A DNA stretch of 64,000 nucleotides from Blastococcus sp. TML/M2B (GTDB taxonomy: Bacteria; Actinomycetota; Actinomycetes; Mycobacteriales; Geodermatophilaceae), in NCBI RefSeq assembly GCF_016612865.1, contig NZ_JAENZZ010000002.1, forward strand, positions 1,612,001 to 1,676,000. The letters are read 5' to 3'. The translations under genes and the position numbers were made by a program. Positions 1 through 64,000 of this stretch are shown piece by piece. Position 1 is the stretch's first letter. The number at the start of each line of letters is the position of its first letter. The notes below the pieces were generated by a model that was given only the letters and a program-made list of their open reading frames with translations, had not been told where the DNA came from and did not search any database.

Positions 1-439
1 GGCCATTCTTGTCGACGCCGCCGTCGCCCTCCTGGACGCCGGGGTGGCGGCGCGGCCGGGCGAGCTCCCCGGCGGGGCGCTTGGCGCCCTCGTGCCCGAC
101 AGCCTGGACGTCGAACCGGACGAGCAGGTGGAGAAGGTCGGCCGGACCACGGGGCACACCCGCGGTGTGGTGACCGCGGTGGAGGTGGACGCCGTGGCGG
201 TGCAGTACGACGGCGTGGTCCACCGCTTCGACGACCAGCTGGAGATCCAGGGCGCGGCCGGGGCCTTCAGCGCCGGGGGCGACAGCGGCTCGGTGATCTG
301 GCGCAGCCGGGACCGCGCACCGCTCGCGCTGCTGTTCGCCGGGAGCACGACCGGCGGCCCGGGCGGCTCCGGGGTCACCTTCGCCAACCCGCTCGCCACC
401 GTGCTCCGGGTCCTCGGCGCCGAGTGGGTGCACGACTGA
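1..439 (+). CDS. Trypsin-like serine protease C-terminal part (partial)
   Basis: The reading frame is open from base 2 and ends with TGA at 437-439, so the gene begins left of the window; the GTG at 44 is internal. The visible 145 or so residues resemble the C-terminal half of a chymotrypsin-fold protein: a VEKVGRTTGHTRG stretch, then GGDSGSVIW, which has the GDSG(S) shape around a nucleophile serine, and a final GGSGVTFANPLATVL strand typical of Nal1/trypsin-like actinobacterial proteins. The catalytic His and Asp would lie outside the window. The next small gene carries what looks like the matching N-terminal-type domain. Substrate is unknown. Confidence 0.6.
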   Translation, partial: AILVDAAVALLDAGVAARPGELPGGALGALVPDSLDVEPDEQVEKVGRTTGHTRGVVTAVEVDAVAVQYDGVVHRFDDQLEIQGAAGAFSAGGDSGSVIWRSRDRAPLALLFAGSTTGGPGGSGVTFANPLATVLRVLGAEWVHD

Positions 440-487
440 TCCGACGGCGGGGCACGCGGGTGTCCTGGCGCGCCGCGTGGGGGCACC

Positions 488-712
488 ATGGGGCGCATGA
501 CCGACCGCGCCACCGCACGCGCCGCGAAGCGCGTCCTCACCGCGCGCCTCGCCGACGACCCCGGCGTCGCCGCGGTCGGGCTGACGCGGCGGCCCGACGG
601 CTACGTGGTGACCGTGGACCTCGTCGATCCCGACGCCGGCCCCCGGGTTCCCGGCCAGGTCGACGGCGTGCGGGTGGTGACCCAGGTCATCGGAGTGGTC
701 CGGCCGTTGTAG
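488..712 (+). CDS. Small hypothetical protein
   Basis: A 74-residue frame starts at ATG 488, with a second ATG at 497 that may be the true start. After a basic helix-like N-terminus it has the pattern VAAVGLTRRPDGYVVTVDL...VPGQVDGVRVVTQVIG. This resembles the small alpha/beta domain often found at the N-terminus of Nal1-like protease proteins, here standing alone. It lies about 50 bases behind the protease fragment and may belong to the same transcript. No catalytic residues are recognisable and no function is assigned. The ribosome-binding signal is weak (GGGGG at 479-483). Confidence 0.5.
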   Translation: MGRMTDRATARAAKRVLTARLADDPGVAAVGLTRRPDGYVVTVDLVDPDAGPRVPGQVDGVRVVTQVIGVVRPL

Positions 713-776
713 CGGGCCGATAGCGTGCCCCCAGGGGCGCCGCACCGCCGCGGGCCCGGACACCTGAGGAGGGCAC

Positions 777-1823
777 GTGCGCATCGGCACCCAAGCCAGT
801 TACAGCGGTGGGTTCAAGCAGACAGCAGCCGAGATCCGCGACCTGGAGTCCGCCGGGCTCGACGTCGCCGCGGTCGCCGAGGTCTACACGTTCGACGCGG
901 TGAGCCAGCTCGGCTACCTCGCCGCCGTGACCGAGCGCGTCGAGCTGCTCAGCGCGATCTTCCCGCTGTACAGCCGCACCCCGGCCCTCACCGCGATGAC
1001 CGCGGCGGGCCTGGACTTCGTCTCCGACGGGCGCTTCACCCTGGGCCTGGGCGCCTCCGGCCCGCAGGTCATCGAGGGCTGGCACGGCGTCCCCTACGAC
1101 GCTCCCCTGCAGCGCACCCGCGAGGTCGTCGAGATCTGCCGCAAGGTGTGGCGCCGCGAGCGCGTCGAGCACCACGGCAAGAAGTACGACATCCCGCTCG
1201 CGGAGGGCCAGGGCACCGGGCTGGGCAAGCCGCTGAAGCTGATCAACACCCCCGTGCGCGAGCGCATCCCGGTGATGCTGGCCGCCCTCGGTCCGAAGAA
1301 CGTCGAGCTCGCCGCCGAGATCGCCGAGGCGTGGGAGCCGATCTTCTTCATGCCCGAGCGCGCACAGGCCGTCTGGGGCGACGCGCTGGCTGCCGGCAAG
1401 GCCAAGCGCGCCCCCGAGCTGGGCGACCTGCAGGTGGTCACCGGCGTGCCGGTCGCGATCGGCGACGACCTGGACGAGGCGCAGCTGCTCGACCGCGTGC
1501 GCCCGGGCCTGGCCCTCTACATCGGTGGCATGGGCGCCCGGGGCAAGAACTTCTACAACGACCTCGCCGTCCGCTACGGCTTCGAGGCCGAGGCCAAGGA
1601 GATCCAGGACCTGTACCTCACCGGCAAGAAGGACGAGGCCGCCGCCAAGGTGCCCGACGAGCTGGTGCGGGCGACGTCCCTCATCGGCCCGGAGTCCTAC
1701 GTCGCGGAGCGGGTCGCCGCGTTCGCCGAGGCCGGCGTCACCACGCTCATGCTGCAGCCCCTCGACGGCAGCCCGGCCGGCCGGCTGAAGACGGTCGAGA
1801 CCATGAAGAAGATCAGCGGCTGA
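777..1823 (+). CDS. LLM-class F420-dependent oxidoreductase
   Basis: A 348-residue protein of the luciferase-like monooxygenase fold, which in actinobacteria commonly uses coenzyme F420. It shows the family signatures: MRIGTQASYSGG at the start, the RVELLSAIFPLYSRTP strand, DFVSDGRFTLGLGASGPQV and the C-terminal VTTLMLQPL. It is cytosolic with no signal peptide, and full length for the family. GTG at 777 is chosen because GAGGAGGG sits a few bases upstream and the protein then starts exactly at the first beta strand. A strong hairpin follows at 1855-1894. The substrate cannot be read from the sequence. Confidence 0.85.
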   Translation: MRIGTQASYSGGFKQTAAEIRDLESAGLDVAAVAEVYTFDAVSQLGYLAAVTERVELLSAIFPLYSRTPALTAMTAAGLDFVSDGRFTLGLGASGPQVIEGWHGVPYDAPLQRTREVVEICRKVWRRERVEHHGKKYDIPLAEGQGTGLGKPLKLINTPVRERIPVMLAALGPKNVELAAEIAEAWEPIFFMPERAQAVWGDALAAGKAKRAPELGDLQVVTGVPVAIGDDLDEAQLLDRVRPGLALYIGGMGARGKNFYNDLAVRYGFEAEAKEIQDLYLTGKKDEAAAKVPDELVRATSLIGPESYVAERVAAFAEAGVTTLMLQPLDGSPAGRLKTVETMKKISG

Positions 1824-1854
1824 GCCACCACCCAGGCGGTCCTCCCTCCTCGTA

Positions 1855-1894
1855 GCGCGTCCTCCCTCACCGCCCACCACGAGGGAGGACGCGC
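1855..1894 (+). terminator. Hairpin after the LLM oxidoreductase gene
   Basis: A perfect 14-bp inverted repeat (1855-1868 and 1881-1894) with a 12-base loop lies 31 bases after the stop codon. There is no clear T-run, as is usual in high-GC actinobacteria. Confidence 0.7.
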
Positions 1895-1927
1895 CACGAT
1901 CAGGTCACCTGATCCCAGCGCGGGCAG

Positions 1928-1973
1928 ACGACAGGGCCCCCGGATCCGAGGTCGGATCCGGGGGCCCTGTCGT
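1928..1973 (-). terminator. Terminator of the rpoB-rpoC transcript
   Basis: A perfect 21-bp inverted repeat (1928-1948 and 1953-1973) with a 4-base loop begins 17 bases beyond the rpoC stop codon. It is one of the strongest hairpins in the window and, with 1855-1894, separates the convergent oxidoreductase and rpoC transcripts. Confidence 0.85.
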
Positions 1974-1989
1974 CACTGCCTACCTGGCG

Positions 1990-5895
<3,906 letters not shown>

Positions 5896-5950
5896 GGTGT
5901 GACCCCTTTCAGGGGCTAGTGCTTCGCTTCTATGACTTGGAGGTGGTGGC

Positions 5951-5981
5951 CGGCCGGCCCTGGGTCAGTCAGGGCCGGCCG
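5951..5981 (-). promoter_or_regulatory. Hairpin in the rpoB-rpoC spacer
   Basis: A 12-bp perfect inverted repeat (5951-5962 and 5970-5981) with a 7-base loop sits between the rpoB stop and the rpoC start. It could be a partial terminator or an RNA-processing site that tunes the beta to beta' ratio; the sequence alone does not tell which. Confidence 0.5.
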
Positions 5982-5989
5982 ACTGCCGA

Positions 5990-9487
<3,498 letters not shown>

Positions 9488-9687
9488 GATGCGTCCTTCC
9501 AAGGGACCTCACGACGTGCGGGCGGGGGTGCTGGTCGTCCTGGGTCGTCGTCGGTAATGGCGAGGCTGTCCGCGACGGCCGCGTACACCCGGATCGAGGG
9601 TCGGCGAGGGGTTCACCCGGAGGGTTCCCGGGCACCCGTCGTGACCCGTCTCAACGGGCAGGCAGTCAGAGGGCAGCGCAACAGGAG

Positions 9688-9716
9688 ACCCTACCCCTGC
9701 TGTTGCGTGATGTCCA
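9688..9716 (-). promoter_or_regulatory. Predicted rpoBC promoter
   Basis: On the minus strand TGGACA (9711-9716) is followed by exactly 17 bases and TAGGGT (9688-9693), a good match to the housekeeping -35/-10 pattern of high-GC actinobacteria. The transcript would have a leader of roughly 195 bases before rpoB. An 8-bp inverted repeat, CGCAACAG (9677-9684) and CTGTTGCG (9700-9707), straddles the -10 hexamer. The 348-base gap 9488-9835 holds nothing else that could be identified. Confidence 0.55.
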
Positions 9717-9835
9717 CGCCAGGGGTACCGGTGCGACCGGTGCCACATCGGGCTCGACACGGTCCGCGCTCCGGGCGGTGCACCCATGATGCCAGGCGCG
9801 GCGGAGCGCTCCGACCGCCACGCCGGGGACCGGCG

Positions 9836-10643
9836 TCAGCTGGTCGTCAGCTGGGTGAGCTCGCTGATCTTCCAGTCGCCGGCGACCTGCACCATGCCGA
9901 GCCGGATGGTCTGCACGCAGGACTGGGCGCCCTCGGGCGTGACCTCGCACTCCGAGCCCTCCGGGGCCTGCCCGTTCCCGCTGGTCACCGACTGGGCGAC
10001 GTACCGGCCGAACACGACCACCGTCGCGGTGTCCTGGGCGTCGTTGACCTGTTGCAACCCGATGTCGAGCACCTCGTAGCTGGTCGTCGCCGACACCTGC
10101 TCGTAGGTGTCGAGGATGCCGCCCTGCGAGAGCTCCTGCTCGTACTGCTCGCGGAGGTCCCCGGTGAGGACGGCGAGCTTGCGGTCCAGGCTGCCTTCGG
10201 AGTCCTGGTAGTCGTAGGCGTACAGGTCCTCGACCGAGCTGCGCGCGGCGGCGAAGATGCCGTCGTCGACCGAGCGCGGGTGCATCCGCTCCCAGACCAG
10301 GTAGCCGACACCGGCGGCGGCGAGCACGCACAGCGCGGTGAGGACGGCGGCCAGCGCGGGGAAGCCCCGCCGCCCGGTGCGGGCCTGCGCCGCGCGCCGG
10401 CGGGCGCCGCTGCGCCGGCCGGTGGCGGCGGCCAGCTCGGCGGTGACCGGCTCGCCGACCGCGGGGTCGGTGGTGGTGGTCGCCGCGGCGGCGGCCACCG
10501 CGGCCGGCCGCCTCCTCCCGCTCGCGCCGGGCGCCGGCCACCCGCGGCCGGGGGCTGGGCCGGGCTGCGGGTGCAGCGCGGGGCGCGGGCGACGGGCGCG
10601 TGCGCGGCGCGGGACGGGGACGGTCCTCCGGGGTGCCGGTCAT
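9836..10643 (-). CDS. Mce-associated membrane protein (frameshifted near N-terminus)
   Basis: Second Mce-associated (Mas) protein at the end of the mce operon. A proline/arginine-rich cytosolic N-terminus is followed by one membrane segment (GFPALAAVLTALCVLAAAGV) and a NTF2-like periplasmic domain with DDGIFAAARSSVEDLYAYDY, ending in VAGDWKISELTQL. The ATG at 10643 lies four bases after the preceding stop, as expected for coupled genes. Its frame carries the typical RPRVAGARRERE motif but must shift by one base near 10498 to reach the membrane domain. The corrected product would be 268 residues. Alternatively GTG 10498 is used, giving 220 residues behind a distant GGAGGAGG. Confidence 0.75.
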
Positions 10644-10647
10644 GCCG

Positions 10648-11283
10648 TCACAGCCCCGAGATCCCGGACAGCAGCCACCGGTCGTCCACCTTCTGCAGCT
10701 CCACCTTGATCCGGTACTTCACGATCGACGGCCGGGGGTCGGCCGCGCTCTGCTGGGTCGACTGGATGACCAGCAGCACGGTGCCGGTCGTGTCGTCGGC
10801 CCGGGTGACGCCGGCGCCGATCACCTCCGTGTTCACCACCGCCTGCACCTCGGTGAACCGGTCGCGCTGCTGCTCGAGCTGCGCGACCGACTCCTCCAGC
10901 AGGTCACCGGTGGCGACGCGGCGGATCTGGGCGATGTCGTCGTCGAGGGTGAGGTGGTCGAAGGACGTCAGGTCGACGACGCCGGAGCGGGCCGCCTGCA
11001 GCACCTCGACGTAGTCCGCCGTCGTGACCGAGGAGGGCTCGGGGCGGCTGGTCCACAGCCACGCGCCGGCGGCGAGCAGGAGGACCAGCAGCACGCCGAG
11101 CACCGGCACGAGCGGCACGCCGATCCGGCCCCGACCGCCCGTCGTCGCGTCGTCGTCCCGGCCGGCGGGGTCGCCGGTGGGGTCGCCGCTGGGGTCGCCG
11201 GCGGGGCGCTCGTCCGGGCCGGCGGCCGGCGACGGCAGCGCGTCGTCGTCCTCCCGTGCGCGCGTGGGCGCGTCGCTGGTCAA
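10648..11283 (-). CDS. Mce-associated membrane protein
   Basis: A 211-residue Mas-type protein. It has a long acidic Pro/Asp/Gly-rich cytosolic N-terminus (about 55 residues), one transmembrane helix (VPLVPVLGVLLVLLLAAGAW) and a periplasmic domain with the family pattern DYVEVLQAARSGVVDLTSFDHLTLDDDIAQIRRV cut here into repeats of helix and strand, ending KVDDRWLLSGISG. Mas proteins are thought to support assembly or stability of the Mce complex; that role is known from mycobacteria and inferred here. It starts 47 bases after the corrected mceF end and runs straight into the next Mas gene. Confidence 0.8.
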   Translation of the reverse strand: MTSDAPTRAREDDDALPSPAAGPDERPAGDPSGDPTGDPAGRDDDATTGGRGRIGVPLVPVLGVLLVLLLAAGAWLWTSRPEPSSVTTADYVEVLQAARSGVVDLTSFDHLTLDDDIAQIRRVATGDLLEESVAQLEQQRDRFTEVQAVVNTEVIGAGVTRADDTTGTVLLVIQSTQQSAADPRPSIVKYRIKVELQKVDDRWLLSGISGL

Positions 11284-11330
11284 CCCTGGCCCTCCTCGTC
11301 GTCTCGCTCGTGCACCGGCGCCGTGCCGGG

Positions 11331-12636
11331 TCAGCCGGTGGTGCGTGCGAACGGGACCGCACCGCCGAGGAGGCCGGTGAGCACCTCGTCGAGCAGGCCG
11401 GTGACCCCGTCCACCAGGCCGCCGATCACGGTACCGAGCGGGGGCAGCCCCGCGAGGCCGGTCTGGGGGCCGGACCCGGCGACACCACCCGATCGGCCGA
11501 TGTTACTGCTCGCCGCGGATGCTCGAACCGGTCTCGTCGACGCCGTCGGAGGGGTCCGGGTCGACGCCGTTCACGACCCCGCAGGAGACCTCGCCGGTGT
11601 CCAGGCCGGCCACCGCGCCCGGGCTGCGGGCCGCACCCGTGGAGAGGTAGCCGGTGGTGCAGGAGGCGGGATCGCCGACGTTGAGCACGAAGCCGAAGTG
11701 CGCGCGCATCACGCCGCCGTCGTTGCGGACCACGCTGAACCCGCCGGAGACGACGTCGGGGTAGGTGACCAGGAGCTGCTCGACGCCGTCCAGCCGCGGG
11801 GTCACCACCCCGTTGAGGATGTCGACGTTGCGGACCAGGGAGCCCAGGCCGGGGCCGGCCCGCTCCACCAGCTCCTGCAGCGCGCCGGCGCCCTCCGGCG
11901 CGTTGGCCAGCAGCGAGCGGATGTCCTCGTCGCTCTCGACCACGGTGTCCGCGACCAGCCGCAGGTCACCGGCCCACTGCTCGATCGCCGAGCGGCTGGC
12001 CACCTGCGTGTCGAGGACGGTCCGCCCCTCGGTGATCAGCGCCATGGTCGCGGGCAGGGACTCCTCGGCGCGGGCGAGCAGCAGGTCGCCGTTGTCGATC
12101 AACCGCCCGAGGTCGTCGCCCGCGCCGGCGAACGCCCGGCCCAGCTCGTCGACGACGATGCGGAGGTTCTCCTGGTCGATGGAGCCGACCAGCCGGTCCA
12201 CGTTCAGCAGCAGCTCCTCCACCGGGACCGGGATGGAGGTCCGCTCCACCGGGATGACCGACCCGTCCTCCAGGAACGGGCCGTCGGGGCCGGCGGGCTC
12301 GAGGTTGACGTACTGCTCCCCCACCGCGCTGCGGTTGGCGACGGTGGCGGTGGCGTCCGCGGGGATCGGCTCGGCGTCGGGGTCGATGGTGAGGACGACG
12401 CGGACGCCGTCGTCGACGAGCTCCATGTCGCTCACCCGCCCGACCGCGACGCCGCGGTAGGTGACCTCGGCGTTGACGAAGATGCCGCCGGAGTCCTCGA
12501 AGTCCGCGGCCACGTCGTAGCCGCTGCCCAGGACGGCGCGGTCCAGCCCGACGTGGTTCCAGCCCAGGTAGGCCATGCCGAGGACGGCCACGGTCAGGAA
12601 GGCGAGCAGCTGCAGCCTGGTGGTCCGCGTGATCAC
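11331..12636 (-). CDS. mceF: MCE family protein MceF (frameshifted C-terminus)
   Basis: Sixth Mce subunit. It has an N-terminal membrane anchor, an MCE/MlaD domain (about residues 40-120; GGIFVNAEVTYRGVAVGRVSDM) and a helical barrel-forming region. The uninterrupted frame stops at 11503 after SSIRGEQ. Reading on after a one-base shift gives a further 55 or so residues of the Gly/Leu-rich type that ends other Mce proteins here (GLLDEVLTGLLGGAVPF), stopping at 11331. I therefore annotate to 11331 with a probable single-base insertion near 11503-11530; the alternative is a natural 377-residue product. Its ATG overlaps the mceE stop (ATGA). Confidence 0.82.
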
Positions 12637-13940
12637 GGCTGGCCTCCGGTGAACAGGGGGAAGCCGAGGAGGCCGCCCAGCGCCTCGGCCGTCGGCAGCT
12701 GACCGACGATCTCCCCGGGCAGGATGCTCAGCGGCGCCTGGGCCGGCGCGGTGCCGCCCGTGCCCCCGGTCCCGCCGGTGGCCACGCCCTGGTTCTGGTT
12801 CCCCGGCGGGGTGCCCGGCTGGCCGCAGGCGGTGCCGAGCAGCTGCTCGGGCGAGAGCGTCTCGAGCGCGCCGGTCAGCGGGTCGACGACGTACCGGCAG
12901 AGCACCTGGGTGAGGTCGAGGTCCAGCGTCGCGGTCATGTTGGCGAACAGGCCGTAGCCGCCGGTCCGCTGGTCGGGCCGGTAGTTCAGCGGGACGTCCC
13001 CGCCGCTGCCGTCGCCGACCACCGCGCTGGCCGGGAAGGGGTAGGTGAGCAGCAGGTCCAGCGAGCCGGCCAGGTCGGGCCCGGCGGCGGCCAGCTGGGT
13101 GAGGATCGGCTGGAGCAGCCGCAGGTCCTCGACGGTGTGCGCCGCGGCCTGGTCGATGATCCGGGTGCCGACGTCGCCGAGCCTGGACAGGCTCTCCAGC
13201 ATCGAGACCAGCAGGCCCCGCTGCTCGTTGATGACGTCGAGGCCCGGGCCGATGGTGTCGAGCGCGGTCTCGATCGTGCCGGTGCGCTCGGCCAGCGTGG
13301 CCGCGAGCGCGTTCGCGCTGTCCAGCGCGCGGTTGATCTCGGTCTTCTGCTCGTCCAGCCCGCCGATGAGGACGTCGAGCTGGTCGAGGGTGTCGCGGAT
13401 GGCGTCCTCGCGGCCCTCCAGCGCCTCGCCGACCTCGCGGGTGATCGTCGTGAGCTGGGTGAGCCCGCCACCGTTGAGCACCAGCGACAGCGCGCCGAGC
13501 AGCTCCTCGACCTCGACGTTGCGGTTGGTCCGCTCCAGCGGGATGAGGTCGCCGTCCCCGAGCCGTCCCCGCGGCTGCTCGATGCCGGGCGCGGCCAGCT
13601 CGACGTACTTCTCGCCGAGCAGCGAGCTCTGCTGGATCATCGCGACCGCGTTCTCCGGCAGCTCGACGTCGCCGTTGACCGAGAGGGTCACCTCGGCGGT
13701 CCAGTCCTCGTTCAGCTCGATCTCGTCGACCCGGCCCACGGGCACGTCGGCGACCCGGACGCCGGACTGCGGCACCAGGTCCAGGACGTCGAGGAACTGC
13801 ACGGTCACCTGGTAGGGCTCCTCGCCGAGGTCCGCCCCGCCGGGGAGGTCGAGGGAGTAGGCCCCGCGGAACCCGCCGCAGCCGGCCAGCAGCAGCACCC
13901 CGGCGGCGGCCGCGGCCACCCGCGTCGTCCGGCGGGTCAC
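12633..13940 (-). CDS. mceE: MCE family lipoprotein MceE
   Basis: A 435-residue Mce subunit and the lipoprotein of the set. The N-terminus has a signal sequence ending in the lipobox LLAGC, so the mature protein should be lipid-anchored on the outer face of the membrane. The MCE domain follows (VQFLDVLDLVPQSGVRVADVPVG), then helices and a Gly/Thr-rich linker before the C-terminal GLLGFPLFTGG. The start is GTG at 13940, overlapping the mceD stop (GTGA). The same frame stays open upstream on the mceD side, but only because mceD carries a frameshift. Confidence 0.9.
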   Translation of the reverse strand: MTRRTTRVAAAAAGVLLLAGCGGFRGAYSLDLPGGADLGEEPYQVTVQFLDVLDLVPQSGVRVADVPVGRVDEIELNEDWTAEVTLSVNGDVELPENAVAMIQQSSLLGEKYVELAAPGIEQPRGRLGDGDLIPLERTNRNVEVEELLGALSLVLNGGGLTQLTTITREVGEALEGREDAIRDTLDQLDVLIGGLDEQKTEINRALDSANALAATLAERTGTIETALDTIGPGLDVINEQRGLLVSMLESLSRLGDVGTRIIDQAAAHTVEDLRLLQPILTQLAAAGPDLAGSLDLLLTYPFPASAVVGDGSGGDVPLNYRPDQRTGGYGLFANMTATLDLDLTQVLCRYVVDPLTGALETLSPEQLLGTACGQPGTPPGNQNQGVATGGTGGTGGTAPAQAPLSILPGEIVGQLPTAEALGGLLGFPLFTGGQP

Positions 13941-15167
13941 CGCTGCGCCCCGGGGAGCGCGGGGAAGCCGATCAGCGGGCCGCCGGCCGGCGCCGTGGCG
14001 CCACCGAACAGCGCGGTGAGCAGCTCCTGCAGGTCGGGCACGCCGTTGCCGTTCAGGTCGTCGTAGGCGCCGTCGGCGTCCGCGTCGCCGGAGAGCAGCC
14101 GGCTGCACACCTGCTCGACGAAGGGCAGCTGGAGGCCGATGGCCGGCAGCACGTCGAGATCGAGCTGGAGCCGGCCGGTCGCCGACAGCAGCTGGCAGAC
14201 GATGACCTCGGGAGCGGTCCCGCCGAGGGAGTTGTCCCGGGTGTCCAGCGTCCCGAAGTCCGGGTTGTAGGCGTGCGCGAGGTTCCCGAGCGCCGCCGGC
14301 GCGACGTCGAGCACCTCGGCCAGCGCGGAGCGCTGCTGCACCAGCGCCAGCGTGACGTCGGCCAGCCGGTCGACGTTGGTGCTCAGCAGGTCGGTGTTCG
14401 TCCGGACGAACCCGGCGACGTCGCCCAGGGCCGCCGACAGCAGCTCGACGGCGCGGGCGAGGTCGGCCCGCTCCTGCTCGAGCAGGTCCGCGACCGCGGC
14501 CATGTTGGTGTTGAACTGGCCGACGCTCGCGTCGATCGCGGCCAGGGCGCCGGTGAAGGTCTGCAGGTTCTCGATCGAGTCGAACAGCCCGTCCCGGTTC
14601 CGCGCGAGCGTCTCCACGGCCTGCGAGAAGCCGGTGAGCGTGCGGTTGAGCGCCTCGCCGTTGCCGTCGAGGTTGGCCGCGCCCACGTCCACGAGGTCGG
14701 AGAGCGCGCCGTCGGCGTTCGCGCCGGTCGGGCCGAGCGCGACCGACAGCTCGTCGAGCGCGCCGTACACCCGGTCCAGCTCCACCGGGGTCGCCGTCCG
14801 GTCCATCGGCACCTCGGCGCCGTCCTCCATGGTGGGCCCGCCGGCGTAGACCGGCGCGAACTGCACGTACCGGTCGGACACCAGCGACGGCGCCAGGACG
14901 ACGGCCGCGGCGTCGGCGGGGATGTCGTAGTCGTCGTCGATCAGCATCGTCACGCGCACCCGGTCGCCCATCGGCAGGACCTCGGTGATCTCGCCGACGT
15001 CGCATGCCGAGGATGCGGACGTCGGAGCCGGCGTAGAGCCCCACGGTCTGGTCGAACCAGGCCGTGACCCGGTACTGCCCTGCCGGGCGCAGGACGGTCC
15101 AGCCGAGCGCGGCCACCAGGACGAGGGCGGCGGCCGCGGCCACCGCGCGCTGCAGGGAGCCGCTCAT
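13937..15167 (-). CDS. mceD: MCE family protein MceD (one-base frameshift)
   Basis: Fourth Mce subunit. The ATG at 15167 overlaps the mceC stop (ATGA). It encodes a signal anchor (AAAALVLVAALGW) and the first half of the MCE domain (VTAWFDQTVGLYAGSDVRILGM). Near base 15000 one extra base throws the frame off. Removing it continues as RVGEITEVLPMGDRVRV and runs without interruption to the stop at 13937, for 409 residues in total. Because both halves are perfectly Mce-like and fit with one base removed, a sequencing insertion is likelier than an old pseudogene. Confidence 0.88.
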
Positions 15168-16195
15168 CAGTTGCCCTCCGCGCAGGTCAGCGGGAGCCCG
15201 ACGACACCGGGGCCGCCGCAGATCGCGCTGCCGACGACGCCGGGGATGAGGTTGTCCACGAAGCTGTCGAACCACCGTCCGTTGCCGAGGGTGTTGGTGA
15301 AGACGCGGACGAAGGGCGCCAGCCGGTCCACCGTCTGCGAGATGTTGTCCCGGTTGCGGGCGAGGATGTCGGTCACCGTGGCCAGCTGCTGCAGCGCCGG
15401 GGTGAGCGCCTCGCGGTTGTCGGCCACCAGGCCCTGCAGCTGCAGGGACAGCTCCTGGGTGCTGGTGAGGATCGAGTCGATCAGCGCCCGGCGCTCCTGC
15501 ACCTCGGTGAGCAGCGTGTTCGAGTCCAGGATCAGCTGGGTGAACTCGCCGTTCCGGTCGGCCAGGACGTCGGTGACCGTGCGGGTCGCGGTGAGCAGCT
15601 GCTCGAGCTGGGCGTCGCGCGAGGCGATGGTGTCCGACAGCCGGGCCAGGCCCTCGATCGAACTGCGCACCTCCTCCGGCGTCTCGGCGAAGGTCTCGGC
15701 CAGCACCTCGAAGGAGCTCGCCAGCTGGGTGGTGTCCAGGTCCTCGACCGTGGTCGACAGGTCGGCGAAGGCCTCGACGACGTCGTAGGGCGAGGCGGTG
15801 CGCTCCAGCGGGATCGGCTCGTCGGGGTCCAGCTCGCTCGATCCGCGCGGGACCAGCGCCACGTACTTGGCGCCCAGCACCGTCTCGATCTTGATGGCCG
15901 CCTCGGAGCGGTCGCCGACGAACGCGTCGGTCACCCGGAACTCGACCACCACCGCGCCGTCCTCGAGCGACATCTTCTCGACGTTGCCGACCTTGACGCC
16001 GGCCACCCGCACCGGGTCGTCGGGCCGCAACCCCGCGGCCTCGCTGAACTGGGCGCGGTAGACGGTGCCGCCACCGATGAGCGGCAGCGACTGCGTGTTG
16101 AAGGCGAGGAAGACCAGCGCGGCGATCACCGTCAGGCTGATCGCGCCGATGGTGACCGGGTTGCGGTCGCGGAAGGGCTTGGAGGTGCGGGCCAT
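15167..16195 (-). CDS. mceC: MCE family protein MceC
   Basis: Third Mce subunit, 342 residues and intact. It begins MARTSKPFRDRNPVTIGAIS, has one membrane anchor (SLTVIAALVFLAF), an MCE domain (AGLRPDDPVRVAGVKVGNVE) and a long helical region. The ATG at 16195 overlaps the mceB stop. Mce subunits are known to form hexameric tubes that carry lipids or sterols across the periplasm or cell wall to the YrbE permease. This gene is one link in that complex. Confidence 0.92.
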   Translation of the reverse strand: MARTSKPFRDRNPVTIGAISLTVIAALVFLAFNTQSLPLIGGGTVYRAQFSEAAGLRPDDPVRVAGVKVGNVEKMSLEDGAVVVEFRVTDAFVGDRSEAAIKIETVLGAKYVALVPRGSSELDPDEPIPLERTASPYDVVEAFADLSTTVEDLDTTQLASSFEVLAETFAETPEEVRSSIEGLARLSDTIASRDAQLEQLLTATRTVTDVLADRNGEFTQLILDSNTLLTEVQERRALIDSILTSTQELSLQLQGLVADNREALTPALQQLATVTDILARNRDNISQTVDRLAPFVRVFTNTLGNGRWFDSFVDNLIPGVVGSAICGGPGVVGLPLTCAEGN

Positions 16196-17268
16196 CAGCC
16201 GCCGCACCCCCGCTCGCCGTTGCCCAGACCGTCCGCCGGGACGTTGACCCCGGACAGCTCGCCGGTCAGCGGGTTGGTCACCGGCACGCGGATGAAGCCG
16301 CCGGCCCCGCAGACGAAGAAGTTGAACCAGCTGCCGTTGATCGCCGTCCGGGTGATCAGGTCGATCTTGGTCGGCGCGAGCTCGAGGAAGCCCTCGAGGA
16401 CGTCGCCGGTGTCGGCGAGGTTGCCGGCCAGGTCGTCGAGCGCGCGGATGTCGGCGGCCAGCGGCGCCCGGGCCTCCTCCAGCAGGCCGGTGGTCGCGGT
16501 GGCGAGCTGGTCGATGGTCTGCAGCGAGTCGAAGATGACCTCGCGGTCGCCGGCCAGGCCGGTGACGAACTGCTGCAGGCTCACGATCAGGTCCGACAGC
16601 TCCTGGTCGCGCGCGGCGACCGACCCCATGACGGTGGTCAGGTTGTCGATGACGTCGCCGATGACGGCGTCCTTGTCCGCCAGCGAGGTGCTCAGCGAGG
16701 CGACGTGCGCCAGCAGCCCCTCGACCGTGCCGCCCTCGCCCTGGAAGACCTGGATGACCTCGTAGGAGAGCCGGTTCATGTCCGCCGGGGAGAGCGCCTG
16801 CAGCAGCGGCTGGAACCCGCCGAACAGCGTGGTCAGGTCCAGCGCCGGCCGGGTCTGCGCCACCGGGATCAGCCCGCCCTGCTCGAGGGTGCGGCCCGCG
16901 GCCCCCTCCCCCTCGGCGAGCGCGACGTAGCGCTGGCCGACCAGGTTGCGGTAGCGGATCGCGGCCTCGACCGTCGCCGGCAGCGGGACGTCGGCGTCCA
17001 CCTCGAGCTCGACCTCGGCCAGCGGGCGGTCGCCGGCGCCCTCGACCAGGCCGATGCCCTTCACCTGGCCCACCCGCACGCCGGCGATGCGCACCTCGTC
17101 GCCCTCGACCAGCCCGGCGACGTCGGTGAACTCGGCCCGGTAGGCGACCTGCTCCCCGTACCCGGCGTTGGTGATCGTCGTGATCAGCACGTAGCTGGCC
17201 ATCATGGTCACCAGCGCGAAGGCGACCAGCTTGACCAGCGGTGCGAGCAGCCCCCTCACGGTGCCCAC
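16195..17268 (-). CDS. mceB: MCE family protein MceB
   Basis: Second Mce subunit, 357 residues and intact. An N-terminal anchor (VKLVAFALVTMMASYVLI) precedes an MCE domain (AGLVEGDEVRIAGVRVGQVKG) and a helical segment with many regular Leu/Val heptads, ending in a Cys-containing tail (FFVCGAGGFIRVPV...GERGCGG). GTG 17268 is taken as the start; a second GTG four codons later (VRGLLAPL) is equally possible. A 55-base gap separates it from the corrected mceA end, the only non-overlapping junction among mceA-F. Confidence 0.92.
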   Translation of the reverse strand: MGTVRGLLAPLVKLVAFALVTMMASYVLITTITNAGYGEQVAYRAEFTDVAGLVEGDEVRIAGVRVGQVKGIGLVEGAGDRPLAEVELEVDADVPLPATVEAAIRYRNLVGQRYVALAEGEGAAGRTLEQGGLIPVAQTRPALDLTTLFGGFQPLLQALSPADMNRLSYEVIQVFQGEGGTVEGLLAHVASLSTSLADKDAVIGDVIDNLTTVMGSVAARDQELSDLIVSLQQFVTGLAGDREVIFDSLQTIDQLATATTGLLEEARAPLAADIRALDDLAGNLADTGDVLEGFLELAPTKIDLITRTAINGSWFNFFVCGAGGFIRVPVTNPLTGELSGVNVPADGLGNGERGCGG

Positions 17269-17323
17269 CCCGCTCCGCGGCCGATCGCTCCGCTCCTCGC
17301 TCGTCCCTCGCTGCGATGCTCAC

Positions 17324-18704
17324 TCATCGGAGTGCCACCCGGGTCCCTCTCAGCAGCGGCGCCATCTGCGACGCCCCGAGGTCGGAGACCGCCGACGGGT
17401 CGCTGCCGGTCTGGTAGGCGAGGATGTTGCGCACGAAATCGAGCTCCGCGGTGGATCCGGCCAGGCCGCTGGGCAGCGACGTCCCGGCCTGGGGGTTGGG
17501 TTCCGCCGGCGCCCGCCGGGATGTCGTCCGGGCCGCTGCCGCCCAGGCAGACCGGGTTGCCGGTGACCGGGTTGTCCCGCGACTGCACGCCGTCGACCGG
17601 CGGGTTCGGGCAGTAGAACTCGCCCTGCGCGGCCGCGGCGATCAGCCCGTCGATGTCCGACAGGCCCCGGCAGTCAGGACCCGACTGGTCCAGGTACGCC
17701 GGCTGGTCGCCGGGCAGGTAGGGGTTGCGCGGCGGCAGCGTCACGGTGAGGTTCAGATCCAGGTACGGGTCGCCGTCGCCACCGAGCACCTCGCTGTACA
17801 GCGGCACCGAGCGGGCCAGGCCGTTGAGCAGGCACGGGTAGACCGGCGAGTACTCGGCGAAGGTGCCCAGCACCGGCAGCGAGCTCTCGGCCAGCGAGAT
17901 GAGGTTCCGCTCGTTGGTCTCCAGGAAGCCCGCGGTGACCGTGCCGGCCCGGTCGGCGACGGTGAACGTGCGGCGCAGCTGCTCCTGCTGGTCGACCAGC
18001 GTCCGGCTGGTGACCGCCAGGTCGTCCAGCACGCCGAGCAGGTCGTCGGCCGCGGACTCGTAGGTGTCGGCGAAGTCGGCCAGCCCGGAGATGTCGGCCT
18101 GCAGGTCGGGCAGCACGGTGTTCAGCTCGCCGGTGTAGCGGCCGACGGCGGCGAGGTTGGCGCCCAGCCGGTCGCCCCGGCCGCGCACCGCCTCGGCCAC
18201 CGCGCCGAGGGTGTAGGAGAGCTTCTCCGGCTCCACCGCCTGGAGCAGGGGCAGCAGGTCGTCGACCACGCGCTGCAGCTCGATGGCGTTCTCGCTGCGG
18301 TCCTGGCCGATCACCGCGCCGTCGGCCAGCGTCTCCGCCGACGGGCTCTCCGGGATCTCCAGGGCGACGAACCGCTCGCCGAACAGCGTCTTGGGCAGCA
18401 GCCGCGCGGTCACGTCGGCCGGGATCTGGTCGAGGTACTCCGGCGCGATGGCCAGCTCGATGGTGGCGCCGTCCGCGGTCGCGTCGACCGCGCGGACGTC
18501 GCCCACGATGACGCCGCGCACCTTGACGTCGGACGCTTCCCGCAGCTGGTTGCCGATGGTGTCGGTCTCCAGGGTGACGCGGGCGACGTCGGAGAACACC
18601 TTGTTGTACTGCGCGACGGCGAGGCCGAGCAGCAGCGCGAGGGTCAGCAGGAACGCCAACCCCTGGATGCGCAGGCGGATCTTCGTCCTCATCGCACCGC
18701 TCAC
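17324..18704 (-). CDS. mceA: MCE family protein MceA (one-base frameshift)
   Basis: First Mce subunit. GTG 18704 overlaps the yrbE4B stop (GTGA) and gives VSGAMRTKIRLRIQG, a membrane anchor (LAFLLTLALLLGLAVA), the MCE domain and the helical and proline-rich C-terminal half. A run of five G (plus strand 17491-17495) breaks the frame late in the gene. Dropping one base gives a proper ending (LDFVRNILAYQTG...MAPLLRGTRVALR) that stops at 17324, for 459 residues. The uncorrected frame runs on to 17256 with low-complexity residues and no Mce character. Confidence 0.88.
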
Positions 18705-19570
18705 CCCGCGATCCGGACGGTCGTCGTCGAGCCCCAGATGGCGAGGGACAGGAACAGGTCGATGACCATCACCGCGACGATGGAGAAGCGCACCGCCTGG
18801 CCCACGGCCAGGCCGACGCCGGCCGGGCCACCGCTGGCGCGGTAGCCGTAGTAGCAGTGGCTCAGGATGATCACGACGGCGAAGACGAGCACCTTGAGGA
18901 AGGACCAGAAGACGTCCTGCGGGGGCAGGAACAGGTTGAAGTAGTGGTCGTAGGTGCCCGCCGACTGCCCGTAGGCCTGGGTGGTGATCAACCGGGTCGC
19001 GAAGTAGCTGCTCAGCAGGCCCAGCACGTAGAGCGGCATGACGGCGACGAAGCCGGCCACGATGCGCGTGGTGACGAGGAACGGCAGCGAGGGCACGCCC
19101 ATGACCTCGAGGGCGTCGATCTCCTCGTTGATCCGCATGGCGCCGATCTGCGCGGTGAACCCGCAACCGACCGTGGCCGACAACGCCAGGCCCGCGACCA
19201 GGGGCGCGATCTCCCGGGTGTTGAAGTAGGCGGAGAGGAAGCCGGTGAACGCCGAGGTGCCGAGCTGGTCCAGGGCCGCGTAGCCCTGCAGCCCCACCTC
19301 GGTGCCGGTGAAGAAGGACAGCACCGCGATGACGCCGACGGTGCCGCCGATCACCGCGAGCGCGCCGCTGCCGAAGGTGACCTCGGCCAGCAGCCGCATG
19401 ACCTCCTTCTTGTACCGGCGCAGCGTGCGCGGCGTCCACGCCAGCGCCCGGCCGTAGAAGCCGAGCTGGTCGCCGAGGTCCTCCAGCGCCCCCATGGGTC
19501 GGCCGTAGACCGTGCGCCCGAGGCGCCGGGCGCGCACGCGCAGCCGGTCGACCGGCGAGAGCAGCGCCAT
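18701..19570 (-). CDS. yrbE4B: YrbE/MlaE-type permease, second subunit
   Basis: A 289-residue integral membrane protein, the B-type permease of the Mce transporter. It has five or so membrane helices. The MlaE signature AQIGAMRINEEIDALEVMGV, which contacts the ATPase, is followed by hydrophobic segments to SLAIWGSTTTVRIAG. ATG 19570 overlaps the stop of the first permease gene (ATGA). Together with yrbE4A and MceG it should form the ATP-driven inner-membrane core. The numeral in the symbol is borrowed from the general mycobacterial naming and does not assert orthology. Confidence 0.9.
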   Translation of the reverse strand: MALLSPVDRLRVRARRLGRTVYGRPMGALEDLGDQLGFYGRALAWTPRTLRRYKKEVMRLLAEVTFGSGALAVIGGTVGVIAVLSFFTGTEVGLQGYAALDQLGTSAFTGFLSAYFNTREIAPLVAGLALSATVGCGFTAQIGAMRINEEIDALEVMGVPSLPFLVTTRIVAGFVAVMPLYVLGLLSSYFATRLITTQAYGQSAGTYDHYFNLFLPPQDVFWSFLKVLVFAVVIILSHCYYGYRASGGPAGVGLAVGQAVRFSIVAVMVIDLFLSLAIWGSTTTVRIAG

Positions 19571-20385
19571 CACGAACCCTTCGGCGGGACGAGCTGGAAG
19601 TACAGCGCCGTCATGACGAAGTTGACCGCGAACAGCAGCAGGAAGGTGATGACGACGGACTGGTTCACCGCGTCGCCGACGCCCTTGGGCCCACCTCCGG
19701 CCCGCAACCCCTTGTAGGACGCCACGATCCCGGCGATCAGGCCGAAGACCAGCGCTTTCAGCTCGCCCGACCAGAAGTCCTCGACCTGCGCCAGCGCGCT
19801 GAACGAGGCCAGGTAGGCCCCCGGCGTCCCGCCCTGGAGGATGACGTTGAAGAAGTAGCCCCCGGCGACGCCGACCACGCTGACCAGGCCGTTGAGCAGC
19901 ACCGCCACCACCATCGAGGCGAGCACCCGCGGCACGACCAGCCGCTGGATCGGGCTGATGCCCAGCACTTCCATCGCGTCGATCTCGTCGCGGATCTTGC
20001 GGGCGCCCAGGTCGGCGCAGATCGCCGAACCGCCCGCACCGGCGATCAGCAGCGCGGTCACGATCGGGCTCGCCTCGCGCAGCACCGCGAGCACCGCGGC
20101 CGAGCCGGTGAAGGACTCGGCCCCCAGCTGCCGGGTGAGGGAGCCCAGCTGCAGCGCGATGACCGCACCGAACGGGATGGCCACCAGCGCGGTGGGCATG
20201 ATCGTCACGCTCGCGACGAACCACGTCTGCTGGATGAACTCGCGGATCTGGAAGGGCCGCTTGGGCAGCGCCCGCATGACGTCCAGGGCGAACGCGAACA
20301 GCTGGCCGCTGGCCGCGAGCGGCCGGGTGGGCGAGTACTTCCCGTCGAGCAGCCCCGGCGCCTTCGGCGTCTCGGAGGCGCTCAC
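19570..20385 (-). CDS. yrbE4A: YrbE/MlaE-type permease, first subunit
   Basis: A 271-residue permease with the MlaE-family signature CADLGARKIRDEIDAMEVLG near the middle and several hydrophobic helices (TALLIAGAGGSAI; LVFGLIAGIVASYKG). The start is GTG 20385, overlapping the ATPase stop (GTGA). The order ATPase, YrbE A, YrbE B, MceA-F is the standard mce layout. Unlike most mycobacterial mce loci, the ATPase gene here heads the operon itself. Confidence 0.92.
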   Translation of the reverse strand: MSASETPKAPGLLDGKYSPTRPLAASGQLFAFALDVMRALPKRPFQIREFIQQTWFVASVTIMPTALVAIPFGAVIALQLGSLTRQLGAESFTGSAAVLAVLREASPIVTALLIAGAGGSAICADLGARKIRDEIDAMEVLGISPIQRLVVPRVLASMVVAVLLNGLVSVVGVAGGYFFNVILQGGTPGAYLASFSALAQVEDFWSGELKALVFGLIAGIVASYKGLRAGGGPKGVGDAVNQSVVITFLLLFAVNFVMTALYFQLVPPKGS

Positions 20386-21521
20386 CCGTCGCCCTCCCGG
20401 CGGCGCGGCAGGACCGCGGTCGCGGTGGTGGCCGTCGCGCCGCTGTCGGCGTCCGCGGCCCAGTGCCGGCCGTTGGTGCCGGTGGTGGGCGCGTAGGCCC
20501 CCGCATCGGCGCGCGCGAGGAGGTCCTCGGGCAGCGAGCGGCGGATGGCGGCCGCCGTCGTCTCATCGAACTCGTGCAGCATCCGCGCCACCCGCTCCTG
20601 GCGGCGGCGGGCCCCCTGCCGCTCGGGCAACCCCTCGCTGGGCTCCAGCTGCGGCGGGACCGCCTCGCCGCCGGACGCGCCCTTCGGGCCGATGCCGTTG
20701 TGCGAGTCCCCGCCGCGGGCCTCCAGGGCGGCCATCTCGGCCTCGACCTGGGCGACGTCCTTCTCCTCGCTCATGCCGATCGGCCCCTCGCGCCGGCCGT
20801 TGAGGAACTGGCGGACGACGGGCTCCTGCGAGGTGAGCAGCTGCTCGCGGGGGCCGAACATCACCAGGTTGCGGCGGAACAGCAGGCCGAGGTTGTCCGG
20901 CACGGTGCGGGCGGTGCCGATGTCGTGCGTGACGATGAGGAAGGTGGCGTCGATCTGCGCGTTGAGGTCGACGATGAGCTGGTTGAGGTAGGCCACGCGG
21001 ACCGGGTCCAGCCCCGAGTCGGGCTCGTCGAACAGGATGATCTCGGGGTCCAGCACCAGCGCGCGGGCGAGCCCCGCCCGCTTGCGCATGCCGCCGGAGA
21101 TCTCCCCGGGCAGCTTCCCCTCGGCGCCCTGCAGGCCGACCATGTCCATCTTCTCGAGGACGATCCGCCGGACCTCAGACTCGCTCTTGCGCGTGTGCTC
21201 GCGCAACGGGAAGGCGATGTTGTCGAAGAGGTTCATCGAGCCGAACAGCGCGCCGTCCTGGAACAGCACGCCGAACAGCTTCCGGATCTCGTAGAGCCGG
21301 TGCTCGCTCGTGCGCACGATGTCGGTGTCGTTGATGACGATCGACCCGCGCTCGGGCTTGAGCAGCCCGACCAGCGACTTCAGGAAGACCGACTTGCCGG
21401 TGCCCGAGGGGCCGAGCAGGACCGAGATCTCACCGGGCGGCAGGGTCAGGGTGACGTCGCTCCAGATGTTCTGGCTCCCGAAGGACTTGGTCAGCCCGTC
21501 GACCTCGACTGCGACGCCCAC
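20382..21521 (-). CDS. mceG: Mce transporter ATPase (MceG/Mkl)
   Basis: A 379-residue ABC ATPase that energises the Mce complex. It shows Walker A GPSGTGKS, the signature ISGGMRKRAGLARAL, Walker B IILFDEPDSGLD and the switch histidine in IVTHDIGT. A 110-residue charged C-terminal extension follows the ATPase domain, as in mycobacterial MceG. GTG 21521 is preferred to the longer frame, because GGAAGGCGGAAG precedes it and the ABC domain starts at once (VAVEVDGLTKSFG). Operator-like palindromes lie upstream at 21640-21698. Confidence 0.93.
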   Translation of the reverse strand: MGVAVEVDGLTKSFGSQNIWSDVTLTLPPGEISVLLGPSGTGKSVFLKSLVGLLKPERGSIVINDTDIVRTSEHRLYEIRKLFGVLFQDGALFGSMNLFDNIAFPLREHTRKSESEVRRIVLEKMDMVGLQGAEGKLPGEISGGMRKRAGLARALVLDPEIILFDEPDSGLDPVRVAYLNQLIVDLNAQIDATFLIVTHDIGTARTVPDNLGLLFRRNLVMFGPREQLLTSQEPVVRQFLNGRREGPIGMSEEKDVAQVEAEMAALEARGGDSHNGIGPKGASGGEAVPPQLEPSEGLPERQGARRRQERVARMLHEFDETTAAAIRRSLPEDLLARADAGAYAPTTGTNGRHWAADADSGATATTATAVLPRRREGDG

Positions 21522-21639
21522 GCTTCCGCCTTCCGCTCCCGCTCGACCTGCCGGTCCCCCGCTGCGTCGCATCGACGAGCCCGGGCAGTCTGCGGCTTCC
21601 CGACCCCGATCGCACGTCGACGGGGCCGGACCGCATCAC

Positions 21640-21651
21640 TACTGGTCAGTA
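21640..21651. promoter_or_regulatory. Palindrome upstream of mceG
   Basis: A 12-base sequence, TACTGGTCAGTA, is a perfect inverted repeat of five bases with two between. It lies about 120 bases before mceG in the gap 21522-21848. Its size and symmetry suit a TetR- or GntR-type repressor site; which regulator binds it is not known. Confidence 0.4.
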
Positions 21652-21679
21652 ACGACCCAGCCACGGGGAGGTTACGTGC

Positions 21680-21698
21680 GTCACGGGATTTCCGTGAC
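21680..21698. promoter_or_regulatory. Second inverted repeat upstream of mceG
   Basis: Seven-base arms GTCACGG and CCGTGAC separated by five bases. It lies between the rplL terminator and the 12-base palindrome, and could be part of the mce control region. Confidence 0.3.
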
Positions 21699-21756
21699 CC
21701 GGATCTCGGGTTTCCGCCGTCCGGGGGACGGCGGGCCCGGCACCCCCGGGAACGCA

Positions 21757-21792
21757 GCACGGGCCGCCCTCCCGGAGGAGGACGGCCCGTGC
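21757..21792 (-). terminator. Terminator of the rplJ-rplL transcript
   Basis: Ten-base outer arms (21757-21766 and 21783-21792) plus an inner CCTCC/GGAGG pairing, 57 bases beyond the rplL stop. It should separate ribosomal-protein transcription from the mce operon that follows on the same strand. Confidence 0.7.
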
Positions 21793-21848
21793 CGGCGGTG
21801 CGGTGGTGCGGTCGTGCTACCCGGCGATCAGGACCGCCGGGTGGGGGG

Positions 21849-22241
21849 TCACTTGACGGTGACGGTGGCGCCGGCGCCCTCGAGGGCAGCCTTGGCCTTG
21901 TCCGCGGCGTCCTTGGCGACCTTCTCCAGGACGGGCTTGGGCGCGTTGTCGACCAGGTCCTTGGCCTCCTTGAGGCCCAGGGAGGTGAGGCCGCGCACCT
22001 CCTTGATGACCTGGATCTTCTTGTCGCCGGCCGACTCGAGGATGACGTCGAACTCGTCCTGCTCGGCAGCGGCCTCGGCACCGCCACCGCCGCCACCGGC
22101 GGCCGGGGCGGCCGCGACAGCCACGGGGGCAGCAGCGGTGACGTCGAACGTCTCCTCGAACTGCTTCACGAAGTCGGACAGCTCGAGGAGGGTCATCTCC
22201 TTGAACGCGTCGAGCAGCTCGGTGCTGGAAAGCTTGGCCAT
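21849..22241 (-). CDS. rplL: 50S ribosomal protein L7/L12
   Basis: Ribosomal stalk protein, 130 residues. The N-terminal dimerisation helix ([25 protein letters not shown], given here only by its ends) is followed by the Ala/Gly hinge ([12 protein letters not shown]) and the C-terminal factor-binding domain with [21 protein letters not shown]. It lies 17 bases after rplJ, as in most bacteria. Length and domain order are normal. Confidence 0.98.
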
Positions 22242-22258
22242 GTCGATCTCCTTCTGGG

Positions 22259-22873
22259 TCAGTCGTCGCTGGCCGCGTCGGCGGCGGCAGCGTCGGTCTC
22301 GGGGGTGGTGTCAGCAGCAGGTGCGTCGTCAGCGGCAGGAGCCTCGGCAGCCGGGGCGTCGGCGGCCTTCTTCTCCTGCAGCGCGGCGGCGAGGCGGGCG
22401 ACCTGCGACAGCGGGGCCTGGAACAGCCCGGCAGCCTTGGTCAGGTTGCCCTTCATCGCGCCGGCCAGCTTGGCCAGCAGGACCTCACGGGGCTCGACGT
22501 CGGCGAGGCGCGTGACCTCGGAGGCGTCGACCGTGCGGCCGTCGACCACGCCGCCCTTGACGACGAGCAGCGGGTTGGCCTTCGCGAAGTCGCGGATCGC
22601 CTTGGCGCCCTCGACCGGGTCGCCCTCGATGAAGGCGATCGCGGTCGGGCCGTTGAGCAGCGGGCCGAGGTCGGAGAAACCGACCGAGTCCGCCGCCCGC
22701 TTCGTCAGGGTGTTCTTGACGACGGCGTACGTGCTGCCCGCACCGAGGGAACGGCGCAGCTGGGTCAGCTGCGCCACGGTCAGCCCGCGGTACTCGGTGA
22801 GCACCGCCGCACTCGAGTTCTGGAACCGCTCGGTGATCTCGTCGATCACCGCGGCCTTCGCCTGCGTGGGCAT
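22259..22873 (-). CDS. rplJ: 50S ribosomal protein L10
   Basis: Base of the L7/L12 stalk, 204 residues. It has the conserved opening [15 protein letters not shown] and the [15 protein letters not shown] and [10 protein letters not shown] segments of L10. An Ala/Asp-rich acidic C-terminal tail of about 40 residues is longer than in enterobacteria but common in actinobacteria. ATG 22873 is chosen over the far longer open frame because GGAGG lies just before it and the protein then begins where L10 does. The upstream 320 bases look like the L10 autoregulatory leader. Confidence 0.97.
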
Positions 22874-23190
22874 GGGCCTCCTCTCGTCTGTCGGGCGACC
22901 ACCGGCCATCGCGCGAACGCGGGCGATCGGGTGGCCCCGGAGACGAGGAACGCCCCGGCGCAGGCGCACGGGGCGAGGGGCGGGACGCGCTGACGTGCAG
23001 CGGCACCGCCGATCGAACCGTCCTCCTGCGCGGGTCGCCCGGAACTCCGGGACCTTCGATCGCACGCGGACGTGCGACGACCAACGGTCTTGGGGGGAAC
23101 GCGGCCAAGAGTACGCGACGCCGCACGGGAGGCGGCGGCTGCCCCCGAGGACTGCCCCACACCGCCGATCTCGGCGGGAAGCGGGCCGGG
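22874..23190 (-). ncRNA. Probable L10 leader region
   Basis: A 317-base untranslated stretch directly upstream of rplJ, where most bacteria place the L10(L12)4-binding autoregulatory leader. Inverted repeats are visible, for example CGCCCCG/CGGGGCG near 22951-22976 and TCGCACG/CGTGCGA near 23059-23077. The call rests on position and structure potential. A covariance-model search (Rfam L10_leader) would confirm it. Confidence 0.5.
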
Positions 23191-23191
23191 T

Positions 23192-23218
23192 GGGGCCCAC
23201 ATCGCCGATGTGGGCCCC
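23192..23218 (-). terminator. Hairpin between rplA and rplJ (distal)
   Basis: Thirteen-base arms (23192-23204 and 23206-23218) with a minimal loop. Together with the next hairpin it probably ends the rplK-rplA transcript before the rplJ promoter and leader. Confidence 0.6.
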
Positions 23219-23229
23219 GGACGTGCGAG

Positions 23230-23260
23230 AGGCCCCGCAGCGACGAGCGCTGCGGGGCCT
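23230..23260 (-). terminator. Terminator after rplA
   Basis: A 13-bp perfect inverted repeat (23230-23242 and 23248-23260) with a five-base loop, 18 bases beyond the rplA stop. Confidence 0.75.
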
Positions 23261-23277
23261 CCGGGAGGTGCGGTCGA

Positions 23278-23997
23278 TCAGTTGGTGGGCTCGTCCACCA
23301 GCATGTTGCGGGTGCGGTTCGGGTCCACCGGGATGCCGGGGCCCATCGTCGTCGAGATGGTGACCTTCTTGACGTAGCGACCCTTGGCCGAGGACGGCTT
23401 GGCGCGCAGGACCTCGTCGAGGGCGGCCGCGTAGTTCTCGACCAGCTTCTCCTGGTCGAAGGACGTCTTGCCGATCACCAGGTGCAGGTTGGCCTGCTTG
23501 TCGACGCGGAAGTTGATCTTCCCGCCCTTGATGTCGTTGACGGCCTTGGTGACGTCGGGGGTCACGGTGCCGGTCTTCGGGTTCGGCATCAGGCCGCGGG
23601 GGCCGAGGATGCGCGCGATCCGGCCGACCTTGGCCATCTGGTCCGGGGTGGCGATCGCCGCGTCGAAGTCCAGGAAGCCGCCCTGGATGCGCTCGATCAG
23701 GTCGTCGGACCCGACGACGTCGGCGCCGGCGGCCTCGGCCTCGGCGGCCTTGTCACCGGTCGCGAAGACGATGACGCGGGCGGTCTTGCCGGTGCCGTGG
23801 GGCAGGTTGACCGTGCCGCGGACCATCTGGTCGGCCTTGCGCGGGTCGACGCCCAGGCGCAGAGCGACCTCGACGGTGGCGTCGTAGGACGTCGTCGACG
23901 TCTCCTTGGCCAGCGCAGCGGCCTGGAGCGGGGAGTACAGGGTGTCCCGGTCGACCTTCTCGGCCGCGGCCCGGAACTTCTTGCCGTGCTTCGCCAT
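23278..23997 (-). CDS. rplA: 50S ribosomal protein L1
   Basis: L1 stalk protein, 239 residues, complete. It has the family signature [16 protein letters not shown] in the second half and the N-terminal [16 protein letters not shown]. It binds 23S rRNA and, in many bacteria, its own mRNA. It follows rplK at 90 bases and forms the usual rplK-rplA pair. Confidence 0.98.
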
Positions 23998-24087
23998 GGT
24001 GGTTCCTCTCCCCCGGACGGAGCCGGGGATGGTGTGGTTGCCGGGCCAGGCGTGGCCCTCCCACAGGTGCTAGGGGGTGGTGCTGGG

Positions 24088-24516
24088 TCAGACGACCGTG
24101 ATGCCCATCGACCGCGCGGTGCCGGCGATGATCCGCTCGGCCTGGTCCAGGTCGTTGGCGTTGAGGTCGGCCATCTTGGTGGTGGCGATCTCGCGGACCT
24201 GGTCGCGGGTGACCGTGGCGACCTTGGTCTTGTGCGGCTCGCCCGACCCCTTCTCGACACCGGCGGCCTTGAGCAGCATGCGCGCGGCCGGCGGGGTCTT
24301 GGTGACGAACGTGAACGACCGGTCCTCGAAGACCGAGATCTCGACCGGGATCACGTTGCCCCGCTGCGACTCGGTCGCGGCGTTGTAGGCCTTGCAGAAC
24401 TCCATGATGTTGACACCGTGCTGGCCCAGCGCCGGACCCACGGGCGGCGCGGGGGTCGCCGCACCGGCGTTGATCTGGAGCTTGATGACCGCGGTCAACC
24501 GCTTCCTGGGGGGCAT
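24088..24516 (-). CDS. rplK: 50S ribosomal protein L11
   Basis: A 142-residue L11 with the N-terminal [20 protein letters not shown] and C-terminal [21 protein letters not shown]-type RNA-binding domain (here [13 protein letters not shown]). It binds the GTPase-associated centre of 23S rRNA and is needed for stringent signalling. It stands 57 bases behind nusG in the standard secE-nusG-rplK-rplA order. Confidence 0.98.
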
Positions 24517-24573
24517 GACTTCCTTCTATCGGTGGTGGATCAGCTGGCGCCGTGCGACATCAGTCGAACGACG

Positions 24574-25446
24574 TCAGATCTTGCTGACCTGGTTGAACGA
24601 CAGCTCGACGGGCGTCTCGCGGCCGAAGATGGAGACCAGCACCTGCAGCTTCTGCTGCTCGGCGTTGATCTCGTTGATCGTGGCGGGCAGGGTCGCGAAC
24701 GGCCCGTCCATGACGGTGACGGACTCGCCGACCTCGAAGTCCACCAGGGCGGCCGGCGCGGCGGCGGCCGGGGCGGCTTCGCCGCCGGCGGTGCGCGCAG
24801 CCTGCGGGGCGGTGGCCGGGACCAGGATCTTGACGACCTCGTCGAGGGTCAGCGGCGAGGGCTTGGAGGTCGCGCCCACGAAGCCGGTGACGCCGGGGGT
24901 GTTGCGGACCGCGCCCCACGACTCGTCGTTGAGCTCCATGCGGACCAGCAGGTAGCCCGGCAGCACCTTGCGGTTGACCTGCGCGCGCTTGCCGTTCTTG
25001 ATCTCGGTGACCTCCTCGGTGGGCACCTCGATCTGGTAGATGAAGTCCTCCACGTCGAGGGACTGGATGCGCGCCTCGAGGTTGGTCTTCACCTTGTTCT
25101 CGTACCCGGCGTAGCTGTGCACGACGTACCAGTCGCCGGGCGCGATCCGCAGCGCCTTCTTCATGGCCTCGGCCGGGTCCTCGTCCTCCGGCTCCGCGGC
25201 GACGGGCTCCTCGGCCTGCGCGGCCTCGTCGGCGGCGTCGGCGGCGTCGGCCTCGGGGGCCTCCCCGGTCCCGGCGTCCTCGACGTCGAGCTCGAGGTCG
25301 GCGGTGTCGCTGGAGCCCTCGGCCGCACCGGTCTCACCGACGCCGGTCTCGACGTCGGCGCTGCCGCGCTGCTCGAAGCGGGCGTCGTCCAGGTCGGTGC
25401 CTTCGACCGCGGTGTCGTGCTCGTTGGGCTCGCGGGGCTCGGTCAC
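24574..25446 (-). CDS. nusG: Transcription termination/antitermination protein NusG
   Basis: A 290-residue NusG. An acidic, Ala/Glu-rich extension of about 95 residues, typical of actinobacteria, precedes the NGN domain ([20 protein letters not shown]). An Ala-rich linker leads to the KOW domain ([20 protein letters not shown]). The NGN domain binds the RNA polymerase clamp; the KOW domain contacts Rho or ribosomal protein S10. It is coupled to secE upstream (43-base gap). Confidence 0.97.
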
Positions 25447-25489
25447 AGAAGTCTCTTCCTTGTCGGATGGCGTGCTGGGTGGGCGGGGA

Positions 25490-26008
25490 TCAGCCGAAGA
25501 CGGCGATCACGCCCCGGGAGAAGAGCAGGTCCATCCCGGCCACCAGCGCGACCATGAACGCCACGAAGACGATGACCACGGTCGTGTAGGTGATGAGTTC
25601 GCGGCGGCCCGGCCAGATGACCTTGCGCAGCTCGGCGACGACCTCGCGCAGGAAGCGCCCGATGGAGCGCTTCTGCCGGATCTCCTGGGCGCGGGCCCGC
25701 TCGGCCTCGGCGCGCGACCGGGTGCCCCCGCCCTCGCGGGCCGGCCGGTCGGCGGACCGGGCGGCGCGGCGCGACCCGGCGGCGACCGGCTCGTCGTCGT
25801 CCCCACCGGCCGTGATCCGCCCACCGCGGCGGCGGGCCGGGGCGACGACCTTGTCCTCCTCGACGGAGGCCTCGGCGGCGATCGCGTCCTCGGCCGCCTC
25901 GAGCTCGGTGGCGTCGTCGACGCCCGGAGCCTCGCGGTCGAGCTGCTCGTCGGTCAGCTCGGCGTCGGGGACGGCGGCGTCGTCCTCGCGTTCCGGCTTC
26001 TCGCTCAC
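25490..26008 (-). CDS. secE: Preprotein translocase subunit SecE
   Basis: A 172-residue SecE in which only the last 65 residues are the translocase subunit: the amphipathic [20 protein letters not shown] stretch, which packs on SecY, followed by one membrane helix ([21 protein letters not shown]). The first 105 residues form an acidic then Arg-rich hydrophilic extension common in Geodermatophilaceae-like species. It follows tRNA-Trp and precedes nusG. Confidence 0.95.
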
Positions 26009-26081
26009 TGCGCCTCGCTCGCCTCGTGGTGGGTGCCGTCCCCGGCGGGGGCGGTCGGCCGTGCATCGATCGTGCTGCTGG

Positions 26082-26154
<73 letters not shown>

Positions 26155-26355
26155 AGGAACCCCGTCCGGGCCCTCCGGAACCGTCCACCACGCCACGGCA
26201 GCCCACGACCTCAGGAGGTTCCGGGGCACGCCGGTGGCGGGGTCGATAGCCCCAGGGACGCCAGTGTACGGGACCGCGGAGAGCCGAGGCCACCGTCCCC
26301 GCGACCAGCGCGGGCGGCCCGCTCGCGACGCCCCGACCTTTGACACGATAGGGGC

Positions 26356-27609
26356 ATGACCGCCGTGTCTCCGGACTCGCCCATCCCGTCCTCCGCGCTG
26401 CCGCCCGCCGAGCGGCGCATCTCCCGCCGCATCGCCGGGATCGCCGAATCGGCGACCCTCGCCGTCGACGCGAAGGCCAAGGCGCTCAAGGCCGCGGGCA
26501 AGCCGGTGATCGGCTTCGGCGCCGGGGAGCCGGACTTCCCGACGCCGGACTACATCGTCGAGGCCGCCGTCGCGGCGGCGCGCCAGCCGGCGATGCACCG
26601 CTACACCCCCGCCGGCGGGCTGCCCGCGCTCAAGGACGCGATCGTCGCCAAGACCGCGCGCGACTCCGGCTTCCAGGTGACCCCCGCCCAGGTCCTGGTC
26701 ACCAACGGCGGCAAGCAGGCGGTCTACGAGGCGCTGGCCACGATGCTCGACCCGGGCGACGAGGTGCTGCTGCCCGCGCCCTACTGGACCACCTACCCCG
26801 AGGCGATCCGGCTGGCCGGCGGCGTGCCGGTGCCGGTCGTGGCCGACGAGCAGAGCGGCTACCTCGTCTCGGCCGCGCAGCTGGAGGCGGCGCGCACCCC
26901 GCGCACGAAGGTGCTGCTGTTCTGCTTCCCCTCGAACCCGACCGGCGCGGTCTACCCCGTCGAGCAGGTCGAGGAGATCGGCCGCTGGGCGCTGGAGGCC
27001 GGGCTGTGGGTGCTCACCGACGAGATCTACGAGCACCTCACCTACGGCGGCGCGACCGCGCCCTCCCTGCCCGTCGTCGTCCCCGAGCTGGCCGACCGCT
27101 GCGTCGTCGTCAACGGCGTCGCCAAGACCTACGCGATGACCGGCTGGCGGGTGGGCTGGATCCTCGGCCCCGCCGACGTGGTCAAGGCCGCCACCAACCT
27201 GCAGTCGCACGCCACCTCGAACGTCGCGAACGTCTCGCAGGCCGCGGCGGTCGCCGCGCTCACCGGTGACCTCTCGGCCGTGGCGACGATGCGGGAGGCC
27301 TTCGACCGCCGCCGCAAGCTGATCGTGTCGATGCTCCGGGAGATCCCCGGCGTCGCCTGCCCCGAGCCGCAGGGCGCGTTCTACGTCTACCCCTCGGTGA
27401 AGGGGCTCCTCGGGCGCTCGATCGGCGGCCGCACCGCCGCCTCCAGCGTGGAGCTGGCCGAGCTGATCCTGGAGCAGGCCGAGGTGGCCGTCGTCCCGGG
27501 CGAGGCCTTCGGCACCCCGGGCTACCTGCGGATGTCGTACGCGCTGGGCGACGAGGACCTCGTCGAGGGCGTCACGCGGATGCAGCGGCTGCTGACCAGC
27601 GCCGACTAG
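26356..27609 (+). CDS. aspC: Pyridoxal-phosphate aspartate/aromatic aminotransferase
   Basis: A 417-residue fold-type I class I/II aminotransferase. Visible signatures are the N-terminal [15 protein letters not shown], the NPTG motif in [24 protein letters not shown], the PLP-binding lysine in [15 protein letters not shown], and the substrate-carboxylate arginine in [10 protein letters not shown]. It probably transfers the amino group between aspartate (or prephenate/aromatic acids) and 2-oxoglutarate. The first 20 or so residues are a loose Ser/Pro extension. It is convergent with the next gene, with only two bases between stops. Confidence 0.9.
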
Positions 27610-27611
27610 CC

Positions 27612-29020
27612 CTACCCGGCGTCCAGCGCGCCGGCCTCCTCGAGCACCTCGAGCGCCCCGGGGAGGTCGGCGAGCGCGGCGGCGACGACGTCGGGGGTGG
27701 CGACGGTCCACGCCGCGGCGTCGACGTAGCAGCGGATCGCGGCGTCGAACGCGTCCTCACCGACGGCCTCGCGCGCCGCCAGCAGCGCGGCCCCGCCCTT
27801 GCCGTACACGCGGGCGGCGTACTGCTGCCAGGTGCGGAAGTCGTCCATGGCAGCGCCGACGTCACCCACGACGCCGAGGGCCCGGTCCAGGCCCTCGGCG
27901 GAGGTCGGGTGCACCACGGCCTCCGCCCACGTCGCGAAGGCCTCGTCCAGCCACGGGTCGCGGAACTGGGAGTTGCCGACCATCCCGTAGAACCACATGT
28001 GCGCGACCTCGTGCACGAGCACCTCCTCGCTCGGCGAGGCCTGCAGGATCGAGCTCGGGTACTCGATCCCGCCGCCGTAGTCGGGCAGCTGGGGCACGGT
28101 CAGCGTTCCGTAGGGGAACGGGCCGAGGAACGCCGTCAGGTCGTCGATGGCGGCCACGGTCGCGTCGGCCAGCTCGTCGGCGGCGGGCTCGGCCCCGGCG
28201 AGGGCCCCGGTGGTCACCCGGACGCCGTCGGGGGTGGTCCGCTCGGCGGTGGTGAACTGCCCGGCCGCGACGCTGACGTCGCGGGCCACCGGCTCGCGGG
28301 AGGTCCACGTCCGTCGCCCGTCGGCGTCCGCGGGGCCGGGCTCGGACTGGTCGCCGGTCATGAGGACGGTGAGCCCGGCGGGCGCGGACACGCGCACGGT
28401 GGTGTCCGCGGCGGGGCTGGTGGTCGTCTCGCCGGACACGGCCACGAACGGGTCGCGGGCCCAGCCGGTGCCCGGCTCCCACGCGAGCAGCGGGAAGCCG
28501 CCTGGCCCACCAGGAGACGCCGTCGGTCGCGCCCACCCGGTCGAAGCCGCCCGAACCGAGGGTGAGGGTGAAGTCCAGCGCCACCTCGGTGCTCTCCCCC
28601 GGCGCCAGCGGCCCGTCGAGGGTCACCACGTACGCACCCCCGGGCTCGGCCGCGGCGAGCGCCTCGTAGCCGGCACCGGCGACGTCGTCGCCCCGCACGG
28701 CGTCCACGACGAGCCGGGAGCCGGCCGCCGCGAGCTCCGGGGCGTTGGGCACGAGCCGGAACACCAGCTCGGTGACCGTGCGGTCCGGGGTGAAGCGGAC
28801 GGTCTCGGTGCCGGTGACCGTCCGCAGGTCGTCGGCCAGCCGGAAGTCCAGCGAGGTCCGCGGCCGGTCGGGATCGGGCCGGGCCCGGTCGGCGCAGGGC
28901 TCCGCGGCCGCCTCGGGCCGGGCGGCCGGGTCGGGGGTGAGCGTGCTGACGAAGGAGGTGCAGCCGCTGAGCAGCAGGGCGGTGGCAGCGAGGACGGCGG
29001 GCCCGCCGCGCCCCGGTCAT
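27612..29020 (-). CDS. M1-family metallopeptidase-like lipoprotein (two frameshifts)
   Basis: The C-terminal half is intact and holds the gluzincin site: HEVAHMW with the downstream glutamate in WLDEAFATWAE, and the Tyr-rich ARVYGKGGAALL segment. The N-terminal half is Mce-independent and beta-rich. Its start, ATG 29020, overlaps the hadB stop (ATGA) and leads into a lipoprotein signal (AATALLLSGC) only if one G of the run at 29011-29014 is dropped. A second extra base near 28503 separates the beta-domain frame from the catalytic frame. With both removed the product is 468 residues, normal for this short M1 branch. It is likely a surface-anchored zinc aminopeptidase. Confidence 0.78.
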
Positions 29021-29442
29021 GCCAGGCGGACGACGGCGCGCGCCAGGGAGAGCACCTTCTCCCCCGCGCTGCCGACGGCGAGGTCCACCCGCACTCGGCC
29101 GTCCTCCAGCAGCGCCGCGACGGTGCCGCGGACGGTCAGCTCGGCGCCCTCGTCGTCGTCCGGGACGACGACCGGCCGGCCGAACCGCACCTGGTACTCG
29201 ACGAGCGCGGCGGGATCGCCGGCCCAGTCGGTGACCGCGCGGCCGGCGAGGGCCATCGTGAACATGCCGTGGGCGATGACGCCGGGCAGCCCGACCTCGG
29301 TGGCCACCCGCTCGTTCCAGTGGATCGGGTTGAAGTCGCCGGAGGCGCCGGCGTAGCGCACCAGGTCGGCCCGGGTGATCCGGTACCGCTGCTCCGGGAG
29401 CTCGGTGCCGACCGCGACGTCGGCGAACCGGACGGCGGTCAC
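29017..29442 (-). CDS. hadB: MaoC-family (3R)-hydroxyacyl dehydratase subunit B
   Basis: A 141-residue hotdog protein with the hydratase-2 motif: ASGDFNPIHWNERVA, then GVIAHGMFTMALAGRAV, containing the catalytic Asp/His pair. HadB is the catalytic half of the heterodimer that dehydrates 3-hydroxyacyl-ACP in long-chain fatty acid or mycolate-type elongation. GTG 29442 overlaps the hadA stop (GTGA), so the two subunits are made in step. Confidence 0.9.
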   Translation of the reverse strand: MTAVRFADVAVGTELPEQRYRITRADLVRYAGASGDFNPIHWNERVATEVGLPGVIAHGMFTMALAGRAVTDWAGDPAALVEYQVRFGRPVVVPDDDEGAELTVRGTVAALLEDGRVRVDLAVGSAGEKVLSLARAVVRLA

Positions 29443-29879
29443 GCGCGCGCCACCAGCATCGAGGTGGCGGTGCAGACGGGCTCGCCGTCCTCGGTGGCGA
29501 GGTCCACGCGGGCGGTGAGCAGGTCGTTGCCCGCCACGGTGCGGGCGGCGTCGATCGTCGTCGTCGCGACCAGCCGGTCGCCGGCGCGGATGGGCCGGTG
29601 GTGGGCGAAGCGCTGCTCGCCGTGGACCACCCGGCCGTAGTCGATCGCGACGTCGGGGTCGTCGAGGACGACCATCGCGGCCTCGAGGCTCACCGCGATC
29701 GCGAAGGTGGGCGGCGCGATGACGTCGGGGTGGCCGGCGGCGCGGGCGGCCTCCGGGTCGCGGTGGACCGGGGAGGGATCACCGATCGCGGTGGCGAACT
29801 CGGCGATCTTCGCGCGGCCGACCTCGTAGACGGCAGAGGGCGGGTAGCTGCGCCCGACCAGTTCCCGGTCCAGCGCCAT
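29439..29879 (-). CDS. hadA: MaoC-like dehydratase subunit A (N-terminal type)
   Basis: A 146-residue hotdog-fold protein of the FAS1-like dehydratase N-terminal type. ATAIGDPSPVHRDPEAARAAG and VIAPPTFAIAVSLEA are the family patterns. HadA lacks the full catalytic dyad and supplies the substrate-binding half of HadAB. The gene stands directly downstream of rpmG, the conserved rpmG-hadA-hadB order of mycolata-related actinobacteria. An ATG at 29879 gives the usual MALDRELVGRSYP start. Confidence 0.9.
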   Translation of the reverse strand: MALDRELVGRSYPPSAVYEVGRAKIAEFATAIGDPSPVHRDPEAARAAGHPDVIAPPTFAIAVSLEAAMVVLDDPDVAIDYGRVVHGEQRFAHHRPIRAGDRLVATTTIDAARTVAGNDLLTARVDLATEDGEPVCTATSMLVARA

Positions 29880-29909
29880 GCTCCCGCCCTCTCGCTCAGC
29901 CTCGGACCG

Positions 29910-30075
29910 TCAGCGCGTCTCGCGGTGCAGCGTGTGCTTGCGCTCGCGCGGGCAGTACTTCATCAGCTCGAGCCGGTCGGGGTCGTTCCGCCGGTTCTTG
30001 CGGGGTGATGTAGTTGCGGTTCTTGCAGTCCTGGCAGGCCAGGGTGATCTTCGGGCGGATGTCGGTGGCTGCCAT
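29910..30075 (-). CDS. rpmG: 50S ribosomal protein L33 (one-base frameshift)
   Basis: ATG 30075 opens the L33 sequence [19 protein letters not shown], but after YIT the frame is lost at a run of four G on the plus strand (30002-30005). With one base removed it continues [18 protein letters not shown]...HTLHRETR to 29910, exactly 54 residues as in other L33 proteins. Since both halves are highly conserved, an inserted base in the assembly is the simplest reading. A second rpmG copy elsewhere could make a real mutation tolerable. Only one Cys remains of the second zinc pair (CPRERKH). Confidence 0.85.
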
Positions 30076-30179
30076 GGAGTGCTCCTAGCCTTGTGGGGCG
30101 GGATCCGGGTGCGGATCCCGTTGCCGTGCCGGCGGGGCCGACACGACGACGGACCCCGGGGTGCGGGGTCCGTCGGGAG

Positions 30180-30253
30180 TAGCGGTGACCGGACTTGAAC
30201 CGGTGACACAGCGATTATGAGCCGCTTGCTCTACCAGGCTGAGCTACACCGCC
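30180..30253 (-). tRNA. tRNA-Met (anticodon CAT)
   Basis: A 74-base cloverleaf on the minus strand with acceptor GGCGGTG/CACCGCT, anticodon loop CTCATAA and T arm GGTTCAAGTCC. The first acceptor pair is G-T on the DNA level. An Ile-tRNA with a modified CAU is not excluded, but the neighbourhood (tRNA-Thr, tRNA-Met, rpmG) is the usual elongator tRNA-Met site. Confidence 0.93.
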
Positions 30254-30314
30254 GGGACGACCTGCGGCCCGGTCTCGCGACTGGACCGGTCGGTCAGCTT
30301 ACTCGTTGTTCCAG

Positions 30315-30387
30315 AGCCCCTTTACGGAATCGAACCGTAGACCTTCTCCTTACCATGGAGACGCTCTGCCGACTGAGCTAAAGGGGC
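30315..30387 (-). tRNA. tRNA-Thr (anticodon GGT)
   Basis: A 73-base cloverleaf on the minus strand with acceptor GCCCCTT/AAGGGGC, anticodon loop ATGGTAA giving GGT, and T arm GGTTCGATTCC. It lies 61 bases before tRNA-Met, and the two are probably on one transcript with rpmG. Confidence 0.95.
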
Positions 30388-30453
30388 GTGCTCGGGAGCA
30401 GGAGAACTGTACCGCGCCCGCACGGGGGGTTCGCGAGGGGGGGTCCCGGCGCG

Positions 30454-32985
30454 TCAGCCGCGGACGAACAGCCGCCGGTGAGCGGCTCCCGGGGCCGCCG
30501 TCCGCACCCCGGTGCGGGCCAGCAGCCAGTTCTCCAATCGGTCGTCGGGCAGCGGCCGGCTGACCAGGAAGCCCTGGAGCTTGTCGCAGCCCATCTCGGT
30601 CAGCAGGTTGCGGGTCATGTCGTCCTCGACGCCCTCGGCGACCACGCGCAGGCCCAGGTTGTGGGCCAGCTCGATGATCGACCGGGCGATGAACGACTCG
30701 CCCTGGCTCGTGGACATCCCGAGCACGAAGGACTTGTCGATCTTGACCTCGTCGATCGGCAGCTGCCGGAGCTGGGACAGCGACGAGTAGCCGGTGCCGA
30801 AGTCGTCCATCGACAGCCGCAGCCCGAGGTCGTGCAGGTCGGCCAGCACGGTGCTGTCGCGCACCGAGTCGTCGACGACGCTGCCCTCGGTCAGCTCCAG
30901 GGTGAGCAGCTCGCCCGGGACGCCGTGGCGCTGGAGCGCGCCGCGCACGCGGGCGACCAGGTCTGGCTCGGTGAGGCAGTGCACCGAGAGGTTGACCGCG
31001 ACCGAGAGCGCGATGTCCTGGTCGAGCCAGCGGCGGCAGCGGGCCAGCGCGAGGTCGAGCACGTGGTCGGTGACCGCGCCGATCCGGCCGATCTGCTCGG
31101 CGAGGTGGATGAAGTCGTCGGGTGAGATCGCGCCGTACCGCGGGTGGGCCCAGCGGACGAGGGTCTCCACCGACACGATGTCGGAGGTCTGCGCGTCGAT
31201 GATCGGCTGGAAGACGACGCTGATCTGGCCGTCGGCCATCGCCTGCTCGATCTCGGTGCCCAGCTGCAGCCGGCGCAGGCTCTGCTGGTCGAGGACCGGG
31301 TGGTAGCTGGCCACGCCCCCGGAGTCCGCGGCGGCCAGCAGCGCGACGTCGGCCCGCTGCATGAGCGTGCCCGACTCGGTGCCGTGCACCGGGGCGGAGG
31401 CCACGCCGATGGTCAGCGTGACCTCGAGGTCCAGGCCCGCCACGCGGACGCGGGTGGCCGCCGCCTCGCGCAGCCGGCGCGCGGCGCGCTCGGTAGCGGC
31501 CAGGGACAGCCCGGGCAGGAGGACGGCGAACCGCTCGCTCTCCATCCGGGCCAGCAGCGCCTGCGGCGGCGCGTGCTCGCGCAGCAGCCCCGCGGTGACC
31601 TGCAGCAGCTCGTCGCTGGCGGCGTGCCCGAGGGTGTCGGTGACCTCCAGGTAGTTGCCGACCGCCGCGAGGATGAGCCCGGCCCGCCCGCCGGCCGGGT
31701 CGGCCGCGAGCAGCGCGTCGATCTCGGCGGCCAGCCGCTGCCGGTTGGGCAGCCCGGTCAGCCGGTCGTGGTCGGCGTCGTAGCGGATCTGGGTGAGCAG
31801 CTGCTGGTGGCGGATCGCGGCGTTGACGTGCGTGAGCATCGAGTCCAGCGCGGACCGGTCGCTGTCGGCGAAGGAGACGACGGTGCTGCGCCGGTCGCAC
31901 ACCTCCAGGTAGCCGGGCTCCCCGGCGGCGGTGGCCAGGGGTGCCGCCAGCAGCTCGGTGACGCCGCGGCGCGCCAGGCCCGCGGCCTGCTCCTCGTCCG
32001 CGTGCGCGAGGGTGATCAGCACCGGCCCGCCGGCGGCGGCCACCGCGCGGCGGAAGACGTCGTCCGGATCGCCCGGGCCGTCGTACCAGACCGCGTCGTC
32101 CTCGGCGGCGACGACCAGCTGCGGGGCCTCGTCCAGGTAGGGCGGCAGCCACAGGGCCACGCGCTCGGCGTTGAGCAGCTCCTGCACCGCGGCGACGATC
32201 TGGCGGGTGCCGGCCTCGTCCGGGGTGACCTGTTCGACCCGGCGGGCGAAGTCGTAGACCCGCTGGACGCTGTGCCCGCGGCGGGTGACCGCGCCGAACT
32301 GGCGGTAGAGCAGCGCGAGGACGACGAGCAGCGGCGCGAGCAGCAGCCAGGCCCAGCCGGTCACACCGATGAGCAGCAGAGCGGCGAGGCCGACGATGAC
32401 CGCCACCGGGCCGATCACGAACACGGGGATGAGCAGGCTCGCCCACAGCGAGCGGCCCGGGTGTCCCTGGGTGGTGATGATGGCGCCGGCCACGAGCACC
32501 GCGCCGAGCACGTCGGCGACGAGGATCGCCACCACGTAGGAGATCCAGCTGCCGGGCGAGGTCAGCTCGCCGACGGGCAGCACCGAGAGGACGGCGACGG
32601 CAGCGCAGACCTCCAGCACGGCGACGGCGACGGTGTAGATGCCCTGCGGTCGGGGGAACCGCTGCACCAGCAGGACGGCGGCGACGGCCACCGCTCTGGC
32701 GATGACCGCCCAGGCGCCGCCGACCTCGACGAGGGCGACCACGATGGCCAGCTCGCTCGCGGAGACGGACACGGCCTGGCGGCGGAACTCGACGTGCAGG
32801 TGGATGGACTCGGCCGCGAGCATCGCGAGGAAGACGACCGCGAGCGCGGGCAGCGAGACCGCGAGGGGCTGGGTCAGGAGCACGACCAGCATCACCGGCG
32901 CAGCCAGCAGCACCCCGAGCACGGCCACGGTCGAGGGCGCCCGGAAGGCCGGCCGGGGCGTGGCTCGGACGTCCTGCTCTGGCAT
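30454..32985 (-). CDS. Membrane-bound GGDEF/EAL protein with degenerate GGDEF
   Basis: An 843-residue cyclic-di-GMP protein. About seven hydrophobic segments fill residues 20-250. A GAF-like or linker region follows, then a GGDEF domain (DHDRLTGLPNRQRL at its start) and an EAL domain to near the C-terminus. The GGDEF signature is replaced by MESERF, so cyclase activity is unlikely. The EAL site is kept as ETL with the metal/substrate residues in NLSVH, LELTEG, MDDFGTGYSSL, VKIDKSF and VAEGVED, so phosphodiesterase activity is plausible. ATG 32985 (MPEQDV) is preferred to the TTG-led longer frame. The repeat-peptide gene at 33170-33253 is next upstream on the same strand. Confidence 0.88.
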   Translation of the reverse strand: MPEQDVRATPRPAFRAPSTVAVLGVLLAAPVMLVVLLTQPLAVSLPALAVVFLAMLAAESIHLHVEFRRQAVSVSASELAIVVALVEVGGAWAVIARAVAVAAVLLVQRFPRPQGIYTVAVAVLEVCAAVAVLSVLPVGELTSPGSWISYVVAILVADVLGAVLVAGAIITTQGHPGRSLWASLLIPVFVIGPVAVIVGLAALLLIGVTGWAWLLLAPLLVVLALLYRQFGAVTRRGHSVQRVYDFARRVEQVTPDEAGTRQIVAAVQELLNAERVALWLPPYLDEAPQLVVAAEDDAVWYDGPGDPDDVFRRAVAAAGGPVLITLAHADEEQAAGLARRGVTELLAAPLATAAGEPGYLEVCDRRSTVVSFADSDRSALDSMLTHVNAAIRHQQLLTQIRYDADHDRLTGLPNRQRLAAEIDALLAADPAGGRAGLILAAVGNYLEVTDTLGHAASDELLQVTAGLLREHAPPQALLARMESERFAVLLPGLSLAATERAARRLREAAATRVRVAGLDLEVTLTIGVASAPVHGTESGTLMQRADVALLAAADSGGVASYHPVLDQQSLRRLQLGTEIEQAMADGQISVVFQPIIDAQTSDIVSVETLVRWAHPRYGAISPDDFIHLAEQIGRIGAVTDHVLDLALARCRRWLDQDIALSVAVNLSVHCLTEPDLVARVRGALQRHGVPGELLTLELTEGSVVDDSVRDSTVLADLHDLGLRLSMDDFGTGYSSLSQLRQLPIDEVKIDKSFVLGMSTSQGESFIARSIIELAHNLGLRVVAEGVEDDMTRNLLTEMGCDKLQGFLVSRPLPDDRLENWLLARTGVRTAAPGAAHRRLFVRG

Positions 32986-33113
32986 GCGACCTGCATTCCG
33001 TGCCGGGGTAGATGGGCGCGCAGAGGCTAGCAACGGAGACGCCCCTCACACCCCGCTTCGGGTCGCGCCGCGACCCGAAAGGGTCACAGTCCGCGCCCGC
33101 CCCCCGGAAACGC

Positions 33114-33148
33114 CGCAGGGCAGCCGGTCGGCGACCGGCTGCCCTGCG
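33114..33148 (-). terminator. Hairpin between the RGLKWS peptide gene and the GGDEF/EAL gene
   Basis: A perfect 16-bp inverted repeat (33114-33129 and 33133-33148) with a three-base loop, 21 bases after the peptide stop codon. It should end the peptide transcript or let only part of it continue into the GGDEF/EAL gene. Confidence 0.8.
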
Positions 33149-33169
33149 GGAAGGACGAGAGGGGAGGTA

Positions 33170-33253
33170 TCAGGCCTCCCGGCTCCACTTCAGACCCCGG
33201 CTCCACTTGAGACCCCGGCTCCACTTGAGCCCGCGCTGCGTGTTGTTGCTCAT
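33170..33253 (-). CDS. 27-residue peptide with three RGLKWS repeats
   Basis: A very short gene with the marks of a real one. ATG at 33251-33253 has a consensus AGGAGG four bases ahead of the start, the stop is TGA (33170-33172), and a perfect terminator hairpin follows. The product reads MSNNTQ, then RGLKWS three times in tandem, then REA. It is strongly cationic (seven Arg/Lys, one Glu) with a Trp in every repeat. No signal peptide is present. The three 18-base units use different synonymous codons (for example CGC GGG CTC and CGG GGT CTG), which suggests the peptide is what is kept. I do not recognise the family. It could be a signalling, antimicrobial or modified peptide, or an RNA/protein-binding peptide; the only nearby candidate partner is the membrane EAL protein. 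Confidence 0.75.
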   Translation of the reverse strand: MSNNTQRGLKWSRGLKWSRGLKWSREA

Positions 33254-33389
33254 GACGCCTCCTGTTGTGGCATGACCGACTGCGGAATGCGGCAGGACTT
33301 ACGCGCGGGGGCAGAGCGTCGTTGGGTACGGACCGCGCTGCGGACATTGCTGCCCGTCACCCTTACGAGGCAAGCGTGGACGATCACGA

Positions 33390-33420
33390 CAGGGTGACGA
33401 TCTTGAGTGTCGTCACCCTG
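33390..33420. promoter_or_regulatory. Inverted repeat upstream of the peptide gene
   Basis: Perfect 11-base arms (33390-33400 and 33410-33420) around a nine-base spacer, 137 bases before the peptide start and 49 bases after the 680-residue gene. It may be that gene's terminator or an operator for the peptide. A smaller palindrome TTGGTCAACCAA lies at 33440-33451. Confidence 0.45.
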
Positions 33421-33469
33421 CGTGAACTTTGATCGACGCTTGGTCAACCAAACGGGGGACGGCGACCGA

Positions 33470-35512
33470 TCAGCGCGGTTCGCGGACCGCCTCGTCGCGC
33501 AGCAGCTCGCCCACCAGGTCCACCGTGATGTCGAGGACCTGGCCGATGCGGCCCGGAGCGCCCGGGAGGAGCTCGGTCGCCAGCCCGACGACGTCCACCG
33601 GCGGCGACTCGGGGGGCTCCGGCGTCCCGAGCAGCCGCGTGACCTGCGCGTACGCCGCGCCTGCCGCGAGGGAGCCGCCCGCCGAGCGCACCGCCCGGTC
33701 GGCCGGGATGTGCCGGGCGCGGTCCGGCGGCTCGTCCCAGGTGCCGTCCAGGTCCAGTCCCACAGCGGCAAGCGCGGCGAGCGGGCCCACCACCCGGCCG
33801 CCCACCGCGTCCAGCAGGTCGCCGCCGTGTGCGCGCTGCCCGGCCCGCTCCTGCGCGGCGAACCCCTCCAGGGCGTGCGTGAGACGCCGGCCGTACTCGC
33901 GGACGGCGGCGTACCCCGCGCCCACGACGCCCGCCGGGTCCGCCCCGTCCTCCCGGGGTGCCGCGGCCAGCTCCGCGACGGCGTCGGCCACCGCGCGGTC
34001 CAGCAGGCCGGCGGCGGCCCGGTCGGTGCCCAGGTAACCCAGCCCGCGCAGCAGGGTGCGGTCGTCACCCCCGCAGTCGGGGACGGCGAGCAGCGGGCCG
34101 GTCAGCACCGCGGGCCGCGCGGCCACCGCCTCCGCCAGGGTGGGGGCGAGGAGGGCCGCGGTCGCCGGGTCGACGGTCCAGGCACCGGGGTCGCCGTCGT
34201 CCCCCAGGCCGGTGGCCAGCGCCCGGAGTCCCGCGCGGACGGCGGTCGCCCCCGGCGCCTCGACCGCACGTCCGACCACCGCCACGAGCGCGGCGCCGTC
34301 GTCGTCCCACGGCCGCGCGAGCAGGTGGGACCAGGCCGGGGTGCTGCGGAGCAGGCCGGCCGCCGGCGCGGGGTCGTCGACGGCCGCCAGGCGGGCCAGC
34401 ACCTCCTGCAGCGGGTCGCCCGGCGGGGCCTCGCCCGGCTCGGGCCGGACGACGTCGACGATCCGCGCGCCACCCAGGGCCCGCTCGCGCGCGACGATCT
34501 GCCGCCCCCACTCGCGGACCGTGGCCGGCGGCGGGCCGGAGCGGGGGTCGCCGCGCCCGGCGGCCAGGACGACGCCCATGCCCAGGGCCACGAGGTCGCT
34601 GTCCAGCGTGTGGTGGTCACCGGGGTCGACGAGCCGGCGGTCGCGCACCTGCGCGACCGCGCGGGCATCGGCGGGCGAAACCGGGGCGCCCAGCGCCGCA
34701 GCCACCACGCGGGCCAGCGCGCTGCGGAAGGAGAGCCGCCCCTCCCCCAGCCGGCGGAGCACGTCGCGGAACCCGCCGGCGCCGAGCCCGACGAGCACCG
34801 CCGCGGCCACCGCGGGATCGCCCGCCCAGGGCAGCAGTTCCCGGGCGGCCGCCTCCCGCGCGGCGGGGTCCTCGTCCCCCAGCACGGCCGCCGCGAACGC
34901 GGCGCCGCGCTGCGCCAGCAGCAGCTCGTGCCAGCCGGGGAGGACCGCGGCGAGGTGCCGCCCGGCGTCCGCCGTGCCCCACCGCCCGCCGCCGCCGGTG
35001 ACCGCGCTGCACCCGGCGAGCACGGCCGCGGTCGCCGCGGCGTCCCGCTCGGCCTCCTCCCGGATCGCCGCCGCCACCCGGCGGCGGGCGGCCTCCGCGC
35101 TGCGCAGCTCCTCGAGGGCGCCGGAGACGTCCGCGCCGGTCCCGACGTCCTGGACACCACCCAGGCGCGCGGCCGCGGCCCCGAAGTCCTCCTCCTGCGC
35201 GGCGCGCAGCCGGGCGAGGCGGCCGCGGGCATCGGCCAGCAGCTCCCCGTGCAGGGCGAGCCGCCGGCCCGCCTCGGCCAGCGCCGCGGCGGCCTCGCCT
35301 CCCAGGTCTCCCACCCGCAGCACGCGGGCGGTCGCCGCGTCGGCGTCCCGCCCGGTCCATCCCGGTACGCGTCCGGCGTCGTCCCGCACCCGGTCCCCGA
35401 GCCCCGCGAGCAGGGCTCCGGCCCGGTCCAGCCGCCCCGCCAGCTCGCCGAACGCCCGCGGGTCACCCGGCGGCGGGTCGAGGGGCACCGGGTCGGGGAT
35501 CAGGGCGGTCAC
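33470..35512 (-). CDS. Large WXG100-like/ESX-type secreted protein, function unknown
   Basis: A 680-residue soluble protein. The first 120 residues are helical with a WTGRDADAATAR turn in the position of the WXG motif, followed by Ala/Arg-rich coiled-coil helices, as in ESX-associated substrates. The rest is Ala/Leu/Asp-rich and helical with no signal peptide, membrane span or recognisable catalytic motif. The start GTG 35512 overlaps the stop of the small gene before it (GTGA), so the two products are probably partners. No toxin domain or ESX machinery gene is in the window. Confidence 0.6.
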   Translation of the reverse strand: MTALIPDPVPLDPPPGDPRAFGELAGRLDRAGALLAGLGDRVRDDAGRVPGWTGRDADAATARVLRVGDLGGEAAAALAEAGRRLALHGELLADARGRLARLRAAQEEDFGAAAARLGGVQDVGTGADVSGALEELRSAEAARRRVAAAIREEAERDAAATAAVLAGCSAVTGGGGRWGTADAGRHLAAVLPGWHELLLAQRGAAFAAAVLGDEDPAAREAAARELLPWAGDPAVAAAVLVGLGAGGFRDVLRRLGEGRLSFRSALARVVAAALGAPVSPADARAVAQVRDRRLVDPGDHHTLDSDLVALGMGVVLAAGRGDPRSGPPPATVREWGRQIVARERALGGARIVDVVRPEPGEAPPGDPLQEVLARLAAVDDPAPAAGLLRSTPAWSHLLARPWDDDGAALVAVVGRAVEAPGATAVRAGLRALATGLGDDGDPGAWTVDPATAALLAPTLAEAVAARPAVLTGPLLAVPDCGGDDRTLLRGLGYLGTDRAAAGLLDRAVADAVAELAAAPREDGADPAGVVGAGYAAVREYGRRLTHALEGFAAQERAGQRAHGGDLLDAVGGRVVGPLAALAAVGLDLDGTWDEPPDRARHIPADRAVRSAGGSLAAGAAYAQVTRLLGTPEPPESPPVDVVGLATELLPGAPGRIGQVLDITVDLVGELLRDEAVREPR

Positions 35513-35787
35513 CGGGGCCCGCTCCCGTCGGTCGGGGGCACGAGCGCTGCGTCCAGTTGCACCCAGGAGTCGGCGATCCCGGTGACCGTGGCGCCGAGCC
35601 GGTCCAGCTCGCCGGCCAGCGCGGTCGCCAGGAGCGCGTGGCAGGCGAGGAACTCCTCGACCGGGGTGCGCAGCGGTCCGTCGACGTCGCCCTCCAGCCG
35701 GCCGTGGACCTCCTCCGCCGACCGGGCCCGCCCGCCCAGCGTGCGGCCCAGTGCCCGGACCTCCTCCGCCGGCATCTCGATGGTCAC
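35509..35787 (-). CDS. Small WXG100-like partner protein
   Basis: A 92-residue helical protein from GTG 35787 (VTIEMPAEEVRALGRTLGG) to the stop at 35509. Two long helices are broken near residues 45-50 and a conserved W is near residue 75, the general build of small ESX-type proteins. Upstream in-frame codons are Arg/Pro-rich and look untranslated. It is coupled to the 680-residue gene by a four-base overlap. Confidence 0.55.
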   Translation of the reverse strand: MTIEMPAEEVRALGRTLGGRARSAEEVHGRLEGDVDGPLRTPVEEFLACHALLATALAGELDRLGATVTGIADSWVQLDAALVPPTDGSGPR

Positions 35788-35939
35788 CGCGGCAGTGTTG
35801 CGCCGCGGACCGGATCCGCGGGGGCGTCGTCCACAGGGGGACCGGCGGCGGGGCGCGTCACCCGATCGGGCGTCCACAGCGTCCACAGGTGCTGTCCACA
35901 GGTCGTGGACAACCGCGCGGGCCCCCTACGCTGCCCGCC

Positions 35940-36371
35940 GTGCGCCACGACCGGGACGACGCCGAGCGGGGTTCCACGCTGCCGTTCGTGCTGGTCTGCT
36001 GGCTGGTCGCAGCACTCATGGTGTTCGGCGCGATCGCCGCCTCCGACGCCTTCCTGGAGCAGCAGGAGGTGCAGTCGGTGTGCGACGGCGCCGCGCTGGC
36101 CGCCGCCAACCGGGCCGACGAGGCCGCGATCTACGCCGGCGGGCTGGGCGCCGCGCTGCCCCTGACCTCCGCCACCGCGCAGGTGGCCGTCGCCGAGCAG
36201 CTCGGGGCGGGCGGCTCGGCGCTGGACGCTTGGTCGGCGGCCGCGGACGGCGCGGAGGTGACCGTGCGGTGCACCCGCTTCGTGGACATCGCGTTCGGCT
36301 GGCTGTTCCTCGGCGGGCAGCAGCTGGAGCGCACCGCCGTCGCCAGCGCGCGGGCCCCCACCTCCGGCTGA
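35940..36371 (+). CDS. TadE/TadG-like pilus-assembly or Flp-associated protein
   Basis: A 143-residue protein beginning VRHDRDDAERGSTLPFVLVCW. A GST/L cleavage-like motif is followed by one hydrophobic helix (VLVCWLVAALMVFGAIAAS). The extracytoplasmic part then has EVQSVCDGAALAAANRADEA, the pattern of TadE/Rv3660c-locus pseudopilin-like proteins. Two Cys may form a disulfide. GTG 35940 is chosen because the charged N-terminus plus helix is then complete. It is divergent from the WXG-like pair. No other tad genes are seen here. Confidence 0.6.
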   Translation: MRHDRDDAERGSTLPFVLVCWLVAALMVFGAIAASDAFLEQQEVQSVCDGAALAAANRADEAAIYAGGLGAALPLTSATAQVAVAEQLGAGGSALDAWSAAADGAEVTVRCTRFVDIAFGWLFLGGQQLERTAVASARAPTSG

Positions 36372-36385
36372 ACCACCCGGAACGG

Positions 36386-36419
36386 CGAACGGCCCCCGAC
36401 TCATGTCGGGGGCCGTTCG
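36386..36419 (+). terminator. Bidirectional hairpin after the TadE-like gene
   Basis: A 15-bp perfect inverted repeat (36386-36400 and 36405-36419) with a four-base loop, 14 bases after the stop. It also faces the end of tRNA-Tyr, which reads on the opposite strand. Confidence 0.8.
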
Positions 36420-36429
36420 TACCGGAGCG

Positions 36430-36511
36430 TGGCGGGTGAAGGATTCGAACCTTCGAAGGCTAAGCCGACGGATTTACAGTCCGCTCCCATTGGCCACTCG
36501 GGCAACCCGCC
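36430..36511 (-). tRNA. tRNA-Tyr (anticodon GTA)
   Basis: An 82-base class II tRNA on the minus strand with acceptor GGCGGGT/ACCCGCC, anticodon loop CTGTAAA, a long variable arm and T arm GGTTCGAATCC. It is not the integration site of the adjacent mobile element; that lies beyond yajQ. Confidence 0.95.
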
Positions 36512-36596
36512 GTGCGGTGGTACCGGAGCAGAGTACAAGACTGTGGTGGCGGAGCTCGGAGCCCCGGGCCGCCACCGTCCGACGAGGGGAGTTCCC

Positions 36597-37088
36597 ATGG
36601 CCGACGCGTCCTTCGACGTGGTCAGCAAGGTCGACCGGCAGGAGGTCGACAACGCCCTGAACCAGGCCGCCAAGGAGCTGTCGCAGCGCTTCGACTTCCG
36701 GGGCACGAACGCGACGATCGCCTGGGCCGGCGAGGAGGGCGTCGCGCTGCAGGCCGACACCGAGGAGCGGGTCTCGGCCGCGCTCGAGGTGTTCAAGGAG
36801 AAGCTGATCAAGCGGAACATCTCGCTCAAGGTGCTCGACGCCGACGAGCCGCAGTCCTCCGGGAAGATCTACAAGATCTCCGCGCGGATCAAGCAGGGCA
36901 TCGAGTCCGACGTCGCCAAGAAGATCTCCAAGCTGATCCGCGACGAGGGCCCCAAGGGCGTGCAGGCGCAGATCCAGGGCGACCAGCTCCGGGTGAGCGG
37001 CAAGAAGCGCGACGACCTGCAGGCGGTGCAGCAGCTGCTCCGCGGCGCCGACCTCGACGTCGCGCTGCAGTTCGACAACTACCGCTGA
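36597..37088 (+). CDS. yajQ: YajQ family cyclic-di-GMP/nucleotide-binding protein
   Basis: A 163-residue YajQ (DUF520) protein. It begins [20 protein letters not shown] and has the family signatures [27 protein letters not shown] and [20 protein letters not shown], ending LQFDNYR. Some YajQ proteins bind cyclic di-GMP or tRNA; which ligand applies here is not known. GAGGGGAG precedes ATG 36597. The mobile element is inserted exactly at its 3' end. The last 16 bases, including the stop, form the left repeat, so the protein is unchanged. Confidence 0.95.
37073..37088. other. attL core: left 16-bp direct repeat
   Basis: The bases CGACAACTACCGCTGA at the very end of yajQ (last five codons and stop) recur exactly at 53187-53202. 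The integrase gene starts just inside this copy. Confidence 0.88.
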
Positions 37089-37118
37089 TCGTCCGCGTTT
37101 CCGCTGCTCAGCGGGTCG

Positions 37119-38237
37119 TCACAGTCCCTTGGTCCGCAGAGAGTCCGCAGAATCGCCCAGCGCGGCGGCCATGAGGTCGCCCGCTGCGGCGCGCGTGCGA
37201 TCCTCGGCGGTGGGCCAGAGGTGGGAGTAGACGCCGAGCGTGATCGTCGCCGAGGAGTGCCCGAGCGCCCGCTGCACGGTCACCACATCGCAGCCTGATG
37301 CGATGAGCCCGCTCGCGTAGAAGTGCCGCAGGTCGTGCAGCGTGTACCCGTCGAGCCCGGTCACCTTGCGGATTTGCCGCCACTGGTGCCCCGCGGAGTT
37401 GCGGTTCAGAGGTTGCCCGGCGTTCGTGAACAGCCAGTCGCCTCGCTGGACCCCTGCCCGCTCTACGTGCTTCGCCAGAAGCGCCATCAGGTCGGCTGGG
37501 GCGTAGACCACTCGCTCGGACCCGAACTTGGGCGCTACCGGCTGGGTCGTCGCGCTGTTCTCACCCTGCAGCTGGCGGCGAACGGAGATGGTCCGGCGCA
37601 GGAAATCGACGTCCTCCAGCCGCAGTCCGGCCGCCTCCCCCAGCCGTAGCCCGGCGAAGGCACACACCGCGATGAACGGCTGGAACCACTCCGGCGCGGC
37701 GCTGAGCGTGCGCCCCACGTCGTCGGCAGCGGGGATGGTCATCGACGCTGACGCCCTGCGTGTCCTCGGCAGGGGCACGCCGGCCGATGGGTCGGTCTTG
37801 ATGATGCGGTCGACGACCGCGGCCCGCATCGCCATGTGGACGTAGTTGTAGCGCGTCCGGATGGTGCTGGGCGCGAGTCCGGTCTTGCGGCCACGTGCAG
37901 GTTGCGACATGGCCTTGACCCACTGCTGCACGTGGGACGGGCGGATCTGGCGCATCGGCACGTCGGCGAAGGTCACCGAGCTGGCCGCCTGCTGAGCGGC
38001 AAGCGTCGTCCCGCGCTCCCACACCTGCCTGGCCGACCACTGCGCGAACCAAGCCTTGAAGGTGATCTTCCCGGCGGCGGGGTCGACGTAGTCGCCGGTG
38101 ACCATCGCCGCGGTGACCTCGTCCAGCCACCGCTGGGCGTCGACCTTCCTCTTGAAGTGCCGGGCGTGCTCCTTGCCGTTCTCGTCCCGGTACCGCGGCC
38201 GAAAGGTCCCGTCGGGTCTCTTCGCGATCGACGCCAC
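37119..38237 (-). CDS. int: Tyrosine site-specific integrase
   Basis: A 372-residue phage-type recombinase. An AP2-like arm-binding region (RPRYRDENGKEHARHFKRK) comes first, then a SAM-like core-binding domain near residues 60-165 and the catalytic domain. The catalytic set is visible: Arg in AGLRLGEAAGLRLED, His-x-x-Arg in HDLRHFYASGL, His in LGHSSATITLGVY and the nucleophile Tyr in YSHLWP. It reads toward attL and stops 30 bases from it, the usual position for an element integrase. The last codons contain two of the octamer repeats. Complete and probably active. Confidence 0.95.
   Translation of the reverse strand: MASIAKRPDGTFRPRYRDENGKEHARHFKRKVDAQRWLDEVTAAMVTGDYVDPAAGKITFKAWFAQWSARQVWERGTTLAAQQAASSVTFADVPMRQIRPSHVQQWVKAMSQPARGRKTGLAPSTIRTRYNYVHMAMRAAVVDRIIKTDPSAGVPLPRTRRASASMTIPAADDVGRTLSAAPEWFQPFIAVCAFAGLRLGEAAGLRLEDVDFLRRTISVRRQLQGENSATTQPVAPKFGSERVVYAPADLMALLAKHVERAGVQRGDWLFTNAGQPLNRNSAGHQWRQIRKVTGLDGYTLHDLRHFYASGLIASGCDVVTVQRALGHSSATITLGVYSHLWPTAEDRTRAAAGDLMAAALGDSADSLRTKGL
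37132..37150. repeat. Left-end phased repeats, candidate integrase arm sites
   Basis: Two copies of GTCCGCAG at 37132-37139 and 37143-37150, 11 bases apart, inside the last codons of the integrase gene. The same octamer recurs four times at the right end (53040-53079). Confidence 0.5.
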
Positions 38238-38415
38238 CGTTCATCCCCTTCCATCTCGGTGAGCTCTTGGGACCTCGCCGCCCACCGCAGTGTGGGCTTT
38301 GCTACTGACTGGAGAACTGTCCTCCTGATCAAGGTCTTGCTGTCCGGCTTTCGCTGCGCCTGCCGGGCACAGCGCAGACGTCCGCGTCCCTGGCAGGGCG
38401 CCCGCGGGTAGGCCT

Positions 38416-41400
38416 TCATCGCCCTATGCCTGGACCAGCGGGGGTGCGCCGGGTGAGCGCCGCAAGGTCCTCGGGCCGCGGGAGGCGAACACCAGGTTCG
38501 GGGGCGGTCAGCAGAGTGGGGGCCGATCGGTGTGGGGTCGGGTCTGCGTGCTGGAGTGCGCGCCAAGTGTCCCGCTCGTGGACGAGGCGTTCGGCCGGCT
38601 GGGCGAGGAGAGCTGGCTCGGCCGTCAGTCGCGCGATGCGGCCGCGGACGACGGCCAGTTCTGCTCGGGCGGCGGTGATGGCCCGGTCGGTGTCGGCCAA
38701 CCCCTCCGCCGGGTCGGGGGTCCAGGCGAGGGGTCCGAAGCGGGCGAGCCGGTCCTCGTGCTGACGGCGGGCGTCGGCGAGCGCGGCCGCGGCGTGCCGG
38801 TGGGTCTCCTGGGCGGTGGCTGCGGCCGCGCGCAACTGAGTGTGCTCCGGGTGGGCGTGTTCGGCGTGGTGGCGGGCGTAGGAGTCGAAGGCAGTCCACA
38901 GCCGCGGTCGGTCGTCGGCCCGGTCAGCCAGGCGCGCGATCTGCTGCGGGTCGGTGGGGATGGTCGGCAGGTAGGGGCGCCAGGCGTCCGCCCAGTCGAC
39001 CAGCTGCTCGCCGGCCCGGTTCACCGCCGCCCGCCGCAGTCGGAGCCGGCCGGGACCGTCGAGGACGACCTGCGCGGCGTGACGGGCGGCGTCACGCCCG
39101 GTGTCCCAGCTGGCGAGCAGGGTGTCGCGGATCCGGTCGGTCTCGGCGGTGACGACCGCGCGGCTGGCGTCGGCCCGCGCCGTGGCGTGGCGGGCGTCGA
39201 TTCCCGTCCGCTCGTACCGGGCTTCCAGCACGGTGAGCTGGTCGCCGTGGGCGGACTCGAGCGCGACGATCTCGCGCAGCGCGTCGCGGCGCGGCAGGTC
39301 GGAGGCGAGCCGATCCAGGCAGCGTCGCTCGGCCGTCCACGCCGAGTGCAGGTCGGCCAGCGCCTGCTCCAGCGGTCGGGGCGTGGCGTAGCGGGCGGCC
39401 TCGGCGGCGGCCAGCCGGGCTGCGTGCGCGGGACCGAGGTCGGCGCGGTCGCGGGCGAAGACCGCGAGCCACTGCTCCCGCGCCTGCGCGGGGTCGGCCG
39501 CGACGAGGTGGGCGGTGTTGGCCTCCCTACCGCGGGTCATCCCGACGTATGCCGCCGCCGCGCCGGTGTCCTCGCCGACCACCAGGTGCGCGGCGGTCAC
39601 CGTGTCGCCTTGGGTGCCGTGCGCGGTGGTCGCGTAGGCCAGCTCCACGTGCGCGGTGACGTAGTCCGCGGGCAGCACCCGCGCCCCCGTCCCGGCCGGG
39701 GGAACGGCGGGGGTGACAGAGCCGGACACACCGCCGGCGGGGGTGACATGCGGTGTGCCGTCGGGTGTGACCAGCAGCCCGCCGCGCCGGCCGACCGCGG
39801 TGACGACCCAGAGGTCCCGGTTGGCCACGTCGAGGTCGCGGTCGTTGCGGCGGGTCGCGATCCGGTCCCCGACGCCGATCCGCTCCCCGGCCCCGGTGAC
39901 CACAGCGCGTCGGTCGTCGACCCGGCCCTGGGTGACCAGTCGGTCCCGGACGGCGGCATTGAGGGAGGCGGCCTGCTCGCGCGTCTCGACCACCACGGCC
40001 ACGCGCTCCCCGGCGGTGTAGCCGTCGGCCGCGGCGGCGGCGAGCGCATCCCGCAGCGCCTGCGCGTCAGGGTGCAGCCGGATCTGCCCGCGGCCCAGGA
40101 GCGCGTCGAACACCGTCCCGGGGTTGGTGCCGGCGCGCATCGCGAGGGTCAGCTCGGCGTAGTCGGTGTCCGGGATCGTGGCGCCTGTGGCGTCGGTGCG
40201 GCCGAAGCGGTGCACCCCGACCAGGGTCAGGTGTTCGGCCGGGTCCACCTGGGCCGCGGCGAGGTCGAGGACGCCACCGCGACCGACCGCCGGCAGCTGA
40301 TGCCGGTCACCGAGCAGGGCCAGGTGCACCCGACACTCGTCGGCGATCGTCAGCAGGGCCCGGGCGGTGTCCTGATCCAGCATGCCCGCCTCGTCCACGA
40401 CCAGGAGGTCGCCGGCCCGCAGCCGCGCCCCGTTCGTGGGCCCGGCGTAGACACCTCCCGTAGTCGGACAGAGATCCCCGATGCCGAGCCGGGCCCAGGC
40501 GCCGTCGTCATTCCAGCGCCAGCCGTACTCGAAGGCCAGCCGGGCCGCCGAGCCGGCGACCGCGCCGACCTCCGCGGCAACGACCTTGGCCGCCTTCAGT
40601 GTCGGGGTGACGACCACCAGCCTGCGCCCCTGCCCGGCGATCACATTCTTGGTGGCGGCGAGGGTGGTGGTCTTGCCGGCGCCGGCCGCGCCCTCGACCA
40701 CGACCAGGCGCCGCCAGCCGGCCAGCGCGGCGACCGCCGTGGCCTGTCCGGGATCCAGCCGCGCGGCACCGGCTGCGAGGTCGACCGGCGGTGTCGGGTC
40801 GGGGCCAGGGGCGCCGGCCGGGCGCTCGGTGGCGCGGGCGGCGAGGCGGGCGGTGAGGTCGGCCTCGACGGCAAGCACCGGTCCTGAGGTCCAGGCCCGG
40901 ATGTGCTCGGGCACCCCACCGCGGTCCAGCAGCGGCACGCAGCGGTCCATTGTGCGGGCGGTGAGGTCCTCGGCGAGCTCGATGCGCACCGCCGGGTCGG
41001 TGACGATCCCGGCGGCGGCGAGCAGCTGCTCGACCTCCCCGCGCACGTCGGCGGCGTTCCACGCCGAGCGGGCCGCGGCCAGCCGGGCCAGCACCCGCTG
41101 CGCCGCCTGCTCCCGGTCCAGGCCACCGACCGGGGTGGGGGTCAGGCCGACAGGAGCATTCCGGTCGCGGTAGCCCAGGGCGACCAGCTCGGCCGCCCAC
41201 CGTGCCGTGAGGTCCTCCCCGGGCTGGGGCAGCACCTTGTCCGGGCGGCCCGCTGCCCACGCCCGCGCGTCCCAGGAGCGGCGCAACGCCGGGCCGGGGG
41301 ATTCGCCAGGATGCGCCGCGGTCCATTCCCGTTCGTACCCATCGATGTTCCGGGCGATCTGCGCCGTCCGCACGCTGAAGGCGCCCACGAAATCCGCCAG

Positions 41401-42099
41401 CTGCCGTATCTCCCCATCACCATTCACCGCATATCCGTGAGCGGCGAGCGCAGCCCGGAATTGCGGGTCGCAGGCGACCGCAGCGTGCCCGATACCGTTG
41501 ATCGCGGCGAGGGAATCGCGGACACCGACGGTGTGCAGGCCGCGCCATTTCCCGGCCGCGAACACCCGGGCGTTGATCTGCAGGTGCAGATGGCGGTGCG
41601 GATCCCCGGCCCGCGACGTGTAGTGCGCCACCGTCACCGCCTCGGCCACCTCGACCGGCACCTGCACCTGCCCGCCGCGCGGACCGACCCGGGTGGTGGC
41701 GTGCTGCCCCAGCCAGCCGATGATCTGCGCGGCCGCCCGAGCCTGGGCCGCGTCATACGCCGTCGCGATGTCCGGATGCAGCGCGGCCGCCAGCGACCAC
41801 GTCTTCGGACCGTTGACCACCACCTCGACGAAACGAACCGCATGCCCGTCGCCGCGCAGCTGCCCCCGCGGCTCGCCGGTGCCCGGGTCACAGCCGGCCA
41901 CCCACGTCTCGTAGGCGTCACCGGTTAACGGCGCCAGCTCGGCCACACGACCGCCGGTGACGCTGAACCGACGGGCGACGCCGGCGCCCTCGGTGAGGTA
42001 GTAGTCATCAGCCCGACCCCGGTCGGCCTCCACGTACTGTCGGGCAGCCGCCGGCGAGCCGGCGTAGATCTTCATCCCGCCATGCATTGTCAACGGCAC
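38416..42099 (-). CDS. MobF-family conjugative relaxase/helicase (TraA/TrwC-like)
   Basis: A protein of up to 1227 residues. The N-terminal relaxase domain has tyrosines in DDYYLTEG, the catalytic KTWSLAAAL strand and the metal-binding histidines in DPHRHLHLQINARVF. A RecD/TraI-type helicase follows, with Walker A EGAAGAGKTTT near residue 470, Walker B LLVVDEAGML and the late motif YATTAHGTQGDTV. The C-terminal 350 residues are charged and coiled-coil. It should nick at oriT and unwind the transferred strand. GTG 42099 is the longest start; ATG 42087 (MHGGMKIY) and ATG 42075 are alternatives. The gene appears intact. Confidence 0.93.
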   Translation of the reverse strand: MPLTMHGGMKIYAGSPAAARQYVEADRGRADDYYLTEGAGVARRFSVTGGRVAELAPLTGDAYETWVAGCDPGTGEPRGQLRGDGHAVRFVEVVVNGPKTWSLAAALHPDIATAYDAAQARAAAQIIGWLGQHATTRVGPRGGQVQVPVEVAEAVTVAHYTSRAGDPHRHLHLQINARVFAAGKWRGLHTVGVRDSLAAINGIGHAAVACDPQFRAALAAHGYAVNGDGEIRQLADFVGAFSVRTAQIARNIDGYEREWTAAHPGESPGPALRRSWDARAWAAGRPDKVLPQPGEDLTARWAAELVALGYRDRNAPVGLTPTPVGGLDREQAAQRVLARLAAARSAWNAADVRGEVEQLLAAAGIVTDPAVRIELAEDLTARTMDRCVPLLDRGGVPEHIRAWTSGPVLAVEADLTARLAARATERPAGAPGPDPTPPVDLAAGAARLDPGQATAVAALAGWRRLVVVEGAAGAGKTTTLAATKNVIAGQGRRLVVVTPTLKAAKVVAAEVGAVAGSAARLAFEYGWRWNDDGAWARLGIGDLCPTTGGVYAGPTNGARLRAGDLLVVDEAGMLDQDTARALLTIADECRVHLALLGDRHQLPAVGRGGVLDLAAAQVDPAEHLTLVGVHRFGRTDATGATIPDTDYAELTLAMRAGTNPGTVFDALLGRGQIRLHPDAQALRDALAAAAADGYTAGERVAVVVETREQAASLNAAVRDRLVTQGRVDDRRAVVTGAGERIGVGDRIATRRNDRDLDVANRDLWVVTAVGRRGGLLVTPDGTPHVTPAGGVSGSVTPAVPPAGTGARVLPADYVTAHVELAYATTAHGTQGDTVTAAHLVVGEDTGAAAAYVGMTRGREANTAHLVAADPAQAREQWLAVFARDRADLGPAHAARLAAAEAARYATPRPLEQALADLHSAWTAERRCLDRLASDLPRRDALREIVALESAHGDQLTVLEARYERTGIDARHATARADASRAVVTAETDRIRDTLLASWDTGRDAARHAAQVVLDGPGRLRLRRAAVNRAGEQLVDWADAWRPYLPTIPTDPQQIARLADRADDRPRLWTAFDSYARHHAEHAHPEHTQLRAAAATAQETHRHAAAALADARRQHEDRLARFGPLAWTPDPAEGLADTDRAITAARAELAVVRGRIARLTAEPALLAQPAERLVHERDTWRALQHADPTPHRSAPTLLTAPEPGVRLPRPEDLAALTRRTPAGPGIGR

Positions 42100-42137
42100 C
42101 CGACAATGACCAACAAGTCACCCCTAGAAACGGCGAT

Positions 42138-42158
42138 GGGCCCCGCGAAGCGGGGCCC
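42138..42158. other. Short GC hairpin upstream of the relaxase
   Basis: Nine-base arms GGGCCCCGC and GCGGGGCCC with a three-base loop, about 40 bases before the relaxase start. It may be a terminator for genes reading in from the right or a structured part of a transfer origin. Confidence 0.4.
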
Positions 42159-42183
42159 GACCTACCTCCAAAGGTAGCATGCG

Positions 42184-42241
42184 TGCCGCATTTTGATAGC
42201 TCCATGGACGTCTGCCGTATTTTGCTAGCTCCTTGGACGTC
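42184..42241. repeat. Two 29-bp imperfect direct repeats, AT-richer than surroundings
   Basis: The units start TGCCGCATTTTGATAGCTCC (42184) and TGCCGTATTTTGCTAGCTCC (42213) and each ends GGACGTC(T). They lie 85 bases upstream of the relaxase gene in the 415-base gene-free gap 42100-42514 and contain TTTTG runs rare in this genome. They may be part of oriT, an iteron-like site or an operator of the relaxase gene. Nothing else is identified in this gap. Confidence 0.6.
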
Positions 42242-42514
42242 TACTAAGCGTCGATGGCCGTCGCATGGCGAATCAAGTGTTGACGAGCAATATGCTTAAT
42301 GGCTTCGTCCGTCACGGGCGCTGTGCTGTGCAGGACCGATTGCGGCGCAGCCAGGACCGACGTCGACTGGGCTGTCACCCCCCAGGCAGCGGCCGCCGTC
42401 GACGTGATCGGCGAGGGACGTGCGCAGTCCGCCGGTCCTGGCGTCGGGCAGCACGGCCAGCCGCCAGCGCCCCAGACCTGGGGACGGCAGGGGTCCGAAG
42501 CTGACCAGCCTTCT

Positions 42515-44431
42515 TCAACTCGAAGTAGGTAGCTTCGCCTGAGGGTGGAGCTGATCAGGGCGTGGCTTTTGCGTCCTCAGAGGGACGCCCCGTGCTGAGC
42601 TGAGCAGCCAGGGCAGCGTCTCGTCGACCGGAAGGGGACGGGCCAGCCCGTACCCCTGGACGGTCTCGCAGCAGAGGTCGGCGACCCGCGCCCAGGCATG
42701 CTGCGTCTCGATGCCCTCGGCCACCACCGCCATTCCGAGATCGTGCGCCAGTGCGACGGTGGCCCGGACCACGGTGGCGTCATCGAGGCCCTAGTCGAGC
42801 CCCTGGACGAAGGACCTGTCGATCTTCACCTCGTGCACGGGGAGGCGCTCCAGGTAGGCCAGTGAGGAGTAGCCCGTCCCGAAGTCGTCGACCGACAGGC
42901 GCACGCCGAGCGCGGCCAGACCGTCGAGGACGGTCAGGCAGCGGGCGGGGTCGCTCATTACCCCGGTAGCCTGCAGGAGCCGGGTCACGACTCCAGGCAA
43001 CTGGTCGTCGTGCAGGTCGGCGGCGGTGACGTTCACCGACACCGAGAGCGCCAGGCCGGCAGCGGCCCAGGCGGCACGCTGCAGCAGGGCCGTCTCGAGG
43101 ACGGCGTCGGTCAGCGGCCGGATGAGGCCGGTGCGCTCGGCCAGCGCGACGACATCGGGGGCGGTACCGAGCCGTACACCGGGTGGCGCCAGCGCAACAG
43201 CGCCTCCATGCCGGTCACGCGGCCGGTCCGGGCGTCCGCCTGGGGCTGATACCAGACCTCGAAGCGGTGCTCGTCGATGGCCGCGGGCAGGTCGGCGGCC
43301 AGCACCAGCTTGCGCTGCACGGCCTCGCCGTCCTCGGGGCGGTAGATCTCGACTCCGGTGCCGGCGCTCTTGGCCGCGTACATGGCCACGTCGGCGTGCC
43401 GGAGGATCTCCTCTGTCGTGTCCCCGTGCTCGGTGAGCAGGGCGATGCCGATGCTCACCCCGGTGCGCAGCGTGACCTGCTGGATCGACACCGGCCGGGT
43501 GAGCGCGTGGAGCACCTCCCGCCCCACGTCCACGGCGCCGGGAACGCCGGTGTCGGGCACAGCAACAATGCGAATTCGTCACCGCCCAGCCGTGCGACGA
43601 CGCCGTCGGGAGCTCCTGCAGTCGGCGTCCGGTTTCCTGGAGCAGCAGGTCGCCCGCGCCGTGGCCCAGGGTGTCGTTGACGTCCTTGAAGTCGTCGAGG
43701 TCGAGGAAGAGGACAGCGCCGGTGCGATCGGCCGCGATGAGCTTGCTCACCGCCTCCTGTGAAGGCGCGCCGGTCGGTAGTCTGGTGAGCGGATCGTGGC
43801 AGCTTCGTGCTCGCGTTGCGCAGCGAGGCGGCGCAGCCGGTCGACGAGGCGAGCCTTGACGAGGGCCACGGCGGCGTGGGCGGCCCGTGTCTCGAGCAGC
43901 CGCAGGTCTTGGTTGGTGAACGTCTCCCCCTGGAAGGTTCGGTCGCGCACCAGGAGGACGGCGTACACGGAACCCTCGCTGCACAGTGGCGTCGCCATGC
44001 CGTCCCGTTGGCCGGACGGGTCGCCGCCGCGGGCGGTGGGTCGCGGCCGCAGTACCGACTCGCCGGTCATGGCGGGAGCCCACGACCACACCGGGGCCTA
44101 TCGCCTCGCGGAGCACCTCGCGGTCGAACCGGCCCTCCATGGTGCTGATCACGGCGGTGACCGCCGCGGCCGAGAGCAGGTCGGTCAGCAGAACGGCTAC
44201 GAAGGCCGCGAGCCAGCCTCTCGGGTCACCAGGGGAGGTGTCACCGAGAAGCGCCTCGTAGGCGATCAGGCCCAGGGCGGCCTCGAGGGCGAACATGGAG
44301 GCGTTGAACGCGAGCTTCTGGGTGATGTCGGGGGCGGAAGCTCGGAGGGGCGCAGGCCACCCGTACGAGTCAGTCGGCGAAGGCGCGCCATCCACCCCGC
44401 CGACGGACGGTGTGGGGTCCATACCGCGCAC
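42515..44431 (-). pseudogene. Degraded GGDEF/EAL diguanylate cyclase/phosphodiesterase
   Basis: Fragments in several frames of one protein. There is an N-terminal membrane part (FALEAALGLIAYEALLG), a GAF-like piece, a GGDEF start (HDPLTRLPTGAP and LFLDLDDFKDVNDTLGHGAGD) and EAL pieces (VSVNVTAADL; SVDDFGTGYSSL; VKIDRSFVQGLD). An in-frame TAG then breaks it before ATVALAHDLGMAVVAEGIET. At least three frame changes plus the stop codon make it non-functional as it stands. It is a different gene from the intact one at 30454-32985. Some lesions might be assembly errors, but the nonsense codon is not of that type. Confidence 0.82.
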
Positions 44432-45240
44432 TGGTGCCGCCGGTGCCCTTGAGCGACTGGCGCGCCTGACGGGGTTCTTGAACCGCGGCGCGGTGTGCCC
44501 ACATTCGATGTGGGCCAGCTCGTGGGCGAGGGTCTTGACCGCCTACGCATCGGCTACGTCCGGGCGGACCCGCACGGCGGGGCGACCGGGTCGGTGAAGC
44601 CGTTGGCCTGCCCGCACCTCCCGCGGGTGAGCGTGTAGCCCTGCGCGGCGACTCCGGTGGCCGGCGCCTCCCACTGGGCGGCGGTGGCGTCACCTGTCAG
44701 CAGCTCCGGCCGGACGTCGGGCAGCGGGTCGCCCTCGGTCTGGGAGACGTCGAAGACGTGGGCGACCCGGAACCCGCGCAGCACCCGCGCCCAGGCCGGC
44801 CGGTCGGCGTCCCCGCCAGACGGCTGCCCCGCCGTCCCGGCGGTCGGTACGGCCGGGTGTCCTGCGAAGACGGCACTGATCAGGGACGAGGTGACGGCGT
44901 CCTTGCGCGTGTAGGTGGCAGGGGGCCAGGACGGCGAGCCCGGTGGACCCCTTCACCACGCTGCGGCCCAACGCCTTCCAGGTGCCGAACCCGGCGACCC
45001 GGGTGGGGCTGATGCCCAGCCGCGCGGCCTGCAGCGCGATCAGCAGCTGGTTGCCCAGGCTGTAGGTGTGGAACCTGGCGGCGGCGTCGAGCATCGCCCG
45101 CCACTACGGATCGGCGGTCAGCTGCTCGACGCGCTCGCCGACTGCTCGTGCAGGGCGGCGATCCTCGCCGCCCGGGCGGCGTCGGCCGCCTGCCGCTGCG
45201 CCGGACTAGGCTGGGGCCGCACACTCCGACTTCCCCTGCC
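44430..45240 (-). pseudogene. Degraded ArdC-like antirestriction protein
   Basis: On the minus strand a helical N-terminus (AADAARAARIAALHEQ) is followed after a frame change by VEQLTADP, an in-frame TAG, and then the ArdC-type ssDNA-binding domain (FHTYSLGNQLLIALQAARLG, FGTWKALGRSVVKGSTGLAVLAP). After more frame changes a zinc-protease motif LAHELAHIECGHTAPRF appears near 44480-44540. That domain order matches ArdC-like proteins with a C-terminal metallopeptidase, which help conjugative DNA escape restriction. With several frame changes and a stop codon it is very probably dead. Confidence 0.72.
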
Positions 45241-45325
45241 GGTCCGACTGCTGCTCGTACCGCTGGCCGCGCTGCTGATCGTGGTGCTGGTGCTGGTCAT
45301 CTGGACCCTCCCGGAACTGGAGCCC

Positions 45326-45413
45326 AAGCCGGTACGGGAGGAACTGCGGAACAGGTGTCCTGCCACCCATTCCCCCGGCCCGTCCGGCACAGAGCTCTGC
45401 TCAGGGGCCGGGA
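45326..45413. repeat. 88-bp perfect direct repeat, copy 1
   Basis: Identical over all 88 bases to 50099-50186, 4.77 kb away in the same orientation. It contains the palindrome AGAGCTCT. No gene could be assigned to it. Confidence 0.92.
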
Positions 45414-45591
45414 CCGAGGGGCATCCTGTGGCGAACCGGAACCGGGTCGCCGTGGCGCGACGTGCCGTCCTGTCACGGGGACTTCCGGACCCTGCACGGT
45501 CGGCATCGCGGCTGGTCGTCACCCAAGAGCTCGTCCGGCTGAAGCCCGCGTTCGCCCAGCCCAGGGGACTGAAGCACTCGGGACAGGCGGG

Positions 45592-46053
45592 TCAATCTCG
45601 AGGAGCTGCTTCACGCTCTGGTCGACGGAGGGTCAGGTGTGGAGATGGGACTCCTGTCAGCCCCAGCACCCGCCCGTGCGGTTGGACGCGGGTGACTGGC
45701 CTGCGAGATGAGGCGATGCGGTCTCGCACTGCCCACACGTAGTCGACGCGCCACCGGACGGGTTGCCAGCGGAGCTGAACGGACAAGGCATCGGCTGTCC
45801 CCTCAACTGGTCCCGGCACCCCGAGCGTGACGCGAGGCGGCAGACGATCTACGAATCGCGCCTCCTCCGCGGGATCGACTCCGACCCTTTCCACGTGCTC
45901 GAAGACCTCCTCTTCGACATCATCCAGCACGTCAAAGATCCACGGGCGGGGCGTGAGGCGAAGAATTGCGTCGCTTCGAGGCGACATGTGGACCACCTCG
46001 TCAAACTCCGGGTGATCCGCTGTGCGGAAGGTACCTCGTCCATCTACCCACAT
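45592..46053 (-). CDS. Hypothetical protein
   Basis: A 153-residue soluble protein starting at ATG 46053 with a good ribosome-binding site (GGAAAGGAAA five bases ahead). The sequence is acidic in the middle (DVLDDVEEEVFEHVERVGVD) and then rich in Arg, Pro and Val with no membrane segment. I do not recognise the family. The N-terminus (GRGTFRTADHPEFDEVVHMSP) looks like an ordinary folded domain. The last 40 residues are basic and may be an artefact of a missed end. It lies between the ArdC remnant and a PilZ gene. Confidence 0.5.
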   Translation of the reverse strand: MWVDGRGTFRTADHPEFDEVVHMSPRSDAILRLTPRPWIFDVLDDVEEEVFEHVERVGVDPAEEARFVDRLPPRVTLGVPGPVEGTADALSVQLRWQPVRWRVDYVWAVRDRIASSRRPVTRVQPHGRVLGLTGVPSPHLTLRRPEREAAPRD

Positions 46054-46744
46054 CGCGGTTTCCTTTCCTATGAGGGTTGTTCAACTTGGCCGGCGTCGCG
46101 CCCGCGGATCAGCCCAATGGCCGAACGAGGCGATGGCTTTCCGCACTGCATCGCCTGGCTAGCAGCAGGATGCGACGCGCGTCAGCCGATAAAGGCGGCC
46201 TATGTGCCGCCCGCGAACAGATTTTGCATGCCAGAAGAACGGCAAGGACGCTAGCGACGGCCACGATGTCCACTTCCATGAACACCAGACCGCGCTGGAC
46301 AGCAGCGTCATCCCTCAGACTCCTCGGGGTGCCCGGACGCACTGTGCGCCCAAGGAGACTTTCGACCAGATGTCGCTCGGCATTGACCGGGCCCTCACTC
46401 GTCCGAGTGATCCGCCGGGTGGTGTCGAAGCCGCTGCCGGACCGCTCGATGAAGCCGGTGACCGAGACCTCCATGCTGCTGGCCCAGCGGCCCACATCGC
46501 TGCGGCGGCCGCGGCCTCGCCGGGTAGGCAGTCGCCCCGGGGCCTGACGGCCGCTCCCGGCGATTCTATGCAGGGTGCGGGTCCCGTGCGGGGCGTCGAG
46601 CCCCTTCCCCCGGTACACGGCCTTGGCTGCTGGGCATGCCACGTTGGTCGGTGCGGCCCTGCGGGCCCTGCGCAGGCGATCGGAGCGTCGGCCCGTTCGC
46701 TCCAACGCCTCGCCGGGGTGTACGGAACACGTGCCCGCCACGAT
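46054..46744. other. Gene-poor stretch
   Basis: Open frames exist on both strands but none has a convincing start and ribosome-binding site. One minus-strand segment (46109-46275) would encode a small protein with a hydrophobic start (MEVDIVAVASVLAVLLACK), which is possible but unsupported. It is probably remnant DNA of the element. Confidence 0.4.
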
Positions 46745-47461
46745 CTACATGAGGCCGCGCATACGCATTTCCCTCAGGTTCGCGAAGACGCGACGCCGAA
46801 TGGCGTCTTCGAGGTGCACGGGGAGTCCGATGAATCGGACCGAGACCTCCTGGAGCTTGTCGTTGCGGGGGTGGCGGCGAACCACCTCACCGCGGCCCCG
46901 GAGTTCGTCGTCAGCCTCACCGATTGTCAGGTCGACGACCTGGCCCACCTCGAGTAGTCCCGATGCGCCGTCTCGTGCATCTTCCCTGGGCCCCTCGTTG
47001 GGCGGGGCGTCGACCGCGCTCGTGTGGTCCTCTGCGTTTGCGGGATGGAGGAGGCAGCGAAGACCGCCCTCGCTCAGGTCAAGGGTGTTCCCTCGGAGGC
47101 TATGCGTCGGCCGGCTGACCTGAATCGGCAAGACCAGGGGTGCCCGGACGGCGGCGCGCCGCTGCCCGCGCCCAGCCGGGCCGACAGCGCGCAGTCGCAA
47201 GCATGGTCCCGCTGCGCTTTGCGTATCGATCAATTCGACCGGCAGGGCCCGTAGCTCCTCGGGTCCCCGCCAGATGAGTTCGAGTCGTTCCCCGTTGTGC
47301 ATGGGGACCCCGCGCTGTGCCCGGTCCTTCGGGATGCTGACGATCAACTCATCGTCGCGGACTTCCTCGACCCAGCTGACCAGAACATCGCCGCGGCTGG
47401 TCGCGACGACGTCGAGGACTGTCTTCTCCTCCGGAAAATCGACTCCGGGCTCGCCTAGCAC
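46745..47461 (-). CDS. YcgR/PilZ-type cyclic-di-GMP-binding protein
   Basis: A 238-residue protein. Residues 10-95 form a YcgR-N-like beta barrel (TSRGDVLVSWVEEVRDDELIV, IPKDRAQRGVPMHNG). After a linker comes a PilZ domain with both ligand motifs: RRAAVR (the RxxxR arginines) and DLSEGG (the D/NxSxxG turn). Such proteins sense cyclic di-GMP and act by binding a partner. In flagellated bacteria that partner is the motor, but no flagellar gene is near. GTG 47461 is chosen over a longer frame because GGAGG lies eight bases before it. Confidence 0.8.
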   Translation of the reverse strand: MLGEPGVDFPEEKTVLDVVATSRGDVLVSWVEEVRDDELIVSIPKDRAQRGVPMHNGERLELIWRGPEELRALPVELIDTQSAAGPCLRLRAVGPAGRGQRRAAVRAPLVLPIQVSRPTHSLRGNTLDLSEGGLRCLLHPANAEDHTSAVDAPPNEGPREDARDGASGLLEVGQVVDLTIGEADDELRGRGEVVRRHPRNDKLQEVSVRFIGLPVHLEDAIRRRVFANLREMRMRGLM

Positions 47462-48553
47462 TCGCTCTGCCTCCGTTGGTCGAGAAGCCGACGTGGGGCA
47501 GCGTAGCCTCCGCGCGTCACTGTGCTGCTGTCCTCGTCTGGCTGGGGCCATACATGGGGGGGTCTGCCGAGGTTCCGAGTGCCCAAGTCCGCTCGATCCG
47601 ACGCCCAGGAAGCCCTAGCTAGCCGGGCATTGCTCCGATCGCGGCCATGGCCTGTGCGCATCCCCGGGGGCCGGTCGGCGCGGGCCGCGATGGGGTAGCC
47701 GCCGGGTCCGGTTCGGTCAGCGGCCTGTTCGCAGCCCTGCACCGGCGGCCGCGACGCGGGGGCGGGTCCGCGGACGGTCCCTGGATGCTTAATCTCGCCG
47801 CCCGGAGGGATCGGCGTGCCGAGGTGGCTTCCGCGTGATCGACGGGCCGGTCTGACGATGGCACTGCGCCATAGACGTCCGTGTGGTGGTCGCAGTCACT
47901 GGCGGCATGGGCGGTGACCGGTACGCCGGACGCCATGGCCGGCACGTCGCCTGGCCCCATCGCCCGGCGATCAGGCCCGCGTTCGCGGGATGGAGTCGGT
48001 GACGGCGTGTCCGCCTGCTCGCTCCTCCGACTGAAGCGCCACTTCGTGAGTCAAGCCGAGCACGCCCCGCGTCGATCATGCAGGTAGCCGCGCGGACGGC
48101 CGGGTTTCTCCCGGGCCGGCAGGTCGCTGCGGCGGATCAGGCTGTGGCAGCGGCCGTCGTCCGTCCGACGCACTCCCGAGGGGCGCCGTCGGAACCGGTC
48201 CACGCCGACGGTGCTGACCGGCAGGACCAGCAGGGTGACGTCGGGCAGCAGAGGGGGGCCCGCACTGGCATCGGCCATCTGCTCGGTGCCGCACGCGGCC
48301 GTCACGAAGCTATCCCCGCGGCAGCGCGGCGTCCTTCTGTCCGTCGGGCTGGCCGACGGACACGTCACCCCCCGCACTGACCACCTCGGAGTCGGATCAT
48401 GGGGCCCGTGACTCGACGTCCCACCTCGTTCGCCGCTCTCGTCACTGCAGCCCCCCTGGAGTTCCGCTTTTCACCCTAGGCATCTGGGTACCGCTAGCTT
48501 GAGTCGCTAGACGAGATTCATCCCAGCCCTGCTCGCACCGATGGAGGCGCGTG
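47462..48553. other. Gene-poor stretch of about 1.1 kb
   Basis: Between the divergent PilZ and HDOD genes. Short open frames on both strands lack ribosome-binding sites and recognisable domains. The promoters of both flanking genes must lie here, but no clear -35/-10 pair was identified. Confidence 0.4.
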
Positions 48554-49369
48554 GTGACAACTGCGCAGACCCCGCAGTTCGACCTCGACCTGGTGTTCGA
48601 CGGAATCGACCAGCTGGCCGCGCAACGGCCGGTCTGCGCCCGGATCGTCGCCGCCGCCGACGCCGACGACACCGACGCGAAGACCCTTGCCGGCATCCTC
48701 GCCGGCGAGGTGGCGTTGACCGGCCGCGTGATGAAGCTGGCGAACTCCGCCTACTACGGCATGCGTGGGCGGGTCGCATCTCTGCAGCAGGCCGTCACCG
48801 TCGTCGGCTTTACGACCGTGCGGACGATGGCCACTGTCGCCCTGACCGACCTCGATGACGAATCCCGGCTCCCCGAGGAGTTCTGGACGGTGGGCACCGG
48901 CCTTGCCGCCGCCGCCGCCCGCCTTGCGCCGTTGTTCGACATGCGGCCCGCCGATGCCCTATGCCTGGGCGTCCTCGCCCAGCTCGGCTCGGCGCTGCTC
49001 TACCACCACGACCGCGACAACTACACCCTGGTGCTGGCGGCCAATCCCACGTTCGCCGGGCGTCGCCGCGCCGAGGCCGACCAGTACGGGATGTCGTCGG
49101 CCGTGCTGACCGCCGCCGCCCTGACCCGTTGGGAGTTCCCGCAATCGATCGTCGTGCCGCTCGAGCGCCTCGATGACCGCGGTTCCACAGCCGGGGGACT
49201 GCTGCGTGCCTGCTACGAGATCGTGTCCCGGCTGACCATGGACGGGCACCGGCCGGCACCGATTGGCCCGCTGACCCGAGGCCGGATCCGCGACGAGGAA
49301 CTGGCCCCGATGATCTACGACGTCCGCAACGAAGCCGAGGGACTGCGCCGGCTCATGCTCGGCGACTGA
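48554..49369 (+). CDS. HDOD domain signalling protein
   Basis: A 271-residue protein made almost wholly of an HDOD domain, the HD-like fold without phosphohydrolase residues. Typical are ILAGEVALTGRVMKLANSAYYG, VASLQQAVTVVGFTTVRTMA and LCLGVLAQLGSALLYHH. HDOD proteins are usually signalling adaptors, often linked to cyclic di-GMP and motility genes. GTG 48554 is preferred to GTG 48551, because GGAGG at 48543-48547 is then six bases away. It is divergent from the PilZ gene about 1.1 kb to its left. Confidence 0.85.
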   Translation: MTTAQTPQFDLDLVFDGIDQLAAQRPVCARIVAAADADDTDAKTLAGILAGEVALTGRVMKLANSAYYGMRGRVASLQQAVTVVGFTTVRTMATVALTDLDDESRLPEEFWTVGTGLAAAAARLAPLFDMRPADALCLGVLAQLGSALLYHHDRDNYTLVLAANPTFAGRRRAEADQYGMSSAVLTAAALTRWEFPQSIVVPLERLDDRGSTAGGLLRACYEIVSRLTMDGHRPAPIGPLTRGRIRDEELAPMIYDVRNEAEGLRRLMLGD

Positions 49370-50098
49370 GCTGAGACTGAGGCACGACCGACCGTGGCTT
49401 CGACCGGCAGGACTCCGTCCACCGGAAGAGCGTCCTTGCCGGGCGAGGTCTCGTGACGGGGGGCCGGCACCGCACGGTCGCCGTCCGCGGAAGGTCTGCT
49501 GGAGACAGCGCAGCTGCCACCCGGGAGCCGCACCGGGTGACCGGCGCCCTCGCCTCCGTCACCGCCGACCGGGCGCTCGGCTCGGCCGCCGGCACCGCGG
49601 TGCTGTCGTCGGCACTGGTCGGCGGGGCCGCTACATCGGTGGAGGCTGCTCATCGGTGATGACATCGAGGTGTATCTCGCTGCCGCCGACGGTGGTCAGG
49701 CGAAACTGGCGATCGGGGCGCCGCGACAGATGGAATCAGACGGAGGGAGTTTTCGTCCGTCGCCGGCGAGCCCGGGGTTGGCCCCGTGGCCAGCGGGCCC
49801 TGCACGTAGAGGAGGCCACCGGGTGATCTTCTGGACACCTTCCACAGCCCCAGGAGTTCAATGCGATGACCGCTGCGAGCAGTATCGACAGTGAGGATGG
49901 GGTCGGCTTCCCCGGCTGGGCCTGACTCAAGTATCGACAGACGCCCAACGGTTGTCCTCGTATGGGATCCGTCGGCCTGACCGGGGAAGCCGTTGCACGC
50001 GACCGAGTGGGCGTCCGTGACCTCAGGAGCCTGTGCGAGAGGCCCCATCACTGTCTCGTCCGTCTCGCCCGAGCGGGTGCGTGCCGAACCATCTGGCG

Positions 50099-50186
50099 AA
50101 GCCGGTACGGGAGGAACTGCGGAACAGGTGTCCTGCCACCCATTCCCCCGGCCCGTCCGGCACAGAGCTCTGCTCAGGGGCCGGGA
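50099..50186. repeat. 88-bp perfect direct repeat, copy 2
   Basis: Exact copy of 45326-45413. It ends 15 bases before the inverted repeat at 50202-50263; the first copy has no such neighbour. Confidence 0.92.
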
Positions 50187-50201
50187 GCGGCGGCGGGGGA
50201 C

Positions 50202-50263
50202 GACCGGACCAAGACTGCTTCCGTAGCGGAGCGCCCGAAGGGCGGAAGGATCTTGGTCCGGTC
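50202..50263. repeat. 62-bp composite inverted repeat
   Basis: Perfect 13-base outer arms (GACCGGACCAAGA at 50202-50214 and its complement at 50251-50263) enclose further pairing (TTCCG/CGGAA) and a small GCGCCC-GAA-GGGCG hairpin. It could be a terminator, a recombination or transfer site, or the ends of a lost insertion. Confidence 0.6.
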
Positions 50264-50983
50264 GGGAGGAGGCGGCGCGGGAGGCCCCTACGCTGAGCTG
50301 CCGGACGGGTCGGGGGACCAGCAGGCACAGCCCGCCGCAGGCGGACGGTGACGACGGCGCAGCCGGCGCCACGCGCAGCGTGGCCCGTAGGGCGCTCCTG
50401 TCCTCCCCCACCGGCCCCTGCCTTGCGACGTCGGCGGCGCGCCCGCCACATCACGCGCCCCGGTCACCCGACACGTCGCGGGCGGCTGCGGCGAACCCGA
50501 ACCTGGTCACGAACCGCGCAGTGTCGCCGTGCCCCGACTGCGTCGCGGAAGGCCATGGGTCGAGCGTGGCCAGGTCAGCGCCCGCCCGAGGGCGTTGGAC
50601 CGGATGTGGTGGACAGAAGCCGTTGTCCACAGGGACCACTTGCGCGGGAGGGCCCCATGCTGGCGGCCCTGCCTCGGCGGACCGGAGGACAACAGGAGGA
50701 CAACAGGAGGAACCGCCATTCCCCCGGGCAGCGGACCTCCAGCCTTGTGCGCCCGGATCGCCCGGCTGTCGACGGATCCCGGGAGAACTGCTTCGCAAGG
50801 GCGGGGCCGGCAGGTGAAGGGGCCTTCGTCGCTGGCCGGGTGACGCGTCGGCGGCGGCCGCTACAGGAGGAGAACCGGAGACGGTCAGAGAAAGCTGGCT
50901 GTGAGGTGTCACCAACGGGCCCGAAATGGCGCCTTCTGTGGTGAAGGCACCGCCCAGCACCGACGATCCTCCGGGAGCCAGCC

Positions 50984-51193
50984 ATGCCCGACCCCACCGC
51001 CGACCGCGAGCCCGAGTTGCTCACCATCACCGAGGCCGCGGACGTGCTCCGCGCGCCCGTCGCCACCCTCCGGTACTGGCGACACCTCGGCACCGGCCCG
51101 AACAGCTTCCGACTCGGCCGGCGCGTCCTCTACCGCCGCGCCGACCTGCGCAGCTGGATCGACGCACAGGCAGACCAGTCCCCCCGCCGATAG
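50984..51193 (+). CDS. xis: Excisionase-type helix-turn-helix protein
   Basis: A 69-residue MerR/excisionase-fold protein: LLTITEAADVLRAPVATLRYW is the helix-turn-helix, followed by the wing FRLGRRVLYRRADLRSWIDAQ. Small proteins of this type steer tyrosine integrases toward excision or repress element genes. Here it sits far from int, 2.2 kb from the right end. GGGAG lies six bases before ATG 50984. The symbol reflects the family, not proven function. Confidence 0.8.
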   Translation: MPDPTADREPELLTITEAADVLRAPVATLRYWRHLGTGPNSFRLGRRVLYRRADLRSWIDAQADQSPRR

Positions 51194-51322
51194 CCCCGCA
51201 CTCGTAGCACAGGGGCTGGAGCGGACACGGGACCGGTGCGTACTCCAGGCACACGGTGAGGCCCGGCGGCCGGCCCCGGCTGTGGACGACGGCGAGGCTC
51301 CCAGCACCGAGAGGAGCAAGCG

Positions 51323-51982
51323 ATGGGATGGATGGGCCCGGTCGTGAACGGCCAGGCGCACGAGGGCTGGGTGGTTCCGCTGTTCGCCGACGGCGCGCAA
51401 GGCGCCGGCACCACCAGCGCCCGCGGGGTGCTGATAGCCCGCCGGCCCGACGAGGGGCCGCGCGATGGGGACCGGGTGCGGCTGGCCTACCGGGAGGGCT
51501 GCACCGTCGAGGGCATCTGGCAGAACGGAACGGTTCTCGGCGGTGACGGGATCATGCCCGCCGGCGCCGGCGGCCAGGTGCACTGCGAGGTGATCGAGGA
51601 GGCCGAGGAGTGGCGCCCGGACGCGGAGGTGGTCGGCTGGGTCGCCGGCTGCACCTGCGGCTGGCGCGGCGCCCCCTGGGTCCGCGCGACCGCATGGAAG
51701 CTGGCCGACCCGGCGGCGCGGCGGCTCGCCGTCCCGGGCCCGTGGGCCGATCTGGACACCGCCGACGAGCACCGGGTGATCACCGAATGGCGCCGCCACA
51801 TCGCCGGATGGCAAGCCCTGGAAGACGTCGAGCAGACCGCAGCCCGGCACGCCGCCGCCGCCCGCGCGCTGGACCAGGCCGTACGCACCGCAGTCGCGGC
51901 CGGGGCCTCGTGGTCTGACATCGGCCGAGCCACCGGCATGTCCAGCCGGTCGGCCACCCAGCGGTGGTCCGCCCGTGACTGA
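51323..51982 (+). CDS. Hypothetical element protein with C-terminal HTH
   Basis: A 219-residue protein with a well-placed GAGAGGAG before ATG 51323. The first half is beta-rich (GVLIARRPDEGPRDGDRVRLAY). A CTCGWRG segment in the middle is followed by helices. The end, AGASWSDIGRATGMSSRSATQRW, is a sigma-region-4-like or AsnC-like helix-turn-helix. Actinobacterial elements often carry such proteins of unknown role next to an excisionase gene. No catalytic motif is recognised. Confidence 0.65.
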   Translation: MGWMGPVVNGQAHEGWVVPLFADGAQGAGTTSARGVLIARRPDEGPRDGDRVRLAYREGCTVEGIWQNGTVLGGDGIMPAGAGGQVHCEVIEEAEEWRPDAEVVGWVAGCTCGWRGAPWVRATAWKLADPAARRLAVPGPWADLDTADEHRVITEWRRHIAGWQALEDVEQTAARHAAAARALDQAVRTAVAAGASWSDIGRATGMSSRSATQRWSARD

Positions 51983-52304
51983 GCAGGCGACCGGCCACCC
52001 CGGACCGAGCGGGGAAACCGGGCCAGGGCAGCGGACCGTGCTCGTCGTCGACCTCGACGGCGAGCCGCTGGCGCCACTGCGCGCCCTGGAAGAGATCCTG
52101 CTGTGCCCGCGCCGCCGCCCTCGGCCACCCCGGACTCGACCCGTCATCGCCGAGCTGGTCGCCACCTGCGCCGAGCAGGAACCACACATGGGCGCAGGGA
52201 TCGGGGATCGACCGGTCCCTCTACTGAACCCGCGGCCGGCCCCGGCCACGCCGGGGCCCGCTTCCATGAGCATCCTCGGACGTCGCTCCCTACGGCAAGT
52301 CTGG
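51983..52304. other. Possible short coding stretch, not resolved
   Basis: A plus-strand frame from GTG 51975 overlaps the previous stop and begins plausibly (VTEQATGHPGPSGETGPGQR, then VLVVDLDGEPLAPLRALEEIL). It stays open into the antisense of vapC to 52976, so its true end is unclear. A truncated small gene that lost its stop is possible. Confidence 0.35.
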
Positions 52305-52703
52305 TCAGCGCAGGAGACGGATGGTGCACCGAGGGCCAGGAGCGCCGACCAGCCGGCCGTCCGCGGTGACCAACTCGCAGTCCAACAGCTCGGCGAGGGC
52401 CACGTAACAGGCGTCGTAGGCGCTGACGTTGGCGCGCAACTCGAAGGCGCGCCGCATCATTCGCAGCGTAGGAACGCGCTCGAACTGCAGCTGCTGCAGA
52501 TGCGCGACGGCGGCCTCGAAGCGTTGATCGGTCAGCGTGCGACTCAGCCAGCGTTTGCGCAGCACCGACACGGTCTCGACGTCGACCAGATCTGGGGCGG
52601 TGATCCGGTCGGCGGCGCGAAGCTCATGGCGGGCGGCGTCCCCATCGGCGTGATCGTCGGCAAGGGCGTTGGCCAGGATGGAGGCGTCGACGACGATCAC
52701 CAT
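52305..52703 (-). CDS. vapC: VapC-type PIN-domain ribonuclease toxin
   Basis: A 132-residue PIN-domain protein. The metal-binding acids are in place: Asp in VIVVDASILANAL, Glu in DLVDVETVSVLRK, Asp in VSAYDACYVALAE and Asp in ELVTADGRL. VapC toxins cleave tRNA or rRNA when released from VapB. The ATG 52703 lies 16 bases after the antitoxin stop, the standard order. It stands next to the right end of the element, where it may stabilise inheritance. Confidence 0.92.
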   Translation of the reverse strand: MVIVVDASILANALADDHADGDAARHELRAADRITAPDLVDVETVSVLRKRWLSRTLTDQRFEAAVAHLQQLQFERVPTLRMMRRAFELRANVSAYDACYVALAELLDCELVTADGRLVGAPGPRCTIRLLR

Positions 52704-52719
52704 GCGCTCACGGAAGCCG

Positions 52720-52950
52720 TCAGCGGTGCGAACGTTCGTCATCCAGGTCAGCCACTGCTGCCTGCAACCCGACCCGACCGCCGTGCTGGGCCTCCATCTC
52801 ATCGAGGACTTCGCCGAGCGAACGCTGCTCGGCCAGGCGGCGCAGTTCGGCGGCGAGGTACTGCTGCAACGACTGATGAGCGCGCTCGGCCTTGCGCTGG
52901 AGAGCGGCATGAACGCCCTCGGGGACATCACGAACCAGAACGTGCGGCAT
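52720..52950 (-). CDS. vapB: VapB/FitA-type antitoxin
   Basis: A 76-residue ribbon-helix-helix protein: MPHVLVRDVPEGVHAALQRK is the DNA-binding strand and first helix. The acidic C-terminal half (LGEVLDEMEAQHGGRVG) is the likely toxin-binding tail. ATG 52950 overlaps the end of a direct repeat that is probably its own operator. No Shine-Dalgarno sequence is present, so translation may be leaderless. Confidence 0.88.
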   Translation of the reverse strand: MPHVLVRDVPEGVHAALQRKAERAHQSLQQYLAAELRRLAEQRSLGEVLDEMEAQHGGRVGLQAAVADLDDERSHR

Positions 52951-52968
52951 GCTTACATAATGCTTACA
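52949..52968. promoter_or_regulatory. vapBC operator/promoter repeats
   Basis: Two copies of ATGCTTACA on the plus strand (52949-52957 and 52960-52968), 11 bases apart, immediately at the vapB start codon. One helical turn spacing suits a VapBC complex binding cooperatively for autoregulation. TATGTA-like -10 sequence lies within. Confidence 0.55.
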
Positions 52969-53039
52969 CCCGTTGATGCGCGCAAGGGGACGTCGGCGCG
53001 CTCCCAAGCGCGCCGCAGGGCCCTCGACCGGCCGGCGCG

Positions 53040-53079
53040 GTCCGCAGCCAGTCCGCAAAAGTCCGCAGAAAGTCCGCAA
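53040..53079. repeat. Right-end phased repeats, candidate integrase arm sites
   Basis: Four copies of GTCCGCAG/GTCCGCAA at 53040, 53051, 53061 and 53072, spaced 10-11 bases (one helical turn). They lie 108-163 bases inside the right direct repeat. The gap 52951-53293 holds these, the vapBC operator, attR and the htpX terminator. Confidence 0.6.
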
Positions 53080-53186
53080 ACCGGCCAACCACGAGCACCC
53101 TTGATCAACAACACTCGACCATAAAGCCGCAGGTCAGCCCCGAGTTTCATCGATCACCAGCGGTAGCCGACCGTCGCAGATCAGTA

Positions 53187-53202
53187 CGACAACTACCGCT
53201 GA
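53187..53202. other. attR core: right 16-bp direct repeat
   Basis: Exact copy of the last 16 bases of yajQ. Beyond it the chromosome resumes with the terminator that would follow yajQ in an element-free strain. Confidence 0.88.
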
Positions 53203-53225
53203 CCCGGGCGGCCCGCAGCCCGCGA

Positions 53226-53280
53226 CGGTGTGCGCGGGTCGGCAGTTCCGGGCGCCGGAACTGCCGGTCCGCGCACACCG
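53226..53280. terminator. Long hairpin between attR and htpX
   Basis: Arms of 26 bases (53226-53251 and 53255-53280) with only two G-T type pairs and a three-base loop. It should end htpX (stop at 53294) and originally yajQ from the other side. Confidence 0.85.
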
Positions 53281-53293
53281 TGCGCCGGGGCGG

Positions 53294-54172
53294 TCAGCCG
53301 CGGCCGAGGTCGCGGGCCATCTGCTCCAGGCGGGCGATCCGCTCGGGCATCGGCGGGTGCGAGGCGAACATCGACGCCATGCCCTGCCCGCGGAACGGGT
53401 TGGCGATCATCAGGTGGCTCTGGGTGACCAGCCGGTCGTCCTGCGGCAGCGGGAGCGCCGATGCGCCGCGCTCGATCTTGCGCAGCGCCGACGCCAGCGC
53501 CAGCGGGTCCTGCGAGAGCTGCGCGCCGGTCGCGTCGGCCTGGAACTCGCGGCTCCGGCTGACCGCCATCTGCACGAGCCCGGCGGCCAGCGGGCCGAGG
53601 ACCACCAGCAGCAGCCCGCCGAGCGCGTTGCCACCGCCGCGGTCGTCGCCGCCCCGGCCGCCGAACAGCGACGCGAACATCGCCATGTGCGCCAGGTAGG
53701 TGATCACCGTGGCCATGGCGCCGGCGACCGAGCTGATCAGGATGTCGCGGTTGTAGACGTGCGAGAGCTCGTGGGCCAGGACGCCGCGCAGCTCGCGCCG
53801 GTCGAGCAGCTCGAGGATGCCCTGGGTGACGCACACGGCGGCGTTGCGCGGGTTGCGCCCGGTGGCGAACGCGTTGGGCTGGTCGGTAGGGCTCACGTAG
53901 AGCCGGGGCATGGGCTGGCGGGCCTCGGTGGCCAGCTCGCGGACCATCGCGTACAGCTGCGGCGCCTGCGTCTCGGTGACCGGGAAGGCGCGCATCGCCC
54001 GCAGCGCCAGCTTGTCCGAGTTGAAGTACGCGTAGCCGTTCACGCCGAGGGCGATCACCAAGGCGATGAGCAGCCCGCCGCGGCCACCGATGAGGGCGCC
54101 GGCGAGCAGGATGAGCCCGCCCATGAGACCGAGCAGGACGGCGGTCTTCAGTCCGTTGTTCCAGCGCTGCAC
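53294..54172 (-). CDS. htpX: HtpX-type membrane zinc protease
   Basis: A 292-residue M48 peptidase. Two N-terminal membrane helices ([19 protein letters not shown] and the next) come first, then the zinc motif HELSH near residue 135, a membrane pair after it, and the third zinc ligand Glu in [13 protein letters not shown]. It degrades misfolded membrane proteins in partnership with FtsH in other bacteria. GTG 54172 (VQRWNNGLK) directly follows GGAGG; the longer open frame upstream is non-coding. Confidence 0.93.
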
Positions 54173-54335
54173 GCCCTCCCCAACGGCGCTGCCGGGACCG
54201 CCGTTCCCGACCCCGACCGGTGGAATGCGCCGCCCGCCCGGGTGGTTCCCTGGAGTGAAACCAGAATGTGCTTCGGGTCTCAGTACCCGCGGGTCCCGCG
54301 CGCACGTAACCTCGGCCGGTGGAGGTACACCACTG

Positions 54336-56329
54336 ATGACTGCCAGCACCCCGCCGACCAACGGCGCGCCCCTCGACGACGTCCACGCACCGGTCGCCAG
54401 CTCGGCCCCCGGCGGCCTGGTCAAGAGCGTGGTCGAACTCGACCGCGTCGTGATCCGGTTGGCGGGTGACTCGGGTGACGGCATGCAGCTCACCGGCAAC
54501 CGCTTCACCAGCGAGACGGCGTCCTTCGGCAACGACCTGTCGACGCTGCCGAACTTCCCCGCCGAGATCCGGGCTCCTACGGGGACCCTGCCGGGCGTCT
54601 CCTCGTTCCAGCTGCACTTCGCCGACCACGACATCATGACGCCGGGCGACGCTCCCGACGTCCTCGTCGCGATGAACCCGGCGGCGCTGAAGTCGAACCT
54701 CTCCGACCTCCCCGGCGGCGGGCTGCTGATCCTGGACTCCGACGAGTTCACCCCGCGCAACCTGGCGAAGGTCGGCTACGCGACCAACCCGCTCGAGGAC
54801 GGCTCGCTCGAGGGCTGGCAGACCGTGCCGGTCCCGCTGACCTCGATGACCCTCGACGCGCTCGCCGACTCCGGCCTCGGCAAGAAGGAGGCCGAGCGGA
54901 GCAAGAACATGTTCACCCTCGGCCTGCTGAGCTGGATGTACCACCGGCCCACCGAGGGCACCGTGCGCTTCCTCGAGCGGCAGTTCCGCCGCAAGCCCGA
55001 GATCGCCGCGGCCAACATCGCGGCGTTCCGCGCCGGCTACAACTACGGCGAGACCACCGAGGCCTTCGCGGTCTCGTACGAGATCAAGCCCGCTCCGATG
55101 GACGCCGGCCGGTACCGCAACATCTCCGGCAACCAGGCGCTCGCGCTGGGCATCGTGGCGGCCGGGCAGCGGTCGGGCCTGCCGATCTTCCTCGGCGCCT
55201 ACCCGATCACCCCGGCCTCGGACATCCTCCACGAGCTGTCCAAGCACAAGTCCTTCGGCGTCCGCACCTTCCAGGCCGAGGACGAGATCGCCGGCATCGG
55301 CGCGGCGCTCGGCGCCTCGTTCGGCGGCGCGCTCGGCGTGACGACGACGTCGGGCCCCGGTGTGGCGCTCAAGGCCGAGACCATCGGCCTCGCGGTGATG
55401 ACCGAGCTGCCGCTGCTCATCGTGGACGTGCAGCGCGGTGGCCCGTCCACCGGCCTGCCGACCAAGACCGAGCAGTCGGACCTGCTGCAGGCGATGTTCG
55501 GCCGCAACGGCGAGGCCCCGCTGCCGGTGATCGCGCCGCGCTCCCCGGGCGACTGCTTCGACGCCGCGATCGAGGCCGTCCGCATCGCGCTGACCTACCG
55601 CACCCCGGTGATGCTGCTGTCGGACGGCTACCTCGCCAACGGCGCCGAGCCGTGGGCGGTCCCCGAGACCGCCACGCTGCCGGACCTCACCGGTGCGGTC
55701 GGCTTCGCCACCGGCCCGAACGCCGCCTCGACCGACGGCACCCCGGAGTTCCACCCCTACCAGCGCGACCCGGAGACCCTGGCGCGCGCGTGGGCGGTGC
55801 CGGGCACCGCCGGGCTGCAGCACCGCATCGGCGGGCTGGAGAAGGCCGACGGCAACGGCAACATCTCCTACGACCCCGCGAACCACGACTTCATGGTCCG
55901 CACCCGCCAGGCAAAGATCGACGGCATCGCCGCCTCGATCGGCCCGACGGACGTCGAGGACCCCGACGGCGACGCCCGCGTGGCGGTCATCGGCTGGGGC
56001 TCCACCTACGGTCCGATCGGTGCGGCCTGCCGGCGGATCCGGGCCTCGGGCCGCTCGGTGGCGCAGATCCACCTGCGGCACATCAACCCGTTCCCCGCCG
56101 ACCTCGGCGAGGTCCTGGCCCGGTACGACCGGGTCGTCTGCCCGGAGATGAACCTCGGGCAGCTGGCGCTCCTGCTGCGCGCGAAGTACCTGGTCGACGT
56201 GCAGAGCCACACGCAGGTGAGCGGGATGCCGTTCCGCTCGGCCGAGCTGGCCGCGGTCATCCAGGACGCCATCGACACCACCAGCACCCCCGCGGTTCCC
56301 GCCGGAGCCGCCGCGAACGGAGCCACGCT

Positions 56330-56333
<4 letters not shown>
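54336..56333 (+). CDS. korA: 2-oxoacid:ferredoxin oxidoreductase, fused gamma-alpha subunit
   Basis: A 665-residue subunit of 2-oxoglutarate:ferredoxin oxidoreductase. The gamma domain ([18 protein letters not shown]) fills residues 30-215. The alpha (pyrimidine-binding) domain follows, with [16 protein letters not shown] and [20 protein letters not shown], then the C-terminal part. It oxidises 2-oxoglutarate to succinyl-CoA with reduction of ferredoxin, an alternative TCA-cycle step in actinobacteria. GGAGG precedes ATG 54336 by ten bases. It overlaps korB by four bases. Confidence 0.93.
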
Positions 56334-57430
<1,097 letters not shown>

Positions 57431-57440
57431 GTGGTCGGAA

Positions 57441-57477
57441 CCGCGGGCCCGTCTCCTACCCGGAGGCGGGCCCGCGG
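57441..57477. terminator. Terminator between korB and the MocR gene
   Basis: Eleven-base arms (57441-57451 and 57467-57477) with extra inner pairing. It begins 10 bases after korB and overlaps the last codons of the converging MocR gene, so it can serve both. Confidence 0.75.
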
Positions 57478-58844
57478 TGCGTCCGGAGCAGCTCGGTGAG
57501 CACCGGGAGCGCGCGGTCCAGCTCCGCGCGCGTGGGGGCGGCGTAGCCGAGGACGAGGCCGGCCCGGCGCCCGTCCACGTCCTGGAGGTGGTGCCGGCCG
57601 AGCCCGTCGAGCTCCAGCCCGCGTCCGGCGGCGGCGGCCCGCAGCGCCCGCTCGGTGGCGACGTCGGCAAGCGGCACGAGCAGGTGCGCGCCCGCGGGAT
57701 CGCCCTCGGCGCGGTGCCCCGCGGCCGCGACGGCGGCCCGCACGTCCTCCCGCCGGGCGGCCATCTCCCGGCGCAGCCGGCGCAGGTGCCGGGCGAGGTC
57801 GCCCGATCCTGCCAGCGCGGCGAGCACCCGCTGACCGGCGCGGGCGGGGCGGGTGCCGGTCGCCGTCCGCCGCGCCACCAGCGCCTCGCGCAGCGGCTCC
57901 GGCGCCACCAGCCAGCCCACGCCCAGGGTGGGGGCGAGGATCTTGCTGGACGTGCCCAGGTGGACGACGACGTCGGGGCCCAGGGCGCCCAGCAGCGGCA
58001 GCGGCGCGACGTCGAAGCGCAGCTCGCCGTCGTAGTCGTCCTCCAGCACCCACCAGCCCTCGGCCCGCGCCCGCGCGACGAGCGCCACCCGGCGCGCGGC
58101 GGACATCCGCCGGCCGGTGGGGAACTGGTGCGCGGGCGTGCAGTAGACCGCGGCCAGACCTGCCGGCAGCGCCTCGACGACCAGGCCGTCGTCGTCGACC
58201 GGCGCGGGCACCACCTCGAGCCCCGCGTCGCGGAGTGCGCCGACCGCGCGCGCGTACCCCGGGTCCTCCACGGCGACCCGGCTGCCCGGTGGCAGCAGGC
58301 GGGCGACCTCCAGCACGGCGGCCGAGGTGCCCGCGGTGGCCAGGACGTCGTCGGGGCCGGCCACCAGGCCGCGGTGCCGCAGCAGGTGCTCGGCGACCGC
58401 GCCGCGGAAGGCGGGGTCCCCCGCGGGCTCGGGGTGCAGGTCGGGCGGCTGGTCCCCGGCCGCCCGCCAGGCCCGCCGCCAGGCCGCGCGGTCCAGCACC
58501 TCCAGGCACGGCGCGCCGGCCCGCAGCTCGACCAGCTGCGGCAGGGCTGGGCCGGCGCCGGCCCTCGGCCCGGGCAGCGCCCGCGCGGAGGGTGCCGCGC
58601 CGAGCACGAACGTCCCGATCCCCCGGCGGCCGCCGGCCCAGCCCTCGGCCAGCAGCTGGTCGTAGGCGGCGCTGGTGACCGTGCGGCTGACCCGCAGGGC
58701 CGCGGCGAGCTCGCGGGTGGAGGGCAACCGGTCCCCCGGGCGCAGGACGCCGTCGGCGGCCGCCGCGCGCAACGCATCGGCGAGCTGCGCGGCCAGCGGG
58801 GTGCGCGAGCCGCGGTCCAGCACGACGGGCGGCACCACGCTCAC
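57456..58844 (-). CDS. MocR-family regulator (GntR HTH + aminotransferase domain)
   Basis: A 462-residue transcription regulator. An N-terminal winged helix-turn-helix (ADGVLRPGDRLPSTRELAAAL, then VSRTVTSAAYDQLLAEGW) is joined by a Pro/Gly linker to a fold-type I aminotransferase-like domain, which binds PLP as effector. The PLP lysine is in LGTSSKILAPTLGVGW, with DDYDGELRF upstream. Such proteins (PdxR, GabR) control vitamin B6 or amino-acid genes. The divergent neighbour is a pyridoxamine-oxidase-like gene, a likely target. Confidence 0.9.
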   Translation of the reverse strand: MSVVPPVVLDRGSRTPLAAQLADALRAAAADGVLRPGDRLPSTRELAAALRVSRTVTSAAYDQLLAEGWAGGRRGIGTFVLGAAPSARALPGPRAGAGPALPQLVELRAGAPCLEVLDRAAWRRAWRAAGDQPPDLHPEPAGDPAFRGAVAEHLLRHRGLVAGPDDVLATAGTSAAVLEVARLLPPGSRVAVEDPGYARAVGALRDAGLEVVPAPVDDDGLVVEALPAGLAAVYCTPAHQFPTGRRMSAARRVALVARARAEGWWVLEDDYDGELRFDVAPLPLLGALGPDVVVHLGTSSKILAPTLGVGWLVAPEPLREALVARRTATGTRPARAGQRVLAALAGSGDLARHLRRLRREMAARREDVRAAVAAAGHRAEGDPAGAHLLVPLADVATERALRAAAAGRGLELDGLGRHHLQDVDGRRAGLVLGYAAPTRAELDRALPVLTELLRTHRGPASG

Positions 58845-58880
58845 GGTCGGCTCCTCGGGTTTGCACGGCGGTGGCCTGCT

Positions 58881-58905
58881 GGAACGCTAGCCGATTGGCC
58901 GTTCC
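58881..58905. promoter_or_regulatory. Inverted repeat in the divergent MocR/oxidase-like promoter region
   Basis: GGAACG (58881-58886) and CGTTCC (58900-58905) face each other across 13 bases in the 92-base divergent promoter region. A MocR site is plausible, though these regulators often use direct repeats. Confidence 0.35.
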
Positions 58906-58936
58906 GGGAGACCACTGCCGACCGCAGGATCGGGGC

Positions 58937-59708
58937 ATGACCGCCGCTCCCCCGCTCTCGCCGACCGACCGCAGCACCGTGCGCCGGGGCGCGCAGCGCG
59001 CCCGGCACCGACCGCGCCGACCTGCACGCCGTGCTCGACGCGGGTCTGGTCGGGCACCTCGCCGTCGTCCTGCACGGCGCCCCCGTCGTCCTGCCGACCG
59101 GCTACGGACGGCGCGGCGACACCCTGTACCTGCACGGCTCGACCGGCGCGGCGACGCTGCGCGCGGCGACCGCCGGGTCACCGGTGTGCTTCACCGTCAC
59201 GCACCTGGACGGCGTCGTCTACGCGCGCTCGGCGTTCCACCACTCGGTGAACTACCGCTGCGCGGTGGTGCACGGGACGGCGCGGCGGGTCGAGGACCCC
59301 GCGGAGAAGGCGCTGGCCCTCGAGGCGCTCACCGAGCAGCTGGCACCCGGGTCGTGGGCGGCCACCCGGCTGCCCGACCGGCGCGAGCTGGCCGCCACCG
59401 CGGTGCTGGCGCTCGACCTCACCGAGGCCAGCGTCAAGATCCGCACCGGCCCGCCCGGGGACGACGAGGGCGACCTGCCCGCCCCCGGCGACCCGGACCC
59501 GGTGTGGGCCGGCGTCCTGCCGGTGACCACGGTGCTCGGCGTCCCGGAGCCGTGCCCGCTGCTGCCCGCGGGGACGCCGGTCCCGGCCCGGGTGGCCGAT
59601 CGGCGGCCGCCGGGTCAGGAGTCCGGGCGTCAGGAGCCCGGGCGTCAGGAGCGGGGCGTCACCCGGAGCAGCTCGTCGTCGCCGTCCCCGTCGTCGGTGG
59701 TGGCGTAG
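58937..59708 (+). CDS. Pyridoxamine 5'-phosphate oxidase-like flavoprotein (frameshifted)
   Basis: A split-barrel flavin-binding protein. ATG 58937 opens MTAAPPLSPTDRSTVRRGAQR, and one extra C in the run at 59001-59003 breaks the frame. Removing it joins AGTDRADLHAVLDAGLVGHL to the intact body (VVLPTGYGRRGDTLYLHGST, VCFTVTHLDGVVYARSAFHHS, NYRCAVVHGTARRVED). The corrected length is 256 residues. The substrate is unknown, because many such proteins are not true pyridoxamine oxidases. The last 25 residues read through a 15-bp tandem repeat and overlap the convergent gene by 64 bases, so the natural end may differ. Confidence 0.8.
59611..59655. repeat. Three tandem 15-bp repeats at a convergent gene junction
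   Basis: Units begin at 59611, 59626 and 59641 with consensus GGCGTCAGGAGCCCG. Because the unit is a multiple of three, the sugar-dehydrogenase end (Ser then TGA on the minus strand) is repeated in frame. Confidence 0.8.
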
Positions 59709-60752
59709 AAGGCGCCGTCCTCCCCGGCGCGCAGCGACCGGATGCGGCCGTGCGTGCCGTCCAGCTCGGGGACGGCGAACTGCTGCCGCAGCGCACCGTC
59801 GTCCCCGAGCCGCAGGGCGAGCACGCCCCGGGCCTTGAGCAGGCCGATGACCAGCACGCCGTGGTAGTCCCCCCACGCGGCGCCGTCGAGGAAGGTGGCG
59901 CCGCTGGTCGCGAGCGTGGGCGCGCCCGAGGACCAGACCGCCGGGATGGCGCCGGGGATGCCCGGATCGGTCATGGGGACGCTCTCGTCGTAGGAGCCGT
60001 CGCCGTCGGGGTTCCAGCCGTAGTTGCCGCCCGCGCGCAGCAGGTTCACCTCGTCGTCGCGGTCGGGGCCGTGCTCGACGGAGAAGACCTGCCCGGTCCC
60101 CCGTCGCACGGCGAGGCCCTGCACGTTGCGGTGGCCGAGGGTCCACACCTCGACCTCGCCGGTGGCGGGGTCGACGCGCAGCACCTTGCCCCCGAGCGAC
60201 CCCGGGTCCTGGGGCACCGCGCCGGCGGCGGTGTCGCCGGTGCCGACGAGCAGCGCGCCGTCCGGGGCGAACTCCAGCCGGCAGCCGCCGTGCCGCCCGG
60301 AGGCCGTGTTCAGCGGCAGCCCGCCGACCAGCGGGTCCGCGACGCGGGTGAGCGACGACCAGTCCGGCGCCGCCGTCCACGCGACCACCTGGATCTCGCC
60401 GTCGCGGTCGCCCTGGCAGCTGTAGAGCCGCGCGTTGCTCGTGAAGGCCGGGTCGAGCGCGAGCCCCATCAACCCGGTCTCGCCGAAGGCGTTCAGGTCG
60501 TCGAGGGTCGGCGGCCACCTCCCGGACCGTGCCGTCGGGCAGCACGGCGGTGAAGCCGCCGGCCCGCTCGTCGACCAGCAGGGTGCCGTCGGGCGCCCGG
60601 ACGACGTCCCACGGGTGGTCCAGCCCCCCGAGGACGACCTCCACCGCGAGGGCCGTCGTCCCCTCCGGTGCCGGCGGGGACGCGCCGGGCCCGGGGGCCG
60701 CCGAGCAGGCGGCGAGCAGCAGGACCACCACGGGGAGCAGGGCGCGTCGCAC
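59645..60752 (-). CDS. PQQ-type sugar dehydrogenase lipoprotein (frameshifted)
   Basis: A soluble glucose/sorbosone dehydrogenase-type beta-propeller. ATG 60752 opens a lipoprotein signal (LLPVVVLLLAACSAAPG) and the first blade (GGLDHPWDVVRAPDGTLLVDE). One extra base in the run at 60506-60508 breaks the frame. Without it AADLDDLNAFGETGLMGLAL follows, then conserved blades (GHRNVQGLAV, FSVEHGPDRDDEVN, GGNYGWNP). Corrected length is 368 residues. The His/Asp/Arg residues around HGPDRDDE and GHRN are those that bind PQQ and calcium in the family. Likely extracytoplasmic. Confidence 0.82.
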
Positions 60753-60767
60753 CCGTCCAGCATGGGG

Positions 60768-61826
60768 TCAGCTGGTGCGGGTCACCACGTAGTCGCAGAG
60801 CGCGGACAGGGCGTCGCGCACCTCGCCCGCCGGGACGGCGGTGAGCCGGGCGCGGGCGCGCTCGGCGTACTCGCGGGTGACCTCGGTGGCACGCTGCAGC
60901 GAGCGGGACGCCCGGAGCAGCTCCAGCGCCTCGGCGTGCTCGGCGTCGTCGGTGACCGGGGCGGCGACCAGCTCGCGCAGCCGCGCCTCGGCCGGGTCGT
61001 CACCGGCGAGGGCGAACAGCGCCGGCAGGGTGGCGATGCCCTCGCGCAGGTCGGTGCCGGGCGACTTCCCCGAGGCGCCCTCGACGCCGACGATGTCGAT
61101 CAGGTCGTCGGACAGCTGGAAGGCGACGCCGACCTCCTCGCCGAACGCGGTGAGCTCCTCGACCAGGGCGGCGTCGACGCCGGCGAACGAGGCGCCGAAG
61201 CGGGCGGAGGTGGCGACCAGCGAGCCGGTCTTGTCCGCGAGCACCTCGAGGTGGTGGCCGACCGGGTCATCGCCGGGCTGGGCGCCCACGGTCTCCCGGA
61301 TCTGCCCGGTGACCAGCCGCTCGAAGGTGCGGGCCTGGACGCGGACGGCCTCGGGGCCGAGGTCGGCGAGCAGGTCCGACGCGCGGGCGAAGAGCAGGTC
61401 GCCGGTGAGGATGGCGATGCTGTTGCCCCACCGGCTGTTCGCGCTGGGAGCGCCGCGGCGCACGGACGCCTCGTCCATGACGTCGTCGTGGTACAGCGTC
61501 GCGAGGTGGGTGAGCTCGCAGACCACCGCCGCCGAGGTGACCTCCGGGCGGTGCGGATCGCCCAGCTGCGCGGCCAGCAGCGCCAGCATCGGGCGGAACC
61601 GCTTGCCACCCGCGGCCATGAGGTGGCCCGCGGCCTCGCGCACGAACGGGTGCTCGCTGCCGACCGCCTCGGCCAGGGCCTGCTCGACCCGGGCCAGCCC
61701 CGCGGCGAGGCCGTTCCCGAGCTCGCCCTCGGGCAGCCAGGGCCCCATGGTGGAGGCCGGCGTCGAGATCCGGTGCCGGACCTCGGTGGGGGTGCCGTCG
61801 GCTGCGGCACGGGCTCCGGTCATCAA
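60768..61826 (-). CDS. Long-chain polyprenyl diphosphate synthase
   Basis: A 352-residue trans-prenyltransferase with both aspartate-rich magnesium motifs: LYHDDVMDEA (first, DDxxD) and QLSDDLIDIVG (second), plus GGKRFRPML and GDLLFARASDLL. It probably makes the C40-C50 side chain of menaquinone, the quinone reduced by the complex I genes directly upstream. ATG 61826 overlaps the nuoN stop region by four bases, so it ends the nuo operon. No small-residue change before the first motif is evident that would set chain length. Confidence 0.92.
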   Translation of the reverse strand: MMTGARAAADGTPTEVRHRISTPASTMGPWLPEGELGNGLAAGLARVEQALAEAVGSEHPFVREAAGHLMAAGGKRFRPMLALLAAQLGDPHRPEVTSAAVVCELTHLATLYHDDVMDEASVRRGAPSANSRWGNSIAILTGDLLFARASDLLADLGPEAVRVQARTFERLVTGQIRETVGAQPGDDPVGHHLEVLADKTGSLVATSARFGASFAGVDAALVEELTAFGEEVGVAFQLSDDLIDIVGVEGASGKSPGTDLREGIATLPALFALAGDDPAEARLRELVAAPVTDDAEHAEALELLRASRSLQRATEVTREYAERARARLTAVPAGEVRDALSALCDYVVTRTS

Positions 61827-63379
61827 CCGACGAATCTAGCCGCCTCCTCGGCCAGGTCGAGCACCGCCCCGGGCACGATGCCCAGCGCGAGGGTGGCCGC
61901 GGCCGTCACGGCCAGCACCAGCGTCGTCGGGACTCCGGGGACGCCGACGGTCGGGCCGTCCGCGGCGGGGGGCGAGAAGTACATGAGCACGATGACCCGC
62001 AGGTAGAAGAACGCCGCGACGGCGCTGGCCAGCACCGCCACCAGCACCAGCGGCCAGGCGCCCTGCTCGATGGCCGCCCGGAACACCGCGAACTTGCCGG
62101 TGAAGCCGGCGGTGAGCGGGATGCCGGCCAGGGCCAGGAGGAACAGGCCCATCACCGCGGCGGTGAGCGGCGAGCGGGAGGCCAGCCCCGCCCACTGGGA
62201 CAGGTGCCCGGCCTCGCCGTCGCCGTCGCGCACCAGCGTGAGGACGGCGAAGGCGCCGAGCGTGGTGAGCCCGTAGGTGAGCAGGTAGAACATCGTGGCC
62301 GCCAGCCCCGAGCCGTCGCCGGCGGCGCCCAGGCCGAGGACGCCGGTGAGCAGGAACCCGGCGTGCGCGATCGAGGAGTAGGCGAGCATCCGCTTGAGGT
62401 CGGTCTGGGTCAGCCCGAGGACGGCGCCGACCACCATCGACACGATCGCCACGCCGTAGATCAGCGGCCGCCAGGTCCACTCCTCGGTGCCGAAGCCGAC
62501 GTAGAGCAGTCGCAGGATCGCCCCGAACGCGGCGACCTTGGTGCAGGCGGCCATGAACGCGGTGACCGGTGTGGGGGCGCCCTGGTAGACGTCCGGCGTC
62601 CAGCTGTGGAACGGCGCGACGCTGGCCTTGAACAGCAGGCCCACGATCAGCAGCGCCAGCCCGAGGACGACCAGCACGTCGTCGCCCTCCCCGGCCACGG
62701 CGGTGCGGATCTCGCCGAGCCGGACGGTGCCGGTCGCGCCGTAGACCAGCGCGAGGCCGTAGAGGAAGAACGCCGAGGCGAACGCCCCGAGCAGGAAGTA
62801 CTTGACCGCCGCCTCCTGGGAGAGCAGCCGTCGGCGGCGGGCCAGGCCGCTGATCAGGTACAACGGCAGGCTGAGCACCTCGAGCGCGACGAACATGATG
62901 AGCAGGTCGTTCGCGGTGACGAAGAGCATCATGCCGCCGACGGCGAACAGGGCGAGCGGGTAGACCTCGGTCTGCACGCGCGTGGAGGTGACCAGCTCCC
63001 GGTCGCGCGGGCTGCCGGCGGGCACCGCGGCCGAGGCCACGAACGCCGAGCGGGCCGGGTCCAGCCCGCGCTCGGCGAAGAGCAGGACGGCGAGGGTCGC
63101 GAGCCCGGCGACGGTGGCCTGGAGGAAGAGCCCGGCGTCGTCGACGGCGAGCGCCCAGGCGGCGGTGACCTCGCCCCCGGCCTCCAGGTCGCGCGTGCCG
63201 GCGAGCACCAGGGTGGCGGCGAAGCCACCGACGGTGCCGACCAGGGCGACGGCGACCTGCACGGGGTGCCGCACCTCGCGCGGGGCGAACGCCTCGACCA
63301 GCACGCCGACGCAGGCGGCGCCGAAGACGAACAGCAGCGGCGCCAGGGCCGCCAGGGAGAGGTCGGGGGCCTCGATCAT
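61823..63379 (-). CDS. nuoN: NADH-quinone oxidoreductase subunit N
   Basis: A 518-residue antiporter-like membrane subunit of complex I with about 14 hydrophobic helices. Family signatures include the VALEVLSLPLYLISGLARR helix with its conserved Glu, the KASVAPFHSWTPDVYQGAP loop and the KRMLAYSSIAHAGFLL segment with the buried Lys. It takes part in proton pumping. ATG 63379 overlaps the nuoM stop (ATGA). Confidence 0.96.
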   Translation of the reverse strand: MIEAPDLSLAALAPLLFVFGAACVGVLVEAFAPREVRHPVQVAVALVGTVGGFAATLVLAGTRDLEAGGEVTAAWALAVDDAGLFLQATVAGLATLAVLLFAERGLDPARSAFVASAAVPAGSPRDRELVTSTRVQTEVYPLALFAVGGMMLFVTANDLLIMFVALEVLSLPLYLISGLARRRRLLSQEAAVKYFLLGAFASAFFLYGLALVYGATGTVRLGEIRTAVAGEGDDVLVVLGLALLIVGLLFKASVAPFHSWTPDVYQGAPTPVTAFMAACTKVAAFGAILRLLYVGFGTEEWTWRPLIYGVAIVSMVVGAVLGLTQTDLKRMLAYSSIAHAGFLLTGVLGLGAAGDGSGLAATMFYLLTYGLTTLGAFAVLTLVRDGDGEAGHLSQWAGLASRSPLTAAVMGLFLLALAGIPLTAGFTGKFAVFRAAIEQGAWPLVLVAVLASAVAAFFYLRVIVLMYFSPPAADGPTVGVPGVPTTLVLAVTAAATLALGIVPGAVLDLAEEAARFVG

Positions 63380-64000
63380 CGGGTCGCTCCGAGGTCGCTC
63401 AGGGTGGCGGTGACCGCCGGCTCGATGATGTCCAGCAGGAACTGGGGCTGGACGCCCAGGACCACGATCAGCACCGCCAGGGGCGCCACCACGGCGAGCT
63501 CGCGCGCGCTCAGGTCGGGGAACCGCCGCGCGGTCGCGGCCGGCGCGGTGAGGACCGCGGTGGCCCCGGCGCCCGCCACCTCCCCGGCGTCCGTCACCTC
63601 TCCGGCACCCTCGGCCTCCCCGGCGGTCGGCAGCCCGCCGTCCACCGGTCCACCGCCGCCGGCCGGCGGCGCGACGACGCCGCGCGCCGGGCCGTGCATG
63701 GTGCGCTGGTACATCAGCAGGATGTAGAGCGCGGCCAGGACGATGCCGGCGGTGGCGAGGATCGTGAACACGGGGCGCTCGGGGAACGCGCCGATGAGCA
63801 CGAGGAACTCGCTGACGAAGCTGTTGGTGCCCGGCAGGGCCAGCGAGGCGAGCCCGGCGAGCAGGAACACCCCGGCGAGCTTCGGGGCCTGCGCGGCCAC
63901 GCCGCCGTAGTCGCCGATCTGCCGGGAGCCGCCGCGGGCGATCAGCATGCCCACGACGACGAACAGCAGGCCGGTCGCCAGCCCGTGGTTGACCATGTAG
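63376..64000 (-). CDS. nuoM: NADH-quinone oxidoreductase subunit M (partial, C-terminal)
   Basis: The frame is open to the window edge, so the N-terminal two-thirds are missing. Visible are the NHGLATGLLFVVVGMLI helix, LAGLASLALPGTNSFVSEFL (a conserved NuoM loop) and later helices. Between two helices there is an unusual low-complexity stretch of about 50 residues rich in Gly, Ala, Glu and Pro, starting near HGPARGVVAPPAGGGG. It should lie in a solvent loop. The gene ends SDLGATR at 63376. Confidence 0.93.
   Translation of the reverse strand, partial: YMVNHGLATGLLFVVVGMLIARGGSRQIGDYGGVAAQAPKLAGVFLLAGLASLALPGTNSFVSEFLVLIGAFPERPVFTILATAGIVLAALYILLMYQRTMHGPARGVVAPPAGGGGPVDGGLPTAGEAEGAGEVTDAGEVAGAGATAVLTAPAATARRFPDLSARELAVVAPLAVLIVVLGVQPQFLLDIIEPAVTATLSDLGATR

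Follow-up and report, generated by a model that had tools for sequence, protein, structure and literature searches.

A conserved small gene of tandem hexapeptide units next to a GGDEF-EAL gene in Geodermatophilaceae

Small precursors that carry several copies of one short peptide have been described before. Multi-core RiPP precursors contain tandem identical cores, and they need a leader and a maturase. The propeptides of the RRNPPA-type systems of Bacillota (partners of Rap, NprR, PlcR and AimR) hold up to six copies of the mature pheromone (PMC9765709), and the tandem copies mature extracellularly (PMC11343458). In fungi, KEX2-processed repeat proteins and alpha-pheromone precursors have identical or nearly identical repeats in each precursor, as reported in two papers (PMC7329392, PMC6339444).

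The locus described here resembles the RRNPPA propeptides in having several copies of a short peptide in a small precursor; 80 of the 82 arrays hold two to five, and release of the units is putative. The RRNPPA propeptides have a secretion signal and adjacent TPR receptors, whereas neither was recognised here, and the gene is actinobacterial with a c-di-GMP enzyme as its neighbour. The fungal precursors are secreted, eukaryotic and cut by KEX2, whereas our peptide is bacterial, lacks a secretion signal and has a single Arg at the unit borders. The tandem identical cores are a feature shared with multi-core RiPPs, but a leader of that kind is lacking and no maturase was recognised in the neighbourhood. 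The flanking genes belong to the YajQ and GGDEF-EAL c-di-GMP proteins, neither of which the peptide resembles. The left-handed beta-helix hexapeptide repeat, [LIV]-[GAED]-x2-[STAV]-x, was rejected as a relative, as the unit R-x-x-[K/R]-W-x does not fit it and the peptide had no match in Pfam, NCBIfam or PHROGs.

The gene was found in a 64,000-nt stretch of Blastococcus sp. TML/M2B DNA (the window), with the following features.

33170..33253, minus strand: peptide gene, MSNNTQ followed by three RGLKWS, REA and TGA (translation; homologues in 82 distinct arrays)
33182..33235, minus strand: three 18-nt units (33235-33218, 33217-33200, 33199-33182), identical in protein
33258..33263, minus strand: Shine-Dalgarno AGGAGG, read in the sequence, with a similar motif at other loci
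33113..33149, minus strand: 17-bp hairpin with a perfect stem after the peptide stop, probable terminator
33302..33338, minus strand: conserved element GCGCGGTCCGTAC..ACGACGCTCTGCCCCCGCGCG, probably 5' UTR (alignments)
33344..33373, minus strand: probable promoter, TTGCCT (33373-33368), 18-nt spacer and CAATGT (33349-33344), suggested by alignment conservation
33390..33420, minus strand: inverted repeat CAGGGTGACGA..TCGTCACCCTG lying upstream of the probable promoter, a candidate operator

Read on the minus strand from the ATG at 33253, the interval 33253-33170 translates to MSNNTQRGLKWSRGLKWSRGLKWSREA and a stop, and the plus-strand frame over the same interval is unrelated to the peptide. 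The AGGAGG, ATG, SNNTQ leader, three RGLKWS units and stop that a preliminary description had listed without naming a strand are all readable there. Its perfect 16-bp terminator stands as a perfect hairpin after the stop, with a stem of 17 bp and no T run behind it, because of which a strict terminator scan found none at this site. The units differ only synonymously, at Arg (CGC/CGG), Gly (GGG/GGT) and Leu (CTC/CTG) codons, and the repeat has a TRF score of 97, joint highest among the 104 rows in the window. Other repeats in the window include a 29-bp one in two copies (42184-42242) and a 21-bp one in two copies (53040-53080).

The signals around the gene were compared with those of its relatives. 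A Shine-Dalgarno-like motif precedes all 82 array starts, partly by construction because the extraction of many arrays required such a motif. Of 81 loci, 64 have a best fold within 130 nt past the stop that is more stable than the 5% point of shuffles (median -33.7 vs -23.1 kcal/mol); the comparison with shuffles was used since a cut-off of -18 kcal/mol is passed by 94% of them. The stem sequences of these hairpins vary widely between loci. A strict consensus scan found no promoter upstream of the peptide in the window, and a looser pattern matched 82 of 82 loci and is too loose to carry weight. The GT.ACGACA within the inverted repeat of the window is kept in the alignment of relatives. Clusters of TGTGGACA/TTGTCCAC, which we take to be similar to DnaA boxes, occur upstream of the peptide in several loci of one clade, L036, L038 and L040 among them, and are absent from the window. 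Further upstream of the promoter lies a minus-strand frame of 680 codons (33470-35512) that has no match in Pfam or NCBIfam and whose relatives, the frame itself counted, occur in 5 of 28 loci. With its own promoter, 5' element, ORF and hairpin, the peptide transcript is probably short and monocistronic, transcription and translation being predicted from the DNA.

To collect related arrays, the 27-residue peptide was searched against 60 relatives, 44 of which gave matches at E 1 or better, and tandem arrays were readable in 28 genomes including that of the window, all from Geodermatophilaceae. A profile (A1) matched 69 of 298 genomes of the order at E 0.01, 39 of them from this family; one of the 39 (G207) was matched at a wrong site, and its real array was located via the EAL gene. 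At E 0.0001, a scan of 396 genomes from the phylum matched only the genome of the window and two repeats judged spurious. A GC-rich repeat read from the 30 other-family genomes of the order scan at E ≤0.01 (L160, PTRPSRP-like on the other strand) was likewise judged spurious, as were the GC-rich repeats L030, L031 and L179 from the peptide and phylum searches. In total, 82 distinct arrays built of R-x-x-[K/R]-W-x units were assembled, 34 from peptide searches, 27 from the upstream element and 21 from the EAL gene.

The preliminary description had named absence of the frame from relatives that keep the flanking genes as a ground for dropping the gene, and the opposite was found. All 23 family genomes reached by way of the EAL gene, which the profile had missed or scored weakly, have a peptide frame upstream of it, namely 18 of 18 in one set plus G009, G025, G028, G031 and G035; in G031 the EAL gene is kept and the upstream frame has a single unit. 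Outside the 23, G027 is without an EAL match, and the matches of G030 and G032 are near contig ends. A pattern scan found no such array at distant EAL homologues in other families (L116-L126, L129-L131), and GGDEF-EAL paralogues within the same family (L127, L128) have none. Two contigs of the metagenome-assembled genome RYN_169 (L089, which ends within its third unit, and L107) each have the locus with different units, reflecting either mixed strains or two copies.

The peptide gene is a family of Geodermatophilaceae, and neither the peptide nor its upstream element is in Pfam, NCBIfam, PHROGs or Rfam; the earlier statement that the repeat belongs to no known family holds in every library searched. 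Plasmids and phages gave no match to the window peptide, and PDB sequences gave one match only, at E 9.8. In the literature searched, no text was found with RGLKWS, RGVKWT, RGVKWG, RGIKWS, RGFKWG or RGTKWT, and among the matches listed no title or opening of an abstract described such a peptide.

The arrays share a simple composition. They start with ATG (77) or GTG (5) and have three (38 arrays), two (20), four (19) or five (3) units, while 2 were read as one; imperfect units were left uncounted in L094 (the third, with an extra residue), G080 (the first) and L089 (the third, cut off). The RGLKWS of the window is one of 55 different majority units. All 55 have Trp at position 5, 52 have Arg at position 1 (the other three are a register shift in one clade) and 53 have Lys or Arg at position 4, with G, S, T, N or A at position 6 and 13 different residues at position 3. 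The peptides are 18-42 residues long and, in line with the cationic character noted earlier, have a net charge of +3 to +9 (median +7). Their leaders of 3-20 residues consist mostly of S, T, A, Q and N, the shortest being in G026, where five units follow only three residues including Met. Judged by composition, no leader has a hydrophobic export or secretion signal, again as first described.

Within arrays, the units are kept the same at the protein level. Neighbouring units had 254 synonymous and 9 amino-acid differences (165 pairs in 82 arrays; pN/pS 0.011), with three of the nine due to a register shift of the parser, and the first set of 55 arrays, before additions, had 187 and 5; conservation of the amino-acid sequence, suggested at the start from the synonymous codons of a single array, thus extends to the whole collection. 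At positions 3, 4 and 6, which vary between species, 37, 25 and 39 synonymous differences were counted within arrays against one amino-acid difference each. Only 7 of 80 arrays are non-uniform, three by register shift and four with an odd first or last unit, and the units are identical in DNA in 6 of the 80 arrays having two or more. Switching between the two Ser codon families without leaving Ser is impossible by one base change, and both families occur inside one array at 3 of 41 uniform Ser positions. As slippage alone would erase synonymous differences, yet uniformity in DNA is confined to 6 of 80 arrays, mixed arrays appear to be selected against.

Between species, the units change. Within arrays we counted 0.069 amino-acid differences per unit pair at a synonymous fraction of 0.33 (275 pairs), versus 0.71 per unit at 0.35 between near species (23 non-overlapping pairs with EAL identity >0.8), which is about tenfold at similar synonymous divergence (77 of the 82 arrays entered these comparisons). 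The excess comes from 9 pairs with different units, because the other 14 of the 23 share theirs, and in each of the nine listed species pairs with EAL identity >0.93 the two species share their unit. On the EAL tree (69 rows), at least 47 unit changes were placed, with 27 at position 3, 21 at position 6 and 14 each at positions 2 and 4, often one position at a time (for example, RGIRWS, RGIKWS, RGLKWS), and copy number changed 19 times. Codon similarity was barely higher for the same slot (0.39) than for other slots (0.36; 849 pairs), indicating weak positional homology.

Downstream of the peptide lies a gene for a membrane GGDEF-EAL protein, with a promoter-like sequence ahead of it.

30454..32985, minus strand: 843-aa membrane GGDEF-EAL protein, counted from this ATG (Pfam, NCBIfam, alignment A2, AlphaFold, Foldseek)
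33024..33032, minus strand: TGCTAGCCT, extended -10-like, just upstream of the EAL gene, candidate promoter (downstream-flank alignment)

In the window this gene is 184 nt downstream of the peptide on the same strand. The tie to a same-strand GGDEF/EAL gene, first seen here alone, recurs in 80 of 80 testable loci at 117-278 nt from the stop; for 21 the linkage is by construction, and the 59 found independently of the EAL gene are all linked. That the peptide gene is conserved, is under selection at the protein level and is tied to the EAL gene is firm. The protein has an S-component-like membrane domain (1-250) followed by GAF, GGDEF without the signature (replaced; consensus MEGEQF) and EAL, and that of relative G022 is 93% identical to it. 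In alignment A2, E607, N665, E697, D727, D728, K748, E784 and Q804 of the EAL domain, to which we presumptively assign the individual catalytic roles, are invariant in 52 of 52 proteins. The neighbour has the catalytic residues of a c-di-GMP phosphodiesterase, and this activity is predicted. The EAL tree and the partner tests used the 69 of 80 EAL proteins with 820 aa or longer, and A2 and A4 used 52 of the 69.

The N-terminal 250 residues had no Pfam family at a meaningful level. AlphaFold modelled them with a pLDDT of 85.8 and a pTM of 0.83 (77.0 and 0.40 for the whole protein), and the nearest Foldseek matches were ECF S-components (RibU, FolT) and metal transporters. Nine of the ten best matches had a probability of 0.97-1.00, but with E-values of 0.06 or worse the likeness to S-components is one of fold only.

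The peptide is bracketed by the EAL gene and a YajQ-like gene, the latter being upstream in 28 of 28 loci compared; the one in the window is assigned to the YajQ family of c-di-GMP-binding proteins (208.8 bits vs a cut-off of 146). Within about 8 kb in these 28 loci, gene clusters, each named from one or a few representatives, included a Tad-like pilus-assembly protein (25 loci), an M48 protease (15) and downstream MaoC dehydratases (26 and 23), and L33 is also a common neighbour. Among the conserved genes scanned in this range, which were a part of all the genes, no maturase was recognised, nor was an exporter or a TPR receptor among the common neighbours. Elsewhere in the window, the interval 36429-42099 brings together tRNA-Tyr, an integrase of phage type (minus strand, 37119-38237) and a relaxase/helicase of TrwC type (minus strand, 38416-42099), probably an integrative conjugative element inserted at the tRNA-Tyr.

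The upstream element is more strongly conserved than the peptide, which the preliminary description had not reported, just as it had not placed RGLKWS among other units. The alignments show it almost invariant between loci and ending about 50 nt ahead of the start codon, with its core GCTCTGnCCCCGC present in 79 of 82 loci. An exact-match scan of 84,980 species genomes with a degenerate pattern found 49 stretches, two of them from one metagenome-assembled genome, and all 49 had a tandem peptide ORF starting 45-56 nt downstream. The pattern thus matched only this type of locus, and diverged forms (for example, in other genera) escape it. The matching records are labelled Blastococcus, Geodermatophilus or Geodermatophilaceae, with one exception flagged UNVERIFIED_ORG Bacillus sp. 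AZ43. No Rfam family reached the gathering score for the element, and a lax threshold gave weak matches far below such scores. We consider it a conserved sequence and not a structure, because RNAalifold found short pairing only (79 of 82 loci in the fold set, 40 of them in alignment A3) and single folds disagree with one another. Antitermination through pairing of an upstream CTGCCCC with a terminator arm was rejected by eye, as the arms vary between loci and the element is constant.

To seek a relationship between the units and the EAL protein, we compared where substitutions fall in 33 independent species pairs. Residues 61-245 took a share of 0.45 of EAL substitutions in the 20 pairs with a changed unit and 0.32 in the 13 unchanged pairs, which had means of 155 and 56 substitutions, respectively. 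With log divergence as a covariate and pairs with <20 substitutions excluded, this share is higher the more unit positions have changed (p 0.0015 by permutation; p 0.035 when coded as changed or not), each p value being one of eight tests and uncorrected. The N-terminus and GAF had no effect, and the catalytic half had the opposite sign (p 0.0011 and 0.054). An earlier windowed distance correlation of unit and EAL, which is not tree-aware, was marginal (0.206 vs a null 95% of 0.186). We treat the correlation as a lead, because divergence and clade rates (a slow catalytic half) confound it and the tests are uncorrected; the EAL membrane domain is plausible as the partner of the units.

Among the readings of these data, a ligand whose copies all fit one co-changing partner best explains the identity of the units, and several others have to be set against it. 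The peptide could act inside the cell as a multivalent binder, its Arg/Trp/Lys units contacting the ribosome, nucleic acid or a protein encoded at an unlinked site, with the EAL gene only as a constant neighbour. Arg-x-x-Lys-Trp would suit nucleic acid binding chemically, and the positive charge, the Ser/Thr/Ala/Gln/Asn-rich leader and the lack of a signal sequence agree with such a role, yet binding by charge and stacking has no need of all-Lys or all-Arg arrays such as position 4 displays, and the EAL linkage is unbroken. The upstream element is not a co-changing partner either, because it hardly changes while the units do, and on balance we find an intracellular binder somewhat doubtful. 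We hold it unlikely that proteases release the identical short peptides as a secreted pheromone, a signal between cells of one species that the EAL protein or some other receptor would perceive. Uniformity within arrays and difference between lineages fit a signal, and the propeptides of Bacillota (PMC9765709, PMC11343458) offer a precedent for several copies; against this, no hydrophobic export signal was seen, no exporter was recognised among the conserved neighbours, which include an M48 protease gene in 15 of 28 loci, and the species pairs above 0.93 EAL identity each share their unit, a slow divergence for a pherotype. For the pheromone reading, export is the main gap.

Neutral concerted evolution, in which slippage homogenises the units while only Arg and Trp are of importance and the other residues drift, would account for the tandem 18-nt repeats, the variable copy number, the weak positional homology and the units often shared by near species. 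It fits poorly with synonymous differences that persist in most arrays when amino-acid differences are almost absent, and with the mixed Ser codon families, and is in our estimate improbable. Even less probable is a multi-core RiPP precursor with Trp crosslinks made by unlinked enzymes. Such precursors resemble this one in identical tandem cores and variation between species, but the leaders go down to three residues and no maturase was recognised among the conserved neighbours; of the interpretation first offered, the conserved peptide gene and its EAL tie stand, and the streptide-type modified precursor is set aside on these grounds. The least probable is a leader peptide that regulates the EAL gene by attenuation, for which the layout, a small ORF that repeats Trp and Arg codons and then a hairpin ahead of a gene, would be as expected. 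The conserved extended -10-like sequence between hairpin and EAL gene speaks against it, the widely differing stems leave no fixed antiterminator, and the uniformity of positions 3 and 6 would go unexplained.

The explanation we favour, tentatively and at somewhat less than even chances, is a multi-copy peptide ligand in which all units fit one co-changing partner, most plausibly the adjacent membrane phosphodiesterase. A short transcript would give a small, cationic peptide that opens with a flexible stretch rich in Ser, Thr, Asn and Gln and continues with mostly 2-5 copies of R-x-x-[K/R]-W-x, in which Arg and Trp would be the common anchor and positions 2, 3, 4 and 6 a lineage-specific key. 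Since every copy has to match one and the same partner, the copies would stay identical, and the key would change with that partner. That partner may be the c-di-GMP phosphodiesterase, contacted through its N-terminal membrane domain, and the peptide, whole or cut into units, may tune c-di-GMP turnover. We infer the ligand role, the partner, the c-di-GMP effect and the site of action (inside the cell or after release) from these comparisons. A point against the ligand is that turnover by slippage also homogenises units, and an outward-facing pocket would need an unrecognised export route, as no secretion signal or exporter was seen. It is possible, with rather lower confidence, that the peptide is a leaderless, multi-copy, lineage-coded hexapeptide signal, which a c-di-GMP phosphodiesterase would read through its fused S-component-like membrane domain. 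The locus would then be a peptide-to-second-messenger recognition system, known to date from Geodermatophilaceae alone and controlled by a new conserved 5' element.

An easily overlooked gene of 18-42 residues thus has a clean signature of selection at the level of its unit: identical among the copies of one cell, distinct from lineage to lineage, and drifting at synonymous sites. If the units are not a ligand of the phosphodiesterase, the need for two to five identical copies of a short motif still demands an explanation. If they are, the locus would feed a peptide signal into the c-di-GMP signalling of a family of actinobacteria, with 55 natural variants that make its specificity testable.
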